Of a DNA stretch of 63,987 bases, positions 1 to 63,987 are shown piece by piece. A program made the position numbers and the translations under genes. The first letter of the stretch is position 1, and every line of letters begins with the position of its first letter. This DNA comes from a bacterium BMS3Abin02 (GTDB lineage: Bacteria; Actinomycetota; Acidimicrobiia; Spongiisociales; UBA4744). The stretch lies in assembly GCA_002897675.1 (NCBI GenBank), contig BDSU01000007.1, positions 1 through 63,987 of the forward strand, read 5' to 3'. The notes beneath the pieces are model-generated. The model saw only the letters and a program-made list of their open reading frames with translations, did no database searches and had not been told where the DNA came from.

Positions 1-2
1 CC

Positions 3-359
3 GAGGCGGAACTCGAGGCGTGGCTCGCAGGACTCATGTCGCCAGCACAGGAGACGAGCGAGAAGTCTGTCACGACGGCGGCGACGGCATGCTCGTCGGC
101 GCTGAGGCTGTATGACGGCGTCGGCTATGGCGGGGACGTCCTGTACCTGTGGAGTCGGCGAACATGGATCGACCTGTGGGACGTCGGGTTTGCCAATCGG
201 ACCTCGTCGTACAAGATCGGGGCCTGCTCGTCGTACTTTGCCGACTATCCAGGTGGCGGGGGCGACTGGTACCCGACGAGCCTGACGTCGGCGTACCTGT
301 GGTCGTCGTCGATGCTGTCAGGCTGGGACAACCGGGTGTCGTCGGTGTACCTGCGATAG
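3..359 (+). CDS. Secreted I36/beta-gamma-crystallin-like protein, 5' end outside window
   Basis: The frame is open to the left edge, so the true start lies outside; 118 residues are visible. The last ~80 residues show the two-motif pattern of small beta-gamma-crystallin-like folds and of peptidase inhibitor family I36: a Tyr- and Gly-rich first strand (LYDGVGYGGDVLYL) and two SSxY/SSVY strand ends, with two cysteines between them or just before. Such proteins are usually secreted and act as protease inhibitors or surface proteins, but nothing here proves inhibitor activity. It is the first visible gene of the mobile-element cargo, upstream of the ECF sigma gene. Family assignment is moderately sure; function is inference. 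Confidence 0.55.
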   Translation, partial: EAELEAWLAGLMSPAQETSEKSVTTAATACSSALRLYDGVGYGGDVLYLWSRRTWIDLWDVGFANRTSSYKIGACSSYFADYPGGGGDWYPTSLTSAYLWSSSMLSGWDNRVSSVYLR

Positions 360-439
360 CGCAAGGCGACAGGGAACCACTCCTCGCTTCTGGGCACGTA
401 GTCTGGACCGGACCGGCAGGAGCACTCACGAAAGACGAC

Positions 440-1060
440 ATGGCACCGGAGGACGCCGCGGAGCGGTTCACCCGCCTGTACACGGAGACCTACAGCGCTG
501 TGTTGGCGTACGCGCTGCGTCGGACGGCCAACCGCCAAAATGCCGAGGATGTGGTCTCGGCCACGTATTTGACCGCGTGGCGGCGCCTCGACGACGTCCT
601 CGACGCGCCGGTCCCGTTGGCCTGGCTGTACCGGGTCGCCGCGGGGCATCTCGCCAACCAGCGGCGTAGTAGCCGCCGCTTCACTGCTCTCCGAGTACGT
701 CTCTTCTCGGTCCCGCCGCCGCAACGGTCCAGCAATCCGGCTGACGTCGCCGCCGCCGACACCGACATCGAAGCGGTGTTGGATGCGCTGGCGAGCCTGT
801 CTGCCGGCGATCAGGAACTGTTGCGCCTCACCGGGTTCGAAGGGCTGTCTCCTGCCGAGATCGCCTCGGCGTGGGGGGTGCCGTCCCGCCTGGTGAGGGT
901 GCGGCTGCATCGGGCCCGCCGCCGCCTCCAAACCGCCCTCGGCCGGCAGGCCGACGGGTCTGATGTGAAACGAACGCCGTCTGGTGGACATAAACAGATG
1001 ACGAAACCATCGGGTGCTTCGCCCGACGACGATAGAGAACACAATGAAGAACCGACCTGA
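440..1060 (+). CDS. ECF-type RNA polymerase sigma factor
   Basis: 206 residues from the ATG at 440. Region 2 lies at about residues 5-70 (FTRLYTETYSAVLAYALRRT, then AEDVVSATYLTAWRRLDDV), region 4 at about 110-165 (LASLSAGDQELLRLTGFEGL followed by an HTH of the form SPAEIASAWGVPSRLVRVRLHRARRRL). Both are typical of extracytoplasmic-function sigma factors, which redirect RNA polymerase to a small regulon. The tail past residue 170 is polar and probably disordered. The open frame extends upstream to 149 but without sigma similarity. The next gene overlaps it by 17 bases and encodes a single-pass membrane protein, as expected for a sigma/anti-sigma-like pair. Part of the integrated element. Confidence 0.85.
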   Translation: MAPEDAAERFTRLYTETYSAVLAYALRRTANRQNAEDVVSATYLTAWRRLDDVLDAPVPLAWLYRVAAGHLANQRRSSRRFTALRVRLFSVPPPQRSSNPADVAAADTDIEAVLDALASLSAGDQELLRLTGFEGLSPAEIASAWGVPSRLVRVRLHRARRRLQTALGRQADGSDVKRTPSGGHKQMTKPSGASPDDDREHNEEPT

Positions 1061-1772
1061 CGCCTTCGAACGGCTCCAAGCCGCCAACCCGGTCGACCCG
1101 GCCACGGTCGACCGCCCCGACTCGCCCCGAGCCCAGCAGTTGCTGGCGTCGATCCTCGCCACCCCTCGCACCCCCGAGCCCGCCGTCGTTCGACGTCGCC
1201 GCCGGCGGCTCGTCATCGCCGTCGCCCTCGTCGCCGTCCTGGGTGGAGCAGCCACCTGGATCATCACCCGGCCGGTAACCAACCCCGCCGTCGTTTCCTG
1301 CTACGCCCAACCGGCCCTGCACGGCACCCAGGCCGGCCTGGCCGGTGTCCCCCTCGACGTGGAATCATGCGCCCCCTACTGGGAGGACGGGACCCTCACC
1401 AACCCCGACTATCCGGCCGGGACCGTGCCGCCGCTCGTCGCGTGCGTCACCGATGTCGGCACCTTCGCCGTATTCCCCTCCGACGACCCCAACCTGTGTG
1501 GAAACCTCGGGCTCGCCCTACCGGAGATGCAGTCGATCGAAGACGCCAAACCGACCCTCGACCTGGACCACGCCATCTCCGACTACTTCGCCACCGACCA
1601 GTGCATCCCCATCCCGCAGGCAGTCGACGACATCCGTAGCATCCTCGACAGGCACGACGCCTCCGACTGGACCATCACGATTGGCGAGCGACGACCCGAT
1701 CGGCCCTGCGCCAGCCTCTCCTTCGAACCCAAGACTCGGACTATCCGCATTGTCCCCATCCCCGAACCCTGA
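1044..1772 (+). CDS. Single-pass membrane protein, putative anti-sigma partner
   Basis: 242 residues. I chose the ATG at 1044, which overlaps the sigma gene, over an ATG at 1014. The N-terminal ~50 residues are cytoplasmic (Pro/Arg-rich, with AQQLLASIL), then RRRRRR and one membrane segment (LVIAVALVAVLGGAATWII, about residues 57-76), then a ~165-residue outside domain with six cysteines that may form disulfides. I do not recognise the outer domain. Topology and overlap with the ECF gene suggest that it senses or restrains that sigma factor, but no zinc-binding anti-sigma motif (HxxxCxxC) is present, so this remains inference. Confidence 0.6.
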   Translation: MKNRPDAFERLQAANPVDPATVDRPDSPRAQQLLASILATPRTPEPAVVRRRRRRLVIAVALVAVLGGAATWIITRPVTNPAVVSCYAQPALHGTQAGLAGVPLDVESCAPYWEDGTLTNPDYPAGTVPPLVACVTDVGTFAVFPSDDPNLCGNLGLALPEMQSIEDAKPTLDLDHAISDYFATDQCIPIPQAVDDIRSILDRHDASDWTITIGERRPDRPCASLSFEPKTRTIRIVPIPEP

Positions 1773-2293
1773 CACAGCGAGCGCAGAGTCGCGTTAGGAA
1801 GCGGACACCGGCAGCAGCACGGCGCCAAGTCAGTGCAACATCTAGGGGTCTCGAACACGTTCTCCGGGTGTCAGTCACGTGTCCGTCGCGCTTGCAGGAT
1901 CCTCGATGCTGAAGGGGCTCTCTCGGTAGGAGCCTGAACCGGTCCGGGTCTCCCGGAGGCTCTGGTCCTCGGGAAGGTGGGATCGTGTCGAGCACCGCTT
2001 CGATCAAGTTCGCCCATCCAGTTCATAGCAGGTACGAAATGGGGGCTTCACTGCTGTGCTGCTCTGGGGTCCCGGTGGTTCGGGTTGGGGCGACCCCATC
2101 CTTTTGATGCGCCCACGGACCGTCCGGCAGCCGCCGGGATCGTCGGTGATGAACCGATACTCTTGGGATACCGCTGCGGCAGGTTTGACGGTTACGTGGT
2201 TGACAGCCGCGAGTCGTGGGATCCGGAGAAGCGGCGGCTCGACCCGTGGTATGTCCACAAGTCGGGAACCGCACCTCCACGACCGGCCAGAGC
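1773..2293. other. 521-base stretch without a convincing gene
   Basis: Lies between the ends of the membrane-protein gene (+) and the relaxase gene (-), which converge here. Short frames exist on both strands (for example + 1977-2363 and - 2004-2297) but none has a ribosome site, recognisable domain or consistent codon use. The + frame contains a stretch around 2140-2270 that reads a little like protein, so a decayed gene fragment is possible. No clear terminator with a T-tract was seen. Confidence 0.4.
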
Positions 2294-4960
2294 TCAACGA
2301 CCAATCCCGCGGCTGCCGGAGTGGTCCAGCTCCCGGGTCTGTGCGCGCTGGTTGACGAGCTGACGAACCCGCCGTTCCATCTTCGCGAACTCATCGCCAT
2401 GACTGGGGTCGGGGAGGTGCCGGTCGTGGTTCGGGTCGAGTTCGGTTCTTCTGGTGATGGCGGGCTGGTCGATCCAATCGCGGCCGAGGGCTTGGGTGAG
2501 CACGTCGAGAGCAGTCTGGTCGTCGTCGACGACGACGTAGGCGTGGTTGGCGTGTCGTCCTCGGGTCATGGGGGTGTAGATGCCGCGGCTGTCAGTAGGC
2601 GTGTCGATGAGGAGGAGGGCGACATCGACGGTGCGGCCTTGGGTGGCGTGGCTGGTTTGGGCGTAGCCGAGTTCGAGATGCTCGGCGACATACTCGGCCG
2701 GGAGCCGGATGGCGCCGGTGCGTCCGTCGAGCGTGAGGTCACCGTCGGGGTGGATGCCGCTGATGGTCCAGTGGTCACGATTCTTGACGATGTGTCCTTG
2801 GTTGGTGCGGAGGTTTCGGTCGTTGCGGCGGGTGACGACCTCGTCGCCGATCAGCATCGCCTCGTCGCCAACTGGGAGGGAGGGGCCGTCGGGGTCGAGT
2901 TCACCTGCCTGGATGCGGGTGTGTTGGGCGAGTCGGTTGAGCCTGGCGGCGGTGTCGGTGGCGTTGGCCATGAGCGCCACCATCTGGCCGCGGGTACGGG
3001 CTTGCTGCCAGGCGGTGATGATGTCGGTTTCCATCTGGTCGAGGGTGCCGTCGTGGAGACGGCCATGCCGCTGGTAGTCGCCGAGGACACTGGGGTCGCC
3101 GTTGCGGAGTCGGAGGCTGGCGTGGCGTTCCCAGTTGTGACGGAACCGATGAACCTGGCCGAGTTCGACACACCCGTAGGTGTCGACGAGGTGGGCGAAC
3201 ATGCCACCGCGACCGACGGCGGAGAACTGGCGGGGATCCCCGACGAGGACGATCCGCCAATCGCGGCCGTCGGCAAGTCGGGCGAGTTCTGCCAGTTTCG
3301 GGGTAGCGGCGGTGCCGGCTTCGTCGACGATCACGGTGGCCCCGACGGGTAGGTCGTAGGCGACGTCGGGTGGTCGGGACGGGTGGTGGTGTTCGACCAG
3401 GAGCTTGTCGATGGTGTCGCCGGCCATGCCGGTCTCGGCACTGAGGACGTCGGCTGCGGCTGCGGTGGGCGCCACTCCGAACACCGGGCGACCCTGGGCG
3501 TGGAGGGAGGTGACGGCCGCGGCGAGCATGGTGGTCTTGCCGGCTCCGGCGGGACCGACGATCAGCTCCAACCCGCCGTGACCGGCGACGACCGCTGCCG
3601 CCTCTGCTTGTGCCGGGGTGAGCCGCTGCCCGTGACGTATGGGTCGTGCGGGAGCATGGTCATCTCGGCGTCGGTCAGCCCACGCGATGAGCCGTTCCTC
3701 TTCATCGAGAATCCTTTCGGTGGTGAGGGCGCGGTCCATGGCGGATTCGCTGATGGGTCTGCCGTCACGGCGCAACGCAACACCGGCGGGGACCGGTCGG
3801 GATACGTCGACGCAGCGGGCGGTGGTGGCGTGGTCGGCGAGCCGCTGGAGGAAGCCGGTCAGCTCTGTGGCGTCGGCGGTGGTTGTGGTGGGTGTGGCTG
3901 CGGCGAGTTCTCGGATCAGTTCGGCGGGTCGCCATGTCGACTGGCGTTCGGTGAGCGATTCGAGGGCACGTTCGACCATCCCGGTTGCAGCCGCACGGTC
4001 GATGCCTTCGAGGCCGCGCCGACGGCCGCTGATGGTTTCGATGATCCGTTCCGGGTCCCACCCCAATGCGCGCACGCGTTCCTGCCATTCGTGGCGCAAC
4101 TCCAGTGCGGAGGTTCCGTGGGGCTTGGCGGGTCGGCTGTCGATGGCCGCTTCCCGCTCCAACCCCCATCGTTCTTTGCGGGATGGGTCCTTCCCAAGGT
4201 GTTGGCGAAACCGGGCGAGTTTCTCGTCGAGGCGACGCTGCAGGTCTCTGCTGCGTTGGGAGAACTCGGCCAGGATCTCGGGGTCGATGTCGGCGATCTC
4301 GGCGATGCCGTGCTCGGGCGGCTCCCAGCGGACGCCGAGACGCCGGGTCATCTCCGAGCGCAGGGTGGCGTGATACAACGCCGACAAGGTCCGCTGGTCG
4401 ACCTTGATCGTTCGAGCGTCCAGAGCCAGCCAGCGTCCGTCCGGTGCGGCGACCCGGTTGGCGATCACCGCATGGGTGTGTAACTGGGGGTCGAGCTTGC
4501 GGCTGGTGTGCTGACGAAACATGCCGACCACGATCCCCTCGGCATCGACGCACACGATGTGGCCGCGGCGGCGCATCCTCGTGTGGGCGTGGCCCTCCAC
4601 CCAGCCGAGCACCGCCACCACCGCCCGCTCATGGGCCTCGATCACCTGCCGGCGCACCTCCGGATCGCCGAGCCCGAACAGCACCGAGACCGACTTCGGG
4701 GCAGAGAACGTGGCGTCATACCCGCGGACCGACCCCTCACCCATACGACGGCCCAGGTCCCGTCCCGTCGCCGGATCATGTCCAGCCATCACCGCAAGGA
4801 ACCTCGCCGGGTCGACCTCATCCGACAGGCCGAGCCGGTCGGCGGCTTGGCCCCACCAGCGGCCCGGCGGCTCGGCACCGTCCAGGTAGTAGGAGGGAAG
4901 GTGCTCGGTGTAGTAGCGGCCCGCACCCGCCCCCTTCAACGTGGTCACCCGAACCGTCAC
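2294..4960 (-). CDS. MobF-family conjugative relaxase with RecD-like helicase domain
   Basis: 888 residues, GTG start behind GGGGAGG. The N-terminal TrwC-type relaxase domain has the tyrosine pair (Y16-Y17) and metal-binding histidines H151, H161 and H163 (in HTSRKLDPQLHTH); this domain would nick the transfer origin and stay bound to the 5' end. A superfamily-1 helicase part follows: Walker A GPAGAGKT at about 469-476, Walker B VIVDEAG at about 543-549, and a late motif SHATQGRTVDVA near residue 790. It would drive single-strand transfer of the element. No coupling protein or type IV secretion gene is in the window, so the element is either mobilisable only or has its transfer genes further left. 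Length is typical of actinobacterial members. Confidence 0.92.
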   Translation of the reverse strand: MTVRVTTLKGAGAGRYYTEHLPSYYLDGAEPPGRWWGQAADRLGLSDEVDPARFLAVMAGHDPATGRDLGRRMGEGSVRGYDATFSAPKSVSVLFGLGDPEVRRQVIEAHERAVVAVLGWVEGHAHTRMRRRGHIVCVDAEGIVVGMFRQHTSRKLDPQLHTHAVIANRVAAPDGRWLALDARTIKVDQRTLSALYHATLRSEMTRRLGVRWEPPEHGIAEIADIDPEILAEFSQRSRDLQRRLDEKLARFRQHLGKDPSRKERWGLEREAAIDSRPAKPHGTSALELRHEWQERVRALGWDPERIIETISGRRRGLEGIDRAAATGMVERALESLTERQSTWRPAELIRELAAATPTTTTADATELTGFLQRLADHATTARCVDVSRPVPAGVALRRDGRPISESAMDRALTTERILDEEERLIAWADRRRDDHAPARPIRHGQRLTPAQAEAAAVVAGHGGLELIVGPAGAGKTTMLAAAVTSLHAQGRPVFGVAPTAAAADVLSAETGMAGDTIDKLLVEHHHPSRPPDVAYDLPVGATVIVDEAGTAATPKLAELARLADGRDWRIVLVGDPRQFSAVGRGGMFAHLVDTYGCVELGQVHRFRHNWERHASLRLRNGDPSVLGDYQRHGRLHDGTLDQMETDIITAWQQARTRGQMVALMANATDTAARLNRLAQHTRIQAGELDPDGPSLPVGDEAMLIGDEVVTRRNDRNLRTNQGHIVKNRDHWTISGIHPDGDLTLDGRTGAIRLPAEYVAEHLELGYAQTSHATQGRTVDVALLLIDTPTDSRGIYTPMTRGRHANHAYVVVDDDQTALDVLTQALGRDWIDQPAITRRTELDPNHDRHLPDPSHGDEFAKMERRVRQLVNQRAQTRELDHSGSRGIGR

Positions 4961-5169
4961 GACACGCCTCCCCGCCTGTGACCGCAGGTGTGCACCCGTC
5001 TGTCGATCCTCGGCCGGTATCGGGAATCAGTGTTGATCGGGCCTCGGTGCTCCGCTCGAGGCTGGTTCGGTGCCGGACAGGTCGAGCCGATCTGACCGGT
5101 TGCCTTGTCCAGGGGCCGGTAGGTATTCGTTGTCGGCATCGTCTCGGTGGCGTTTGGCGTGGTCGCCAT
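4957..5169 (-). CDS. Possible small ORF overlapping the relaxase start
   Basis: 70 residues from an ATG at 5169; its TGA overlaps the relaxase GTG as GTGA, an arrangement that often means translational coupling. The protein is polar, with no membrane segment or motif I recognise, and its ATG has no clear ribosome site. The overlap is the only support; it may be spurious. Confidence 0.25.
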   Translation of the reverse strand: MATTPNATETMPTTNTYRPLDKATGQIGSTCPAPNQPRAEHRGPINTDSRYRPRIDRRVHTCGHRRGGVS

Positions 5170-5189
5170 GGCGGCACGATCGCGCCGAA

Positions 5190-5363
5190 CCCTGTCATCA
5201 GAATGTCAACAACCCTGTCATCGATCTCCCCGGAACGCTGTCACGCATGTGTCCGGAACGGCCTGGGAGGGGCTTTCCCGGCACGGACTGACGGCCGATC
5301 GGAGCCGTCTTGGCGGCGAATTGGAGGGTTTCTGACAGGGCTACCGACACTCTGCTGACAGGG
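5190..5363. repeat. CCCTGTCA octamers, two direct and two inverted, upstream of the excisionase gene
   Basis: CCCTGTCA occurs at 5190-5197 and 5213-5220; its reverse complement TGACAGGG occurs at 5333-5340 and 5356-5363. The spacing within each pair is the same, 23 bases start to start. A weaker match (CGCTGTCA) lies at about 5235-5242. The set is in the 423-base gap (4961-5383) before the excisionase-like gene, so it may be the binding array of that protein, of the integrase arm domain, or the transfer origin of the relaxase. Function is inference; the repeats and spacing are directly visible. Confidence 0.6.
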
Positions 5364-5383
5364 TCACCGTCCAGGATTCGCCC

Positions 5384-5584
5384 ATGGACAAGCTCGACCG
5401 TCTGCTCTCAGCCGCAGAACTCGCCGACTACCTGGGTGTGCCGATCGCCACCATCTACGCGTGGCGGCATCGCCGGCAAGGCCCCCCAGGGTTCCGGGCC
5501 GGACGCCACCTCCGCTACCGGCTCGCCGACGTCCAACGGTGGATCACCGCACAACTCGAAGACAGCAGCCGTCCCCACCGGTGA
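5384..5584 (+). CDS. Excisionase-like helix-turn-helix protein
   Basis: 66 residues. One winged-HTH of the MerR/AlpA type covers almost the whole protein: LLSAAELADYLGVPIATIYAW, then a short wing with RHLRYR and DVQRWI. This is the common recombination-directionality factor found beside tyrosine integrases in actinobacterial elements; it would bend DNA at the attachment site and favour excision. It ends 53 bases before the integrase gene and probably shares its transcript. A purely transcriptional role is also possible. Confidence 0.8.
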   Translation: MDKLDRLLSAAELADYLGVPIATIYAWRHRRQGPPGFRAGRHLRYRLADVQRWITAQLEDSSRPHR

Positions 5585-5637
5585 AGCTCCTCGGGCATAC
5601 TTGAAACCAGACCTCGACTGACCGACCGGGAGGAATC

Positions 5638-6783
5638 ATGGCACGAGGAGCGATCGACCGACGGGACAACGGCCGGTACCGGGCACGCTACGAAGGCCCC
5701 GACAGCCGGTGGCACAGCCGCACCTTCGACCGGAAGGTCGACGCCCAACGCTGGCTCGCCGACCAGCTCTCCCGACTCAACCACGGCATGTGGATCGACC
5801 CTGTCGCAGGCATGGTCACCTTCGACACCTACGCCGACCGATGGCTGGCCGCCAAGACCCGCATCAAACCGAAGACCCGCGAGGGCTACCGGTCGCTGCT
5901 GCGCTCCCGCATCCTGCCCACCTTCGGACCCGTCCGTCTCGCCGCCATCGACCGGGCGTTCGTCGGATCGTGGGTTCGGACCATGACCGACGACGACCTG
6001 TCTCCATCGAGAATCCGCCAGGCCCACCAGTGCCTCGCCGCCATCCTCGAACAGGCCGTCGACGATGGCCTCATCGGCCGCAACCCCGCCCGCCGCACCG
6101 AACTTCCTCGCCTCGAAGAACCCGAACACCGCTACCTCACCGCCGAGCAGGTCGCCCGCCTCGCCGAAGCGATGCCCAACCACCAACACGCCACCATGGT
6201 GCATGTCCTCGCCTACGGTGGACTCCGCTGGGGCGAGATGGCGGCCCTGCGCCGGAACCGAGTCGACATCCTCCGCCGTCGCATCCAGGTCTCCGAATCG
6301 GTCACCGAAATTGGCGGCCGGCTCGCCTTCGGCACCACCAAAACCCACCAAACACGCACAGTCCACCTCCCCTCGTTCGTCGCCGACATGCTCGGACGCC
6401 ACCTCCAAGATGTCGGCGACGACCCCGAGACCCTCGTGTTCACCGCCCCGAAAGGCGGCCCGCTGCGCTATGTGAACACGCGCAGACGGATCTGGAACCC
6501 TGCCCGAACGCAGGCCGGGGACGACCTTGTCGACATCACCCCCCATGATCTCCGCCACACCTGCGCATCCCTCATGCGCGCCGCCGGCGCCGACATCAAA
6601 GCCATCCAACAACAACTCGGGCACCGCGACGCCACCATCACCCTGAACACCTACACCCACCTCTTCGAAGGCGACCTCGCCAACATCATGAACCGCCTCG
6701 ACCAAGAAAACGCGTCCAAAACGCGTCCTGAGCGCGTCCTGGAGATGGCCGGAGGGGTTACCAAACTCTCGGCTAGGGGCTGA
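5638..6783 (+). CDS. int: Tyrosine recombinase (site-specific integrase)
   Basis: 381 residues, ATG behind GGGAGGA. The N-terminal arm-binding and core-binding domains cover about residues 1-160 (SAM-like part TFDTYADRWLA and onward). The catalytic domain covers about 165-345, with R197 (YGGLRWGE), K235 (TTKT), H303-x-x-R306 (HDLRHT), H329 (QLGH) and nucleophile Y339 (TLNTYTH): the full catalytic set. It would integrate and excise the element by strand exchange. The gene ends 30 bases from the 3' end of a tRNA gene, the classic target for this family, which places the right attachment site at 6784-6850. Confidence 0.95.
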   Translation: MARGAIDRRDNGRYRARYEGPDSRWHSRTFDRKVDAQRWLADQLSRLNHGMWIDPVAGMVTFDTYADRWLAAKTRIKPKTREGYRSLLRSRILPTFGPVRLAAIDRAFVGSWVRTMTDDDLSPSRIRQAHQCLAAILEQAVDDGLIGRNPARRTELPRLEEPEHRYLTAEQVARLAEAMPNHQHATMVHVLAYGGLRWGEMAALRRNRVDILRRRIQVSESVTEIGGRLAFGTTKTHQTRTVHLPSFVADMLGRHLQDVGDDPETLVFTAPKGGPLRYVNTRRRIWNPARTQAGDDLVDITPHDLRHTCASLMRAAGADIKAIQQQLGHRDATITLNTYTHLFEGDLANIMNRLDQENASKTRPERVLEMAGGVTKLSARG

Positions 6784-6808
6784 AAACCCAGTAACCACAA
6801 AGGTTTTC
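6782..6808. terminator. Hairpin between integrase and tRNA
   Basis: GAAAACC at 6782-6788 pairs perfectly with GGTTTTC at 6802-6808 around a 13-base loop. Because the arms hold runs of A and T, the hairpin could end transcription of the integrase (+) and of the tRNA (-). Confidence 0.55.
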
Positions 6809-6813
6809 TGCGG

Positions 6814-6887
6814 TGGGCCCGGCAGGACTCGAACCTGCGACCTACGGATTATGAGTCCGCTGCTCTGACCAACTGAGCTACGGGCCC
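6814..6887 (-). tRNA. tRNA with CAT anticodon (elongator Met or lysidine-type Ile)
   Basis: Read on the minus strand it folds fully: acceptor GGGCCCG/CGGGCCC, D arm GCTC...GAGC, anticodon arm GCGGA-CTCATAA-TCCGT, T arm GCAGG-TTCGAGT-CCTGC, discriminator A. The loop gives anticodon CAT. This fits either elongator tRNA-Met or tRNA-Ile2 whose C34 is changed to lysidine; sequence alone does not decide. It is not an initiator, because the first acceptor pair is a normal G-C. CC follows the discriminator but the final A is not encoded. Integrase and element lie at its 3' side. Confidence 0.95.
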
Positions 6888-6895
6888 CGGTGTTG

Positions 6896-6923
6896 ATTGT
6901 ATGGCATACTTGAGCGACTTGAA
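6896..6923 (-). promoter_or_regulatory. Likely promoter of the tRNA gene
   Basis: On the minus strand a good -10 box TACAAT (6901-6896) stands 8 bases before the tRNA 5' end, with a weaker -35 TTCAAG (6923-6918) after a 16-base spacer. Confidence 0.55.
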
Positions 6924-6998
6924 CCGAGGAAAGGTTCAACTGCGCGCGTTACATTGTCGATAGCACGGTAACTGCATGTCGCCAGGGAAGGAACGAAT

Positions 6999-8645
6999 GT
7001 GCAGGACGTGAAACCCAGGCAGCCGGCGGAGCCGCCTTCGTGGGAGCGGCGGCTCGCATGGCGCCTCGAGAAGGCGGAGCGGGCCGACCGGGCCAAGTCT
7101 CGGTTTCTCGCGGACGTCAGTCATGAGATTCGCACGCAGCTTGCCGGGATCATCGGGATGACCCAACTCACCCTCGAAACGAAGCTGACCCCCGAACAGC
7201 GCGAGTACCTTGGATTGTCGGCCTCGTCCGCCACGGCCCTGCTGACACTCGTGAACGATCTCCTGGACCTGTCGAAGATCGAGGCGGGAAAACTCGAGAT
7301 CGAGATGGTGCCGTTCAGTCTGTCCGATCTTCTCAACGACATCGCGGCCCTCTCGGCGGCGCAAGCCGAAGACCAGGGTGTCGGTTTTCAACTCGATGTG
7401 GGCGAGGAGGTCCCGGAGGTGATCACCGGAGATCCCGGACGTATCCGCCAGATCCTGCTCAACCTGATCGGCAACGCGCTGAAGTTCACTCGGGACGGCG
7501 CCGTGTCCGTGTCGGTAGCCACGGACGTTTCCACCGATGCCGACCTTGCTCTCCACCTGCAGGTCACCGACAGCGGCCCCGGGATTCCTGCGGAGCAGCT
7601 GGATTCGATCTTCGAAGCGTATGAGCAAGCCGATAGCGAAACGGCGGTGCAAAGCAGCGGTACGGGCCTCGGGTTGGCGATCTGCCGCCAGCTCGTGGAG
7701 CTCATGGGTGGTCGTATCTGGGCGGAAAGCAAACTTGGGCAGGGCTCTTCCTTCCATGTGATCGTGCCGATCGGCGTGGATGAAGGTGCGGCGAGGATCA
7801 CCGAGGAAAGACGCTCCGAGATGGACGATCTCCCGGCGCTCGTGATCGCCAAGAACAGGTTCGTACGCGAAGGGTACATCGATGCGATCGGTGCTATCGG
7901 GCTCTCACCGGTCGGTGTGGAGAACGCAGCAGAGGCCGTCGGGGCGCTGGGGACGGCAGCTGCCACGGATCATCCTTTCGCTCTGGCCGTCGTGTCGTTG
8001 AACGGTGAGTCGCTCGAGTTCGCAGCCCAATTGCGTCAGCGGGCGGATCTGGAGCAGATGCACATCGTCGTCGTCACCTCCGTCGGACAGCGGGGCGATG
8101 CGGTGCGGTGTCGCGATTTGAACATCGCGGGCTATTTGACGAGACCGTTGACCGATGACGTGATTCAGGGAGCGGTTCGAGCCGTGCTGACCGGACCCTC
8201 CCCGGTCGACCTCTCGATGTTGGTCACCAAGCACTGGCTTCGTGAGCGGCGTCGCCATCTCAGCCTGCTGGTGGTCGACGACAGCCCGACACATCGGATG
8301 GTGGCCAAACGCATCCTCGAGCGTCGTGGGCATCGTGTCGATGTCGTCGACTGCGGGCTCGATGCACTCAAGGCCGTGGGTGAGCACCGCTTCGATGTCA
8401 TCCTTCTGGATTTGTGGCTTCCCGACATCGGGGGCATGGAGGTCGCGGGCGAGATTCGCCGAGGTGAATCCGCCGCAACGAGGGTCCCGATCATTGGCAT
8501 GGCAGCCGAAGGCGTTGTGGATATGGCAGCCGAGGCGCTGCGCGCAGGTATGGATGCGTTCGTCGTCAAGCCGTTCCAGGTGGCCGAGCTGCTCCGGGCG
8601 ATCGAGTCTGCAGTGGATGAGGAGGCCCCGGCTACGACGAGTTGA
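6999..8645 (+). CDS. Soluble hybrid histidine kinase with one pseudo-receiver and one receiver
   Basis: 548 residues; GTG start chosen for the GGGAAGGAA ribosome site 7 bases upstream (the ATG two bases earlier reads into a stop). There is no sensor or membrane part. HisKA starts at once with H42 in DVSHEIRTQ, followed by HATPase boxes NLIGNALKF, DSGPGIP and GTGLGLAI. A middle receiver-like domain (about 275-400) lacks the phosphoacceptor Asp (VVSLNGE where LLDLxxP is expected) and has Arg for the conserved Lys (LTRPL). The last domain (about 420-540) is an intact receiver: VVDDS, ILLDLWLPD, VVKPF. The input must come from a partner protein; no output regulator is adjacent. Confidence 0.92.
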   Translation: MQDVKPRQPAEPPSWERRLAWRLEKAERADRAKSRFLADVSHEIRTQLAGIIGMTQLTLETKLTPEQREYLGLSASSATALLTLVNDLLDLSKIEAGKLEIEMVPFSLSDLLNDIAALSAAQAEDQGVGFQLDVGEEVPEVITGDPGRIRQILLNLIGNALKFTRDGAVSVSVATDVSTDADLALHLQVTDSGPGIPAEQLDSIFEAYEQADSETAVQSSGTGLGLAICRQLVELMGGRIWAESKLGQGSSFHVIVPIGVDEGAARITEERRSEMDDLPALVIAKNRFVREGYIDAIGAIGLSPVGVENAAEAVGALGTAAATDHPFALAVVSLNGESLEFAAQLRQRADLEQMHIVVVTSVGQRGDAVRCRDLNIAGYLTRPLTDDVIQGAVRAVLTGPSPVDLSMLVTKHWLRERRRHLSLLVVDDSPTHRMVAKRILERRGHRVDVVDCGLDALKAVGEHRFDVILLDLWLPDIGGMEVAGEIRRGESAATRVPIIGMAAEGVVDMAAEALRAGMDAFVVKPFQVAELLRAIESAVDEEAPATTS

Positions 8646-8837
8646 TCACGATGAGTGGTATGGGCTCGGTGGCACGGTGCTTTCCGCCGGTGGCGACGGA
8701 CTCGATAAGGTCGAATGGCCCTGGTCGCAACGGCCTGCATCTGATATCCAGTGCGTACGGTTTGGCACCCCGAGAGGCAGCGGCGCGGAGACCGGAGGCG
8801 CAATCCGATGCTTGGTCGTTCGGGGTGCCGCCTCGGG

Positions 8838-9482
8838 TCAGCTGGCGCGTCGGGCCGCACTGTCGAGGCACTCGATCACCTGCTCATCGGTCGTCTGACG
8901 AAAGTCCTCGTACCATTGGCCGACCGCTCTGAACCATCGGGGGGCTTCGAGGCACACGACCTCGTCGACTTCTCTCTTGAGGTCGTGGATCGTGTCGGGT
9001 GCACCCACAGGTACCGCGAGCACGATTCGCCCTGCGCGACGGGCCCGCAGCACTCTCGCAGCAGCCTTGGCGGTGATGCCGGTCGCGAGGCCGTCGTCGA
9101 TCAGCAGGACCGTCTTTCCTGCAACCGGGAGCGGTGGGGCACCACGCCGGTACCGCGCCTCTCGACGTTCGAGCTCTGCTCGTTCTGCCTTCCTGACGGT
9201 ATCGAGATCGGCTTTGGTGATGCCGAGCATGCCGATGAGGTCCCGGTTGAGGACTTCGACGTCATCTTCGGCGATCGCTCCGATACCCAGCTCGGGCTGG
9301 CCGGGCGCGCCGAGTTTGCGGACGACGAGAACGTCGAGCGGAGCTTCGATTGCAGCCGACACTTCGGAGGCGACGACGACACCTCCTCTGGGGAGGCCGA
9401 CGACCACCGTTTGGGGGCCGGCGAGATCCCTCAAGTTCTCTGCGAGGCGGCGGCCTGCGTCATTGCGATCTTGGAAGATCAT
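8838..9482 (-). CDS. Phosphoribosyltransferase-fold protein
   Basis: 214 residues; I use the internal ATG at 9482, preceded by GGGAAAG, since the longer frame adds Arg-rich non-conserved sequence. It has the type-I PRT core: VVGLPRGGVVVA near the N-terminus and the PRPP-binding loop VLLIDDGLATGITAKAA at about 120-136. It matches the stand-alone group often annotated as predicted phosphoribosyltransferases (COG1926), whose base substrate is unknown. It converges on the hybrid kinase gene, with about 190 bases between that hold nothing recognisable. Confidence 0.85.
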   Translation of the reverse strand: MIFQDRNDAGRRLAENLRDLAGPQTVVVGLPRGGVVVASEVSAAIEAPLDVLVVRKLGAPGQPELGIGAIAEDDVEVLNRDLIGMLGITKADLDTVRKAERAELERREARYRRGAPPLPVAGKTVLLIDDGLATGITAKAAARVLRARRAGRIVLAVPVGAPDTIHDLKREVDEVVCLEAPRWFRAVGQWYEDFRQTTDEQVIECLDSAARRAS

Positions 9483-9548
9483 GTGCGTAGCTTTCCCGTG
9501 TTCGAGGTGACATACCCGGATTATTCCAGATCGTAAACCGTCTGTTAG

Positions 9549-9560
9549 CTTGCTGGCAAG
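9549..9560. promoter_or_regulatory. Small palindrome before the ABC operon
   Basis: CTTGC-TG-GCAAG stands 14 bases before the GTG of the ABC ATPase gene, just before its GGGAGG ribosome site. It could be a repressor half-site pair controlling the exporter, but it is short. Confidence 0.25.
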
Positions 9561-9574
9561 ACAGGGAGGAAACC

Positions 9575-10510
9575 GTGAACGTGCTGGTCTGTGAGGGGCT
9601 TCGCAAGTCTTTCGATGGCCTCGTGGCCGTCGACGACGTGAGTTTCCAGGTCGCGGAGGGCGAAACCTACGGACTGCTTGGTCCAAACGGTGCAGGCAAG
9701 ACGACCACGATCTCGATGATTGCCGGGCTGATCAAGGCCGATGCCGGGTCGGTAACCGTGGCCGGGCAACCGGTGACGACACGAAGCGTCAAGGCGAGGG
9801 CCGCGATCGGACTGGTTCCGCAAGACGTTGCCGTCTATCCGGATCTCACCGCCAGGGAGAACATCCGCTTCTTCGGCAAGTTGTACGGACTGACCTCGTC
9901 TCGACTCGCGGCCAGGACCGATGAAGTGCTGGAGATCATCGGCCTGTCCGAGCGGGCCGACGACCGCGTCGAAGAGTACTCGGGAGGCATGAAGCGGCGC
10001 CTGAACATCGGGATCGGCCTGTTGCACGAGCCTCGACTCCTCATCCTCGACGAACCCACCGTCGGTGTCGATCCGCAGAGTCGCAACGCGATTCTCGAAA
10101 ACGTCGAGCTTCTCGGCCGTGAGGGCATGGCGGTGATCTACACGACCCACTATATGGAGGAGGCCGAGCGCCTGTGCGACCGTGTCGGAGTCATCGATGC
10201 AGGCAAGCTGGTCGCAGAAGGAACCCGACGTGAGCTGGTCGGTCTGATCGGCAGCAACGATCGGATTCGCGTGCGGGCCTCAGGGAATCTCGACGCCGCC
10301 ATCGAACGGGTTCGTCGTATCGAAACGGTCCGGGACGTGGGGCGTGTCGATGACGGCATCGCCGTCATCGTCGAAGACGCGGGTGAGGTCATCACCGAGG
10401 TCTTGGTGGTCGTGACCGAGTCCGGCGTCACCGTGGCGACCGTTGAGATCGACGAGCCGAACCTCGAAGACGTGTTCCTGCACCTTACCGGCAAGGCTCT
10501 GCGGGACTGA
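9575..10510 (+). CDS. ABC-2 type exporter, ATP-binding subunit
   Basis: 311 residues, GTG start with GGGAGG upstream. The nucleotide-binding domain is complete: Walker A GPNGAGKT (about 36-43), Q-loop VPQD, signature YSGGMKRRL (about 135-143), Walker B LLILDEP and the switch His in TTHYMEE. A C-terminal ~90-residue domain is typical of the drug/multi-antimicrobial extrusion (DrrA-like) group. It forms an operon with two membrane subunits that follow with 1-4 base overlaps. The substrate cannot be read from the sequence. Confidence 0.93.
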   Translation: MNVLVCEGLRKSFDGLVAVDDVSFQVAEGETYGLLGPNGAGKTTTISMIAGLIKADAGSVTVAGQPVTTRSVKARAAIGLVPQDVAVYPDLTARENIRFFGKLYGLTSSRLAARTDEVLEIIGLSERADDRVEEYSGGMKRRLNIGIGLLHEPRLLILDEPTVGVDPQSRNAILENVELLGREGMAVIYTTHYMEEAERLCDRVGVIDAGKLVAEGTRRELVGLIGSNDRIRVRASGNLDAAIERVRRIETVRDVGRVDDGIAVIVEDAGEVITEVLVVVTESGVTVATVEIDEPNLEDVFLHLTGKALRD

Positions 10511-11706
10511 TGCGTCCTGCATTGCTCATCGCGGGCAAGGACCTTCGCAGGCGCCTGCGCGACCGCTCCGCCTACATCGTCGGGATCATCGCTCCCCTGG
10601 GGCTGGCGGCCATCTTCAGCTTCGTGTTCAACCCGATCGCATCGACACATTTCACTGCGACCTTTGGTGTCGTGGATCAGGACGGGGGGGAGATCGCCGT
10701 CGCATTCACCGACCAGGTGCTTGCCGGTTTCGCCGCCGGGCAGGAGGGAATCAGGATCGTGCGGGTCGGGTCCGTCGACGAAGCACGCCGGCGGGTGGAA
10801 GTTGGAGGCGATTCCCTCTCCAATGCCGGGGATGGTATCAGCGCCGCCTTCGTGATTCCTGCCGGATTCTCTGCCGCTGTGCAGCATGGCGAGGCCGCAA
10901 CGCTCGAAGTCATCGGCAGTCGGACCTCATGGACCAGCGCGTCGATCGCGGAGGCACTCGCGACCCGCTTCGCGGACGAGGTGACTGCCGTCAACCTCGA
11001 GATTCGGACATACCAGGCGTTCGGTGGTTCGATCGGCCCGGGCACGGTGGCCGAGGCGATGGGGTTTCCCGCGCCGGTCACGGTCGGCAGCGTGCCGGCC
11101 GCAACCCGCCGACTCGACGGTGCGACTTCGATGACCGTGGGCATGGCGGTGTTGTTCTTGTTCTACGTCACACAGCTTGGCGTCTTGGGGTTGTTGGAGG
11201 AGCGTCACGACGGAACGCTCGACCGCCTGCTGGTCGCCCCGATCGGGAGAGGCTCGATTCTCGGTGGTAAGGCGCTCGTGGCGTACGTTCTCGGGGTGGT
11301 GAGCATGACCGTCCTCGTGGTCGCCTCCACGTATCTGCTCGGAGCGCACTGGGGGAACCCCATCGGGGTGGCGATCCTCGTTCTCACCGTGACGTTCTCG
11401 GCGGTCGGGATCATGGCCGTCGTGTCGGGCATCGCCAAGACCGACGAGCAGGCCCACGCCTACACGGCAATCGTCGCCATCGCTTTGGCCATTCTCGGCG
11501 GGTCCTTCTTTCCGGTGGCCCAGGTCGGCGGTTTCTTGGCCGTTGTGAGCCGGCTTACGCCGCACGCATGGTTCTTGCAGGGGCTGGGTGACCTGGCCGC
11601 AGGTCACATCTCCGACGTGCTGCCGGCTGCAGGTGTCCTGATCGCGTTCGGTGTGACGTCGGGCGCACTCGCATGGGTGCTGTTACGCAAGGTCGTGAAT
11701 CGATGA
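10510..11706 (+). CDS. ABC-2 type exporter membrane subunit 1
   Basis: 398 residues; its ATG shares a base with the TGA of the ATPase gene. One N-terminal membrane helix (about 20-42), then a ~150-residue outside domain, then five helices in the C-terminal half, including MAVLFLFYVTQLGVLGLLEE and the ERHDGTLDRLL coupling segment. This is the ABC2_membrane_3 plan (1 + 5 helices with a large loop). It would form the export channel with the next gene product. Confidence 0.88.
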   Translation: MRPALLIAGKDLRRRLRDRSAYIVGIIAPLGLAAIFSFVFNPIASTHFTATFGVVDQDGGEIAVAFTDQVLAGFAAGQEGIRIVRVGSVDEARRRVEVGGDSLSNAGDGISAAFVIPAGFSAAVQHGEAATLEVIGSRTSWTSASIAEALATRFADEVTAVNLEIRTYQAFGGSIGPGTVAEAMGFPAPVTVGSVPAATRRLDGATSMTVGMAVLFLFYVTQLGVLGLLEERHDGTLDRLLVAPIGRGSILGGKALVAYVLGVVSMTVLVVASTYLLGAHWGNPIGVAILVLTVTFSAVGIMAVVSGIAKTDEQAHAYTAIVAIALAILGGSFFPVAQVGGFLAVVSRLTPHAWFLQGLGDLAAGHISDVLPAAGVLIAFGVTSGALAWVLLRKVVNR

Positions 11707-12869
11707 AAGTGTGGACGATCGCCGGAACGAACGTGCTCCGCATGGTGCGGGATCGCCGCTCATTCTTCTTCATCTTCGTTCTGCCGCTTCTGCTCACCTT
11801 GGTACTCGGGGCCGTGTTCGGCGGCAGCTTCCTGCCTCGCCTCGGTGTCGTCGGCGGTGATGACGGTCCGCTCGCCCGGTCGCTGATGGCCGATCTGCAG
11901 AACCAGTCCACCATCCGGGTTCTGCCCTATGCGGATCTCCATGCGCTCCTTCTGGCTGTGGAGCGGGGAGAAGTGGAAGCCGGCCTGGAAATACCGAAGG
12001 GCTACGACGAGCAGGCCAGAACCGGCGTCGAGCTGGGTTTCATCGCTCGATCCGTGCAAGAAGAGGCGGTACTTCGAACCATGGTGGGGAGTGTCGTCGC
12101 CGAACAGAATAGGGTGCTGCGTGCTGCCGGGTTCGTTGAAGCTCAGGGTCTGGCGAACTTCGATGTTGCTCTCTCCGTCGCGAAGGGGAAGCAAAGGGAC
12201 CTGGCGGGTGTCTCCGTCGTCACGTCGTTGGTGGGAGAGCCGGTTTCATTCACTCGGATCGGACGCTTCGACCTCGGCGCGCACTCCCAGCTGATCCTGT
12301 TCATGTTCCTCACGTCCCTGGCGGGGTCTGCCGCACTGATCCGGTCACGAATGTTGGGCGTCAGCCGTCGAATGGTGGCGACCCCAACACCGATCCGAAC
12401 CATTGTCGTCGGGGAAGCCATGGGCAGGTTCGGGGTCGCAATGGTGCAGGGCCTGTTCATCGTTCTCGGCACCTGGCTGGTCTTCGGCGTCGATTGGGGA
12501 GACCCGCTGGGAACCGGTGCCGTCCTCGTCATGTTCTCGCTCGTCAGCGCCGGCGCCGCCATGCTGATAGGGTCGCTGTTTCGCAACGATGCGCAGGCCG
12601 GTGGGATCGGTGTGCTGCTCGGACTCGGGTTTGGGGCGCTCGGAGGATGCATGGTTCCGTTGCAGGTGTTCCAGATCTTCTCGCCGGGGTTATATACGGC
12701 GGCCCACATCACTCCGCACGCGTGGGCCCTGGAGGCGTTCATCGAGATGGTGCAGCGGGGTGGAGGGCTTGTCGACATCCTCCCTGAGTTGGCGATTCTC
12801 GGCGGGTATGCCGTGGTGTTTCTCGGTCTTGCCTCGTGGGCGCTGCACCGGTCCTTGACGCGTCCGTGA
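11703..12869 (+). CDS. ABC-2 type exporter membrane subunit 2
   Basis: 388 residues; the ATG at 11703 overlaps the previous stop as ATGA. Same layout as subunit 1: N-terminal helix (about 21-43), outside domain to about residue 195, five helices to the end. The two subunits are the same size and fold but differ in sequence, so the transporter is probably a heterodimer of permeases driven by one ATPase. It ends 31 bases from the end of the opposing hydrolase gene. Confidence 0.87.
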   Translation: MKVWTIAGTNVLRMVRDRRSFFFIFVLPLLLTLVLGAVFGGSFLPRLGVVGGDDGPLARSLMADLQNQSTIRVLPYADLHALLLAVERGEVEAGLEIPKGYDEQARTGVELGFIARSVQEEAVLRTMVGSVVAEQNRVLRAAGFVEAQGLANFDVALSVAKGKQRDLAGVSVVTSLVGEPVSFTRIGRFDLGAHSQLILFMFLTSLAGSAALIRSRMLGVSRRMVATPTPIRTIVVGEAMGRFGVAMVQGLFIVLGTWLVFGVDWGDPLGTGAVLVMFSLVSAGAAMLIGSLFRNDAQAGGIGVLLGLGFGALGGCMVPLQVFQIFSPGLYTAAHITPHAWALEAFIEMVQRGGGLVDILPELAILGGYAVVFLGLASWALHRSLTRP

Positions 12870-12900
12870 GCCGGAAGCGACGCTGAAACCCGCCACTCGC

Positions 12901-14067
12901 TCACCCGTCGGTTACGTCTTCACCGAGAACGATGTGGGCCAGGTTGTCCAACGACAGCGATCCGGTTCGGTAGTACGCAGAGTGGGCGCTCCACAAAGCG
13001 GTGTGACCGGTTGCGAATGTCTTGGCACCGAACATCGGATTGTGCGGGTCGGTTCCGAAGACCAGGTCGGTCGCACAGCGAAGCGAAAGATCTATGCAGT
13101 CCGGGCGAGCCAACTGGATCGGATCGAGCAGTGTCAGGCCGGACCACACGGTGGTGGACGAAGGAAGACCGAGGTCGGCGGCGTTGTCGGCACCAACGCC
13201 CGGACTTCCGATGAACACCAGTTCGTCTGGGGTGAGCACACCTTCCCGGGCTGCCAGACCTGCGACGAGTGACCCATAGGAGTGCGCTATGACCGTGGTG
13301 TGGGCCGGACCGAGCCGCTCGACGAAATCCCCAAGGGCGCCGGCGCCCTGGCGGGCAGGTTCGCGTGAGATCGCGCCCACGACGGTGTTCGGAGGGTCGT
13401 AGCCGAGCCAGGTGACGACCGCCGTGTCCGTGCCGCCGAGACGCTCTGCAAGATGGAGTGCATCGGCGCGTAGGTTTCGCTCGTACGACGAGAGGTCGTT
13501 CCCCACACCCGGGACGAGAACGACAACGTGACGAGCCGTGTCCAGATCGCCGATCACTTCGGCGATGCGTCCATCTCCGGAAGGGTCGAAGAGCAGCAGA
13601 TCCCGTTCCGCCCACGCCTTTCGATCGGCGACGGCACGGTCGAGTCGGGCGATCGTCAGGGTCAAGCCCCATCGGAGGCCTTGCAGCGGCTCGCCTGGCA
13701 ACCACGAAAGGACCCGGTTCAGGAGATCGAGGTTCATCGACAGAAAGGCTCGCCTTTCCTCGAGCCTCGAGAGGTCCGCGAGCACCAAGTCCCTGGGTGA
13801 GTCCGGTGCCGAGATCGTCGGTCCCCACGTCTCCGGGACGGGGCAGGCGTTGCCCATGTCGACGGTGTCGGCGCGCAGACGCAATCTGGCGGCCTCTTCG
13901 ACCCACCAACCCGTGGATGCCCGGGCCCTGGCGGCCGTCGCAGTCTTCCCTCCCACCGTGCGCAACAGGGTGACGGCTGCAGCCATCTGTGTGGAGAGGT
14001 CTTTCTCCAAGGCCTCCATCTGCGTCGCAGTCCGGCGTGCAACATCCGGGTCGATGAGACGGACCAT
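12901..14067 (-). CDS. DUF1023-type alpha/beta hydrolase
   Basis: 388 residues. The N-terminal ~165 residues are helical; the hydrolase part then shows the oxyanion region VVVLVPGVGNDLSSYERN, the family mark WLGYDPP and the nucleophile elbow AHSYGS (Ser near residue 270). A late His in the ATGHTALWSAHSAYY region may complete the triad. This actinobacterial family is often next to secreted or phage-related genes; its substrate is unknown. No signal peptide is visible, so it is probably cytoplasmic. Confidence 0.85.
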   Translation of the reverse strand: MVRLIDPDVARRTATQMEALEKDLSTQMAAAVTLLRTVGGKTATAARARASTGWWVEEAARLRLRADTVDMGNACPVPETWGPTISAPDSPRDLVLADLSRLEERRAFLSMNLDLLNRVLSWLPGEPLQGLRWGLTLTIARLDRAVADRKAWAERDLLLFDPSGDGRIAEVIGDLDTARHVVVLVPGVGNDLSSYERNLRADALHLAERLGGTDTAVVTWLGYDPPNTVVGAISREPARQGAGALGDFVERLGPAHTTVIAHSYGSLVAGLAAREGVLTPDELVFIGSPGVGADNAADLGLPSSTTVWSGLTLLDPIQLARPDCIDLSLRCATDLVFGTDPHNPMFGAKTFATGHTALWSAHSAYYRTGSLSLDNLAHIVLGEDVTDG

Positions 14068-14127
14068 CTACGCCGAGAGTACGGCGTCGGAACGTCGGTG
14101 AGAAGGGGGCGGTCCGCGCCGGCACTG

Positions 14128-14331
14128 TCAGGCCGAAGACTTGGTGCGGAATTTGGCGACGGCGTAGATCGGGCACCAGCCGACCACTCCGGTGATCAGG
14201 GGAACGAAACCGACGATCTCGAGGAAGACACCCCATCCTCCGGTGACGACATTCGCCCAACCCGGATAGAGGAGCACCCCACCGAACACGACACGGGCGA
14301 CGCGGTCCCAGCTTGCCTCGTTGATCTTCAT
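14128..14331 (-). CDS. Small DUF2892/YgaP-like membrane protein
   Basis: 67 residues with an excellent ribosome site (AAAGGAGG, 6 bases before ATG). The N-terminal NEASWDRVARVVFGGVLL and two hydrophobic segments (about 13-32 and 34-54), with CPIYA between the second segment and the basic tail, match the DUF2892 domain of inner-membrane YgaP-like proteins. The family role is unclear; in YgaP this part is a membrane anchor for a rhodanese. Here it stands alone. Confidence 0.8.
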   Translation of the reverse strand: MKINEASWDRVARVVFGGVLLYPGWANVVTGGWGVFLEIVGFVPLITGVVGWCPIYAVAKFRTKSSA

Positions 14332-14525
14332 GACTGCCTCCTTTCAACCGGTATGTCGCGCTTGGAGGCGGAACGGTCACATTTCGAGGAGGCGATACCC
14401 GAGTGTGAAGACACCATCCGCGGGTCGAAGAGATCGAGAATCGTGACGGTCGAGCCGTCGCTCACCGTGCGGGCTCCGGCCGACGAACAGCCGGCGAGTC
14501 TCTCCAGCACCTCGCAGCGAGCGGC

Positions 14526-14563
14526 GTTCCTGGCCGGCAGAAGACCGCAAAGGTTGCCGGTCG
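14526..14563. repeat. 38-base repeat, copy A, just after plsB
   Basis: Matches 36585-36622 at 37 of 38 positions. It starts GTTCCTGGCCGGCAG and ends AAAGGTTGCCGGTCG on the + strand. GGCCGGCA and TGCCGGTC can pair (8 pairs, one G-U on the + strand) around a 15-base loop. It begins 5 bases beyond the plsB stop codon; copy B stands in the same relation to rpmB. Confidence 0.8.
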
Positions 14564-14568
14564 AGGCA

Positions 14569-16866
14569 CTAGAACCCTGCTCGCCGACCCGTGGCGAGGG
14601 CGGCGATGGAATCGATCTTTGCCAGCACATCGTGGATCTCTGAAGCGAAGGCTCGACGCCTGGCTCCGCAGTCGGGATCGTCGACATCGAGGAGACTCCT
14701 GTTCGCGGCGAGTTTGAAGGCCGAGGTGAAGAGCACTTGTGAGATCGACTCGTCGGTGTGGATGCGCTGCTGAAGCCGATACTGTCTTCCGAGTGCCAGG
14801 CACTCGCCCATGAACTTCTTCTCGTTGATTTCGACATATGGCGGATGCAGGACGAGTGCATCCGCCACGACCTGATATGCCTCGAGATACGGCCGAAGAA
14901 CCCAGTAACTGGTAAGTGGCCGCAGGTCGCGGAGCAGGGCGCGGATCTCCTCTGCTCCCCGGAGGACTCGCTTGGGCCAGCGAGGATCCTGGTGGAGGAG
15001 TTCGTTCCAGACTTGCTGGCGAAACTCGTCTTTGTCCGCAAAGAAAAACTCGAACTTCAACAGATCTCTGAGTCGCATGACCTCATCCCAGAAAGCTTCC
15101 TGACCGGTCACCGGGGCGTTCGCGGCGGTGAGGAGGGCCAGCTCGGCGATTGCCGCGTTGACGAAGAAGTGAACGATCGTATTGCGGTAGTAGGCAGCAG
15201 CGAGACGCTGCTCGGAACCGATCATGTACACGGTCTGGGGTCCGGCGTCGAACGTGGCAACGATGCCCTGGTCGTCGAGACGCTGCAGGATCGACTCGAT
15301 CTGTTTGGCGTTCTTGCTCTCCACGCGTTCGGTGAGCGGGATGTCGCGCGAACGAATGTATTCGCACAGCTCCGAGACTTCCTCCCGGAGCTGATCCAAG
15401 GTGAACGCCCGATCCTCTGCAGTCAGGAGAGCGATCGTGAGCAGCGCCGTCGGTGTGATCGGTGTGACGTCGTTGATCCGCGTCGACACTTCGAACGCGA
15501 TCTTCTGAACGTCGATCGGTGCGATCGGTCTCCCTTGCTCGAGGTACGAGGACAGCGCGAGAGGCTCACCGAAACGCAGATGGATGTCACCGTATCGTCG
15601 GCCCAACGAACGGACGGAGCGGACCAGCCATCCGAAGCTCTCACGCTCCTTGCGCTCGCCGCGCTGCTCCGCGGCGTAGGCGCCCACGTCCTCGATGTGG
15701 TCGTAGGTGATCGAAAGCGGGATGAGGTAGACGTCTTCGCTCTTTCCTCTTGTGAACGCATCGGCGACGTAGGTCAACATTCCGTAGCGAGGTGGGAGCA
15801 GTTTCCCGGATCGAGAACGGCCCCCTTCGAGATACCACTCGAGAGGGAATCGTCTCTCGATGAGGTAGTCGAGGTAGCTCTGCAACACGAACTTGTAGAG
15901 GTTGTTCTTCTTGAACGTGCGGCGAATGAAGAACACGCCGGTCCGCCTGATGATCGGCCCGATCGGGAAGAAGTTCATGTTGATGCCGCCGGCGGTGTGA
16001 TTGGGAGGCGCGTCGTTCTCCCACAGGACGTACTGCAGCGCCAGGTGGTCGAGGTTGGACTTGTGTGACGGGAGGAAGACGAGCGGATACCGCTGGCCGA
16101 TCGACAGCACATTCGCAAGGCCCTCGGGCGAGTACAGGATCGCCCGATAGCCGCGACGGTACAACCACCGGATAGCGTTGGCGACGAGGTCGATCAGGTA
16201 TGGGCTGTGTGAAGCGGCGATTTCCTTGAGGTATCGCGATGCTCTGGTCAGCGCGGCATCGGGCGATCGGTTTTCGGCTTCGGCGATGGCGCGGACCTGC
16301 GCGACGAACGACGGGTCGGTCAGGATGTCCCGGCGAACGAACCGCGGGATCTTGTAACGGTTTCCACGCAGGCGGCGTTCCGCCCGCTCGAGAGCCAGCG
16401 AGGCACGGCGATGCACGAAAGCGACAAAGCTGCCGTCGGCGCCTTCGGCTTTCCAGCTTCGGCGGAGTGAGGAAGCGGTCGCCGGCTCGCCGACGACCAC
16501 CCAGCAGCGGTCGGGGCTGTGACGAACGATGGCGAGCTGGCGAATCGGATCCGGGACACGGGGATCCGTGAGCCGGAACAGGTCGACAAACGAAACCGAA
16601 CGTCGGCCGTGGTGGCGAGGCGCGAGCCATGCGACACGCAGCGGGACGAACAACGGATCGTCGGCAAGGAGTTCGCCGAGCCTATCTCTGTCGGAACAGG
16701 GCCGTCGTGGTTTGCGGGATGGAGGGATGCAAACGGCCTCGTACCGGACGCCGGGCACACGATTACGCTCGATCCATCCGTGGAGGAGGCGCTGCTCGAC
16801 GATGCTGGAGGCATCGACGAGGAACACGAGCGGACGACCGTTTCCTTCAGGCCAGAGTGTCTCCAT
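14569..16866 (-). CDS. plsB: Glycerol-3-phosphate acyltransferase PlsB
   Basis: 765 residues. The acyltransferase blocks are all present in order: block I PSHKSNLDHLAL (HxxxxD), block II GVFFIRRTFKKN, block III EWYLEGGRSRSGKLLPPRYG, block IV VYLIPLSITYDHIED. The long helical C-terminal region matches PlsB rather than the short PlsY/PlsC types. It would acylate sn-glycerol-3-phosphate at position 1 at the membrane, the first step of phospholipid synthesis. It starts 22 bases after the stop of the sensor kinase gene and probably shares its transcript. PlsX is also in the window (42.8 kb), so two routes of acyl donation may exist. Confidence 0.93.
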   Translation of the reverse strand: METLWPEGNGRPLVFLVDASSIVEQRLLHGWIERNRVPGVRYEAVCIPPSRKPRRPCSDRDRLGELLADDPLFVPLRVAWLAPRHHGRRSVSFVDLFRLTDPRVPDPIRQLAIVRHSPDRCWVVVGEPATASSLRRSWKAEGADGSFVAFVHRRASLALERAERRLRGNRYKIPRFVRRDILTDPSFVAQVRAIAEAENRSPDAALTRASRYLKEIAASHSPYLIDLVANAIRWLYRRGYRAILYSPEGLANVLSIGQRYPLVFLPSHKSNLDHLALQYVLWENDAPPNHTAGGINMNFFPIGPIIRRTGVFFIRRTFKKNNLYKFVLQSYLDYLIERRFPLEWYLEGGRSRSGKLLPPRYGMLTYVADAFTRGKSEDVYLIPLSITYDHIEDVGAYAAEQRGERKERESFGWLVRSVRSLGRRYGDIHLRFGEPLALSSYLEQGRPIAPIDVQKIAFEVSTRINDVTPITPTALLTIALLTAEDRAFTLDQLREEVSELCEYIRSRDIPLTERVESKNAKQIESILQRLDDQGIVATFDAGPQTVYMIGSEQRLAAAYYRNTIVHFFVNAAIAELALLTAANAPVTGQEAFWDEVMRLRDLLKFEFFFADKDEFRQQVWNELLHQDPRWPKRVLRGAEEIRALLRDLRPLTSYWVLRPYLEAYQVVADALVLHPPYVEINEKKFMGECLALGRQYRLQQRIHTDESISQVLFTSAFKLAANRSLLDVDDPDCGARRRAFASEIHDVLAKIDSIAALATGRRAGF

Positions 16867-16887
16867 CAGGCGGGAGTCTACGGATGT

Positions 16888-18582
16888 TCAGTCCGAGAGC
16901 ACGGCCGAGTCCGCCTGTTCCGGCACAGTGTGCTTGTCGGGATCGAGTGGTGCCGGCAACGTCAGACGGAACACCGTGTGTGCTCCTCGCCGCTCGTATG
17001 TGAGATCGCCGTCCATGAGGCGGGCCAGTTGCCGCGCCACGGCGAGGCCCAGCCCGATGGCCTCGGTGAGTTCGAGGGTGTGGTGCGCAGTCTCGTATGG
17101 AAGGAAGATGCGAGCGGCATCGTCGGCCGAGATTCCCCGTCCGTCGTCACTCACCTCGATCCAGATCTCGCCGACACTCCGTCCTGCGGTGAGTCCGACA
17201 TTGTCGCCGCCGTAGCGTCTCGCATTCGTGAGCAGGTTGCGGATGATCTGGCGCAGTCGCGTGGAGTCTGCCATCGCCGTCAGTGCGTGGCATGGCAGTG
17301 CCAACGTGTCGGGCGGGTGGTTGGCCGCCACCTCACGGACGACGGCACAGACTTCGAGTTGTTCCGTTCGAAGTGAGATTGTTCCGATATCCGCTCTGGC
17401 GGCGACGAGCAGGTCTTCTACGATGTGGCCGACGTCGGCCGCCTGCGTGGCAATCAGATCGAGCATCTCGTGCAGCTCCCGAGGTTGAAAACGCGACAGG
17501 TAATCGCGCAGCTCGGCCGAGAGGCCGACCACGGTTGTCAGGGGCGTTCGGAGCTCGTGGCTGATCGAAGCCACAAAACGATCTTTCGAATCGATGAGAT
17601 TCGCGAGGCGGCGCTGTGTTTCCTTGAGGGGTGTGACGTCGGTGACCGACACGATGACGTTGGAAAGATCGATCCGGCCGTTGATCCTCGGGGCCGACCA
17701 GTGGAGGATCCCCTCGATCGGGTTCCCTTCGAACGTCAGCCCCTCGACTTCCGTTGTCACGTGGTCCGTTCCTTCCCAGACGGCGACCAGCTGGTCGGTG
17801 AGTGAGGCCAGCGTCTCCTCGGAGATGCTGGCAGGCTGCAGGGGACCGACGAGCTGTGACGCATCGTGTGCCTCCAGCAGATCGATACAAGCCTGGTTCA
17901 CCTCGCGCACGACGATGAGCCCGGTGGCCTCACGGATCATGCCCGGTGTGAGGAAACTCCTGAGGTCGCTTACGCCCTCCGAGCGGAGCCCGTCGAGCCA
18001 CTTCCCGACGGCGGAGAAGTCTTCCTCCCAAATCGAAATCGGAGCACGTTGCACGAGTGTGCGGTAGCGCTGGTCTGCTTCGAGTTTCGTGGTTCGTACC
18101 CAGGCCGCGAGGGAAGCCCCGATGAGGAAGATGATGGCGAGACTCATACCATTCGCGAACGTTGCCACGAGGTCGTCGGGGCGGTGCCAGGTGGTGTTCG
18201 CGATCACGATCAGGGAAGCAAAGGCGACCATGTACATTGCCCATCGTTGTGCCGAGAGCATTACGGCGATCACGCCCAATACGATGATTCCGCCGAGCCC
18301 GAGTGTCCGGTACTGGGCCCCTACGGTCAGGCCGACGTCGATGGCGATCGCCGCGGCGGACGTCAGCATGATCCACCCGGCAGGAGCACGCATGCCCCGG
18401 AACGTGACGAATGCCATGACCGCGACGAGCGACGGGGCGATGGCTGCAGCGAAGAGGACAGGGCTGGCGAAGAAGATCGCCGCCACGACCAACTGCACGG
18501 CCACGATGATCGTGGCAACGCCGAAAGCTCGGATCACGACCTGCTCGGGCGGGTCGATGGTTCTCGTCTTGGAAACCGCCAT
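16888..18582 (-). CDS. Membrane sensor histidine kinase with PAS-like domain
   Basis: 564 residues from the ATG at 18582; a longer frame to 18651 would run into the divergent dtd gene and adds no conserved sequence. Six or so membrane helices fill about residues 15-170, followed by a PAS-like region ([19 protein letters not shown], about 180-320), then HisKA ([14 protein letters not shown], phospho-His near 357) and HATPase ([29 protein letters not shown]). A membrane or intracellular signal is probably read by the N-terminal half. No response regulator is adjacent; plsB follows on the same strand. Confidence 0.9.
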
Positions 18583-18633
18583 TTGCAGTGTATCGGCGAT
18601 CGGAAGGGATGTATTGAGCGCTACATTGCCTCT

Positions 18634-19089
18634 ATGCGGGCGGTGATTCAACGCGTTCGAGAAGCAGAGGTGACGGTCGATGGCAACCCCGTCGGCACCA
18701 TTGGTGTCGGGCTCCTGGTGCTCGTGTGCGTCGCCCGTGGCGACGAGTCCCGAGACGCAGAGGCGCTTGCCGACAAGGTCGTCGGCCTTCGGATCTTCTG
18801 CGACGATGACGGCAAGATGAACCGGTCCGTGACCGATGTCGGAGGGTCGGTGCTCATCGTCAGCCAGTTCACTCTCTGCGCCGACGTCAGAAAGGGTCGG
18901 AGGCCGTCGTTCACCGATGCTGCTCCCGCCGACGCAGCGGCGTCTCTCGTAGATGTGGTGGCGAACTCCGTGACGACTCGCGGCGTTCCTGTTGCCTCAG
19001 GGGCATTCGGTGAGAGGATGCTCGTCTCACTCGTGAATCAGGGACCGGTCACCCTCGTCGTCGACGTGAGAGGCGGGAAGGTCCTGTGA
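18634..19089 (+). CDS. dtd: D-aminoacyl-tRNA deacylase
   Basis: 151 residues, ATG at 18634. It begins with the family hallmark [17 protein letters not shown] and carries both cross-dimer motifs: [17 protein letters not shown] (active-site SQ) and [10 protein letters not shown] (the Gly-cisPro that rejects L-amino acids). It frees tRNA from D-amino acids and glycine in the cytoplasm. The length is normal. It is divergent from the sensor kinase gene, with only about 50 bases for both promoters, and its stop is 2 bases from the stop of the opposing DsbA-like gene. Confidence 0.96.
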
Positions 19090-19091
19090 TC

Positions 19092-19727
19092 TCAATCCTG
19101 CAAGGCCGCTCGTTGCAGTAGATCCTCATAGACGGAGAGATGATCGGCCGTGATGATCGGGATCTCTCTCAACCGTGTCACTTCGAACCCGGGATTGGAC
19201 AGCACCGCGCCGTCCGGGAGAACGACCGTTGGACTTCCGCCGACGGGGACTCCCTTGCCCTCTTCGATGTCGGCGGCGATGTCGGCCCGGAACCTTCCGT
19301 TGTCGAGAGCCGAGGACAGGGCATCGTCGTCCAGCCCTTCGGTTTGTGCCACGGCAAGGAGTTCACTGCGAATTCCGAGATTTCGCGAGTGCAGAAAGAA
19401 GGCGCGTCGGATCGCGAGGTCGAAGTGCTCGCCGATGTCCTGCCCGTACGAATAGCCCCACTTCTGAGCCTCCGAGGCCAGTACGGACGAGACGGGCAGC
19501 GGGCCTTCATAGAGCGTGAATGCGCTCGGCTCGTGCTGGGCAAGAGCGACGATTTCGGCACGTCTCCGGCTCGCGGCAGGTGGCCGATGTGTGATGTCGA
19601 GCGGCCACGCCCGAAAGTCGAACGAAACGGAATCCGCACCGAGTTGGTCCCGCATCCTCCTCAGGCGGAGACTGGTTACGTATCCCCAGGGGCAGAGCAT
19701 GTCGCTCCATATCGTGATCACTGCCAT
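19092..19727 (-). CDS. DsbA-family (FrnE-like) thioredoxin-fold protein with a single active-site Cys
   Basis: 211 residues; the ATG at 19727 follows AAAGGAG and removes an unrelated N-terminal extension. The thioredoxin-like N-terminus is VITIWSDMLCPWGYV, and the helical insert and cis-Pro region GVPVGGSPTVVL fit the DsbA/2-hydroxychromene-2-carboxylate isomerase superfamily. The active site reads CPWG: the second Cys of CxxC is missing, so simple disulfide oxidation is unlikely and a glutathione/mycothiol-linked isomerase or transferase role is more plausible. No signal peptide is seen, so it is cytoplasmic. Confidence 0.8.
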   Translation of the reverse strand: MAVITIWSDMLCPWGYVTSLRLRRMRDQLGADSVSFDFRAWPLDITHRPPAASRRRAEIVALAQHEPSAFTLYEGPLPVSSVLASEAQKWGYSYGQDIGEHFDLAIRRAFFLHSRNLGIRSELLAVAQTEGLDDDALSSALDNGRFRADIAADIEEGKGVPVGGSPTVVLPDGAVLSNPGFEVTRLREIPIITADHLSVYEDLLQRAALQD

Positions 19728-19752
19728 TCGAGTACTCCTTTCGGTATCAAAC

Positions 19753-22700
19753 CTACCGCGGACCGGCGCCAACAGTGTCCAAGCCTCGAAGGAATGCCCG
19801 TCCCGGCGGACAGAAAGCGAGGAAATCGCACCATTGGCACTGCGGCGACGGGGTCTCGACGAACTCCTCTTCGAGGATCGCTCCGGTGAGGGACTCCAGA
19901 TGCTCGTGCGCCTCACCGAGCCAGGTCTCGTCGACGCGCTCGGTCACGACGTCGAGCCCGTCACCGAGGTAGACGAAGGCGACCTCGATGGTCCGTGGCG
20001 GATCTGTCGCCAGGTTCGCCTCGCGGGCCGCGATCGCGTACACCTCGAGCTGCACCTTCACGGCGGGGTTCGCCGAGCGCCTGCCCGTCTTGAAGTCGAC
20101 GATCTCCCAACTGCCGGGGGATCGCTCATAGATCGCGTCGATGCGTCCTTTCACGTTGACGGTGGGAGACAGCACGAGTTCGAAGGCGACTTCGACGAAT
20201 TGCGGACGCTGCGCCGCGAAGCGAGAAGAGAGATACGCGGCAAAGGGATCGCCCCTTGGCGGCCGGTCGGTGGTGACCAGATCGTATCCTTCCGCATCCG
20301 TGAGCGGCACGGTGCCGAGGTTGTGCAATTCGATGCGCCGATGTATCTCGATGCCGCGCCGGGCGGCGTGAGAGGGGCGTCTGGGAAGCGGATCGACCGC
20401 CGTCCAAAAGTAGCGCTTCGGGCAGGTCGCATAGGTGACCAGGTTGGTGACGGAGACCTTGAGTTTCGGCTGCCGGGGGATGAGTCGCGGATTCTTCGGG
20501 AGTTCGTCCATGACGAGCCGTAGCCTGCGTTGCTGCACCGCGAACCCCTCGGCATCCTGGGAGAGCCTCTCGAGCCATCCGGGATCGGCGGCGGCGTTCT
20601 CGAAGGCTGCTTCCCATCCCTCCGAGAACAGGGGATCGGGCGTCGGGACGCGCTGGCCGGTTCGCAGCGCCTCGGGCGGCTCTCCGGGATCCCCGACAGG
20701 AGGCTCGACGGTGACGCCATCGAGCCTCGCGACCGCGTCGAAGAGAGCGCTGGGTTTCTTGGCCCGACCGGTCGTGTACCAGTAGGCGCCGGTGAGTACG
20801 AGGTGGTGTTTGGCGCGAGTGACCGCCACGTAGGCGGCGCGCCACTCCTGGGCGTCGTGGCGCGAACGCAGCGCTGCCTCGCTGGTGTCGTCGCCCACGT
20901 GATCGATGCGCAAAGAGGCAGGCAGCGACCTCGGATAGCGCTGTGGATCGTCGAGACCTCCATGCGCGGACGATGGAAACGTGCCGCTACAGACCGCAGG
21001 AATGAACACCGCGGACCACTCGAGTCCCTTGGCCCGATGCACCGTCAGCAGGGAGACGGCGTCCTCACCGCTGAGCGTCGCCGTGTCGAGCTCCTCGGAC
21101 GCTGCATCCTGCCGTAGGAGATCGAGGTAATCGAGGAACGCGTCGAGCGAGGGGCGGCCCTCGAGCGGACTCCACTCTTCGGCGAGGTCGAGGAACCGGT
21201 AGAGGTTGAGTCGCGCCGACAAGCGCCGGGCCCCTTCGAGCGCCTCCACCTCGGCCCAGGCTCCGGTGGCATCGAGGATGTGCCGGGCGAGATCCACGAG
21301 TGTGACCCCCTGGGCGAGGGTCACCAGGGTGCGGTAGCGCTCACGGAACTGTGTGAGTCGACTTCGAACGGTTTCAGGGAGTTCGGTCTTCTCCTCATCG
21401 ATCGCCACGAGCATCGTTGCGCCAAGTTCGCGGCCTCTTCGGGCAAGCGGCACCAGGTCGCCCATCCCCAGCCGGTAGCAGGAGCCGAGAAGGATTCGAA
21501 CGAGTGACGGTGCGTCGTCGGGATGTCCGATCAGCCGCATCCATGCGTGAAGATCGGCCACCTCGGGTACTTGGAGGAGGCCGCCGAGCGCAGCGACCTC
21601 CACAGGAATGTCGAGCGCATCCAGCGCCTCCCGCAGCAGAGGGATGGTCCGGTTCTTGCGAAACAGCAGCGCCATGTCGCGCCACCGGAGACCCTGAGAG
21701 TCGTGAAGTCGCCGCACTTCTCTGGCGATCCATGCGGCTTCGTCGGTCGCGGCATGGAACCAGGCGAGCGAGACCGTGCCCGTCTCCGCGTCCGGACGAG
21801 CGACGAGTCGTTCGACACCCTGTGTGTCGCCGATCCTCTTCTTGATCGCGTTCGCCGCGTCGATGATGCGACGATCAGAACGCCGGTTCACTCCCAGCGC
21901 CAGGGTCTTCGCGGGTTTTCCTGCGACGGAGAAGTGATCGGGAAAGGCGGCGAAGTTCTCCAGAGATGCCCCGCGCCACTCGTAGATCGTCTGATCCGGG
22001 TCGCCCACGGCGGTCACGGGGAATCCGTCTCCGAAGAGCTGCAACAGGAGCTCGCGCTGTGCCGGGTTTGTGTCCTGGTACTCGTCGAGGAGTACGACGC
22101 GGTAGCGGTCCCGGATTCTGCGGCCTACCGAAGGCTCCGAGACGATCTCGTATCCGTAGCGGATCAGGTCCGAGTAGTCGGCGACACCGAGCCTGCGCTT
22201 GAGTGTCTCGTACCGTTCGAGGACCGCGGCCATCTCGCGTCGGGCCGCCTCGACCTCGTCATCGGGGCGCAGAGCGAGAATGTCCGAGGGGGAGCGGAGG
22301 TGATCGCCGAGTCGCGCGCCGAGTACTGCCAGCTCGTCCACTCGGCGAGCGGGAGAGGTCAGGTCGAGAAGCTCCGGCGATCCGGCTCCGAGCGCTTCAC
22401 GAAGTAGCTCGCGCTGATAGCCGGAACCGATGACACCGATGTCACGCTCGATGCCGACCATCGGACCGAACTCGCCGACGATTCCGTGGGCGAAGCCGTG
22501 ATAGGTCGTGACCTCCACTTCACGACCCTCGCGAGCGAAATCGGGGAGATGAAGTCGGAGCTTATCGGCCAGTTCCTCGGCGGCCTTGTTGGTGAACGTG
22601 ATGCCGAGCGCAGCCTCGGGCTCGATGTCGGCCTCACGAACCAGCGCTGCCAGCCGCATCGCAATCGTGGTCGTCTTCCCGGTGCCTGCCCCTGCCGCGA

Positions 22701-22764
22701 CTCGCAGCGGCTCGAGTGGGTATTCGATGATCCGGCGCTGCTCGGTGGTCGGAGTGATACTCAT
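19753..22764 (-). CDS. AdnAB-like UvrD helicase-RecB nuclease, second subunit
   Basis: 1003 residues; ATG at 22764 overlaps the stop of the upstream subunit (ATGA). The UvrD-type motor has Walker A AAGAGTGKT (23-31), motif II VLLDEYQDTNPAQ and motif V/VI TVHRAKGLEWSAVFIP. The C-terminal nuclease has IVDFKTG and QLEVY (PD-(D/E)XK). A cysteine in ATCPKRY plus CxxCxxxxxC (CQWCDFLAFC) near the end make a 4Fe-4S cluster site. With its neighbour it matches the mycobacterial AdnA/AdnB double-strand-break resecting motor-nuclease, in which both subunits carry motor and nuclease. I cannot say which subunit is A or B. Confidence 0.9.
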   Translation of the reverse strand: MSITPTTEQRRIIEYPLEPLRVAAGAGTGKTTTIAMRLAALVREADIEPEAALGITFTNKAAEELADKLRLHLPDFAREGREVEVTTYHGFAHGIVGEFGPMVGIERDIGVIGSGYQRELLREALGAGSPELLDLTSPARRVDELAVLGARLGDHLRSPSDILALRPDDEVEAARREMAAVLERYETLKRRLGVADYSDLIRYGYEIVSEPSVGRRIRDRYRVVLLDEYQDTNPAQRELLLQLFGDGFPVTAVGDPDQTIYEWRGASLENFAAFPDHFSVAGKPAKTLALGVNRRSDRRIIDAANAIKKRIGDTQGVERLVARPDAETGTVSLAWFHAATDEAAWIAREVRRLHDSQGLRWRDMALLFRKNRTIPLLREALDALDIPVEVAALGGLLQVPEVADLHAWMRLIGHPDDAPSLVRILLGSCYRLGMGDLVPLARRGRELGATMLVAIDEEKTELPETVRSRLTQFRERYRTLVTLAQGVTLVDLARHILDATGAWAEVEALEGARRLSARLNLYRFLDLAEEWSPLEGRPSLDAFLDYLDLLRQDAASEELDTATLSGEDAVSLLTVHRAKGLEWSAVFIPAVCSGTFPSSAHGGLDDPQRYPRSLPASLRIDHVGDDTSEAALRSRHDAQEWRAAYVAVTRAKHHLVLTGAYWYTTGRAKKPSALFDAVARLDGVTVEPPVGDPGEPPEALRTGQRVPTPDPLFSEGWEAAFENAAADPGWLERLSQDAEGFAVQQRRLRLVMDELPKNPRLIPRQPKLKVSVTNLVTYATCPKRYFWTAVDPLPRRPSHAARRGIEIHRRIELHNLGTVPLTDAEGYDLVTTDRPPRGDPFAAYLSSRFAAQRPQFVEVAFELVLSPTVNVKGRIDAIYERSPGSWEIVDFKTGRRSANPAVKVQLEVYAIAAREANLATDPPRTIEVAFVYLGDGLDVVTERVDETWLGEAHEHLESLTGAILEEEFVETPSPQCQWCDFLAFCPPGRAFLRGLDTVGAGPR

Positions 22765-25733
22765 GGTCGAAAGGCTTCCCGTCCCTCGGGCCATTCGGGA
22801 CAGACGAGCCGAACGCGGCAGTATTCGCATGCGCGACCGGTCGCAGGTGTCCAATCCTCGTTTCGGATGCCGACGACGATGGCTGCCATCGCTTCGATGA
22901 TTGCATCCATCTGCTCCAGATCGAGTTTGCGGACGGAGACGGATTTCGCGTCCGTCTTCGCCGGATACCACATCTCTGCTCCCACGACGGGGCCATACCG
23001 TGACAACTCGGGGTCTTCCTCCGCCGCCATGGCGTAGAAGCCGAGCTGGATGGAGACGGCGGCTTCTGCCAATGAGAGTGGGGTCGCTCCCGTCTTGTAG
23101 TCCACGATCACCATGCCGTGCTCCGTGACCTCGATCCGGTCGGCTTTCCCGTGCCATGTGGCACCCTCGATGTCGAGATCGAGCCATCGCTCCAGAGCGA
23201 CGGGCAGACCTGTTCCCGGCCAATGTTCGTAGAGATGGGTGAGGATGCGTTCGGCCCGCCGGAACCAGGCCGAGGCCCAGGGCTCTCCTCCGAATTCCGA
23301 AGGGTCCCACAGCGCCGAGAGGTGTTCGAAGGCCTCATCGAGGTCGGCATGCCGGTCGCCTCGCGCCATGGCCGACCGTTCGGCTCTCTCGAGCGCCTCA
23401 TGCACGACCGATCCCAGCGACGCGTAGGAGCTGGGCTCGTCGCCGACATGGAGGAGACGTTCGAACGCGAACTTGCGGGGACACGTGTGGTACGCCTCGG
23501 CCTTCGACGGTGACATCACCAGGTCGATGCCGACGAGACCGGTGTCGGGCCCGCGACGGCGGACCCCGGCGAACTCGTGCCACGGCCGGAGACCCCATCG
23601 GGATCCTTCGAGGAGGAGCGAGAGCGCCGCGGTGCGCACGACCGGAGCTTCCCCCGGGTCGCCGACGATCCGTCGCAGCCATGCCTCCGCTTCGAGGGTG
23701 GTCACCGGTTTCGTCCGCTCCGGCGGCCGCGATATCGCAGCTTCGACCGTCGGGACCCCCGCCACGGCAGGGAGGAAGCGGCTGGGCATCCCTCGCCCTT
23801 CATCGAACCCGCGTGAAGTGCAGGTCCACACCACTCGCTTGCGTGCCCGACTGATCGCCGTGTAGGCGAGACGCATTTCCTCCTGGAGGCGGAACCGGAG
23901 ATAGCCCGGTGTGTCGTCGGGAATCGAAGGGGTGAGATGTCTCGAACCGAGGAGCGACTCTCTGGACCGAAGATCGGGAAAGGTCCCTTCGACGGCGTCT
24001 GCGATGAAGACGAAGTCGAACTGGAGGCCCTTCGACTGGTGCAGCGTCGTCAACGTCAGCCGGTCTTCCTCGGGCTCCCGGTACGAGAGGAGAGGGGTCG
24101 CCTCGAAATCCTCCTGGTTCGTCAGCAGCCGGTAGTCGTTCAGGGTCGTGGAGGGGTCTCGTTCCGCAAGCCGGCCGAGGACTTGTGCGAGCGATGTCCA
24201 TGCTGCACGTTCCTCTCTCCGCTCGGGATCGGCGACGATGTCGGCGATCTGCGGAAGCGATGTCCAGATGTTCCAGAATCCGTCGACTGCAGAGGCACTC
24301 GTCGCCCATGTGGCGTCCGCGAGGAGATCGGCGAGGGGATGTCCATCCTCGATGCCCGTTCGGATGATGTCACTCCACGGAGTGTCCCCTTCCGTGCGCG
24401 AACGTTCGAGTTCGCGGAGGCGACCGAGGGGGATGCGAAAGAACGGACCCAGCAGGATGCGCCGGACCGCACGGTCCTGTTCGATACCGCTCGCGGTTGC
24501 GGCGATGGCGCAGTCGAAGATCACGCGAACCGTGGGGTGATCGGCGAGACGGGCGTCAGGTTGATCGTGGGGTATCCCCCTTCGCTCGAGAGAGCGGGAC
24601 AGCTCGGGGAGGAACCGCCGTTTGGACCGGACGAAGACGGCCATGGACGCGTAGGGACACTCTTCCTCGAGGTGGAGGCGTTGGATCTCGCGGGCCAGCC
24701 ATTCGGCCTCCTCGCTCTGCTGCGTGAAGCCGTACACCTCGACGCTGCCGCTTCCCGGCGCAGGCGTCACCGGTCCGGCAGCTCCCGGCAGTGCCCCTCC
24801 GGCCGTGACACGCTCCGCCGCAGCCAGGATCTGTCCGGGCACTCGAAAGGAAGTCGTGAGGATCAAGCGTCGGGCGGCTTCCCCACCTGGTCCGGTGAAG
24901 AGCTCGGGAAAGAGGGCGACGTTATGGAGGTCGGCTCCTCTGAAGCTGTAGATCGATTGGTACGGATCGGCCGCGACCGTCAGATTCCGGCCGACCGCCG
25001 TCAGGCGTTGCAGCAATCCGACTTGTGCAGGAGTCGTGTCCTGGTACTCGTCGACGAGAACGAAACGGTACTGATCGGCGACCGCGTCTCTGGCTTGCGG
25101 GCTCTCGAGAACGTTCACTGCATCGGCCAGCAGGGAACCGTAGTCGGTGCGGCCGATCGTGCGCAGTCTTTCCCCATACCGTTCGAGAAACGCGGGCAGT
25201 GCCTTCCAGTCGGCACGCTCCGAAGTAATCGAGGCGAGGCGGTCCGGGTCGATCAGTTGCTCGCTGCATCTCAGCACGAAGTCCGTGACCTCGCCTGCGA
25301 AGGCGTTGGTCGGGAGGAGGGAACGAAACGGGAGTGGCCACCGTGCCGGGTCTTCCGTCTCCAGGAGCTCGTGGACCACCGCTACCTGTTCCGGGCCGGT
25401 CAGCAATGTCGGCCGGCTTGTCCACCCGAGGAGCCCCTGTCCGAATGTCTCCAGCAGACGGGAAGCGAGCGAGTGGAACGTGGCCACCGGCACCGCGACG
25501 CCGGAACGTCGCAGGAGCGACTCCAGTCTCTCCTTCAGGTCTGCCACGCCCCGTCGCGAGAAAGACAGCAGTAGCAGGTTCTCCGCCCGCACGCCATCTT
25601 CGAGCAGATGGTGCGCCCTCCGAACGAGGAACTCCGTCTTGCCGGTTCCGGGGCCACCGACGACGATCTGGGACCCTTCTGCACGACGTATCGCGTCCGG
25701 CCACCCGGCAGGATCGATGCGCTGCTCGTTCAT
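22761..25733 (-). CDS. AdnAB-like UvrD helicase-RecB nuclease, first subunit
   Basis: 990 residues from the ATG at 25733; upstream frame is unrelated. Motor motifs: Walker A VGGPGTGKTEF (about 25-35), LVDEYQDTTPAQ, TLHQSKGLQFDFVFIADAVEG. Nuclease motifs: VIVDYKTGATP and QLGFYAM. It too has the four-cysteine cluster pattern (HTCPRKF and CEYCRVRLVC). It is translated first and coupled to the second subunit. The pair would unwind and degrade DNA ends for homologous repair in place of RecBCD. The gene is divergent from the dehydrogenase gene across a 213-base gap with a long inverted repeat. Confidence 0.9.
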   Translation of the reverse strand: MNEQRIDPAGWPDAIRRAEGSQIVVGGPGTGKTEFLVRRAHHLLEDGVRAENLLLLSFSRRGVADLKERLESLLRRSGVAVPVATFHSLASRLLETFGQGLLGWTSRPTLLTGPEQVAVVHELLETEDPARWPLPFRSLLPTNAFAGEVTDFVLRCSEQLIDPDRLASITSERADWKALPAFLERYGERLRTIGRTDYGSLLADAVNVLESPQARDAVADQYRFVLVDEYQDTTPAQVGLLQRLTAVGRNLTVAADPYQSIYSFRGADLHNVALFPELFTGPGGEAARRLILTTSFRVPGQILAAAERVTAGGALPGAAGPVTPAPGSGSVEVYGFTQQSEEAEWLAREIQRLHLEEECPYASMAVFVRSKRRFLPELSRSLERRGIPHDQPDARLADHPTVRVIFDCAIAATASGIEQDRAVRRILLGPFFRIPLGRLRELERSRTEGDTPWSDIIRTGIEDGHPLADLLADATWATSASAVDGFWNIWTSLPQIADIVADPERREERAAWTSLAQVLGRLAERDPSTTLNDYRLLTNQEDFEATPLLSYREPEEDRLTLTTLHQSKGLQFDFVFIADAVEGTFPDLRSRESLLGSRHLTPSIPDDTPGYLRFRLQEEMRLAYTAISRARKRVVWTCTSRGFDEGRGMPSRFLPAVAGVPTVEAAISRPPERTKPVTTLEAEAWLRRIVGDPGEAPVVRTAALSLLLEGSRWGLRPWHEFAGVRRRGPDTGLVGIDLVMSPSKAEAYHTCPRKFAFERLLHVGDEPSSYASLGSVVHEALERAERSAMARGDRHADLDEAFEHLSALWDPSEFGGEPWASAWFRRAERILTHLYEHWPGTGLPVALERWLDLDIEGATWHGKADRIEVTEHGMVIVDYKTGATPLSLAEAAVSIQLGFYAMAAEEDPELSRYGPVVGAEMWYPAKTDAKSVSVRKLDLEQMDAIIEAMAAIVVGIRNEDWTPATGRACEYCRVRLVCPEWPEGREAFRP

Positions 25734-25774
25734 ATCCGACAGGCTAGGGGTCGGGTATGACACATTGTTGAGAA

Positions 25775-25831
25775 CCCTGAACCTAGGGCTCGTAGGTGCG
25801 CTGGGCGCATCCCTGAGCCCTGGGTTCAGGG
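25775..25831. repeat. Long inverted repeat between adnAB-like and dehydrogenase genes
   Basis: Arms of 17 bases at 25775-25791 (CCCTGAACCTAGGGCTC) and 25815-25831 pair at 16 positions plus one T-G. The loop holds its own hairpin, TGCGC-TGG-GCGCA (25797-25809), which can be extended by two pairs. Both wobble pairs favour RNA on the + strand, but the likely dehydrogenase promoter lies downstream (near 25923), so a DNA operator or cruciform serving both divergent promoters is equally possible. Confidence 0.75.
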
Positions 25832-25947
25832 AACGATGCGCCGGCCGATGGGCGAAAGTCTGTCGTGCCGTGACCGATGGTGCAGGCGATGGGGGGGTTC
25901 GTTCGAAGGCATGCGTTCGGTGTAGATTGTGGTATCCCAGGAGGCGT

Positions 25948-27231
25948 ATGGAAAGCATTTCAAAGGGTGTCGAGGCCCGGGAGTGGGAGTCACAGATGTA
26001 TCGCGAGGCGGTCGCGCAGTTCGACCGCGTCGCGGAGATCATGAATCTGGACACGAACGTTTGGGAGCGCCTCCGCTACCCCCAGCGGTCGCTCGTCGTG
26101 ACGTTTCCGTACCGTAGAGACAAGTACTCCGACGTGGAGACCCTGTTCGGGTACCGGGTCCAGCATGTGTTGACGATGGGACCGACGAAGGGTGGGATCC
26201 GGTTCGCACCGGATGTGAACCTGGGCGAAGTTGCCGCCCTTGCCATGCTCATGACCTGGAAGACGTCGATCGTCGAACTGCCGTTCGGAGGCGCCAAGGG
26301 CGGCGTCCGCGTCAACCCGCTCGAGCTGAGCCTGCCGGAGCTTCAGCGGGTCACCAGACGCTACACCGTCGAGGTGATCAATTTCATCGGGCCCAACAAG
26401 GACATCCCCGCTCCGGACATGGGGACCAATGAGCAGACGATGGCCTGGATCATGGACACGTACAGTCAGGAAGTCGGACACACGGAGCCTGCGGTCGTCA
26501 CGGGGAAGCCACCGGCGCTCGGTGGGTCGGTCGCTCGAAGAGAGGCGACGGGTCGCGGTGTCGTCAGCCTGCTCCCTGCGGCAGCCAACCACGCCGGCGT
26601 GAACCTCTCGGGTGCCAGGGTGATCGTCCAGGGGTTCGGCAACGTCGGGCGGTACGCGGCGATCGCCGCCACGGAGATGGGGTGTTCCGTCGTCGCCGTC
26701 TCGGACATTCACGGTGGGATCTGCGATCCGGAAGGACTCGAAATCGGCAAGGTCGTGCGATGGGTCGATGAGCACGGGTTTCTCGACGGGTATCCCGATG
26801 CGGATCCGATCGGCAATGCAGAGCTACTCGAACTACCGTGCGAGATCCTCATCCCTGCTGCGGTTGCCGGCGTCATCCACAAGGACAACGCCGAGAGGGT
26901 GCAGGCACGAATCATTGCCGAGGGAGCCAACGCTCCGACCACGATGGAGGCCGACCAGATCCTCGGGGACAAAGGTGTGTTCCTCATTCCGGATATCCTT
27001 GCCAACTCCGGCGGGGTCACGGTCTCCTATTTCGAGTGGGTCCAGGATCTACAGAACTACTTCTGGACCGAGAATGAAACGGTGGCACGGCTGCGCGAGA
27101 TCATGAACAGGGCTTTCGACGAGGTGCTGTCCATCAGCATCAAACGCAACGTCGACATGCGCACGGCGGCGCTGATCAAAGGCGTGCACAGGGTCGCCGA
27201 GGCGAAACTGATCCGCGGCGTCTACCCGTAG
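25948..27231 (+). CDS. Glutamate/leucine-type amino-acid dehydrogenase
   Basis: 427 residues; ATG behind a perfect CCAGGAGG and, 20 bases up, an extended -10 (TGTAGATT). It is the hexameric Glu/Leu/Phe/Val dehydrogenase family: GPTKGGIRFAP, the lysine motif LPFGGAKGGVRVNP, PAPDMGTNEQTMAWIMD and the NAD(P)-binding VIVQGFGNVGRYAA. It deaminates glutamate (most likely, from the ~420-residue length and Rossmann spacing) to 2-oxoglutarate and ammonia, or runs in reverse. Cofactor choice cannot be read with certainty. It ends 6 bases from the end of the converging nuclease gene. Confidence 0.9.
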   Translation: MESISKGVEAREWESQMYREAVAQFDRVAEIMNLDTNVWERLRYPQRSLVVTFPYRRDKYSDVETLFGYRVQHVLTMGPTKGGIRFAPDVNLGEVAALAMLMTWKTSIVELPFGGAKGGVRVNPLELSLPELQRVTRRYTVEVINFIGPNKDIPAPDMGTNEQTMAWIMDTYSQEVGHTEPAVVTGKPPALGGSVARREATGRGVVSLLPAAANHAGVNLSGARVIVQGFGNVGRYAAIAATEMGCSVVAVSDIHGGICDPEGLEIGKVVRWVDEHGFLDGYPDADPIGNAELLELPCEILIPAAVAGVIHKDNAERVQARIIAEGANAPTTMEADQILGDKGVFLIPDILANSGGVTVSYFEWVQDLQNYFWTENETVARLREIMNRAFDEVLSISIKRNVDMRTAALIKGVHRVAEAKLIRGVYP

Positions 27232-27237
27232 GCGGCC

Positions 27238-28008
27238 TCAGGTCTCTGGCGACCGTGCCCACGCCGGACACCGATCTTTGAACGAGCACCAGTCGCACAG
27301 TGGTCCCGGATTCGCCGGGAACCGTTCTTCGGCGATCGCCTGGTCGATGCGATCCCACAACGCTCGAACTGCGCGCTCCACGGCATCGAGCTTGCTGTCG
27401 TCGATGCCGAGCCGGTACATGGTGGGGCCGTTCAGATAGAGCAGACGGACTTCGATCGGCGTGCGACCGGTCCGCTTACGGACGAGCAGGGCGTAGATCT
27501 TCAGGGCAAAGAACGCGCCCATGGCATAGCGCTCAGGAGGGGCTTTCCCGGTCTTGTAGTCGAGGATGACGAGGTCGCCGTCTGCGGTCTCGTCGATTCG
27601 ATCCAGGATGCCGCGAATCGCCATGCCGTCGAGTTGCTCGAGCATGTTGAGTTCGCGATGCAGCGGCGACACCTCGGTCGGATCCTCGAGAGCGAAATAG
27701 TTGCCGAGCAAGGCCATACTCTCCATGCCCCAGCGGCGTTCGGCATCGCTGTCCTCGAACAGTTCGAGGTACTCCTCGTTGTCGCGCAGCTCGGTCCATG
27801 CTTGTCGAAACAGCTCATAGAGCCGCTCTGCGGTGCGCTCCGGAGCGGGCAGATCGTAGAGGCGTTCCAGGGCGAGATGGGCCGTGGTGCCTCGCGCCTG
27901 ATAGATCGTGGTCGGTTCCGGGAGCCGGTCGATGGCGCGGAACTTGAACAGCTGCGGACACGTCTTGAAATCGCCGGCCCTGCTTGGGGAAAGGGTTTGG
28001 AGACTCAT
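27238..28008 (-). CDS. RecB/Cas4-like PD-(D/E)XK nuclease with Fe-S cluster motif
   Basis: 256 residues from the ATG at 28008; the 220-codon upstream frame is non-conserved and covers the hairpin region. Motifs in order: cysteine in FKTCPQLF, His in GTTAHLALERLY, Asp in ILDRID, VILDYKTGKAP and terminal CxxCxxxxxC (CDWCSFKDRC). This is the single-domain RecB-exonuclease family with a 4Fe-4S cluster, known across actinobacteria and related in fold to Cas4 and the AdnAB nuclease domains. The usual QxxxY glutamine is replaced by Ala (ALKIY). Its partner is unknown; the helicase-nuclease pair 2.2 kb away is a candidate. Confidence 0.85.
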   Translation of the reverse strand: MSLQTLSPSRAGDFKTCPQLFKFRAIDRLPEPTTIYQARGTTAHLALERLYDLPAPERTAERLYELFRQAWTELRDNEEYLELFEDSDAERRWGMESMALLGNYFALEDPTEVSPLHRELNMLEQLDGMAIRGILDRIDETADGDLVILDYKTGKAPPERYAMGAFFALKIYALLVRKRTGRTPIEVRLLYLNGPTMYRLGIDDSKLDAVERAVRALWDRIDQAIAEERFPANPGPLCDWCSFKDRCPAWARSPET

Positions 28009-28196
28009 GGTCGTGACGATAGCGACCGGGTGTGACACCACATGACGTGAGTCGCGAAAACTCGACCTGTGACCGCGAAAAACAGACAAGCCTGAGGCTT
28101 GCATGTTCATGGAGGCTTCCGTAAGTTGCCGTTGCTGTGTTGGAGACGTTCGATGCAGCAAGGGTGAGCCGGCCGGGCGACTGGACGGCGAACCTG
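28009..28196. other. Upstream region of the nuclease gene with CGCGAAA boxes
   Basis: No gene. GTCGCGAAA at 28051-28059 (inside GAGT...ACTC) and ACCGCGAAA at 28072-28080 lie close before the nuclease start. The same GTCGCGAAA box recurs at 28582-28590 and 28603-28611. Confidence 0.4.
28087..28101 (-). terminator. Intrinsic terminator acting on the minus strand
   Basis: CAAGCC-TCA-GGCTTG followed on the minus strand by TCTGTTTTT. It would stop minus-strand transcripts entering the nuclease gene from the hairpin region, so the nuclease promoter should lie at 28009-28086. Confidence 0.65.
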
Positions 28197-28534
28197 CCGA
28201 CTTTCCGGTCGGTGCTCCGAGAGGGGCCGTCCTCCGAGAGGAGGCGTATCGTGAAGCCTTCGGGGTTCGCGGTCGGATCGGGAAGCGGGTCCTTCCGGTG
28301 ACGGAGGGAGGCTTCCTCCGGGTTTCGACTCGGAGTGGGGCAACACTCGGACTTCGGTTCTGCCGAGGCGAGAGTGGTCCGACGGGCCTTCGGGCTCGTG
28401 GGACACCGCAGACTGCGGTAACCGGAGTCGGTTTCCGACTTCGGCCCCGGCGGTCCGGTGTTTCGACACCGGGTTCGGCGGGACGGGAAACCCCGAGAGG
28501 GCTGACGTTTCGGCAGAGGCTCCTTCGGGGTTTT
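28197..28534 (+). ncRNA. Array of twelve consecutive hairpins ending in a terminator: candidate structured RNA
   Basis: Stems found by eye at 28197-28212, 28214-28227, 28231-28244, 28253-28268, 28281-28296, 28302-28320, 28331-28350, 28352-28368, 28382-28399, 28405-28419, 28422-28444 and 28455-28472, then the terminator-like hairpin at 28489-28532 with TTTT. Each has 5-10 pairs; loops include GAGA twice and TTCG three times, both stable RNA tetraloops on the + strand. Four stems hold one G-U pair each that would be a C-A mismatch on the minus strand, so the + strand is the RNA. Two stems have a single G-G mismatch. I see no resemblance to RNase P RNA, tmRNA, SRP RNA or 6S RNA. Promoter not identified. 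Confidence 0.5.
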
Positions 28535-28541
28535 CTCGCGT
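28489..28541 (+). terminator. Terminator-like hairpin, repeat copy 1
   Basis: AACCCCGA at 28489 pairs with TCGGGGTT ending at 28532, continuing as a 14-pair stem with one A-C mismatch and three G-U pairs, loop near 28504-28517, then TTTTCTCGCG. It is almost the same as 28773-28825. Confidence 0.7.
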
Positions 28542-28772
28542 CGTGGCCCGCTGCGCATGTCGTACCCGGTATGTGGAGGTGGTCGCGAAATTTCGGTTGG
28601 TGGTCGCGAAATTCGGGAAGGATTCTGGGTTGTGTTTGGTGGCCGGTGACGGTAGAAATGGGGTTGCGCAATGGAGGTAACTTCGTAGCGCACCTGAGAC
28701 GGTCGAGAGATCATCTTGGGGCTCCCATCGGGAGACCGTTCCTTTCGGGGCACGGAGTTCCAGTGGGAAAGG
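28542..28772 (+). other. Second segment between the two terminator repeats, possible second RNA
   Basis: No protein gene. Contains the tandem repeat GGTGGTCGCGAAAT (starting at 28577 and 28598), a stem ACGGTC (28699-28704)/GACCGT (28734-28739), CTCCC-ATC-GGGAG (28722-28734), and a 9-pair stem GTTCCTTTC (28738-28746)/GAAAGGAAC (28767-28775). The last overlaps the start of the following terminator stem and the alternatives compete in part. Confidence 0.4.
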
Positions 28773-28825
28773 AACCCCGAGAGGGCTGACGTTTCGGCAG
28801 AAGCTCCCTCGGGGTTTTCTCGCGT
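28773..28825 (+). terminator. Terminator-like hairpin, repeat copy 2
   Basis: Stem from AACCCCGAG (28773) to CTCGGGGTT (end 28816) with 14 pairs and one A-C mismatch, then TTTTCTCGCG. Compared with copy 1, two stem positions differ and both keep pairing (G-C to G-U, T-A to T-G), as expected for selection on RNA structure. Confidence 0.7.
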
Positions 28826-28936
28826 TCGGGAATCCTGTGACGCCCCGGCGCCGATCACGTGAAGCACACGAAAGCCGAATGATTCGACTCCAGATGCGGT
28901 ACGCTCATGAGGGCGAGTGTCGGCGAGGAGCACGTG

Positions 28937-29206
28937 GTGTACGAATCCGTCCAATACGTTGAGGAAGAAGCCGACGGGCATCCGACCGGCGTGTCGCTCG
29001 AAACGCACCTCGGGACGTTCGCCACGGAAGAGGAGGCAATCGCCGCCGCCAGAGCATCGCGTGACGCGTACGCGGGTCGTCACGAGTACGCGTGGTGGAT
29101 CGCCCGACGCCAGGGTGAACGAGTCGCCTCATGGATTGCCGACTCCCGAAGTGGTCGCGAATTCGCGGTGGACGTCTCGGAAGAGCGGATCGTCGATCCC
29201 TCCTGA
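28937..29206 (+). CDS. 89-residue conserved protein of unknown function, tandem copy 1
   Basis: I place the start at the GTG at 28937, not the ATG at 28907, because this gives the same length, the same N-terminus (Y/F-E-x-x-x-Y-x-EEE) and the same GAGGAG ribosome site as the neighbouring paralog. About 57% of residues are identical between the two. Shared marks: PTG near residue 17, GTFATEEEA, EYAWWIARR, and the strongly kept ASWIADSRSGREF near the C-terminus. No signal peptide or membrane helix. I do not recognise a named family. It follows the hairpin/terminator region by about 110 bases. Confidence 0.7.
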   Translation: MYESVQYVEEEADGHPTGVSLETHLGTFATEEEAIAAARASRDAYAGRHEYAWWIARRQGERVASWIADSRSGREFAVDVSEERIVDPS

Positions 29207-29324
29207 TTGCAGCCGTCCGGTCGGCATGAGATCGTGCCGGGTATGCGGCGAAATCCACGGAATCATCACCGTTGTGTTGTAGCGTGCTGATGCGGTACGG
29301 AGCGGGGGCGGTGAGGAGACTGCC

Positions 29325-29594
29325 GTGTTCGAGGCCATCGAGTACATCGAAGAGGAGGTCGCGGATCTGCCGACCGGCTCTGTTCTGGAGAGAACGATCG
29401 GTTCGTTCTACACCGAAGCCGAAGCCGTTCTCACTGCCCGCGCCGCTCGCGCTGCCCGCTGGGGTCGTCGAGAGTACGCGTGGTGGGTCGTCCGTCGCGA
29501 AGGCGAGCAACTCGCCTCGTGGATCGCGGACTCGAGAAGTGGTCGCGAATTCGTCGTGGACATCACCAACGGAAGGGTCGTGGACCTGGTCTGA
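29325..29594 (+). CDS. 89-residue conserved protein of unknown function, tandem copy 2
   Basis: Paralog of the preceding gene with the same length. GTG start with GAGGAG upstream. The leader GATGCGGTACG stands 36 bases before this start and 44 before that of copy 1, so the duplication included upstream DNA. Kept block ASWIADSRSGREF with a W-W pair (YAWWVVRR) suggests a folded alpha-beta domain; Glu-rich N-terminus. Function unknown. Confidence 0.72.
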   Translation: MFEAIEYIEEEVADLPTGSVLERTIGSFYTEAEAVLTARAARAARWGRREYAWWVVRREGEQLASWIADSRSGREFVVDITNGRVVDLV

Positions 29595-29612
29595 TGTCAT
29601 GCCGGTGACACG

Positions 29613-29975
29613 ATGATCGGTACGTTCCATTCGGTGTGGGGCTGGGTTGTCATCGGTGTGGATCTTGCTGCGGGACTCTATGGAATCGGTCTTTCGGTCT
29701 TTCGGCGGAGACCGGGGATCGTGTTTCGTTTTGCCATGGCGACCGCCATCGCCGTGTCCTTGCTGCAGGTCGCTGCCGGATTGATCCTCTACGGTTCCGG
29801 AGAGCGCCCCGGCGGGTTTCACCTGTTCTACGGGGTGCTGATCATGATCGCCGTCGCTTTCGGATACGTCTACCGAACGGAGATGAACAAGAAGAACCCG
29901 GCGTTGCGCTGGGGGCTGTTCGCGCTGTTCTTGATGGGCCTCGGCCTGCGGGCGATCATGACGTTCGCGACGTAA
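29613..29975 (+). CDS. Small four-helix membrane protein
   Basis: 120 residues. Four hydrophobic helices at about 8-30, 39-60, 68-86 and 98-116, with basic loops (FRRRPG, NKKNP) on one side. I do not recognise the family; size and helix pattern resemble small integral membrane proteins of unknown role common in actinobacteria. It begins 18 bases after the paralog gene and might share its transcript. Confidence 0.65.
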   Translation: MIGTFHSVWGWVVIGVDLAAGLYGIGLSVFRRRPGIVFRFAMATAIAVSLLQVAAGLILYGSGERPGGFHLFYGVLIMIAVAFGYVYRTEMNKKNPALRWGLFALFLMGLGLRAIMTFAT

Positions 29976-30036
29976 TCAACTCCGCGCCGTCGAGCACCAA
30001 GTACCGTGGGGCGGCGAGGTGTCGAAGAGGTGACTC

Positions 30037-30810
30037 ATGTTGTTGACAAGGAAGCGGTTTCTCATCACCGGAGTGCTCACCGACGACTCGATCGCGTGGC
30101 ACACGGCGCGAGTGGCGCAAGAAGAGGGCGCGGAGGTACTGCTCACCGGCTTCGGTCGTGGTCTGGGGCTCACGCAGCGGTCTGCCCGGCGGCTTCCCAG
30201 CCCGCCCGACGTCATCGAGTTGGACGTGAACGATCCTTCCCACGTCGAAGCGCTCGTCGACGACATTTCCTCTCGGTGGGGAAGTCTGGATGGGGCACTG
30301 CACGCGATCGCCTTCGCCCCGGACGATGCTCTCGGCGGCAAGTTCCTGAGCACTCCGCCAGAGAGTGCTCAGACCGCGTTCATGACGTCGGCCTTCTCGT
30401 TCAAGACGATCGCGGCCTGCCTCGCGCCGCTCATGCCGTCGGGCGGCTCGCTCGTCACGCTCGATTTCGACAATCGCCAGGCCTGGCCCGAGTACGACTG
30501 GATGGGGGTTGCGAAGGCGGCGCTCGAGTCGGTGACCCGTTATCTCGCCCGTGACCTCGGCCCACGGAGGATTCGAGTCAACGCCGTTGCCGCTGGTCCG
30601 CTTGGGACCGTTGCGGCACGGTCGGTTCCCGGCTTCGAGAGGTTCGAGAAAGTCTGGGGGGCGCGGGCGCCGCTGGCGTGGAATGTCGAGGACGCGACTC
30701 CCGTGGCAAGAATGGTGTGCCTGCTGCTGTCGGACTGGACGTCGATGACGACCGGGGAACTCGTCCATGTCGACGGAGGATTCCACGCGATCGCCGCCGG
30801 AGCCGAATAG
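30037..30810 (+). CDS. fabI: Enoyl-[acyl-carrier-protein] reductase, InhA-like FabI
   Basis: 257 residues. The sequence follows InhA closely: FLITGVLTDDSIAWHTARVAQ (NADH site), LDVND, HAIAF, the catalytic Y-x6-K (YDWMGVAK), RVNAVAAGPL and the end WTSMTTGELVHVDGG. It reduces enoyl-ACP in the last step of the fatty-acid elongation cycle in the cytoplasm. A short gap versus InhA lies in the substrate loop after GPL (SVPGFERFEKVW), so it may prefer shorter chains; that is inference. It stands alone here, converging with the kinase gene. Confidence 0.92.
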   Translation: MLLTRKRFLITGVLTDDSIAWHTARVAQEEGAEVLLTGFGRGLGLTQRSARRLPSPPDVIELDVNDPSHVEALVDDISSRWGSLDGALHAIAFAPDDALGGKFLSTPPESAQTAFMTSAFSFKTIAACLAPLMPSGGSLVTLDFDNRQAWPEYDWMGVAKAALESVTRYLARDLGPRRIRVNAVAAGPLGTVAARSVPGFERFEKVWGARAPLAWNVEDATPVARMVCLLLSDWTSMTTGELVHVDGGFHAIAAGAE

Positions 30811-30815
30811 GACTC

Positions 30816-32621
30816 TCACTCCTCGTCGTTCGAGCGCTTGTGCTGGCCCGAGGGCGCATCCGGAGGAGCCTTCGGGATCCACACCTCGAACGTTGCGCCG
30901 CCACCGGGTGTGTCTTTGAGGCGAACGGTGCCGCCGAGCGCACTCACCAGGCCGCGAACGATGGCGAGACCCAGGCCCGTTCCGCCCTGTTTCCTCGTGG
31001 AGGTCGGGCCGAGCTGAGTGAAGCGCTCGAAGACCCGGTCGCGCACCTCGGCCGGGATGCCGGGCCCGTGGTCGACGACGGAGATGGTGACGGCGCCGTC
31101 GCTTTCGGTGGCGGTCACCTCGACGGCCGCGTCTGGGGCATACCGGAGAGCATTCTCGACGAGATTGATGACGATCCGCTGGAGATGGTCGGGATCGGAA
31201 CGCAGCGAGATCGGCGCACACTCGATCGTCACGCGTTCCGTGTTGGGGATGTCGACCAAGGCGGCTGCCAAGAGGGCCTCGAGGTCGATGAGTTCGTGCT
31301 GGGTCGGAAGTGCCCTTCCTTCGATTCTCGAGACGATCAGGAGGTCTTCGATGAGACGACGGAGCCTGTCTGCCTGTGAGCGTGCAGAGTCGAGCAGATC
31401 GCGCGCCATTTCGTCGGCAGGCTGGAACTCCGGACGTGTGAGCGTTGCGAGAGAACCGATGATCGATGTGAGCGGTGTTCTGAGTTCGTGACTGACGACA
31501 GACACGAAATCCGTCTTCATTGCCGCAAGCTCTTCCATCTTCTTGCTGGTTTGCGCCGCTTCTTCGATCCGTTCGAGTTGCGCGATCGCCAGTGCAGTCG
31601 GCGTGGAGAGCGAGACGAGGGCTTCGACGTCATCCTCGGTGAACGTCCCGTCGACCTTGTCTGCCAGCACCATGACACCCAGCGTGCGATCCTCCACTTT
31701 CATCGGTGCTGCGATCGCGTTGTGGACACCGAGCTCGCCGAGCAGCCCGTGAACGTCCGGGTCTTGGTCGATGTCCTGGAAGATCGCGGGGGAGCCCGAC
31801 AAATACACGCGTTCGAGATCACCGGCGTTGCGAAGCGGGATCCGGTAGCCGTCGACCTCCAAAGCGTTCCCAACCGTCCAGATCGGACTCATGACGTTCA
31901 GGTAGGGGCGATGCGGGTCCCGCAACAACAGAGCTCCCACCTGGGCATGCAGGTATTGGCCGATCCTGCCAACGAGGACCGGGAGGGCCTCTTGCACGGT
32001 CTCGGCGGCCGAGGTGGCCGTCGACACGTCGTAGAGTCTCGCCAGGTCCACCTCGCGGGCCTTGAGTGTTTCGAGCCGCTCGGTGGCCAGACGGCTCTCC
32101 CGACGAAACCCGCGGGTCAGCATGCCGACGGCCAGCGATACCCCGGCGACCGCGACGAGAGGAACGATGATGTCCGCCGGACGCTCACCGCCCGTCAGCG
32201 CCACGGCGAGGTAGGAGGCCGCGACGAGCACACTGATGGTCGTGTGCGCGATGAGGCCGGTCATCACCGCAGAGAGGGCGACGACCGCCAGGTCGGCGGC
32301 GAGCACCGCAGACTGGAGTTCGGGAATCGTGCCGGCAGCGGTCAGGCTCGCGATGACGACGGCAAAGAGGAGCCACAGCAGGAGGCGTCCCAACCAGCGA
32401 TGCTGGAGCGTCGTCCACTGCAGCAGCGTCAGCAGGACGACCGCGAGAAACGTGAGGAGAGCCGGTCCCCAGACCCGGAGGTCGGTGATGAGGCCGTTCA
32501 GATACGCCGTGACGACCAGCGCCAGGATGAGCAGCATCATGACGCGCATACCGAGTACGGCCGTCCTCGTTCTGAAATCCTCCGGATGAGCGTGACTCAC
32601 AACCTCCAGTATGGTCGGCAT
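30816..32621 (-). CDS. Membrane sensor histidine kinase with GAF domain
   Basis: 601 residues from the ATG at 32621; the start is uncertain since no ribosome site is clear. Several N-terminal membrane helices (about 25-175), a short coiled linker, a GAF domain (ALPVLVGRIGQYLHAQ to TPTALAIAQLERI, about 215-370), then HisKA ([14 protein letters not shown], phospho-His near 398) and HATPase (NLVENALRYAP, DHGPGIP, GTGLGLAIVRGL). It is divergent from the hydrolase-murF-ddl operon across about 35 bases. No response regulator nearby. Confidence 0.9.
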   Translation of the reverse strand: MPTILEVVSHAHPEDFRTRTAVLGMRVMMLLILALVVTAYLNGLITDLRVWGPALLTFLAVVLLTLLQWTTLQHRWLGRLLLWLLFAVVIASLTAAGTIPELQSAVLAADLAVVALSAVMTGLIAHTTISVLVAASYLAVALTGGERPADIIVPLVAVAGVSLAVGMLTRGFRRESRLATERLETLKAREVDLARLYDVSTATSAAETVQEALPVLVGRIGQYLHAQVGALLLRDPHRPYLNVMSPIWTVGNALEVDGYRIPLRNAGDLERVYLSGSPAIFQDIDQDPDVHGLLGELGVHNAIAAPMKVEDRTLGVMVLADKVDGTFTEDDVEALVSLSTPTALAIAQLERIEEAAQTSKKMEELAAMKTDFVSVVSHELRTPLTSIIGSLATLTRPEFQPADEMARDLLDSARSQADRLRRLIEDLLIVSRIEGRALPTQHELIDLEALLAAALVDIPNTERVTIECAPISLRSDPDHLQRIVINLVENALRYAPDAAVEVTATESDGAVTISVVDHGPGIPAEVRDRVFERFTQLGPTSTRKQGGTGLGLAIVRGLVSALGGTVRLKDTPGGGATFEVWIPKAPPDAPSGQHKRSNDEE

Positions 32622-32655
32622 GGATGAACATGAGGGGTAATCTCGCGCCGAAGCG

Positions 32656-33381
32656 ATGCAGGGTGCGATAGTGGCGCTGACAACAATTGCCGGCATGTTC
32701 GGGGAGCGCTACGGCGACCATCGACCCGCCGTCCTCGCCCTTCACGGCTGGGGAAGGGACCACTCCGATTTCGCAGCCGCGCTCCATGACATTCCTTCGA
32801 TCGCGCTCGACCTCCCCGGCTTCGGTGCGTCCGCTGCTCCCGAGTCTGTCATGGGAACCGACGGCTATGCCAGAGCGGTGGGGGCGGTTCTCGCGGAGTT
32901 CTCCTCACCGCCGGTCGTGATCGGGCACTCCTTCGGAGGGCGGGTCGCTCTCAATCTCGCAGCGACTCGACCGGTCTCCGGCCTCGTGCTGGTGAGTGTC
33001 CCGCTGCTGCGCACGGCGCCCGTCCGTCGGCCATCGCTCGGCTACCGGCTGAGGAAGTCGTTCCGGTTTCTCCTGGGAGAGGATCGACTGGAGCGCGCCA
33101 GGCACCGATATGGATCGCCGGATTACCGGGCGGCGACCGGAGTCATGAGGGACATCCTGGTGGCTGCGGTGAACGAGACCTATGAGGATCTCCTGCCGAA
33201 GATCGAGTGCCCCACCCGGCTCGTATGGGGCAGGGAAGATCGCGAAGTGCCGGTCCACGTCGCCGAGGCCGCCGCCGAGCTCATACCCGACGCTCGCCTC
33301 AGGGTCGTGCCCGATGTCGGGCACCACCCTCTGATCGACGCACCGGAGATCGTGCGAGCAGAGATCCTGGAGCTGCTGTGA
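32656..33381 (+). CDS. Alpha/beta-fold hydrolase
   Basis: 241 residues from an ATG at 32656 (a GTG at 32671 is also possible). It has the oxyanion motif LHGWGRDHSDF, the nucleophile elbow GHSFGG (Ser near 93), the acid in WGREDREVP and the base His in DVGHHPLID: a full catalytic triad. It is cytoplasmic, with substrate unknown. Its TGA overlaps the GTG of the MurF-like gene, so it is translated with wall-synthesis genes and may act on a wall-related ester or amide, which is inference. Confidence 0.87.
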   Translation: MQGAIVALTTIAGMFGERYGDHRPAVLALHGWGRDHSDFAAALHDIPSIALDLPGFGASAAPESVMGTDGYARAVGAVLAEFSSPPVVIGHSFGGRVALNLAATRPVSGLVLVSVPLLRTAPVRRPSLGYRLRKSFRFLLGEDRLERARHRYGSPDYRAATGVMRDILVAAVNETYEDLLPKIECPTRLVWGREDREVPVHVAEAAAELIPDARLRVVPDVGHHPLIDAPEIVRAEILELL

Positions 33382-34868
33382 TCGACATCCTCACGTCGGC
33401 AGCAGCCATCGCCGCCTCAGGGTTGTCGATGCTGCGCTGGGTCCGCGTGGCCCAGCGTGAGCACTACCTGCCTGGCTCAGTCGTCCGATTCGCGGTGCGG
33501 TGGTGGGGGAGCCGTATCGTGAACCTCGCCGGATTCGTGCTTGCGGTGGCCGGAGCGATCGTGTCGATCTGGGTGCGGCCGGTGGGCCTGGTGACGGCGG
33601 CCATCATTGCCTTCGGCCCACTCGGGCTCGGTGTGCGCGGGCGGACCGCGCCACTCGCATGGACCCCCCGCCTTCGTCGTACGGTCGGGGCGGCCGCCGC
33701 GCTCTTGTTCCTCCTGCTCGCCGTCGGCGGCGCCGGAGTGGTGGCGGTCATGGTGGCGCCGGCGATACCTCTGCTCGTGGATGCTGCACTGTGGCTGCTG
33801 TGGCCAGTGGAAGTTCGATCCAGCACCCGCTTCGTCGATGAGGCCTCGCGACGCCTCGCCTCGGTCGCTCCGACGGTTGTCGCGATCACCGGCTCGTTCG
33901 GCAAGACCACGACGAAGGCCCACGTCGGTCGACTTCTGCGGAATCGGCGCCGGGTGGTCGTCAGCCCGGCCAGCTTCAACAACCGTTTGGGTCTGGCGCG
34001 TTCCATCAACGAACAACTCACGCCCGGAACCGAGGTCTTCGTCGCCGAGATGGGGACCTACGGGCGAGGCGAGATTCGAGCACTGTGTGAGTGGATTCGT
34101 CCAACGGTATCGGTGATCACCGCCATCGGCCCCGTCCATCTCGAACGATTCGGCACGCTCGAAGCGGTCGCCTCGGCGAAAGCCGAGATCGTCGATGGCT
34201 CGCAGACACTCGTGCTGAACATCGACCATCCGCAGCTCGCTGAACTCGCCGACGCCGAGGAGGGACGCAGGGAAGTGATTCGATGTTCTTCGAGTTCCGC
34301 ACGGGCCGATGTCTATGTCGGGCCGGACTCGATGGTCTATCTCCGTGGGCAAGCCATCGGTGCGACCTCCGATGGGGAGGCATTCCCGGGGAATGTGGCG
34401 TGCGCAGTCGGGGTGCTGGCAGCAATCGGTCTGACTGCAGACCCTGCGGATCTGGCCTCGCTGGAGCGCCCTGCGCACCGCCGGCAGGTGGCGACCGCGC
34501 AAAGCGGCGCGGTCGTCATCGACGACACCTACAACGCGAATCCGGTGGGGGCACGGGCCGCCCTGTCGATGCTGGGACGCTATGCGTCCCCCGGAGCAAG
34601 GCGCGTCGTCGTCACTCCTGGCCTCGTCGAGTTGGGTCGGCGGCAGTTTGCGGAGAATGTGGCCCTGGCCGAACATGCTGCGAGAGAGGCGACGGACATC
34701 GTGATCGTCGGGCGCACGAACAGGCGGGCGCTGTTGGAAGGATCGCGCGGCGCGATGTCCGTTAGGGTTGTTGATTCCCGGGAGGAGGCAGTTGCCTGGG
34801 TGCGACGAACGCTCGGTCCCGGTGACGCGGTCGTCTACGAGAACGACCTGCCGGACCACTACCCGTAA
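33378..34868 (+). CDS. MurF-like Mur ligase with an N-terminal membrane domain
   Basis: 496 residues, GTG overlapping the previous stop (GTGA). About residues 1-150 hold four to five membrane helices instead of the usual MurF substrate-binding domain. Then comes the ATP site ITGSFGKTTTKAHV, SPASFNNRLGLARSINEQL, EMGTYGRGEI, VITAIGPVHLERFG and the MurF-type C-terminal motif IDDTYNANPVGARAAL. Mur ligases of this kind add D-Ala-D-Ala to UDP-MurNAc-tripeptide; the next gene makes D-Ala-D-Ala. The anchor suggests work at the membrane, perhaps on a lipid-linked substrate. MurF function is likely but the missing domain leaves some doubt. Confidence 0.82.
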   Translation: MIDILTSAAAIAASGLSMLRWVRVAQREHYLPGSVVRFAVRWWGSRIVNLAGFVLAVAGAIVSIWVRPVGLVTAAIIAFGPLGLGVRGRTAPLAWTPRLRRTVGAAAALLFLLLAVGGAGVVAVMVAPAIPLLVDAALWLLWPVEVRSSTRFVDEASRRLASVAPTVVAITGSFGKTTTKAHVGRLLRNRRRVVVSPASFNNRLGLARSINEQLTPGTEVFVAEMGTYGRGEIRALCEWIRPTVSVITAIGPVHLERFGTLEAVASAKAEIVDGSQTLVLNIDHPQLAELADAEEGRREVIRCSSSSARADVYVGPDSMVYLRGQAIGATSDGEAFPGNVACAVGVLAAIGLTADPADLASLERPAHRRQVATAQSGAVVIDDTYNANPVGARAALSMLGRYASPGARRVVVTPGLVELGRRQFAENVALAEHAAREATDIVIVGRTNRRALLEGSRGAMSVRVVDSREEAVAWVRRTLGPGDAVVYENDLPDHYP

Positions 34869-34879
34869 GGAGCAATCTG

Positions 34880-35968
34880 ATGAGCAACCCGGCGGTCGTG
34901 TTTGGAGGTCCGTCTCCCGAGCACGACATCAGCATTCTCACGGGTCTGCAGGCGTGCAGGACGCTGGTCGACACCGGCCGTCGTGTGGAGGCGATCTACT
35001 GGGCGAAGAGCGGTGCCTGGTTCTCGGTGGATCCGTCGCTGGAGGCGGCGGACTTCGCCGACGGTGTGCCACGGCGCGCGAAGCCGCTTCGATTCGTGGC
35101 GGAGTTGGGAGCCGGATTCATCGCCCGCAAGAAGCCACTCGACATCTCCGCGATCGTGAACTGCTGTCACGGTGCTCCGGGCGAGGACGGAACGTTGCAG
35201 GCGGCGCTCGACCTCGCGGGGATTCGCTACACGGGGCCCGGTGCCGCCGGGTCCGCCCTGGGGATGGACAAACTCGCCTTCGGGGCCGTCGTGCAATCGG
35301 CCGGCCTTCGCTCCGTGCCGCGCAGACTTCTCGAACCGGGGATCGAGTGGGACGAGACGCCGCCGTTCATCGTGAAGCCGCGGTTCGGTGGTTCGTCGAT
35401 CGGAATCGAGGTCGTGGACGGGATGGAGACGGCACTCGCACTTTCCGTGTCGTCGACCCATTTGCAGGATGGTGCGGTGATCGAACCGTTCCTCGAAGGC
35501 AGCCGGGACCACAACATCGCCGTTCGAACATATCCGAATCTGCAACTCAGCGCGATCGAGGCACCGGTCAGAGACGCGAAGAGCAGCGCCATCTGGAGCT
35601 ATGAGCAGAAGTACCTGGCCGGCGGTGGGCTCGAGGGGTCGGCGCGAGAGATCCCGGCGCGACTCCCGGCGGCAGTGGCGGATTCGATTCGGCAGGCGGC
35701 CATGATCGTGTCGGGTCTCGTCGGGGTTCGTTCCGTCGCCCGCGTCGATTTCCTCGTGCGGGCCGGCGACGTGTGGGTCAACGAGATCAACACGATTCCC
35801 GGGAGCTTGGCCGCCTATCTGTGGGTGGACCCTCCACTCGGCAGGAGCGCGTTGCTGACCGACATGCTCATCGAGGCCGAGAAACAACCGGTCCGACGGT
35901 TCGGGACCGTCGGATCGGACGGGACGGCACTTCGCAGCGCCGGCTCGATCGCAGCCAAACTCGGCTGA
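34880..35968 (+). CDS. ddl: D-alanine--D-alanine ligase
   Basis: 362 residues, ATG behind AAGGAG. ATP-grasp ligase with N-terminal VVFGGPSPEHDISILTG, CCHGAPGEDGTLQ, the grasp region FIVKPRFGGSSIGIEV and the metal/product site EINTIPGSLA. It joins two D-Ala for the peptidoglycan stem. It lies 11 bases after the MurF-like gene in the same operon. The usual HG-x-x-GEDG motif is intact; HGAPGED has Pro where others vary. Length is normal. Confidence 0.92.
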   Translation: MSNPAVVFGGPSPEHDISILTGLQACRTLVDTGRRVEAIYWAKSGAWFSVDPSLEAADFADGVPRRAKPLRFVAELGAGFIARKKPLDISAIVNCCHGAPGEDGTLQAALDLAGIRYTGPGAAGSALGMDKLAFGAVVQSAGLRSVPRRLLEPGIEWDETPPFIVKPRFGGSSIGIEVVDGMETALALSVSSTHLQDGAVIEPFLEGSRDHNIAVRTYPNLQLSAIEAPVRDAKSSAIWSYEQKYLAGGGLEGSAREIPARLPAAVADSIRQAAMIVSGLVGVRSVARVDFLVRAGDVWVNEINTIPGSLAAYLWVDPPLGRSALLTDMLIEAEKQPVRRFGTVGSDGTALRSAGSIAAKLG

Positions 35969-35987
35969 TACCCACAGATTGATCAGG

Positions 35988-36221
35988 CTACAGGTTGACG
36001 ATCGGGCAGGTCAGCGTTCGGGTGATCCCTTCGATCGACTGGATGCGGGCGACCACGAGCTTGCCCAGCAGATCAACCGTCTCGGCCGAGGCCTTGACGA
36101 TGACGTCGTACGGGCCGGTCACATCGTCGGCATGCTCCACGCCGTCGATACGGCGGGCTTCCTCGGCCACCTTCGCGGCCTTGCCCACTTCTGTCTGGAT
36201 CAACACATACGCTTGGACCAC
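35988..36221 (-). CDS. Stand-alone Lrp/AsnC ligand-binding (RAM) domain protein
   Basis: 77 residues; I use the GTG at 36221, with GAGGAGG just upstream, because the longer frame is unrelated. The whole chain is one RAM domain: AYVLIQTEVGKAAKVAEEA, GPYDVIVKASAE, IEGITRTLTCPIV. There is no DNA-binding half, so it probably acts as an amino-acid-sensing or metabolic partner rather than a repressor. Such single-domain forms are common in actinobacteria and archaea. Confidence 0.85.
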   Translation of the reverse strand: MVQAYVLIQTEVGKAAKVAEEARRIDGVEHADDVTGPYDVIVKASAETVDLLGKLVVARIQSIEGITRTLTCPIVNL

Positions 36222-36322
36222 CGGAACCTCCTCGGAGTGTCTCTTGATGCGATCATACCCCAGCGGGTTCCCGTCCGGGGGGCGAACTTGCCGCTGTCGA
36301 GCGTTGGTGGTCGGCCGTGCCG

Positions 36323-36535
36323 TCAGGTGCCTTCGGAGCCGACACGAATCTGTCGCACCGTTGCGTTGCCGTCGACGTCGTCGATGTCGAAGATGATGCG
36401 TTGGCCTTGTCGTAGGTTGCGGAAAATGCTTCCGTCCAAGGATGCTCCATCGAGCAGGACTTCGGTTCGGTCTGTGTCGCACACGACGATGCCGAGTCCG
36501 GTGGAAGGATCGAAGAGTTTGACAACGCCTTGCAT
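36323..36535 (-). CDS. Divergent cold-shock-domain protein
   Basis: 70 residues from the ATG at 36535. It starts MQGVVKLFDPSTGLGIVV and ends with a VRQIRVG strand, fitting one OB-fold cold-shock domain. The RNA-binding motifs are altered: RNP1 KGFGFI is TGLGIVV and RNP2 VFVHFS is EVLLDGA, so the stacking aromatics are mostly lost. It probably no longer binds nucleic acid in the classic way. Located between L28 and the Lrp-like gene on the same strand. Confidence 0.75.
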   Translation of the reverse strand: MQGVVKLFDPSTGLGIVVCDTDRTEVLLDGASLDGSIFRNLRQGQRIIFDIDDVDGNATVRQIRVGSEGT

Positions 36536-36584
36536 CGGCCGTGAGTGTAGCGGCGCCGGGCCGTGCCGAAGCAGCCCTCGGTGG

Positions 36585-36622
36585 GTTCCTGGCCGGCAGA
36601 ACACCGCAAAGGTTGCCGGTCG
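36585..36622. repeat. 38-base repeat, copy B, just after rpmB
   Basis: One mismatch to copy A at 14526-14563. It lies 3 bases beyond the rpmB stop codon. The same potential stem (GGCCGGCA/TGCCGGTC) is present. No T-tract follows on either strand, so it is not a standard terminator. Confidence 0.8.
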
Positions 36623-36625
36623 CGG

Positions 36626-36814
36626 CTAGGCCTTGTCGACCTTGCCGGCCTTCAGGCAGGAGGTGCAGATGCGTATGCGGCGAGTGTTGGAACCGTCGCG
36701 CACGCGAACACGCTGGATGTTGGGGAGCCAGCGTCGACTCGAGCGCTTGTGCGAGAAACTGACCTGTTTCCCGAACCAGGGCTCTTTTCCACAGATTTCG
36801 CAGCGATAGGACAT
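36626..36814 (-). CDS. rpmB: 50S ribosomal protein L28
   Basis: 62 residues, ATG with GGGAGG 6 bases upstream. It shows CEICGK near the N-terminus, SHKRSSRRWLPN, and ICTSCLKAGKV at the end. The four cysteines (two CxxC) mark the zinc-binding form of L28. It is a late-assembly large-subunit protein. Divergent from fakA. Confidence 0.96.
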   Translation of the reverse strand: MSYRCEICGKEPWFGKQVSFSHKRSSRRWLPNIQRVRVRDGSNTRRIRICTSCLKAGKVDKA

Positions 36815-36872
36815 GGCGACCTCCCGGGGCCGGTGAGCGAGGTTAGCACCGCGAGGGAGCTGCGCTGAATCG

Positions 36873-36878
36873 TATACT
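36873..36878 (+). promoter_or_regulatory. -10 box of the fakA-recG cluster
   Basis: TATACT, 11 bases before the ATG at 36890, so the transcript would have a leader of only about 5 bases. No good -35 at the right distance was seen. Confidence 0.5.
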
Positions 36879-36889
36879 CGTTGCCGGCC

Positions 36890-38494
36890 ATGGATCCGCG
36901 AATGCACCTCACCGCCGACCACCTGAAGCGCGTGCTGTCGCGTTACCACGAGCACCTCGGCGTCTATCGCGATGCGCTGAACCGGCTCAACGTCTATCCG
37001 GTCCCCGACGGAGACACGGGAACGAACATGCAGCTCACGGTCGGCACCGTCGTGGACGAAATGAGCTCTGCACAGGGCATGGTCGAAGTGACGAGTGCGC
37101 TTGCGCACGGGTCGTTGATGGGCGCACGCGGCAACAGCGGTGTGATTCTTGCGCAGATTCTGCGAGGCCTCTCAGACATCTTCCGCGAGGTCGAGCAGGT
37201 CGGAGTGCCGGAAGTCGTGAAGGCCCTCGAACGTGCTTCGGAAGCTGCCTATCAGGCCGTCCTGCACCCTGTCGAAGGCACGATCCTGACGGTTCTCCGG
37301 TCGGCTGCGGAAGCCGCAGCCGAGACGGGCACCGCCGCGAACACCGACCTCGGAGCTCTTCTCGAAGGCGTGTTCACGAGAGCAGTGCGGACTCTCGAAT
37401 CCACACCGGCACTTCTCCCGGTACTCGAACGCGCCGGAGTCGTCGATGCCGGCGGCGCAGGCCTGCTTCTGCTCCTGGCTGCGTTCCTCGAGGAAGTGAC
37501 GGGGAGTGAGGTGATGCTGCCGGTGGGCATCTACACGGCCACTCCGACGGTCGAAGTCGCGATGGATATCGTGTCCGAGCAGCGATACGAAGTCGTGCTC
37601 ATCCTCGAGGCGCCCGAAGATCGCGTCGATCCGTTTCGGGCGGCGTGGGGGAGACTCGGCGGATCGATCGTCGTCGTGGGTGGCGAAGGGCAGTACAAGT
37701 GCCATATCCACACCGACCATCCGGCAGAGGCCATCGAGGCGGCCGTCCACCTCGATGACGGGCCGGTCGGCTCGTTCCGAAACCTGACCATCATGGATCT
37801 CGCAGAGCAGACCGCCGACAGGGCATTCCACGTGGTGGACGGCGTCTCGGTCATCCCGGTCGTGGCCGGTGAGGGCCTCGCAGCGCTGTTCCGTCAGTTG
37901 GGGGCCGCCGACATCGTGCAGGGAGGCCAGAGCATGAACCCTTCGACGCAGGATCTCTTCGCGGCGGTGGAACGCTCCACGGCATCGACCGTCATCCTGC
38001 TCCCGAACAACAAGAACATCCTTCCGGCCGCCCTCCATGTGGATTCCCTCAGCGAGAGAACGGTGTTCGTCGTCCCCACCGCATCGGTGCCGGAAGGCAT
38101 CGCCGCCATGATGGGGTTTCTCCCCGGCCGGGAGCCGGATGAACTGGTGGACGCGATGCGGAACGCCGCGGAGTCCGTCGTGACAGGGGAGGTCACGAGG
38201 GCGGTGCGAGATGCTCGTGTCGAGATCGGGCATGTCGCGGCGGGAGACTGGCTGGGGATCGTGGACGGCTCCATCGAGTATGCCGGGGAGGACCTCGCCG
38301 AAACGTTGACTCGGACGTTGGACACGATGGTCGACGACGACAGTGAACTCGTGACCTTGTTCATCGGTGACGCGGCGGCGACCGCTGCGACCGCCGCGGC
38401 CCGCTGCCATCTCGTGGAGGAGCATCCATCGATCGAGGTCGAGATCAAGGACGGGGGACAACCGCTCCACCCCTACCTGATCTCCGTGGAGTGA
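36890..38494 (+). CDS. fakA: DAK2/DegV-type fatty-acid kinase subunit (FakA/YloV)
   Basis: 534 residues from ATG 36890 (an in-frame TTG exists at 36881). The DAK2 kinase part has VPDGDTGTNMQLT, MGARGNSGVILAQILRG and AGVVDAGGAGLLLL; the second half is the FakA-type C-terminal region (HIHTDHP, ILLPNNKNILPAA). With a FakB lipid-binding partner it phosphorylates free fatty acids, feeding PlsX/PlsY. No fakB is in the window. No ribosome site is visible, in line with a near-leaderless transcript. The L28-FakA-RecG order is widely conserved. Confidence 0.9.
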   Translation: MDPRMHLTADHLKRVLSRYHEHLGVYRDALNRLNVYPVPDGDTGTNMQLTVGTVVDEMSSAQGMVEVTSALAHGSLMGARGNSGVILAQILRGLSDIFREVEQVGVPEVVKALERASEAAYQAVLHPVEGTILTVLRSAAEAAAETGTAANTDLGALLEGVFTRAVRTLESTPALLPVLERAGVVDAGGAGLLLLLAAFLEEVTGSEVMLPVGIYTATPTVEVAMDIVSEQRYEVVLILEAPEDRVDPFRAAWGRLGGSIVVVGGEGQYKCHIHTDHPAEAIEAAVHLDDGPVGSFRNLTIMDLAEQTADRAFHVVDGVSVIPVVAGEGLAALFRQLGAADIVQGGQSMNPSTQDLFAAVERSTASTVILLPNNKNILPAALHVDSLSERTVFVVPTASVPEGIAAMMGFLPGREPDELVDAMRNAAESVVTGEVTRAVRDARVEIGHVAAGDWLGIVDGSIEYAGEDLAETLTRTLDTMVDDDSELVTLFIGDAAATAATAAARCHLVEEHPSIEVEIKDGGQPLHPYLISVE

Positions 38495-40638
38495 GCAGCC
38501 TGGCCCACCTGTCGGAGGTGGCGGTGGAGCAGGTGAAACTCCTGTCCGGCCGACGTGGCGAGAAGCTCCGGAACGCAGGAATCGGATCCGTGGCCGATCT
38601 CCTCCAGCATGTCCCCCGTCGGTACATCGATCGCTCCCGGACCGAACGGATCGCCACGGTCCCCGTCGGTCGAGAGGTCACGATCATCGGAACGGTCCAG
38701 AAGGTGTCCACGAGGAGGCCCCGGCGCAACCTCACGATCACCGAAGCGGTCGTCTCCGACGAGAGTGCACGTCTCACCGTCGTGTGGTTCAACCAGGCCT
38801 TCCGCGGACGCCAGCTCTCCGTCGGTGCGGAGGTGGCTCTCTCGGGAAAGGTCGAGTCGTTTCGCGGAAAACTCCAGATGAAGAGCCCGGACGTCGACCT
38901 GATGCGGTCCGCCTCCGAGAGCCTGGTCACCGGCAGGGTGGTTCCGGTCTATTCGTCTGCAGGAGGCCTGTCGTCCGGGTACCTTCGGAGAGCGATCCAC
39001 AATGCGCTCGGGAGGGCGCGACCGATCGACGACCCGCTTCCTCCGGAGATGGTGCGGCGGCTGGGACTGATCGACCGCGATCGGGCGATCTCCGACATCC
39101 ACTTCCCCGAGACTCCCGACGTCGTCGCGTCCGCCCGCCGCCGGCTCGTATTCGACGAGCTGTTCCGCCTGGAGGTGGCCCTCGCCCTCTCGAAGCGAAA
39201 GATGATCGATGAGGCGGTGGGGATTGCCCACCATCCGGACGGTCTGCTGCTCGGACGCTTCATCGATGGACTTCCGTTCGCCCTGACCTCCGCACAGCAC
39301 CGGGTCATCGACGAGATCGGCCGAGACATGCAGACACCGCATCCGATGCACCGGCTCCTCCTCGGCGAGGTAGGATCGGGCAAGACGGTGGTCGCCGTCT
39401 CGGCACTGATGACCGGTGTCGAAGGCGGCTATCAGGGTGCCGTGATGGCCCCCACCGAAGTGCTTGGCGTCCAGCACTATCTCTCGATCAAGGCTCTTCT
39501 CGAAGGAGCAGGGTTGGCTCCGCCGCCCGACGACACGCCGAACCTCTTCGGCGGTGAAGGCACCGGCGTGACGCTGGCGCTGCTGACCTCCTCCAACGCA
39601 GAGGTGAACTTCCGGCCCCGGGCAACACGCGACGAAGTCGTCGGGCTCGTTGCAGAAGGTGGAGTCGACATCGTCATCGGGACACATGCGCTCATCCAGG
39701 AAGGGGTCCGCTTCGCCGCCCTCGGGATCGCCGTCATCGATGAGCAGCACCGCTTTGGAGTCCACCAGCGCGTGCGGCTCAAGGAGAAGGCGGGCGATGC
39801 GGATCCCGATCTCCTGATCATGACCGCCACACCCATCCCGAGGACGCTCTCGATGACGCTCTACGGGGACCTCGACGTTTCCCTGCTCGATGAGATGCCA
39901 CCGGGCAGGCCGAAAGTCCTGACCCTGGCAGTACGCCCGGATCAACTTCCCGAGGTCTACGACCGGATCCGTGCCGAAGCGTCCACCGGCCGTCAGACAT
40001 TCGTCGTCTGCCCGCTCGTCGAGGACAGCCCGAAGGTGCAGGCGGCATCGGCGACGGCCGAGTACGAACGTCTCCAAGGTGTCTTTCCCGATCTCCGCGT
40101 CGGGCTGCTCCACGGGCAACTGCGTTCGGTCGACAAGCAGTCGGTCATGCAGGCCTTCCGTGACGGGGCACTGGACGTGCTCGTCACCACCACGGTGATC
40201 GAGGTTGGAATCGATATTCCCAACTCGACGATCATGGTGATCGAAGATGCCGATCGGTTTGGGCTGAGCCAACTGCACCAGCTCCGTGGCAGACTCGCCC
40301 GTCATGCGGGTCCGAATTGGTGCTACCTGGTCGCCGACGCATCGACGGAGGAGGGCATGGCGCGTATCGAAGCCATGGTGGCGAGCGACGACGGATTCGA
40401 ACTGGCCGAAGTCGACCTGCGGATTCGCGGCCAGGGAACCGTGTTCGGCGCTCGCCAGTCGGGTCTGTCCGATCTTCGTCTGTCCGACATCCTGCGGGAC
40501 AAGGACGAGTTGATCGCGGCTCGGCGCGAGGCGTTCACTCTCGTGGATCAGGATCCGGACCTCGGGGAGCATCCGCTGATACGAACGGAGGTGAGAGCGT
40601 TGCTCGGGGATTCCGTCGAGTGGCTCTTCCGGTCATGA
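38491..40638 (+). CDS. recG: ATP-dependent DNA helicase RecG
   Basis: 715 residues, GTG overlapping the fakA stop. N-terminal wedge/OB domain (LLQHVPRRYIDRS to about 170), then the motor: motif I LLLGEVGSGKTVVA, motif Ib MAPTEVL, motif II VIDEQHRFG (DEQH), motif III MTATPIPRTLSM, motifs V-VI VGIDIPNSTIM and QLRGRLAR. It remodels stalled forks and Holliday junctions. The C-terminal region includes the DLRIRGQGTVFGARQSG motif of RecG. Full length. Confidence 0.95.
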   Translation: MSSLAHLSEVAVEQVKLLSGRRGEKLRNAGIGSVADLLQHVPRRYIDRSRTERIATVPVGREVTIIGTVQKVSTRRPRRNLTITEAVVSDESARLTVVWFNQAFRGRQLSVGAEVALSGKVESFRGKLQMKSPDVDLMRSASESLVTGRVVPVYSSAGGLSSGYLRRAIHNALGRARPIDDPLPPEMVRRLGLIDRDRAISDIHFPETPDVVASARRRLVFDELFRLEVALALSKRKMIDEAVGIAHHPDGLLLGRFIDGLPFALTSAQHRVIDEIGRDMQTPHPMHRLLLGEVGSGKTVVAVSALMTGVEGGYQGAVMAPTEVLGVQHYLSIKALLEGAGLAPPPDDTPNLFGGEGTGVTLALLTSSNAEVNFRPRATRDEVVGLVAEGGVDIVIGTHALIQEGVRFAALGIAVIDEQHRFGVHQRVRLKEKAGDADPDLLIMTATPIPRTLSMTLYGDLDVSLLDEMPPGRPKVLTLAVRPDQLPEVYDRIRAEASTGRQTFVVCPLVEDSPKVQAASATAEYERLQGVFPDLRVGLLHGQLRSVDKQSVMQAFRDGALDVLVTTTVIEVGIDIPNSTIMVIEDADRFGLSQLHQLRGRLARHAGPNWCYLVADASTEEGMARIEAMVASDDGFELAEVDLRIRGQGTVFGARQSGLSDLRLSDILRDKDELIAARREAFTLVDQDPDLGEHPLIRTEVRALLGDSVEWLFRS

Positions 40639-41174
40639 GGATCATCGCCGGCATGGCAAAGGGCCGCCGTCTCTCCGGACCTTCGGGATCCGGCACTCGC
40701 CCGATGACGGATCGCGCCAGAGAGGCACTGTTCTCGTCGTTGGGGGATCGCGTCGTCGACGCCCGGGTGTTCGACCTGTACGCAGGGTCGGGTTCCATCG
40801 GCCTGGAAGCGTTGAGCCGTGGTGCAAGGTCCGTCGTGTTCGTGGAGAGGGCACGACCGGCGCTCATGGTGCTTCGCCGCAATATCGACGATGTCGGGTT
40901 GGGCGGAACCGTGTCCACCTTGGACGTGGAGCGTTTCCTCGACGACGTGAACACCGACGCAGATCTCGTATTCGTTGACCCGCCGTATGGGCTGTCGCTA
41001 GCGTCTGTGGAAAAGGTCTTGTGCAAACTCGTCCCGAGGCTGACTACCGGAGCGGATGTCATACTCCATCGCAGGGTGGGGGAGCGGCCGCCGAACGTCG
41101 GAAGCCTCGCGCTGGTCGACCGCCACAGATACGGGGACACCGTCCTGTGGCGCCTGAGGAAGGAGGAGGCGTGA
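40635..41174 (+). CDS. rsmD: 16S rRNA (guanine966-N2)-methyltransferase RsmD
   Basis: 179 residues, ATGA overlap with recG. It opens RIIAGMAKGRRL, has RPMTDRAREALFSSLGD, the SAM site FDLYAGSGSIGLEALSRGA and the catalytic VDPPY. It methylates G966 of 16S rRNA in the small subunit. Its usual neighbour coaD follows with GTGA overlap. Confidence 0.95.
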   Translation: MRIIAGMAKGRRLSGPSGSGTRPMTDRAREALFSSLGDRVVDARVFDLYAGSGSIGLEALSRGARSVVFVERARPALMVLRRNIDDVGLGGTVSTLDVERFLDDVNTDADLVFVDPPYGLSLASVEKVLCKLVPRLTTGADVILHRRVGERPPNVGSLALVDRHRYGDTVLWRLRKEEA

Positions 41175-41647
41175 CTGTTGCCCTGATCCCTGGGAGCTTC
41201 GATCCGCCGACCAACGGACATCTCGACGTCATACGACGATGCCTGGCGGTCTTCGGTGGGGTCGTGATCGCCGTCGTGGCCAACCCCTCCAAAACGCCGC
41301 TCTTCGACGCAACAGAGCGAGTCGCGATGCTCCAACGGCTGTACGAGAGCGAGCATGTCGAGGTGGAGAGTTTCGAGGGGCTGCTCGTCGACTTTGCCAG
41401 GTCGAGAGACGTCCATGTGATCGTCAAGGGCCTGCGCGCCGTGTCCGACTTCGAGTACGAACTGCAGATGGCGCAGATGAACGAGAGTCTCTCCGGCATC
41501 AGCACGCTGTTCCTTCCGACCGCCCCGGTGTACGGGTTTCTGTCCTCCTCGCTCGTCAAGGAAGTCGCTCGGTTCGGCGGTCCCGTGGAAGAACTCGTGC
41601 CCCCGATCGTGAACGAAGCACTCAAGAAGAGGTACGGCAATGACTGA
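41171..41647 (+). CDS. coaD: Phosphopantetheine adenylyltransferase
   Basis: 158 residues, GTG behind GGAGGAGG. Nucleotidyltransferase of the TxGH class: GSFDPPTNGHLDVIRR, KGLRAVSDFEYELQMAQMN and FLSSSLVKEVARFGG. It makes dephospho-CoA from ATP and 4'-phosphopantetheine, the penultimate CoA step. Length and motifs are normal. It overlaps rsmD and the SepIVA-like gene. Confidence 0.96.
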   Translation: MTVALIPGSFDPPTNGHLDVIRRCLAVFGGVVIAVVANPSKTPLFDATERVAMLQRLYESEHVEVESFEGLLVDFARSRDVHVIVKGLRAVSDFEYELQMAQMNESLSGISTLFLPTAPVYGFLSSSLVKEVARFGGPVEELVPPIVNEALKKRYGND

Positions 41648-42143
41648 CGGTACGGACAACATCCCGGAGGTCGGCGAGCTCGTCGATCTGCTCGATCAGA
41701 TGGAGACCTTGGTCCGGGACGCGAAGGCCATTCCGCTGTCCGGCAGCGTCCGGGTCGAGCGTGAAGAACTGCTCGAAATGATCGGCCGGCTGAGGGCGGC
41801 ACTTCCCGACGAGTTGAGAGCCGCACGATGGATGGTGCGAGAGAGAGAAGCCTTCATCGCCAGGACCAACGAGCGCGCAAAAACCATCGTCGACAAATCC
41901 ACGGCGAAAGCCGCCGAGATGGTCAGCGAATCGCGGGTTCTCGCCGAAGCGGTCGAGGAGGCCAACGCCCTCGTGCGGAGGGCCGAAGGGGAGGCACGGA
42001 GGATCCGGCTCGAAGCCGAGGACCTTGCCGACAACCGCCTCGAACACCTCGAGATACTCTTCCGCAATCTCCTCGGTCAGATCAGGGGCGTGCGTTCACA
42101 GTATCATGAGGCGCGACCCGCTCCGCCGCCAGTCCCCGAGTAG
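41640..42143 (+). CDS. SepIVA/DivIVA-like coiled-coil protein
   Basis: 167 residues. Starts with VGELVDLLDQMETLVRDAKAIPLS, then a long helix rich in Arg, Glu and Ala (about 45-145, ending in the EARRIRLEAEDLADNRLEHLE region) and a short Pro tail. This matches the actinobacterial DivIVA-domain protein next to coaD/DUF177, called SepIVA in mycobacteria, which takes part in septation and envelope growth. It overlaps coaD by 8 bases. Assignment rests on length, coiled coil and gene order. Confidence 0.8.
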   Translation: MTDGTDNIPEVGELVDLLDQMETLVRDAKAIPLSGSVRVEREELLEMIGRLRAALPDELRAARWMVREREAFIARTNERAKTIVDKSTAKAAEMVSESRVLAEAVEEANALVRRAEGEARRIRLEAEDLADNRLEHLEILFRNLLGQIRGVRSQYHEARPAPPPVPE

Positions 42144-42157
42144 CAACATCATCCATC

Positions 42158-42649
42158 ATGTCAGCTTTCATTCTGAACGTCTCCGACCTGCTCGGACATC
42201 CCGGTGCGCGTCGGACAGTGGCTCTCGAGGCCCCGCTGGACATCAGGCTCGACCTTGCCTCGGTGGTCGAACCGGTGTTCGCCGATCTCGTGCTCGAAGC
42301 AACGGTCGACGAGGTCGTTGCTCGTGGAACGTTGAGGATCACGGCCTCGCTGCGATGCAACCGGTGCCTGGCGGAATGGGATGACGAGATGAGTGTCGCG
42401 ATCCTCGAAGTGTTTGGCGCCCGACCGGTAGATGACGGCCCCATCGTCGAGCGTGACGGGTCTATCGACCTCGAGCAGATCCTACACGACGAGGCCTCGC
42501 TCGCCCTTCCGATCGCGCCACTCTGTAGGCCGGACTGTCTCGGACTTTGCCCAACATGCGGAACCGACTTGAATACGGATCCCTGTTCCGGGCACGCCGA
42601 CGAGAGCGCGTCTCCGTTCGGCGCCCTTCGGTATCTGCTGGAACCTTGA
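42158..42649 (+). CDS. YceD/DUF177 protein
   Basis: 163 residues. Family marks: RCNRCLAEWDDEM near the middle, then the end CRPDCLGLCPTCGTDLN; these Cys pairs fit a metal or structural site. It precedes rpmF and plsX as in most bacteria. YceD is thought to support 23S rRNA processing or ribosome assembly; the evidence for that is from other species. Confidence 0.9.
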   Translation: MSAFILNVSDLLGHPGARRTVALEAPLDIRLDLASVVEPVFADLVLEATVDEVVARGTLRITASLRCNRCLAEWDDEMSVAILEVFGARPVDDGPIVERDGSIDLEQILHDEASLALPIAPLCRPDCLGLCPTCGTDLNTDPCSGHADESASPFGALRYLLEP

Positions 42650-42661
42650 GAGGAGCCACCC

Positions 42662-42841
42662 ATGGCTGTGCCCAAGAAGAAAATGTCGCGGTCACGCACG
42701 AAGCGCCGCAAGGCGGGGTGGAAGCTCGCCCGACCGCGCACGTCCACCTGTCCGCAGTGTCACGCTCCCAAACTACCGCACCGGGCCTGCCCGAACTGCG
42801 GTACGTACCGGGGCCACGAGGTCACCGCCGGGACCGAATAG
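42662..42841 (+). CDS. rpmF: 50S ribosomal protein L32
   Basis: 59 residues, ATG behind GAGAGGAG. It reads AVPKKKMSRSRTKRRKAGWK, then CPQC and CPNCG, the zinc-ribbon of L32, and GTYRGHEV. It sits in its conserved place between yceD and plsX, whose GTG lies 1 base after the rpmF stop. Confidence 0.97.
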   Translation: MAVPKKKMSRSRTKRRKAGWKLARPRTSTCPQCHAPKLPHRACPNCGTYRGHEVTAGTE

Positions 42842-42842
42842 C

Positions 42843-43769
42843 GTGTTGGCCCTCGACGCGATGGGGGGCGACCACGCACCCCGAGAGACGGTCGCCGGAG
42901 CCGCGGAGGCCGTCCGCAGGGGGATCGATGTCGTCCTGGTCGGGGATCGAAGGCGGCTCGAACCGCTCTGCGACGATGTCGACGTCGATCTGCCGATCGT
43001 TGATGCCGGCGACGTTGTCGAGATGGGTGAAGATCCGGCCCGTTCGATTCGAGAGAAACCCGACGCGTCGATCAGCGTGGCGGCGCGACTCGTCCGTTCG
43101 GGCGAGGCCGACGGTCTCGTGTCGGCCGGATCGACGGGAGCGGCACTCGCCGCCGCGGCGATCATCATCGGGAGAATCCCCGGTGTGCTCCGACCGGCGA
43201 TCGCCACCGTGATCCCCACCGACCCGCCCACCGTCCTCGTCGACGCCGGAGCGAATCCGACGGTGGGTCCCAGACACCTCGTACAGTTCGCGATCATGGG
43301 TTCGGTCGTTTCCGAAGTCTCCCTCGGGGTGGCAGATCCGTCCGTCGGTCTCCTCTCGATCGGTCACGAGAAGGGCAAGGGGAGGGACCTGGAGAAGCAG
43401 GCGGCCGTATTGCTGGAGAATGCACTGACGCGATTCGTGGGAAACGTCGAAGGACGCGATGTCACCGCAGGGACCGTGAACGTCGTCGTAACGGACGGGT
43501 TCACCGGCAACACGGTTCTCAAGGCCATCGAAGGGGCCGTCACCTGGGTGGCCTCGTTGGCGGCCTGTGCCGGGGCGCCGCTGCCCACGACGGTATTGGC
43601 CGGGATCGATTATGAGACCACAGGTGGTGCCCACCTCGTCGGCACCCGAGGCGTCGCGGTCATCGCCCACGGGTCGTCGTCGAGAGTTGCGATCCGCAGC
43701 GCACTCGAATGGGCGGCTCACGGGGCCTCGGGAGGCATGGTGGAAGAGATAGAACGGCGGCTCGCATGA
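42843..43769 (+). CDS. plsX: Phosphate acyltransferase PlsX
   Basis: 308 residues from a GTG one base after the rpmF stop. It begins LALDAMGGDHAP, then SAGSTGAALAAA, GANPTVGPRHL, SIGHEKGKG and VVTDGFTGNTVLKAIEG. It converts acyl-ACP to acyl-phosphate for phospholipid synthesis at the membrane surface. The end fits other members (GVAVIAHGSSS). Coupled to rnc by ATGA. Confidence 0.95.
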   Translation: MLALDAMGGDHAPRETVAGAAEAVRRGIDVVLVGDRRRLEPLCDDVDVDLPIVDAGDVVEMGEDPARSIREKPDASISVAARLVRSGEADGLVSAGSTGAALAAAAIIIGRIPGVLRPAIATVIPTDPPTVLVDAGANPTVGPRHLVQFAIMGSVVSEVSLGVADPSVGLLSIGHEKGKGRDLEKQAAVLLENALTRFVGNVEGRDVTAGTVNVVVTDGFTGNTVLKAIEGAVTWVASLAACAGAPLPTTVLAGIDYETTGGAHLVGTRGVAVIAHGSSSRVAIRSALEWAAHGASGGMVEEIERRLA

Positions 43770-44440
43770 CCGGCATCGAAGCGAGGCTCGGGCATCAGTT
43801 TCGAAACCCGGCCCTGCTCGAAACCGCCCTCACTCATCGGTCCTTCACCGCGGAGCACGATGACGTCGAACACAATGAGAGGATGGAGTTCCTCGGTGAT
43901 GCGGTCCTGGGGCTGGTCATCACCGATGTCCTCTTCGGTCGGTTCGGCGACATGCGAGAAGGCCAGATGGCGAAGCTGCGGGCTTCACTCGTCAGCAGAC
44001 CGGCACTTGCATCGGTGGCGCGAACGATCGGACTCGGAACCGGCCTCCGCATCGGACACGGTGAAGAAGTGTCCGACGGCCGGGGCAAAGACTCGATTCT
44101 CGCCGACGCGATGGAAGCCGTTCTGGCGGCCGTATACCTGGATGGGGGCCTCGAAGAAGTGCGTCGCGTGATCGTCGAACATTGGGAGGCACAGGTGGCG
44201 GCGCTCTCGGTGACTCCGGGCTCCAAGGACTACAAGACCCGACTGCAGGAAGTGCTTGCCAAGGTGCAGCTCGAACCTGTGTACCAGGTGCACGGCGACG
44301 GGCCCGATCACGACCGGACGTTCAGGGCGACGGTGGAGATCGACGGAGTGGTGCGCGGCGAGGGAGAGGGCCACTCGAAGAAAGAAGCGCAACAGGCGGC
44401 CGCCAGAGTCGCTCTGGAGCGCCTGGCGGATTCGCCGTAG
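43766..44440 (+). CDS. rnc: Ribonuclease III
   Basis: 224 residues, ATGA overlap with plsX. The catalytic domain has the signature NERMEFLGDAVLGL and a second acidic site LADAMEAVLAAVYLD; the last ~70 residues are a double-stranded RNA-binding domain (DYKTRLQEVL to KKEAQQAAARVALE). It processes rRNA precursors and structured RNAs. Start and length are normal. Confidence 0.96.
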   Translation: MTGIEARLGHQFRNPALLETALTHRSFTAEHDDVEHNERMEFLGDAVLGLVITDVLFGRFGDMREGQMAKLRASLVSRPALASVARTIGLGTGLRIGHGEEVSDGRGKDSILADAMEAVLAAVYLDGGLEEVRRVIVEHWEAQVAALSVTPGSKDYKTRLQEVLAKVQLEPVYQVHGDGPDHDRTFRATVEIDGVVRGEGEGHSKKEAQQAAARVALERLADSP

Positions 44441-44450
44441 GGTCTCCGAC

Positions 44451-44729
44451 ATGTCACACGTGATCCGGGCCAGGGCAGTCGTGCGCGGCCGTGTGCAAGG
44501 AGTCGGGTTTCGCTATACGACGCTTTCTCGAGCCAGGATGCTCGGCGCCGTCGGGTGGGTGCGCAACCTGCCGTCCGGGGAGGTCGAAGTCGAGGTCCAG
44601 GGTTCCCCCGAAGTCGTCGAGAACCTCATCGACTGGCTGCGTGTGGGACCTCGATCGGCCATCGTCACCGATGTCGGGGTGGCTCCGGCAACCGTCGACC
44701 CCGACGCGGACAGGTTCACTATTCGATGA
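44451..44729 (+). CDS. acyP: Acylphosphatase
   Basis: 92 residues, ATG 10 bases after rnc. Contains the active-site loop GRVQGVGFRY with its Arg, and the Asn in GWVRNLPSGEVEVEVQG. It hydrolyses acyl-phosphates, possibly including PlsX product. Placed between rnc and smc as in mycobacteria. Confidence 0.93.
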   Translation: MSHVIRARAVVRGRVQGVGFRYTTLSRARMLGAVGWVRNLPSGEVEVEVQGSPEVVENLIDWLRVGPRSAIVTDVGVAPATVDPDADRFTIR

Positions 44730-44783
44730 ACAGCCGCCGTGCTGTGATAGCCTCACTTGGCCAAATCACAAGGGTGTCATTCA

Positions 44784-47700
44784 GTGTATGTGAAGTCTCT
44801 GCGGCTCGTCGGCTTCAAATCGTTTGCCGACAGGACCCGGCTCGAGTTCGAACCGGGGGTGACCGTCGTCGTCGGGCCCAACGGTTCCGGCAAGTCCAAT
44901 CTCGTGGACGCCATTGCCTGGGTGATGGGAACACAGTCGACGCGCTCGATGAGAACGCGCCGGATGGAGGATGTCATCTTCGCGGGAACGACGACGCGGC
45001 CTGCGTTCGGCCGTGCAGAGGTGACACTCGTGCTCGACAACGGCACACGTACGATGCCTCTCGACCTCGACGAGATCTCGATCACCCGGCGGTTGTACCG
45101 TGACGGCTCCAGCGACTATCAGATCAACAGAGTCGATTGCCGTCTCCTCGACATTCAGGAGCTGCTGTCCGACGGAGGGGTTGGACGACACCAGCATCTC
45201 ATCGTCGGCCAGGGGCGGATCGACGACCTTCTGAACGCAAAACCGGAGGATCACAGGGCGGTGATCGAAGAAGCCGCCGGGATCCTCAAGCACCGGCTTC
45301 GCAAGGAACGGTCGGTGCGTCGCCTGGAACGCACCGACGCGGACGTACTCCGTCTTCAAGACATCCTGCGTGAGCTCAAGCGGCAGATCCGACCGCTCAA
45401 GCGACAGGCGAAGTCCGCAGACCGCCACGCCGTGCTTCGACGTGAGGTGCGTGAGATGCGTCTCTACCTCGGTGGCGAGGCGATGCGGGCCGTCCGCGGC
45501 CGACTCGCCGAGCTCGAAGGCGTCGAGGCTCGGTGGAGTGCCGACCTCGAAGCCGTGCTGTCCGAGAAGGCCGAACTCGAATCGCGGCTTCCGGAGCTCG
45601 GTGGTCAGGCCGGAGCGGCCGGCCGCGCGTTGGATGCAGACACGGCGGCGGCGGCTCGGCTGGAGACGACCGTCGAGCGCTTGCGACGCATCGCGCAGGT
45701 TGCCCATGAGCGACGGAGATCCGCCCAGGCTCGTCTCGAGGGGGCGGGGGAGCGGCGCAGAGATCTCGAGGCCGAGGCTGCAGAGCTGGGAGCGGACCTC
45801 GCCGGCAGCGGGGCGACCGGGACCGCCGCACGCAGGGATGCCGACCGCGCGGAGCAGGTATTTCGCGAGCTCGAGGACGAGGCACGTTCCCTGGCCGAGC
45901 AGGACGCTCTTCCCGTCGAAGGGGCACTCGCGGTGGTGCGCGGAGATCTCCGGTCCCTCGAAGCAGCCGGCGATCGTGATGAGCGTGAGGCACGCGATCT
46001 GAGTCGGCGGCTCGACGTTCTCGCTGCGAGGGTCGCGGAAGAATCCGCCGAGATCGATGAACTGCACGATGCGATTCGCGATGCGGACCAGGCAACCGGC
46101 CCGGCACAAGAGGCGTATGAACACAGCCGGCGCGAGCGGGAAGGACTCCAACGGCAGTGGGAACGAGCGGAGGAACAGGCCGGGCGCGCACGACTGTTGC
46201 TTGCAAGTGCAGAGGCCCGCAGTGAGGCAGTGGCAGAAGCCATGACCACCGATTCGGTGGCGCGTGAACGAGTCCTCGCCAGGGCGGGGGTGAGTGGGTC
46301 TCTGACGGCGCTCCTGGCAGTCCCCCCAGATCGGGTGGCGGCTGTCGATGCCGCGCTCGGTCTGTGGGCAGGCGGCATCGTTGTACGGTCACGCGGAGAC
46401 GTCGAGGAAGCTGCCGCCGAACTCAAAGCAGAGGGACTCGGCGGAGTTCCGCTGGTGACGGCCGGCACTCCTGCTCCGGCGTCTCCGGCCCGGGACGTCG
46501 CAACCCGATGGGGCATCGAGACACTGGTCGATCTCCTCGGCCCCGGCGCCGACCTGGACCTCGCCCGTCAGCTCCTCGGGGATGTCGTGGTGGCAGAGGA
46601 GTGGGCAACGGCATGGGAGATCGTGGCCCAGCATCCGAGCGTGCGCGTCGTCACTCCGGAAGGGGACCTGATCGAAGCCAACGGCGTGAGAATCGCCCAG
46701 CCCGACGGGGCCACTCCCGCGATGCTCGACACGGCTCTGGCTGCACTCGAGGATGCCGAGATCGGCTCTGCACGAGCCGAGAGCCTCCTGACCTCGACGA
46801 AGCGGGCTTTCGACGGCGCTCGGCACCTCGAACGTGAGGCGCTCGAGGCGCTCGAGGCGCTCGAGGCCAGGCTTGGAGCGATGACCGAAGCGCTGCGCAT
46901 GAGGGACCGGGCCCGCACGGCTGCCGAAGACGAAATCGAGAGGCTGGAAGAGCGGCGGTCTTCCGTTGTCGAGGCCGCAGGCGACCGCGAAGCTCGCATC
47001 GAGCGGCTGCGAACCCGATTGGCCGATCTGGAAGGCGAGGAGGCCGAGCGCCAGCGGGCGTGGGAGCAGATGGCACAGCGGAGGCGGGAGGTCGAACTCC
47101 GGCTCGAACAGGCCAATCACGCTCGCCAGGAGGCTGCGGCCGCTCTCGGGGCCGTCATGGAGCGCCGGCGGATGCTCGAGGACCGCCTGAGAGTTGTCAG
47201 AGGCGAGCTCCAGTCGACGGTCGTTCGGCCGGTCGATCCCGCCCACGTGATGCGCCTGCAGGTCATCGAGGATCAATCGGTGCAGGCCCTGAAAGTGGTC
47301 AGAACCCATCTCGGAACGCTCCGCGACCGCCAAAGAGCGTTACGGCGGGAGGCCGGAGATGCCGGAGCTCGCCTCGCGACGGCTCGCACACGGCTCGAGG
47401 AGCTTCGGAACGCAGCCGAGATCGCCCGTCAGGAGATCTCCGCCGTCGCCGTCGAGATCGCCGAACTTCGGGTGCGTGGGGAGTCCGTGGCCGAAGGTCT
47501 ACGCAGGGACGCGGACGCCTCGGTCGAAGAAGCACTCGAAGTGCCCCGTCCGGACGTCGACGAGGATCTCGAGTCGCTTCTCGCGAGCCACGAAGCAGAG
47601 CTCAGGCGGCTTGGACCGGTGAATCCGCTTGCGGCCCAGGAGTATCGAGACCTCCAGGAACGGTACGATTTCCTCGCCGCCCAGCTCGACGATCTCTCCT

Positions 47701-48221
47701 CGTCGCGCGCCGAGCTGCGTAAGGTGATCGCAGCGCTCGACGAGCGAATCGTCGAGGAGTTCACTGCGGCCTTCCAGGAAGTCGCCCGCTACTTCGAGGA
47801 GTATTTCGGGGTTCTCTTTCCCGGAGGCAAGGGAAGGCTTCGACTCGTGGACGGGTCGGATCCGCTCACCTCGGGCGTGGAGGTCGAGGCGATGCCGCTC
47901 GGCAAGAAGGTGAGCAGGTTGAGCTTGCTGTCCGGAGGCGAACGTTCGCTTGCCGCCCTGGCGTTCCTCTTCTCCGTGTTTCGAGCCAGGCCCGGGCCGT
48001 TCTATGTCCTCGACGAGGTTGAAGCCGCACTCGACGACGCAAACCTGCGGAGGTTTCTGCGACTTGTCGACCGGTTCCGCGAGCGCGCCCAGTTGCTGAT
48101 CGTCACCCACCAGCAGCAGACCATGGAAGTCGCCGACATACTGTACGGTGTCACTCTCGAACGTGGCGGGTCGTCCCAGGTGCTGTCCCGCCGAATCCGC
48201 GAACGGTCACAGCCGGCATGA
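44784..48221 (+). CDS. smc: Chromosome segregation protein SMC
   Basis: 1145 residues; GTG at 44784 chosen for the standard N-terminus YVKSLRLVGFKSF and the AAGGGTG ribosome site. Walker A GPNGSGKSNLVDAI, then coiled coil, a hinge at about 500-650, coiled coil back, and the C-terminal ATPase half with signature LSLLSGGERSLAALAF and Walker B FYVLDEVEAALDD. It loads on DNA and compacts the chromosome with ScpAB. In the hinge the usual Gly-rich dimer strand is less clear (ANGVRIAQPDG). Coupled to ftsY by ATGA. Confidence 0.95.
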   Translation: MYVKSLRLVGFKSFADRTRLEFEPGVTVVVGPNGSGKSNLVDAIAWVMGTQSTRSMRTRRMEDVIFAGTTTRPAFGRAEVTLVLDNGTRTMPLDLDEISITRRLYRDGSSDYQINRVDCRLLDIQELLSDGGVGRHQHLIVGQGRIDDLLNAKPEDHRAVIEEAAGILKHRLRKERSVRRLERTDADVLRLQDILRELKRQIRPLKRQAKSADRHAVLRREVREMRLYLGGEAMRAVRGRLAELEGVEARWSADLEAVLSEKAELESRLPELGGQAGAAGRALDADTAAAARLETTVERLRRIAQVAHERRRSAQARLEGAGERRRDLEAEAAELGADLAGSGATGTAARRDADRAEQVFRELEDEARSLAEQDALPVEGALAVVRGDLRSLEAAGDRDEREARDLSRRLDVLAARVAEESAEIDELHDAIRDADQATGPAQEAYEHSRREREGLQRQWERAEEQAGRARLLLASAEARSEAVAEAMTTDSVARERVLARAGVSGSLTALLAVPPDRVAAVDAALGLWAGGIVVRSRGDVEEAAAELKAEGLGGVPLVTAGTPAPASPARDVATRWGIETLVDLLGPGADLDLARQLLGDVVVAEEWATAWEIVAQHPSVRVVTPEGDLIEANGVRIAQPDGATPAMLDTALAALEDAEIGSARAESLLTSTKRAFDGARHLEREALEALEALEARLGAMTEALRMRDRARTAAEDEIERLEERRSSVVEAAGDREARIERLRTRLADLEGEEAERQRAWEQMAQRRREVELRLEQANHARQEAAAALGAVMERRRMLEDRLRVVRGELQSTVVRPVDPAHVMRLQVIEDQSVQALKVVRTHLGTLRDRQRALRREAGDAGARLATARTRLEELRNAAEIARQEISAVAVEIAELRVRGESVAEGLRRDADASVEEALEVPRPDVDEDLESLLASHEAELRRLGPVNPLAAQEYRDLQERYDFLAAQLDDLSSSRAELRKVIAALDERIVEEFTAAFQEVARYFEEYFGVLFPGGKGRLRLVDGSDPLTSGVEVEAMPLGKKVSRLSLLSGGERSLAALAFLFSVFRARPGPFYVLDEVEAALDDANLRRFLRLVDRFRERAQLLIVTHQQQTMEVADILYGVTLERGGSSQVLSRRIRERSQPA
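46834..46866 (+). repeat. Tandem 9-base repeat inside smc
   Basis: GAGGCGCTC is repeated three times followed by a partial unit, coding for Leu-Glu-Ala triplets in the coiled coil (EALEALEAL). Replication slippage here would change coil length by three residues. Confidence 0.6.
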
Positions 48222-49213
48222 CAACGACACAACTGATTCTCCTCGGCATAGCCGTACTGGTTGTCGCCGTCCTTCTGTTCCTCGTCGTTCGTCGAGGACA
48301 CAACGGCGACGGGGTCGGTTCCCGGTCGACACTTGTCGATCGTCTCGAGAAAACCCGGACTGCCTTCGGAGCGAGACTGCACAGGCTCTTCGGATCCGGC
48401 GGTCGACTCGACGAGCGATTCTGGGAGGAGCTGGAGGAGGCGCTGATCGCTGCGGACCTCGGCGTGCTCGCGACGAGTGAGATCATCACTCGTGTTCGAG
48501 AACGACGCCCGAACGACCCGCTGGAGGCCAAAGGCGCACTCCGCGAGGAACTCATCTCCGAGTTCGGCGATCGTCATCGCGGCCTTCGCATGTCGGGCAC
48601 TCCGTCGGCGATGATCGTCGTCGGGGTGAACGGGACAGGCAAGACCACGAGCATCGCAAAGCTCGCCGCGCATCTCGCTGCCACGGGGAGATCTCCACTC
48701 CTGGGTGCCGCCGACACGTTTCGCGCCGCGGCAGGTGCCCAGCTGCGCACCTGGGCGGAGCGGGTCGGCGTCGATATCGTTTCCGGTCAAGAAGGGGCAG
48801 ACCCCGCCGCGGTCGCCTTCGATGCATACGAAGCTGCCAGAGCCCGGGGTCACGACATCGTCATCGTGGACACGGCAGGCAGACTGCACTCCAAGCACAA
48901 CCTGATGCAAGAACTGGGAAAGATCGTCCGGGTGCTCGGCCGGGTGGCGGGCGAAGTGGACGAGGTACTCCTCGTCATCGACGCGACCAGCGGGCAGAAC
49001 GCCGTGGTGCAGGCGCGAACGTTCACCGAGGCGGTGGGCGTGACCGGAGTCATCCTGACGAAGCTCGACGGAACTGCGCGCGGCGGTGTCGCCGTTGCCG
49101 TCGAGCGAGAGCTGGATCTGCCCGTCAAGTTCATCGGAATCGGTGAGGGAGTCCACGATCTGATCCCGTTCGTTCCTACGGAATTCGTCGATGCGATGTT
49201 GGAGGATGTATGA
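48218..49213 (+). CDS. ftsY: SRP receptor FtsY
   Basis: 331 residues. One N-terminal membrane helix (LILLGIAVLVVAVLLFLVV, about 6-24), a four-helix N domain, then the GTPase: GVNGTGKTTSIAKLA, ADTFRAAAGAQL, VDTAGRLHS, LTKLDGTARGG. It docks ribosome-SRP complexes at the membrane. The membrane anchor is the actinobacterial form. Overlaps smc and cdd. Confidence 0.95.
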   Translation: MTTTQLILLGIAVLVVAVLLFLVVRRGHNGDGVGSRSTLVDRLEKTRTAFGARLHRLFGSGGRLDERFWEELEEALIAADLGVLATSEIITRVRERRPNDPLEAKGALREELISEFGDRHRGLRMSGTPSAMIVVGVNGTGKTTSIAKLAAHLAATGRSPLLGAADTFRAAAGAQLRTWAERVGVDIVSGQEGADPAAVAFDAYEAARARGHDIVIVDTAGRLHSKHNLMQELGKIVRVLGRVAGEVDEVLLVIDATSGQNAVVQARTFTEAVGVTGVILTKLDGTARGGVAVAVERELDLPVKFIGIGEGVHDLIPFVPTEFVDAMLEDV

Positions 49214-49602
49214 GTCCCGAAGAGCTGCTCGCCGAGGCGCGCGAAGTCGCCGAGAACGCCTATGCCCCCTATTCGGGGTTCCGTGTGGGCGCGGTCGTCG
49301 TGGCCGATGACGGATCGATCCATCGCGGCGCCAATTGGGAGAATGCCGCCTACCCGTCGGGGACCTGTGCCGAGGCGAGCGCGATCGCCTCGGCCGTCAC
49401 CGCCGGCAAGACGATGATGAAGACCGTCGCAGTGGCGTGTATCGACGCCGGTACGGAGGCGGAGACGTTTCCGTGTGGGCAATGCCGGCAGCGACTCTAT
49501 GAGTTCGGTGTCCAGACTGTTGTGGTTCCGGGTACCGACGGAACCGCAGAGACATACTCGCTCGACGAACTCCTTCCGCACGGGTTCCGGCTCGAGCACT
49601 GA
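49210..49602 (+). CDS. cdd: Cytidine deaminase
   Basis: 130 residues, ATGA overlap with ftsY. Zinc site CAEASAI (Cys-Ala-Glu) and PCGQC, with APYSGFRVGAVV at the N-terminus, mark the tetrameric 130-residue class. It deaminates cytidine and deoxycytidine to uridines for salvage. Upp and DeoA in the next operon use the same pathway. Confidence 0.95.
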   Translation: MSPEELLAEAREVAENAYAPYSGFRVGAVVVADDGSIHRGANWENAAYPSGTCAEASAIASAVTAGKTMMKTVAVACIDAGTEAETFPCGQCRQRLYEFGVQTVVVPGTDGTAETYSLDELLPHGFRLEH

Positions 49603-49607
49603 GGAAC

Positions 49608-49630
49608 GGCCCGGGAAGGTTCCGGGCCGC
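49608..49630. terminator. Shared hairpin between converging cdd and etfA
   Basis: CGGCCCGG (49608-49615) pairs with CCGGGCCG (49623-49630), 8 pairs with a 7-base loop. It stands in the 35-base gap between the two ends and can serve both directions. No T-tract, as usual at this GC level. Confidence 0.7.
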
Positions 49631-49637
49631 TCCGGTC

Positions 49638-50597
49638 TCAGTGTTCGCGAGCCTCGAGGGCCTCGATCAGCTTGGGGAGAACCTTGTGCACATCCCCGAC
49701 GACGCCGAGGTCCGACAGTCCGAAGATCGGTGCCTCTTCGTCCTTGTTGATCGCGATGATGACCTTGGAGTCCTTCATCCCCACGACGTGCTGCATCGCC
49801 CCTGAGATGCCGCAAGCGATGTAGACGTCGGGCTTGACGGTCTTGCCGGTCTGTCCGACCTGGAAGGAGTAGGGAACCCACCCGGCATCGACGACGGCGC
49901 GCGTGGCCCCCATGGCTCCGCCGAGAAGATCGGCAAGTCGCCTGGTCAGATCGAGATGCTCGGCCGAACCGAGCCCGCGGCCGGCGGATACGACGATCGA
50001 CGCTTCCTCCAACTGCGGGCCTTCGCGCTCTTCCACGTGGACATCGGTGATGATGGCGGTGCCGGCCGCCCCAACATCGGGAAGGGCGACCGGGACGACG
50101 TCCGGCGTGGATGCCTCTGTGGGCTCCGGCGGGAATGATTTCGGTCGGACGACCACGAGATGCGGCTTCTCGGCCAGGAACGCGGTCTCGATGATCTCGG
50201 TGCCGCCGAAGACCTCATTGACGACCTTGAACGTGTCACCATCGACAACGACGTCGGTGACGTTGGAGATCACGGGACGTCCCATCCGGGCGCTGAGGCG
50301 CCCCGCGATGTCGCGGTCCGTCGGGGTCAACCCGAACATGATCACGTCCGGCTGCTCGGCGCCGGCAAGGTCGGCTATTGCCGCCGCGGCGGCGGCGGTC
50401 GGCAGATGATTGTCCGGGATCATCTGATAGACGGTCTGCGCTCCATGGCTTCCGAGGAGTCCGAAGATCTCCTCCGATCCCGTGCCCAGGTAGACAGCGG
50501 CCCGTGAACCGGCGAGCGAGCGCGCCTTGGAGAGCATCTCGAGCCCGATCTGGGCCGGGTTGCCTTGTGACTCTTCGACGAACACCCAGACTTTCAT
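49638..50597 (-). CDS. etfA: Electron transfer flavoprotein alpha subunit
   Basis: 319 residues, ATGA overlap with etfB. The C-terminal FAD domain has GGAMGATRAVVDAGWVPY, QVGQTGKTVKPDVYIACGISGAMQH and the end IFGLSDLGVVGDVHKVLP. With EtfB it takes electrons from acyl-CoA dehydrogenases to the membrane quinone reductase. Confidence 0.95.
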   Translation of the reverse strand: MKVWVFVEESQGNPAQIGLEMLSKARSLAGSRAAVYLGTGSEEIFGLLGSHGAQTVYQMIPDNHLPTAAAAAAIADLAGAEQPDVIMFGLTPTDRDIAGRLSARMGRPVISNVTDVVVDGDTFKVVNEVFGGTEIIETAFLAEKPHLVVVRPKSFPPEPTEASTPDVVPVALPDVGAAGTAIITDVHVEEREGPQLEEASIVVSAGRGLGSAEHLDLTRRLADLLGGAMGATRAVVDAGWVPYSFQVGQTGKTVKPDVYIACGISGAMQHVVGMKDSKVIIAINKDEEAPIFGLSDLGVVGDVHKVLPKLIEALEAREH

Positions 50598-51355
50598 CAG
50601 ATCACCTTCGCTTGCTCGAGCACCTCGATGATTCGCAGGTGTGCTTCGCCCTCATCTTCGATGATCTCGCCGGCGGCACGTTTCGGTGCAGGGCGGACTT
50701 CGAGGATCTCCTGGGTCGCCACCGGCGTCACTCCGAGCTCGGAGACGCCGATCTGTTCGATCGGCTTCTTCTTGGCGGCCATGATCCCCTTGAACGTGGG
50801 ATAGCGGGGTTCGACGACGCCGGAGGTCACGGTGATCAACACCGGTGTGGGTGCTTCCACGACCTCGTATCCGTACTCGGTCTGACGCTGGATGCGGATC
50901 GTGTCGCCATCTCGCTCGAGATGCTTCGCAAAGGTCAGGGACGGCACTCCGAGCAACTCTGAGAGCTGCTGGGGGAGCACCCCGCTGGAACCATCGGTCG
51001 ACTCCGTGCCGGCGATCACCAGATCGAACCCTTCGTTACGGATCGCTGCCGCCAGGACCTGGGCCGTCACCCACGAGTCGGCTCCTCGCAGCGAATCGTC
51101 TTCGATCACGATGGCCTTGTCGGCACCCATCGCCAGTGCCTGGCGGATGCCCTGGAGGTTTCCTGCGGGTCCCATCGAAACGAGGGTCACCGAGCCTTCG
51201 GTCTGTTCGGCAACCTGCAGACCCATCTCGACGCCGTAGCGGTCGGTGTCATCGAGGATCTGGTCTGTCGGCCGCTCCAGGAAGTGTGTCTCGGGATCCA
51301 GGTGATAGGGAGCCGCTGGGTCTGGAATCTGTTTCGTGCAGACCAGGACTTTCAT
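50597..51355 (-). CDS. etfB: Electron transfer flavoprotein beta subunit
   Basis: 252 residues from the ATG at 51355 (GAGGAG upstream). Family marks: KVLVCTKQIPDP, DRYGVEMGLQ, DLVIAGTESTDGSSGVLPQ (AMP/FAD site), and the recognition-loop segment TPVLITVTSGVVEPRYPTFKGIM. First gene of the etfBA operon. Full length. Confidence 0.94.
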   Translation of the reverse strand: MKVLVCTKQIPDPAAPYHLDPETHFLERPTDQILDDTDRYGVEMGLQVAEQTEGSVTLVSMGPAGNLQGIRQALAMGADKAIVIEDDSLRGADSWVTAQVLAAAIRNEGFDLVIAGTESTDGSSGVLPQQLSELLGVPSLTFAKHLERDGDTIRIQRQTEYGYEVVEAPTPVLITVTSGVVEPRYPTFKGIMAAKKKPIEQIGVSELGVTPVATQEILEVRPAPKRAAGEIIEDEGEAHLRIIEVLEQAKVI

Positions 51356-51418
51356 CGGCGTGCACTCCTCTCCGGTTGCGTTCGCGAATGCTAGCAATCG
51401 GTGTCGTGTGCCTCACTC

Positions 51419-52234
51419 TCACAGAAGCGGAAGCAGGTGGTCGAGCAGGCCGGTGAAGCGGGTGCGGGCTTCGGCCGCCGTCTCCTGGACCTCTTCATGG
51501 GAGAGCGGCGCATCCGAGATGCCGGCTGCCAGATTGGTCACCAGGGAGATTGCGAGTACCGCCGCACCCATGTGGCGCGCCGCGATCGCCTCCGGAACGG
51601 TCGACATCCCGACGAGATCCCCTCCGAGGCGGGCCACCATCCGAATCTCTGCCGGCGTCTCGTAGGAAGGGCCCGTCAGCCAGGCGTAGACACCCTCTCC
51701 GAGGCGGACTCCGGCATCTCGAGCCGCTCGATGTGCGATTGCGCGCAAGGCCGCAGAGTAGAGATCCGTCAGGTCGGGAAAGCGAGGGCCGAGGCGAGTG
51801 TCGTTGGGACCGATGAGGGGGTTGCGTCCGGTGAGGTTCAGATGATCACGGATGAGCACGAGGTCGCCGGGTTCGAGGCCTTCTCCTACGCCTCCGGCGG
51901 CATTGGTGAGCACGATGGTCTCGCAACCGGCCTCGACCGCCACTCTGACCCCGAAGACGACCTCATCCAGTGACCGTCCTTCATAGAGGTGTGCCCTGCC
52001 GGAGAGGATCAGGACAGGACCGTCCATGTCGGCCGAGTACAGGGTTCCGTGATGCCCTTCCACCGTGGGAACGGGCCATTTCGGGATGTCCGTGTACGGA
52101 ATCGCCACCGCCCCGGGGAGTGTCGAGGCGTAATCACCGAGTCCCGAGCCGAGTACGACGGCAACCTCGTGCTCACCACGACCGGAACGCGCGGCAATCG
52201 TCGCGGCGGCCGCCTTGATCATCTCGTACTGCAT
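51419..52234 (-). CDS. punA: Purine nucleoside phosphorylase
   Basis: 271 residues, ATGA overlap with deoA. Trimeric PNP motifs: VVLGSGLGDYA, VEGHHGTLY, LTNAAGGVGEGL, LTGPSYETPAEIRM and STVPEAIAARH. It splits purine (deoxy)nucleosides with phosphate. End of the upp-deoA-punA salvage operon. Confidence 0.94.
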   Translation of the reverse strand: MQYEMIKAAAATIAARSGRGEHEVAVVLGSGLGDYASTLPGAVAIPYTDIPKWPVPTVEGHHGTLYSADMDGPVLILSGRAHLYEGRSLDEVVFGVRVAVEAGCETIVLTNAAGGVGEGLEPGDLVLIRDHLNLTGRNPLIGPNDTRLGPRFPDLTDLYSAALRAIAHRAARDAGVRLGEGVYAWLTGPSYETPAEIRMVARLGGDLVGMSTVPEAIAARHMGAAVLAISLVTNLAAGISDAPLSHEEVQETAAEARTRFTGLLDHLLPLL

Positions 52235-53538
52235 CAGCGCACCTCCTCGAGGACGTGCGGCATCGGTTCCGGAGGTTCATCGCCGATCTCCCATGCGCTT
52301 GCGAGCAGCCTGGTTGCAGCCTCCAAACGCCCTTCATCGTTCCAGGCGACCGTTGCGAGTGGCTCACCGACAGCGACCACGTCTCCCTCTTTGGCCAGGA
52401 CGGTGACACCGACCGCGGGATCGATCAGGTCTTCCTTTCGTTCCCTCCCTGCACCGAGGTGCATGGCACCCACACCGATCTTGAACGCGTCGCAACGTGT
52501 GACGACGCCGTCCCGGGTGGCGGGAAGGTGCGTCCGATGCGCCGGCTGCGGCAGAATATCCGGGTTCTCGACGACTCTCGGATCACCACCCTGGGCATCG
52601 ATCACCTCGGCGAATTTCGCCAGGGCGCTTCCGTTCGAGATGGTCGCTTCCAGTGCGCTTCGAGCATCGTGACGGTCCTTGGCCGCTCCACCGAGGATCA
52701 GCATCTCTTCTCCGAGGCGAAGCGTGATTTCGGTGAGGTCCCGCGGGCCTTCACCCCTGAGGACGGCGAGGGATTCGACGATCTCGGAGGCGTTGCCGAC
52801 CTCCCTGCCCAACGGCTGTTCCATCGGAGTCAGCAGCGCGACGACCGGTACGCCGTGAGCTGCTCCGAGATCGACCATCGTACGTGCCAGCAGGCGGGCC
52901 CGCTCCATGTCGCGCATGAATGCGCCGCGGCCGACTTTCACATCGAGGACGAGACCGTCCAGGTCCTCGGCGAGCTTCTTCGACATGATCGACGATGCGA
53001 TCAGGGGGATCGACTCGACCGTCCCCGTGGCGTCCCTGAGCGCGTAGAGCTTGCGATCTGCCGGGACGAGCGTCTCCGATTGGCCGGCGAGGACGAGGCC
53101 TGTTCGAGCGAGGAGTGCGGTGAAGGTCTCTGGATCGAATTGCGTCGTGAATCCCGGAATCGTCTCGAGTTTGTCGAGGGTGCCGCCGGTGTGCCCAAGA
53201 CCGCGGCCGCTCATCATCGGCACTCGGACACCGGCGGCGGCGACCATCGGCGCAAGAGGAATCGAGACTTTGTCCCCGACACCGCCGGTGGAGTGCTTGT
53301 CGATCTTCTTGCCGGGGACGGTGGCGAGATCGAGAACGTCTCCCGAGTGCAACATCGCCTCGGTCCAGGCGGCGAGCTCATCGGCGTCCAGGCCGTTGAA
53401 GAAGATCGCCATTGTCATTGCCGACATCTGGTAGTCGGTGACGGAGCCATCCGTGTACTGGTCGATGAGCCAGGTGATCTCCGCCGGGGACAACGCTGCC
53501 CCGTCTCGCTTGCACTGGATGAGTTCGACCGTGTTCAT
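52234..53538 (-). CDS. deoA: Thymidine/pyrimidine-nucleoside phosphorylase
   Basis: 434 residues from the ATG at 53538. Motifs: phosphate-binding KHSTGGVGDKVSIPL, the family signature SGRGLGHTGGTLDKLE, SIMSKKLAEDLDGLVLDVKVG. It cleaves thymidine, deoxyuridine and perhaps uridine to base and pentose-1-phosphate. Only a weak ribosome site is seen; a 22-codon ORF ends over the start codon and may couple its translation to upp. Confidence 0.93.
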   Translation of the reverse strand: MNTVELIQCKRDGAALSPAEITWLIDQYTDGSVTDYQMSAMTMAIFFNGLDADELAAWTEAMLHSGDVLDLATVPGKKIDKHSTGGVGDKVSIPLAPMVAAAGVRVPMMSGRGLGHTGGTLDKLETIPGFTTQFDPETFTALLARTGLVLAGQSETLVPADRKLYALRDATGTVESIPLIASSIMSKKLAEDLDGLVLDVKVGRGAFMRDMERARLLARTMVDLGAAHGVPVVALLTPMEQPLGREVGNASEIVESLAVLRGEGPRDLTEITLRLGEEMLILGGAAKDRHDARSALEATISNGSALAKFAEVIDAQGGDPRVVENPDILPQPAHRTHLPATRDGVVTRCDAFKIGVGAMHLGAGRERKEDLIDPAVGVTVLAKEGDVVAVGEPLATVAWNDEGRLEAATRLLASAWEIGDEPPEPMPHVLEEVR

Positions 53539-53603
53539 GTTGAGTTTCTCGGAGTATCGGCGACCGCGCGCGCTTCGGCGATGTCGCCGTAGAACCGGGA
53601 CAT
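53535..53603 (-). CDS. 22-codon coupling ORF between upp and deoA
   Basis: Its ATG overlaps the upp stop as TGATG, and its TGA overlaps the deoA start as ATGA. It encodes 22 residues, starting MSRFYGDIAEARAVAD. No family is visible. The two exact overlaps suggest that ribosomes pass from upp through this frame to deoA; the peptide itself may have no role. Confidence 0.4.
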   Translation of the reverse strand: MSRFYGDIAEARAVADTPRNST

Positions 53604-54223
53604 CACAGGGTCCCGAACAGGCGGTCGCCCATGTCGCCGAGGCCCGGCTGGATGAAGTAGTTGGAACTGAGGTCTCGATCCAGCGACGCCGCCACGATGT
53701 GTACGTCGGGATGGTCACGCTCCATGCGTTCCACACCGGGAGGAGCAGTGACGACACAGAGGGCCGTGATGTCTCTCGCACCGTGTTCCTTGACCTTGTC
53801 CACTGCCCACGACAGCGATCCGCCGGTCGCGAGCATGGGCTCCAGGATCAGGACGTTCGTGTTCGCCAGGTCCGGGAATTTCGTGTAGTACTCGAGGGGC
53901 TCTGCCGTCTCTTCGTCCCGCTGAACTCCTGCAAAGCCCACCTTGACAGCCGGAAGCAGGTCGAGGACGGCATCGAGAAGTCCGAGTCCGGCTCGGAGGA
54001 CGGCTACGGCGACGATGTTGCGATCCAGCCGATAGCCGACCGTCTCCTCGAGGGGCGTCTCGACGGGGAATTCTCGCAGCGCGATGTCGGTCGTGGCCTC
54101 GATCAGCAGGGTGTAGGCGAGGCGTCGGGTCGTCTCGCGGAAGCGCTCGGTGGACGTGCTGCGATCCCGTAGGACCGTGAGGTAGTGCCTTGTGAGGGGG
54201 TGTTGGACGATCGTGAGGCTCAC
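53603..54223 (-). CDS. upp: Uracil phosphoribosyltransferase
   Basis: 206 residues. Motifs: HPLTRHYLTVLRD, AVLRAGLGLLD, the PRPP loop ILEPMLATGGSLSWAV and the C-terminal uracil site YFIQPGLGDMGDRLFGT. It makes UMP from uracil and PRPP. First gene of the salvage operon, preceded by about 140 bases that contain the promoter but no clear box. Confidence 0.95.
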   Translation of the reverse strand: MSLTIVQHPLTRHYLTVLRDRSTSTERFRETTRRLAYTLLIEATTDIALREFPVETPLEETVGYRLDRNIVAVAVLRAGLGLLDAVLDLLPAVKVGFAGVQRDEETAEPLEYYTKFPDLANTNVLILEPMLATGGSLSWAVDKVKEHGARDITALCVVTAPPGVERMERDHPDVHIVAASLDRDLSSNYFIQPGLGDMGDRLFGTL

Positions 54224-54362
54224 AGAGGTTCCTTCCGGGTGACTGCTCGTAGGCTACTCGCCCTCGCGAACGGTGCTTTCGTCGCTCGGACCCTTCAAGA
54301 CGCCAGATCGCTGCGGCGACCGCCGGCGGCAGCGCGGCCCCCAGTCACTACGCTTACCCAAC

Positions 54363-54743
54363 ATGCGAGCTGTAGCCATCATCGGGGATGGCATCGTCCT
54401 GGGCGTGCTGTCGGTCGTGGGTTTTGCCATGCACGAAACCATGACGGAGTCGTCGAGGCTGCTTGTCACAGTTCTGTCCTTCCTCGTCGCGTGGGCTTGG
54501 ATTGCCCCCTGGTTCGGCGTTTTCGGTGACGACGTGCTTACCGACCCGAGACGTGTCTGGAGGGTCCTGCTCGCCTGGGTGGCCGCAGCTCCGTTCGGTG
54601 TGGTACTCAGGGCGTTTCTCCTTGGCCTGACGGTTTCGCCGATCTTCGTCATCGTGATGACCGTCGTGACCGGAGTGGGGCTCATCGTCTGGCGTGAAAT
54701 CCTCGCCTGGCGGTTCGGTGCCCGCTCGGCTCCCACTGTCTGA
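54363..54743 (+). CDS. DUF3054 membrane protein
   Basis: 126 residues, ATG at 54363. Four membrane helices (about 5-22, 32-52, 68-86, 90-112) with DDVLTDPRRVWR before the third and AWRFG at the end, the pattern of DUF3054 proteins of actinobacteria and haloarchaea. Function unknown. It is about 20 bases before ffh, which has its own promoter-like box. Confidence 0.85.
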   Translation: MRAVAIIGDGIVLGVLSVVGFAMHETMTESSRLLVTVLSFLVAWAWIAPWFGVFGDDVLTDPRRVWRVLLAWVAAAPFGVVLRAFLLGLTVSPIFVIVMTVVTGVGLIVWREILAWRFGARSAPTV

Positions 54744-54753
54744 CCGGCCCGGT

Positions 54754-54759
54754 ACAATC
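54754..54759 (+). promoter_or_regulatory. -10 box for a leaderless ffh transcript
   Basis: TACAAT ends 5 bases before the GTG start of ffh, so transcription would begin at or beside the start codon. No ribosome site precedes the GTG, in agreement. Confidence 0.5.
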
Positions 54760-54764
54760 CTGCC

Positions 54765-56081
54765 GTGTTCGAATCGCTCTCCACCCGCCTGAACGACGTC
54801 TTCTCCCGGCTGCGCGGAAAAGGCCGGCTCGGCCCAACGGACGTCGATGCGACCCTGCGTGAGATCCGCCTCGCGTTGCTCGAAGCGGACGTCAATGTCA
54901 CGGTGGTCAAAGCGCTACTCGCACGGGTACGCGGGCGGGCCGTCGGTGCGGAGATCACCAAGAGTCTCACCCCCGGCCAGGAAGTCATCAAGATCGTTCA
55001 TGAGGAACTGATCACGACGCTCGGCGGAGCGGCGGTGCCTCTACGAAAGGCCGAAGAGCCACCCCTGACGATCCTCATGGTCGGTCTCCAGGGATCCGGA
55101 AAGACAACCTCTGCCGTGAAGCTGGCACGTCTACTCAAGCAGCGAGGCCACCGGCCGCTGCTCGTGGCAGCCGACCTCCAGCGGCCGGCCGCCGTCGAGC
55201 AGCTCATCACACTGGGTGAACGCATCGGCGTGCCCGTCTCTACGAATCGCAAAGTCAAGCCACCCAGGTTGGTCAAGGCGGCGATGAAACGGGCAACCAG
55301 TGACGGTAACGACGTGGTGATCGTCGACACGGCAGGCCGTCTCCAGGTCGACCAGGAGCTCATGCGCGAGCTCGGAGATGTCGAGAAGGCGGCGGACCCC
55401 GACGAGGTCTTGCTCGTGGTCGACGCGATGACGGGGCAGGATGCGGTGAACGTCGCCAAAGGATTCCTCGACCGGGTGGGGCTGACCGGTATCGTCTTGT
55501 CGAAACTCGACGGTGATGCGAGAGGCGGAGCAGCGATCTCCGTGCGCGAAGTCACCGGGTGCCCGATCAAGTTCGCCGGCGTCGGGGAGAAACTCGGAGA
55601 CTTCGAACCGTTCCATCCGGACAGGATGGCGTCACGAATCCTCGGCATGGGAGACGTGCTGACGCTCATCGAGAAAGCCGAGGACGCGTGGGACGTATCC
55701 GAAGCCGAGGCGATGGCGGACAAGATGCGCACCGCTTCGTTCACCTTCGAAGACTTTCTCCGACAGTTCCAACAGATCCGCCAGATAGGTCCGCTCGACC
55801 AAGTGCTTGCTATGCTGCCGGGCGCCGGTTCGATGTTCCGCAACGTTCAGGTGTCGGATGATGACCTGGGCAGGGTCGAGGCGATCATCCGTTCCATGAC
55901 CCCGGAAGAGCGACGGAGCCCCAAGCTGATCGACGGGAGCCGCAAGCGGCGGATAGCCGCCGGATCCGGATCGTCGGCACAGGCGGTCAACGGACTGTTG
56001 AAGCAATTCAACGAAGCACAGAAGATGATGAAGATGATGGCGCAGGGGAAGTCGATCCCCGGCCTGAGGAAGATGAGGTGA
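54765..56081 (+). CDS. ffh: Signal recognition particle protein Ffh
   Basis: 438 residues, GTG start. N domain ([19 protein letters not shown]), GTPase G domain with [51 protein letters not shown], and a C-terminal Met-rich M domain ([20 protein letters not shown]). It binds signal sequences and 4.5S RNA. That RNA gene is not in the window. Followed by rpsP after 4 bases. Confidence 0.96.
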
Positions 56082-56085
56082 CGAC

Positions 56086-56379
56086 ATGGCGGTGAAGCTC
56101 CGCCTGATGCGGATGGGGAAGAAGAAGCAGCCGACCTACCGGGTCGTCGCTGCCGATGTTCGGTCGCCTCGCGACGGACGTTTCCTCGAGATCGTGGGCC
56201 GGTACGATCCTCGTCAGGATCCGTCCCTGATCGAGATCGACAACGAGAAGGCCCTGGCCTGGCTCCGAAACGGGGCGCAGCCGACCGATACGGTGCGGCG
56301 ACTCCTCGAGAAATCGGGCGCATGGTCGATGTTCAAGGTGGCGAAGGGCGAGATCCATACGGTTGGAGATGACGAATGA
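56086..56379 (+). CDS. rpsP: 30S ribosomal protein S16
   Basis: 97 residues. [22 protein letters not shown] at the N-terminus (shown to V22), [16 protein letters not shown], and [16 protein letters not shown] are hallmarks. It helps fold the 5' domain of 16S rRNA. The order ffh-rpsP-khpA-rimM is conserved. Confidence 0.96.
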
Positions 56380-56627
56380 GTAGAGGTTCCATCGTCGAAC
56401 GTGTCGTCGGGTATGTCGTCACGCAAATTGTCGATCATCCCGACGAGGTCGACCTGACGCTCGTCGAAGAAGGCCCCGAGGATGTCGTGGTCGAGGTCCG
56501 TACCGTGAAATCGGATATGGGTCGGGTGATCGGGCGCCGTGGCCGGGTCGCTCGCGCTGTCCGGACCCTCGCCCGGGCCGCCGGTGACGAGGAAGGTCTC
56601 CACGCCGGAGTCGAGTTCATCGATTGA
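56376..56627 (+). CDS. khpA: KH-domain RNA-binding protein KhpA
   Basis: 83 residues, ATGA overlap with rpsP. One type-II KH domain with the GxxG loop in [18 protein letters not shown]. It binds RNA together with KhpB in other species and affects cell length and division. Position between S16 and RimM supports the call. Confidence 0.93.
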
Positions 56628-57127
56628 ACGTTCGCGTCGGACGAATTCTGAAGGCCCATGGGATCAGGGGCGAGGTCGTTATCATGTCCGAGTCGGACAG
56701 TCCGGAGCGGTTCGTCCACGGGGCCACCTTCATCACGGACTTCGATACCACACTGGTATTGCGCGGCGTTCGGGTTCACAAAGACGGGATGCTCGTCGCG
56801 TTCGAGGGAGTCACCGATCGCAATGCCGCCGAAGAACTCCGCGGCACGACACTCTTCATCCCGGTCGACGAACGACGGAAGCTCGAAGATGACGAGTTCT
56901 GGCCGGAGGATCTCGAAGGACTCGAGGTCCGGGATCCGCAGGGCCGCCCCCTCGGGAGGATCACGGGGGTCATCGTCGGAGACGCGCAGGATCGGCTCCT
57001 GATTCACAGCGGTGACCGGGCCGTCGAGGTCCCGTTTGTCGAGGAACTCGTCCCGGACGTTCGGCCGGAATCGGGATTCGTCACGGTCGTTCCGATCGAG
57101 GGCCTGTTCAGTTCAGAACCAGATTGA
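56624..57127 (+). CDS. rimM: Ribosome maturation factor RimM
   Basis: 167 residues from a TTG that overlaps the khpA stop (TTGA). Begins [19 protein letters not shown], has the PRC-barrel with LGRITGVIVGDAQDRLLIH and EVPFVEELVPDV near the end. It acts in 16S 3'-domain maturation with S19. The trmD and rplS genes that often follow are absent; instead a lipoprotein gene converges and overlaps by 20 bases. Confidence 0.93.
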   Translation: MNVRVGRILKAHGIRGEVVIMSESDSPERFVHGATFITDFDTTLVLRGVRVHKDGMLVAFEGVTDRNAAEELRGTTLFIPVDERRKLEDDEFWPEDLEGLEVRDPQGRPLGRITGVIVGDAQDRLLIHSGDRAVEVPFVEELVPDVRPESGFVTVVPIEGLFSSEPD

Positions 57128-57962
57128 TTGTCACGTCCTGGTCGGCGTCGTCCCCGACGGTGAGCCGGAGCTTGCCTTGCGGACCCGTCTCGAGCGTTAC
57201 CGTGAACTCTCCCCACGCGCTCAGGTAGTCCGTCGCCATGGTGACACGCTCCTCTGCGACCACGTCTGCCTTGATGAGGCGCACAACGACATTGGCCTCG
57301 AATGTTCGGGAGTAACCCGTGACGATGAGTGGATAGTCGGCCCTGCCCTCCCTGGGTGTGAGCACGACGACCAGATCGCTCCGCGCCGCGACGGGCGGAA
57401 GGGCGGGGCCGCCCGGATCCAGCTCCACGATGATCTGTGCCGGCGATTCGGTCACCACGGTGCGGGCCATGGCCGCAGCACCGAGATGTGCATCGACGTA
57501 CAGTGATCCGTCGGCCGATCGCACGACGTATGCCCGATCGATGAGCGGGAGTTCGAAGACTCCGTCGGTGATGTTCGTGTCGGTGACGTCGGGGAGGAAC
57601 ACTCGTACCACGCCGAGGTCTCGCAAGAACACCACTCGTGTCCGACCGACCGAAGTGGCCGGCGCTCCGGCGTCGGTCGCCAGGCTGATGATGAACCGAT
57701 CGCATTCTCGATCCTGCACGCCGTTCAGACCGGAGATGCGTGTTGCATCCCCGCTTCGACTATCCAAGGCGAAGAGCTCTCCGTCCTCGGAGAACGTCTC
57801 TCCGACTCCACATGACGACGATCGCGGGCCAGTCGTGGTCGGCGGCGCCGGAGAGGAGGTGGTCGTGGCCGTTGTGGCCCTCGTGGCAGGTGTGCTCCCC
57901 GGCGAGGACACACAAGCAGAGGCTATGAGCGAAACGGCCACGAACGCGATGAGTCTGCGCAC
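57108..57962 (-). CDS. Lipoprotein with AMIN-like and Gmad2-like domains
   Basis: 284 residues. Signal peptide with lipobox LIASAC (Cys17), then a Thr/Pro/Ser-rich linker to about 48. Middle region (CDRFIISLATD, RTRVVFLRDLGVVRVFLPDV) resembles the AMIN-like domain; the end (PLIVTGYSRTFEANVVVRLI, GEFTVTLETGPQGKLRL) resembles the Gmad2 immunoglobulin-like domain. Such proteins sit on the outside of the membrane, bound to wall components. Role unknown. Overlaps rimM end. Confidence 0.82.
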   Translation of the reverse strand: MRRLIAFVAVSLIASACVSSPGSTPATRATTATTTSSPAPPTTTGPRSSSCGVGETFSEDGELFALDSRSGDATRISGLNGVQDRECDRFIISLATDAGAPATSVGRTRVVFLRDLGVVRVFLPDVTDTNITDGVFELPLIDRAYVVRSADGSLYVDAHLGAAAMARTVVTESPAQIIVELDPGGPALPPVAARSDLVVVLTPREGRADYPLIVTGYSRTFEANVVVRLIKADVVAEERVTMATDYLSAWGEFTVTLETGPQGKLRLTVGDDADQDVTINLVLN

Positions 57963-57974
57963 ACCGGAAGGGTA

Positions 57975-58016
57975 GCTGCGACATCGCGAAGCCCTACTTC
58001 GCGATGTCGGCGCAGC
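57975..58016 (-). terminator. Strong hairpin after gap
   Basis: On the minus strand GACATCGCGAAG pairs with CTTCGCGATGTC (12 pairs, 5-base loop), plus an outer GCTGC/GCAGC stem with a 3-base bulge. No T-tract. It lies 6 bases beyond the gap stop codon and before the lipoprotein gene. Confidence 0.7.
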
Positions 58017-58022
58017 AGCCGG

Positions 58023-59048
<1,026 letters not shown>

Positions 59049-59118
59049 TCAGAAGCGGCACGATGGCCGCAAGTGCCTTCATGATACTCGTGCGAAGGGT
59101 GTGACTTGACCACGGCAC

Positions 59119-60267
59119 GTGATAGCGTTGCTGGTCATGCGGCATCCTGCTCCCGACCCGAGCCTGGCGCTGGAATACCTCACGGGGCACCGTTCCGCCG
59201 AGCCGCTCTGCCGCGAAGCGCGCAGGCTGCGCGACGCAGGCAAGGGCAGGACGGTCACGTACAGTCGCAAGGTGTTCATTCCTATCACGACCCTCTGCAG
59301 GGACCGCTGTGCCTACTGCACGTTCGCCAGGCCCCCCGGTGCCGGTGGTGAGTACATGACACCGGAAGAAGTCATGGCCATGGCGAGGGTGGGGGAGCGC
59401 TACGGGTGCACCGAGGCGCTGCTCACGCTCGGGGATCGTCCGGAGGCGAGATGGTCGGAGGCACGCTCGTTCCTGGATCGGCAGGAGTGCGCCTCCACCC
59501 TCGGGTACGTGCAGCGAATGTCGGAGCGGATCGTGACCGAGACATCGCTGTTTCCTCACGCGAATGCCGGAGTGATGGACGAAGGCGCCATCGAGGCGCT
59601 CCGGCCGAGCAACGTGTCGATGGGATTGATGCTCGAAAACGTCTCCCCCCGGCTGATGAAAGCCGGCATGCCGCATTTCGGCAGTCCCGACAAGGATCCG
59701 GCCGTCAGAGTCGGGACCATCGAGGCGGCAGGCCGGGCCAGAGTGCCGTTTACCACCGGCGTCCTGGTCGGAATCGGCGAGATGCCCGAAGAGATCGTCG
59801 ACAGTCTGTTCGCCCTCGCGGCCCTGCATGCCCGCCACCGCAATGTTCAGGAGATCATCGTGCAGAACTTTCGTGCGAAGGCCGACACGCCGATGCGGCG
59901 TAGCGCAGAACCAACGCCCGAGTTGGTTTCGAGGGTCGCGGCACTCGCCAGATGGATCTGTGGAGCGGAGATGAACATCCAGGTGCCGCCCAATCTGACC
60001 GACCGGTTCGAGGTCTATCTCGATGCGGGTGTCAACGACTGGGGTGGCGTTTCGCCGGTGACGATCGATTGGGTCAACCCCGAACAGCCGTGGCCTGATC
60101 TGGACGAACTGGAGAGTCGGACCGAAGCAGCCGGCTTTCACCTGCGAGCGAGACTGCCCGTGTATCCGGAGTTCATCGACGCGCAGTGGATCGATCCGGC
60201 TCTGCTGGTGCGCGTCCGATCAGCGACGGACGCTTCCGGATTCGCGTTGGTGCGCGCGCCGGCATGA
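59119..60267 (+). CDS. cofG: FO synthase subunit CofG (radical SAM)
   Basis: 382 residues from a GTG at 59119; an ATG at 59137 is equally possible as neither has a good ribosome site. Radical-SAM cluster CRDRCAYC (C60, C64, C67) after VFIPITTLC; later LMLENVSPRLM, FTTGVLVGIGE, VQNFRAKADTPM and WGGVSPVTIDWVNPE are CofG marks. With CofH it makes the F420 chromophore FO from tyrosine and a ribityl-uracil. In most actinobacteria both halves are fused as FbiC; here they are separate. Confidence 0.95.
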   Translation: MIALLVMRHPAPDPSLALEYLTGHRSAEPLCREARRLRDAGKGRTVTYSRKVFIPITTLCRDRCAYCTFARPPGAGGEYMTPEEVMAMARVGERYGCTEALLTLGDRPEARWSEARSFLDRQECASTLGYVQRMSERIVTETSLFPHANAGVMDEGAIEALRPSNVSMGLMLENVSPRLMKAGMPHFGSPDKDPAVRVGTIEAAGRARVPFTTGVLVGIGEMPEEIVDSLFALAALHARHRNVQEIIVQNFRAKADTPMRRSAEPTPELVSRVAALARWICGAEMNIQVPPNLTDRFEVYLDAGVNDWGGVSPVTIDWVNPEQPWPDLDELESRTEAAGFHLRARLPVYPEFIDAQWIDPALLVRVRSATDASGFALVRAPA

Positions 60268-62096
60268 GACCGATTACGTTCTGCAGACTCTCGGGTCCGG
60301 GTGCGGTGACCACCGAGCTGCCGCGGGCTTCCGTCGAGGATGTCCGGACCGCAAGCGATGCAGGGCTTCTGGCCGTCTCGGTAGGTCCGGGGGAGGGGGA
60401 TCCGGCAGCGTGGGTCCTCACGGGCGACGAGACAACCTTCGTGCAGGGCGTCGCAGGATGGCGTGTCACCGTGCTGCACGAGGGGCGAAGAGCTGCAGTC
60501 CTGGATGCACTGGTGCGTAGCGGAGCTCGCTTCCTCAGGTCCGATCGGCCGGCGGAGGCCGCGACGCTGACGTCGCTGCCCGGGGTCGACGCCGAGGTGT
60601 CGACCCCGGCTTGTGACGTGGCCGAGGCACTTGCCTGTGTGCAGGAGGGCGCAACCGACCTGCTGTTCGGCGACTGGGACGACGAACAGATCGGCCGCCT
60701 GCGTGATGCCCTCGAGGTGCCTCTCATCGAGCGCACGGCTTTTCCCTCGAGTATCGCGCTCGATGCGGTACGCGCAGAACTCACGGGTTCGACCTGGACG
60801 ACCTACCTTCGACTCGTGGACGGAGTGGGGGCGGCGCGCCGCCGGGACGAATGGGCTCCTGGAAAAGACATGCCGATTCCGGCCCCTCCGGGCCGCATGT
60901 CGGCGGAATGGGCCGATACCGCATGGATGACGGCTGTCGTGTCGGACCCGATCACTGGAGCAACATCGGACGTGAAACGCATTCTGGGTCGGTCCCTGGA
61001 TGGCAACCCGCCGACTCGCAACGAGATCGAAACGCTTTTCCAGGCACGGGGAGGCGACGTCGAGGCAATTGCCTGGACCGCCGACCGTCTGAGGGTCGAG
61101 GCCGTTGGGGAGACGGTCACCTACATCGTCAACCGGAACATCAACTACACGAACGTGTGCACGTACAAGTGCCGGTTCTGCGCGTTCTCGAAAGGTCCTC
61201 GAAGTCTCGATCTGCGTGGCACGCCGTATTTGATGAGTGTCGAAGATGTCGTCCGTATGGCGTCGGAAGCGTGGGATCGGGGCGCCACCGAAGCGTGTCT
61301 CCAGGGCGGCATTCATCCGGGCTTCACCGGCGACTTCTATCTCGAACTGGTCGAGGAGATCAAGGCCGTCCTGCCGGGGATACACATTCACGGGTTCACG
61401 CCTCTCGAAGTCTGGCAAGGTGCAGAGACACTGGACATCTCGGTTCGTGACTACCTGAAACGACTTCGTGATGCCGGGCTCGGGTCGTTGCCCGGCACTG
61501 CCGCCGAGATCCTCGACGATCGCGTACGCATTCACCTCTGTCCGGACAAGATCACGACCGCCGAGTGGGCAGACGTGATGATGATCGCTCACGAGCTTGG
61601 GTTTCGATCCACCGCAACCGTCATGTTCGGGCACATCGATGACCCCGCGGCATGGGCGAATCATCTCGAGGTGGTGCGGACCATTCAGCGCCGTACCGGC
61701 GGGTTCACCGAGTTCGTGCCCCTACCGTTCGTACACATGGGGGCGCCGATCTACCTGCAGGGAAACTCGAGGATGGGGCCAACGTGGGATGAGGTCGTCC
61801 TCATGCATGCCGTCGCGCGGATCGCGTTCGACGGTCTGATACCGAACGTCCAGGCGTCATGGGTCAAGCTCGGGTTGGATGGAGCGTGTCGGCTGTTGGA
61901 TGCCGGCTGCAACGACCTGGGCGGGACCCTCATGGGCGAGGCCATCACGAGGTCGGCAGGCGCTTCTCACGGCCAGGAGATGACCGTGGGGCAGTTCGAG
62001 GACCTGATCCGGTCTGCAGGCAGGGTGCCGTCGCGGCGAACGACGCTCTACGAGATGTTGCCCGGGCTCTCGGCACTGGCCGGCCGCTCGGAATAG
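60264..62096 (+). CDS. cofH: FO synthase subunit CofH with ~235-residue N-terminal extension
   Basis: 610 residues, ATGA overlap with cofG. The C-terminal ~370 residues are CofH: YIVNRNINYTNVCTYKCRFC (cluster C299, C303, C306), LQGGIHPGF, HGFTPLEVW, GLGSLPGTAAEILDD, FVPLPFVHMGAP, NDLGGTLMGE. The first ~235 residues are not part of normal CofH and I do not recognise them; they look like a globular alpha/beta domain (GLLAVSVGPGEGD, AATLTSLPGVDAE, TTYLRLVDGVGAARR). No frameshift separates the parts. Confidence 0.92.
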   Translation: MRPITFCRLSGPGAVTTELPRASVEDVRTASDAGLLAVSVGPGEGDPAAWVLTGDETTFVQGVAGWRVTVLHEGRRAAVLDALVRSGARFLRSDRPAEAATLTSLPGVDAEVSTPACDVAEALACVQEGATDLLFGDWDDEQIGRLRDALEVPLIERTAFPSSIALDAVRAELTGSTWTTYLRLVDGVGAARRRDEWAPGKDMPIPAPPGRMSAEWADTAWMTAVVSDPITGATSDVKRILGRSLDGNPPTRNEIETLFQARGGDVEAIAWTADRLRVEAVGETVTYIVNRNINYTNVCTYKCRFCAFSKGPRSLDLRGTPYLMSVEDVVRMASEAWDRGATEACLQGGIHPGFTGDFYLELVEEIKAVLPGIHIHGFTPLEVWQGAETLDISVRDYLKRLRDAGLGSLPGTAAEILDDRVRIHLCPDKITTAEWADVMMIAHELGFRSTATVMFGHIDDPAAWANHLEVVRTIQRRTGGFTEFVPLPFVHMGAPIYLQGNSRMGPTWDEVVLMHAVARIAFDGLIPNVQASWVKLGLDGACRLLDAGCNDLGGTLMGEAITRSAGASHGQEMTVGQFEDLIRSAGRVPSRRTTLYEMLPGLSALAGRSE

Positions 62097-62124
62097 GCGG
62101 CGGGATCGGGATGGCGATTGAAAG

Positions 62125-62163
62125 TTGACAGCGTGACGTCGATGTGACATCATGATGATGTCA
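62125..62163 (+). promoter_or_regulatory. Leaderless promoter with palindromic operator over the start codon
   Basis: -35 TTGACA (62125-62130), 17 bases, -10 CATCAT (62148-62153). The palindrome TGACATCA-TGA-TGATGTCA (62145-62163) covers the -10 and reaches the A of the ATG. Binding there would block the promoter, so the RHH protein likely represses itself. Confidence 0.65.
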
Positions 62164-62612
62164 TGCAGAGTCTTACCGTTCTCGCCAAGCTCGAAGAAGC
62201 CATCACGCGCCAGGTCGGTCTTTCCGGTGAGGATGCCGCAGTGGAGGCGGCGGCCGAGGCCATGCTCGGAGTGCTGGATGCGACCGTGCGCCAGATCGTC
62301 ATCGACCTCGCCCAACAGGCGGCGATCGAAGTCTCGGCCCAGCTTCCCGGCTACGAGGTCGAGGTCGTGATATCCGACGGCGAACCGGAACTTCGCGTGC
62401 GGGCTTCCGAAGCGGGCGGCGAAGTCGCACCCGGGTCGTACGAGGCACGGCTCACACTGCGTCTTCCCAACAGCATCAAGGAACTGATCGAAGACGCCGC
62501 GGCCGACACAGGAGATTCGGTGAACTCCTGGGTCGTAAAGACGCTGTCCACGAGAGTACGCGTGCGACATGGCGGCAAGGGCAAGCGGATCTCAGGGACC
62601 GTGGAGCTATGA
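62163..62612 (+). CDS. Ribbon-helix-helix regulator
   Basis: 149 residues. The C-terminal part ARLTLRLPNSIKELIEDAAA plus DSVNSWVVKTLS is a ribbon-helix-helix DNA-binding fold of the CopG/HicB-antitoxin type. The N-terminal ~85 residues are helical then beta, and may bind a ligand or form the dimer. It is transcribed with the DUF4097 gene (ATGA overlap), a pairing seen in other actinobacteria. No toxin gene is adjacent, so a plain transcription regulator is more likely. Confidence 0.8.
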   Translation: MQSLTVLAKLEEAITRQVGLSGEDAAVEAAAEAMLGVLDATVRQIVIDLAQQAAIEVSAQLPGYEVEVVISDGEPELRVRASEAGGEVAPGSYEARLTLRLPNSIKELIEDAAADTGDSVNSWVVKTLSTRVRVRHGGKGKRISGTVEL

Positions 62613-63382
62613 GCAACCGGCACGAGTCCTTCGAGGTGGGGGAGCGTCCCAGAGTCTCGATTCGACTTGGATCGGGCAGTGTGCGGATCGTTCCCGGTCA
62701 GGCCGGGAGGATCGACGTGGATGCTCGGGGTCGATCGGCGGATTCGGTCACCATCGATCAGGCAGGCGGCCTCGTGAGCGTTCGTCAGGAACAGGATCGC
62801 TCTCTCCGAGGCTCGCTCGATGTGACGTTCTCGGTTCCTCCGGGAACGGGAGTCGTCGCATCGCTGGCATCGGCCACTCTCGACGTCGAGGTACCGCTCG
62901 AAGACCTGAACGTCTCGGCGGCCTCTGGTGATCTGCGTGTCGGCGACGTGCGGCGAGAAGTGCTCGTCAAGACGGCATCGGGAGACGTCGAGATCGCCAC
63001 GATCGAAGGGAAGGGCAAACTCAACGCGGCATCCGGAGACATCCGGATTCGGACCGTCCACGGAGATTCGACAATCAACACGGCGTCGGGTGATATCGAC
63101 ATCGACGAGGCCCGTGGAGACCTCGTGCTGCGGTCCGTATCGGGGGATATCACCGTGGCCCGATACCTTGGATCCGACATCATCACGAGCACGGTATCCG
63201 GCGACACCACCGTTCGGATCCCACCTGGGCGCAGCGCCGATGTCGATCTGCGCAGCCTGTCGGGACGCATCAAGCTCCCTTCATCGCCGGGATCCGGGCA
63301 GGTCGGGGGAGACAAGATCCACGTTCGGATCCGATTCAAGTCCGTTTCGGGAGACTTCGAGTTGGCTACTCCGGACTCTTGA
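62609..63382 (+). CDS. DUF4097 beta-repeat protein
   Basis: 257 residues. A right-handed beta-solenoid is suggested by repeats of the form aSGDxxI spaced about 19-20 residues (ASGDLRVGDV, ASGDVEIATI, ASGDIRIRTV, ASGDIDIDEA, VSGDITVARY, VSGDTTVRIP). This is the DUF4097/putative-adhesin family. No signal peptide is present, so it is probably cytoplasmic. Its end overlaps the end of the opposing gene by 17 bases. Confidence 0.88.
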   Translation: MSNRHESFEVGERPRVSIRLGSGSVRIVPGQAGRIDVDARGRSADSVTIDQAGGLVSVRQEQDRSLRGSLDVTFSVPPGTGVVASLASATLDVEVPLEDLNVSAASGDLRVGDVRREVLVKTASGDVEIATIEGKGKLNAASGDIRIRTVHGDSTINTASGDIDIDEARGDLVLRSVSGDITVARYLGSDIITSTVSGDTTVRIPPGRSADVDLRSLSGRIKLPSSPGSGQVGGDKIHVRIRFKSVSGDFELATPDS

Positions 63383-63987
63383 GCGTGACGGCCGTCCCGA
63401 TCGCGCCGATGAGGACGATCCTATCGATTTCCTGAATCTCGATTCTGACTCCGACCACCGCGTGCGCCCCCCGGGAGAGTGCCTGATCGACCATCGATCG
63501 GATCGCACGGCTTCTGGTGGCGGGAAGATCGTGCTCCACGTCCGTGAGTGTCGCATCACCCGCGACAATGCCGAGGAACGTGTCGATCTCCCAGGCGCCC
63601 ACCTCCGGAGTGGTCGTGATGATGGGTCGCCACGTGGAGCGGCCGCCCTTTTGTTGGACCCACCCTTGGGCGGCATCCTGCCATCCGGCTCCCCACGTCA
63701 CCGAGCCACTCTCGACCGCGGTTGCTCCTTTGTCCAAGTCGGAAACGTCGAGCAGAGATCCCTCCTCGGGTAGCACCGGTTCGAGGATCTCGATGTCGGG
63801 TTCTTCGATGGCGCTGATGGCCTCTTCGACGGCTTCGTCGAGGTCGGCGGCTTCGTCGAGGTTGGTGGGTTCGTCGGCTGCCGGTGGTTCGATGTCGGGT
63901 TCTTCGATGGCGCTGAGGGCCTCGGCGACGGCTTCGTCGAGGTCGGCCGGGTCGTCGGGGTCGGTGGGGTCGGCGGCGGCCGGGGGT
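63366..63987 (-). CDS. YbjQ/UPF0145-like protein with acidic repeat region, 5' end outside window
   Basis: The frame stays open to the right edge; about 206 residues are visible. The C-terminal ~95 residues match the YbjQ-like heavy-metal-binding-domain family (ITTTPEVGAWEIDTFLGIV, RSRAIRSMVDQALSRGAHAVVG, IGAIGTAVTL). The N-terminal part is acidic and Ala/Pro-rich with two copies of DLDEAVxEAxSAIEEPDIE. A GTG at 63776 could be an internal start, but the repeats keep the same frame upstream, so the longer protein is favoured. Confidence 0.7.
   Translation of the reverse strand, partial: PPAAADPTDPDDPADLDEAVAEALSAIEEPDIEPPAADEPTNLDEAADLDEAVEEAISAIEEPDIEILEPVLPEEGSLLDVSDLDKGATAVESGSVTWGAGWQDAAQGWVQQKGGRSTWRPIITTTPEVGAWEIDTFLGIVAGDATLTDVEHDLPATRSRAIRSMVDQALSRGAHAVVGVRIEIQEIDRIVLIGAIGTAVTLKSPE
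63790..63947 (-). repeat. 59-base repeats coding acidic DLDEA motif, period 99 bases
   Basis: Units at 63790-63848 and 63889-63947 are almost identical and 99 bases (33 codons) apart. A related half-unit lies between them (TNLDEAADLDEAV), and more may continue past the window edge. Confidence 0.75.

Follow-up and report, generated by a model that had tools for sequence, protein, structure and literature searches.

Regulatory RNAs that sequester proteins, such as RsmX, RsmY and RsmZ or CsrB and CsrC, are built from serial hairpins closed by an intrinsic terminator. The GGA motifs in their hairpin loops are the sites recognized by CsrA/RsmA, and their expression is controlled through a GacA site. 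Hairpins matter more than sequence in the E. coli RNA naRNA4, which reportedly consists of many hairpins to which HU binds with little sequence specificity. Accounts of the RsmX/Y/Z genes describe an upstream activating site combined with gene duplication (PMC2375449, PMC7911923). Ms1, a structured RNA mapped across Actinobacteria, has a gene for a HAD-IB hydrolase as its neighbour, and the mapping does not mention Acidimicrobiia (PMC9130861). Our literature searches on noncoding or small RNA in Acidimicrobiia, and on the CGCGAAA motif in connection with dnaA, found nothing on point.

Two adjacent genes described here, RNA1 and RNA2 (Table), belong to a single family of noncoding RNAs, hitherto undescribed, in Acidimicrobiia. 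That the family is real and noncoding we regard as close to certain. Both genes lie in a 63,987-nucleotide stretch of DNA, which we call the window. Like the Rsm and Csr RNAs, they form a small duplicated gene family in which activating sequence, promoter, serial hairpins and terminator follow one another, but the loops are of the UNCG and GNRA types rather than GGA, the operator is shared with dnaA rather than being a GacA site, and the phylum is a different one. Actinobacterial Ms1 and 6S RNA are likewise structured, stable RNAs from a conserved locus, yet they form a rod with a bubble and have other neighbours. The resemblance to naRNA4 and REP-derived nucleoid RNA lies in the primacy of hairpins over sequence, whereas the present RNAs come from genes of their own, with promoter and terminator, at one locus instead of from dispersed repeats. 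OLE, GOLLD, ROOL and HEARO/OMEGA are also highly structured and undeciphered; the present RNAs differ in having no Rfam match, and conserved ends around a variable middle. Our overall reading is of undescribed tandem RNA genes that are driven by an activator, made together with dnaA and active in trans through protein binding, and we give it a probability of roughly 0.5.

Table. Features of the RNA1-RNA2 locus, in window positions
Feature	Position	Strand	Remarks
RecB/AddB/Cas4-like PD-(D/E)XK nuclease gene	27238-28008	-	Divergent neighbour; locus marker; conserved cluster
Tandem operator 1, CGCGAAA-N14-CGCGAAA	28053-28080	+	Boxes 21 bp apart, start to start; same architecture in homologs
RNA1 promoter	28099-28127	+	-35 TTGCAT (28099-28104), -10 TAAGTT (28122-28127), 17-bp spacer; near-fixed spacing in 88 homologous units
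RNA1	28134-28535	+	About 402 nt, 13 hairpins; start predicted from the -10 element, end from the terminator
RNA1 conserved 3' hairpin/terminator, CCCCGAGAGGG...CTCCTTCGGGG TTTT	28488-28536	+	Covariance model R1, 66.3 bits
Tandem operator 2, CGCGAAA-N14-CGCGAAA	28584-28611	+	From an exact double-box search of the genome
RNA2 promoter	28630-28658	+	TTG (28630-28632), -10 TAGAAA (28653-28658)
RNA2	28665-28819	+	About 155 nt; hairpins at 28665-28692, 28693-28720, 28723-28768 and 28771-28818
RNA2 conserved 3' hairpin/terminator	28772-28820	+	Model R1, 71.2 bits

An initial annotation of the window had singled out a run of hairpins at 28197-28534 as a candidate structured RNA, read from the + strand and matching no known class. 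The run is real and folds strongly on that strand, but its limits were too narrow: the transcript probably starts near 28134 (the start was set by rule, 7 bases past the -10 element), about 60 bases further upstream, and so takes in two more hairpins. Over 28150-28540, the + strand folds at -226.9 kcal/mol (z -5.94), with none of 100 dinucleotide shuffles as good, and the - strand at -170.7 kcal/mol (z -3.14). RNA1 as delimited here comprises 13 hairpins closed by an intrinsic terminator on the + strand (z -5.9 to -6.8), and 28134-28533 is the strongest-folding 400-nt tile of the window when both strands are compared. The 13 terminal hairpins of its minimum-energy fold include two GAGA loops, as the annotation had counted, and five TTCG loops, the last being that of the terminator hairpin.

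Comparison with the nearest homolog shows that this structure has been kept. Only 2 of the 24 substitutions between them break a pair, whereas random placement of the same number broke 8.3 on average and at least 3 in each of 2000 trials. Long reading frames on both strands had made a coding block a candidate, but this closest homolog carries an 11-nt insertion inside the hairpin block; because the insertion breaks the frames, no reading frame is conserved through it. At gathering thresholds, Rfam 15 finds only one tRNA in the window; with a permissive threshold, the best sub-threshold match scores 17.3 bits against a 50-bit cut-off. There are no matches in 17 homologous loci. Together with the covariation described below, these folding, frame and Rfam results bear out the proposal of a previously undescribed structured RNA from the + strand. 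RNA2, the promoter, the operator and the RNA family were absent from the initial annotation. Transcription of both genes is very likely, judging from their promoters and terminators.

The terminator of RNA2 is nearly the same as that of RNA1. Exact CGCGAAA double boxes occur only twice in the 2.5-Mb assembly, once before each RNA gene, and the two copies of the 3' hairpin in this genome are both at the one locus. A genome of the same genus holds an 86% identical copy of the locus with an additional tandem copy of RNA2. Operator 1 is separated from the RNA1 -35 element by 18 bases; in the units as a whole, box spacing is 20 or 21 bp and the gap to the TTG of the -35 is almost always 18 bases.

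We assembled 88 distinct homologous units from Acidimicrobiia, each with promoter and terminator. Their mean folding z is -5.55 on the + strand and -2.99 on the - strand, and in 80 of the 88 the + strand folds more strongly than the - strand when each is scored against shuffles, in agreement with the orientation first proposed. UNCG or GNRA tetraloops close 530 of 790 predicted + strand hairpins (67%), against 3.5% in dinucleotide shuffles, 0.9% on the - strand and 1.9% in the rest of the window. It is only in a reading of the + strand that these loops are the stable RNA tetraloops. Among the 790, the census counted TTCG 222 times, GAAA 99, GCAA 89, GAGA 55 and GGAA 5; the GGA loop motif of the RsmZ/CsrB RNAs is absent. 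The units folded contain from 2 to 21 hairpins of varying sequence, and what is kept is the promoter, a hairpin at the extreme 5' end and the 3' hairpin. By analogy, the array resembles the protein-holding Rsm RNAs in its constant ends and control and its elastic hairpin middle; with their loop motif absent, membership of that group fails, but the analogy holds.

Covariation in the homologs points the same way. An alignment of 14 short RNAs of the four-hairpin form has 34 consensus pairs, 17 of which show pairing-keeping changes on both sides; because this alignment also supplied the predicted structure, the measure of cells paired is favoured, and the both-side count is the firmer one. None of 500 controls with shuffled partners reached the observed value, and slid partners fell far below it.

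In the 3' hairpin, a set of 36 diverse sequences retains CCCGAGAGGG...CTYNYTCGGG, in which an A faces A, C or U and one G-U pair is invariant (36/36); neither the mismatched A nor the G-U pair is needed for a terminator. This constancy is partly built in where loci (76 of them) came via an exact terminator pattern, and the bias was checked with units found by promoter alone, which also carry the motif, and with a wider covariance-model search. Gene conversion between tandem copies could also be reflected in the conservation of this hairpin.

Searching 84,980 species' genomes with the terminator pattern returned 76 stretches, and for almost all of them the label is Acidimicrobiia or Actinomycetota. 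Among the others were some labelled just 'bacterium', a few labelled Acidobacteria, which are probably mislabelled bins, and one Porphyromonas, which looks like a chance match. At E <= 1e-4, the covariance model of the 3' hairpin finds a match in 117 of 138 genomes of the bacterium's order and, in the rest of the class, in 20 of 257, which belong to a few other families. A phylum-wide sample yielded just one genome from outside the class, and its match is marginal (E 5.9e-7). Matches in two families outside the order, f23 and f13, look real because multi-hairpin sequence precedes the 3' hairpin, copies stand in tandem in two f23 genomes, and the f13 copy is flanked, as in the order, by the nuclease and PH-domain genes. 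Nearly all members of the RNA family are known from metagenome-assembled genomes.

Within the order, 57 of 80 loci have a gene of the nuclease cluster (the nuclease and related UvrD/RecB genes) nearby, and 46 of the 80 are followed by a PH-domain (bPH2-type) gene. Such conserved neighbours indicate a chromosomal locus inherited vertically. In the window's family the downstream position is taken by a pair of paralogs, C8 (28907-29206 and 29325-29594; 99 and 89 aa), which lie near the locus in several families and have no NCBIfam match. As to a phage origin, a similar phage record was not found. Six fairly complete genomes of genus g45 in family f8 (G105-G110) have neither the 3' hairpin nor the exact promoter pattern. 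Their joint absence suggests that the RNA was lost in this genus and is dispensable there.

The operator links these RNA genes to others. Of the order's 138 genomes, 107 contain the operator/promoter pattern, as do 4 of 257 genomes from outside it; a reversed control had no match in the order. Genes were identified with NCBIfam as those for DnaA and for NrdJ, the B12-dependent ribonucleotide reductase. Upstream of dnaA, tandem CGCGAAA boxes at the 20/21-bp spacing recur across the order (L189-L205): 17 of 18 genomes examined have the double box with 0 to 2 mismatches, each beating 60 shuffles, and the alignment of the eighteenth dnaA began inside the gene. One of these 17 is the genome that the window comes from, with one mismatch (L193, G000:C39). 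A further 17 sites were retrieved from other contigs within the order, and every one is a few hundred bases ahead of nrdJ. This nrdJ double box is present in many f7 genomes; the nrdJ of the window's genome has a weak match only, with no clear double box. In 17 genomes (L155-L171), the nrdJ double box is accompanied by a second promoter and NrdR-like repeats (CACAAGATGTTGTGG).

Three of the four pattern matches outside the order precede dnaA, as does one further site within it. Three AT-rich genomes of about 1 Mb, in family f12 outside the order (L172-L174), carry the double box before dnaA, so its regulator probably predates the order. CGCGAAA boxes are missing from the RNA promoters of f23 and f13, which means that the shared operator is not universal. 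A scan of 11 sequences, one of them from f13, found the DnaA-box core GTGGATAA upstream of 7 of 10 f23 RNA copies (shuffles, 0.7%), at a nearly constant 285-319 bases before the terminator hairpin (L247, L249-L252, L258, L259). The RNA is thus connected with dnaA by a different route in each of two clades, and we consider it likely that the RNA shares regulation with dnaA.

These observations suggest how the system may work. An activator would drive each sigma70-type promoter from a pair of CGCGAAA boxes that lie ahead of the -35, separated by two helical turns, and each RNA gene would be transcribed from its own promoter up to the conserved hairpin terminator. The product would be a chain of short hairpins under very stable tetraloops, acting in trans on a putative protein partner as sink or scaffold. 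Protein binding is suggested by the conserved A mismatch and invariant G-U pair of the 3' hairpin, and by an array kept as structure; this part of the reading we advance tentatively. The RNA may be co-expressed with dnaA, and with nrdJ too in certain lineages, and so serve the replication or growth programme of the cell.

Other explanations deserve consideration. An RNA polymerase-binding RNA, a functional counterpart of 6S or Ms1 that regulates transcription by growth phase, would agree with a stable RNA that has a gene of its own at a conserved locus, and the class may lack a known RNA of this kind, given the silence of the Ms1 survey on Acidimicrobiia (PMC9130861). Yet the units folded form serial independent hairpins and not one long rod that opens into a central bubble, Rfam gives no match, and a HAD hydrolase was not seen among the gene clusters read (nuclease, PH-domain, acyl-CoA synthetase, glutamate dehydrogenase-like and others), which makes this counterpart improbable. 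Alternatively, the RNA could be an architectural element of the nucleoid or of replication, its many hairpins being recognized with little regard to sequence by HU or a protein like it. An array variable in sequence and constant in structure, and regulation shared with dnaA, argue for such a role; counter to it, conservation of the 3' hairpin suggests one or more contacts that do depend on sequence, and we think this role quite unlikely. Base pairing, either with mRNAs or between the tandem RNAs themselves, has in its favour an invariant GGGGGCCCGCTTTCCC in f8 short RNAs (L035, L036, L042, L047, L053, L085, L114, L118, L135) that complements GGGTCCCCGG of several f8 long RNAs (L036, L040, L047, L048, L114), the partners sometimes being in the same genome. 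These motifs are missing from most units, including those of the window, and very little sequence is unpaired, the loops being closed by stable tetraloops. Since so little is free to pair, we give base pairing small credence.

Same-strand genes downstream would suit a cis-acting leader or attenuator, but each tandem copy has its own promoter and terminator, and no one downstream gene is conserved, as would be expected of a riboswitch: its identity differs by lineage, from the PH-domain gene to the C8 pair. A leader is highly improbable on these grounds. The downstream genes, moreover, look housekeeping-like and are lineage-variable, unlike the endoribonuclease toxin genes that follow the repeats of type III toxin-antitoxin systems. 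Finally, many closely spaced palindromes might act as DNA and yield no RNA at all, as recombination sites, mobile-element repeats or cruciforms. This is barely credible: stems tolerate G-C to G-U changes, promoter and terminator stand at fixed places, and two vertically inherited copies at a single locus do not amount to the many dispersed copies of REP/BIME or mobile repeats. Palindromes at the DNA level are rejected on account of strand asymmetry, the tetraloops being on one strand only.

Returning to a protein-binding RNA made with dnaA, it is possible, if doubtful, that it is an effector of the Acidimicrobiia replication programme, co-activated with dnaA and nrdJ and acting on replication, the nucleoid or transcription via a protein that reads the 3' hairpin. 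Looking across the entire analysis, we regard this as a new class of noncoding RNA, its newness residing in the RNA family. An RNA gene family that spans an order, is absent from Rfam and has an operator shared with dnaA comes with a concrete regulatory lead. The conserved 3' hairpin provides both a search model and bait for a protein partner, and the CGCGAAA tandem operator before dnaA is itself a testable finding. The family thus offers a way into cell-cycle control in Acidimicrobiia, a class known mostly from metagenomes.
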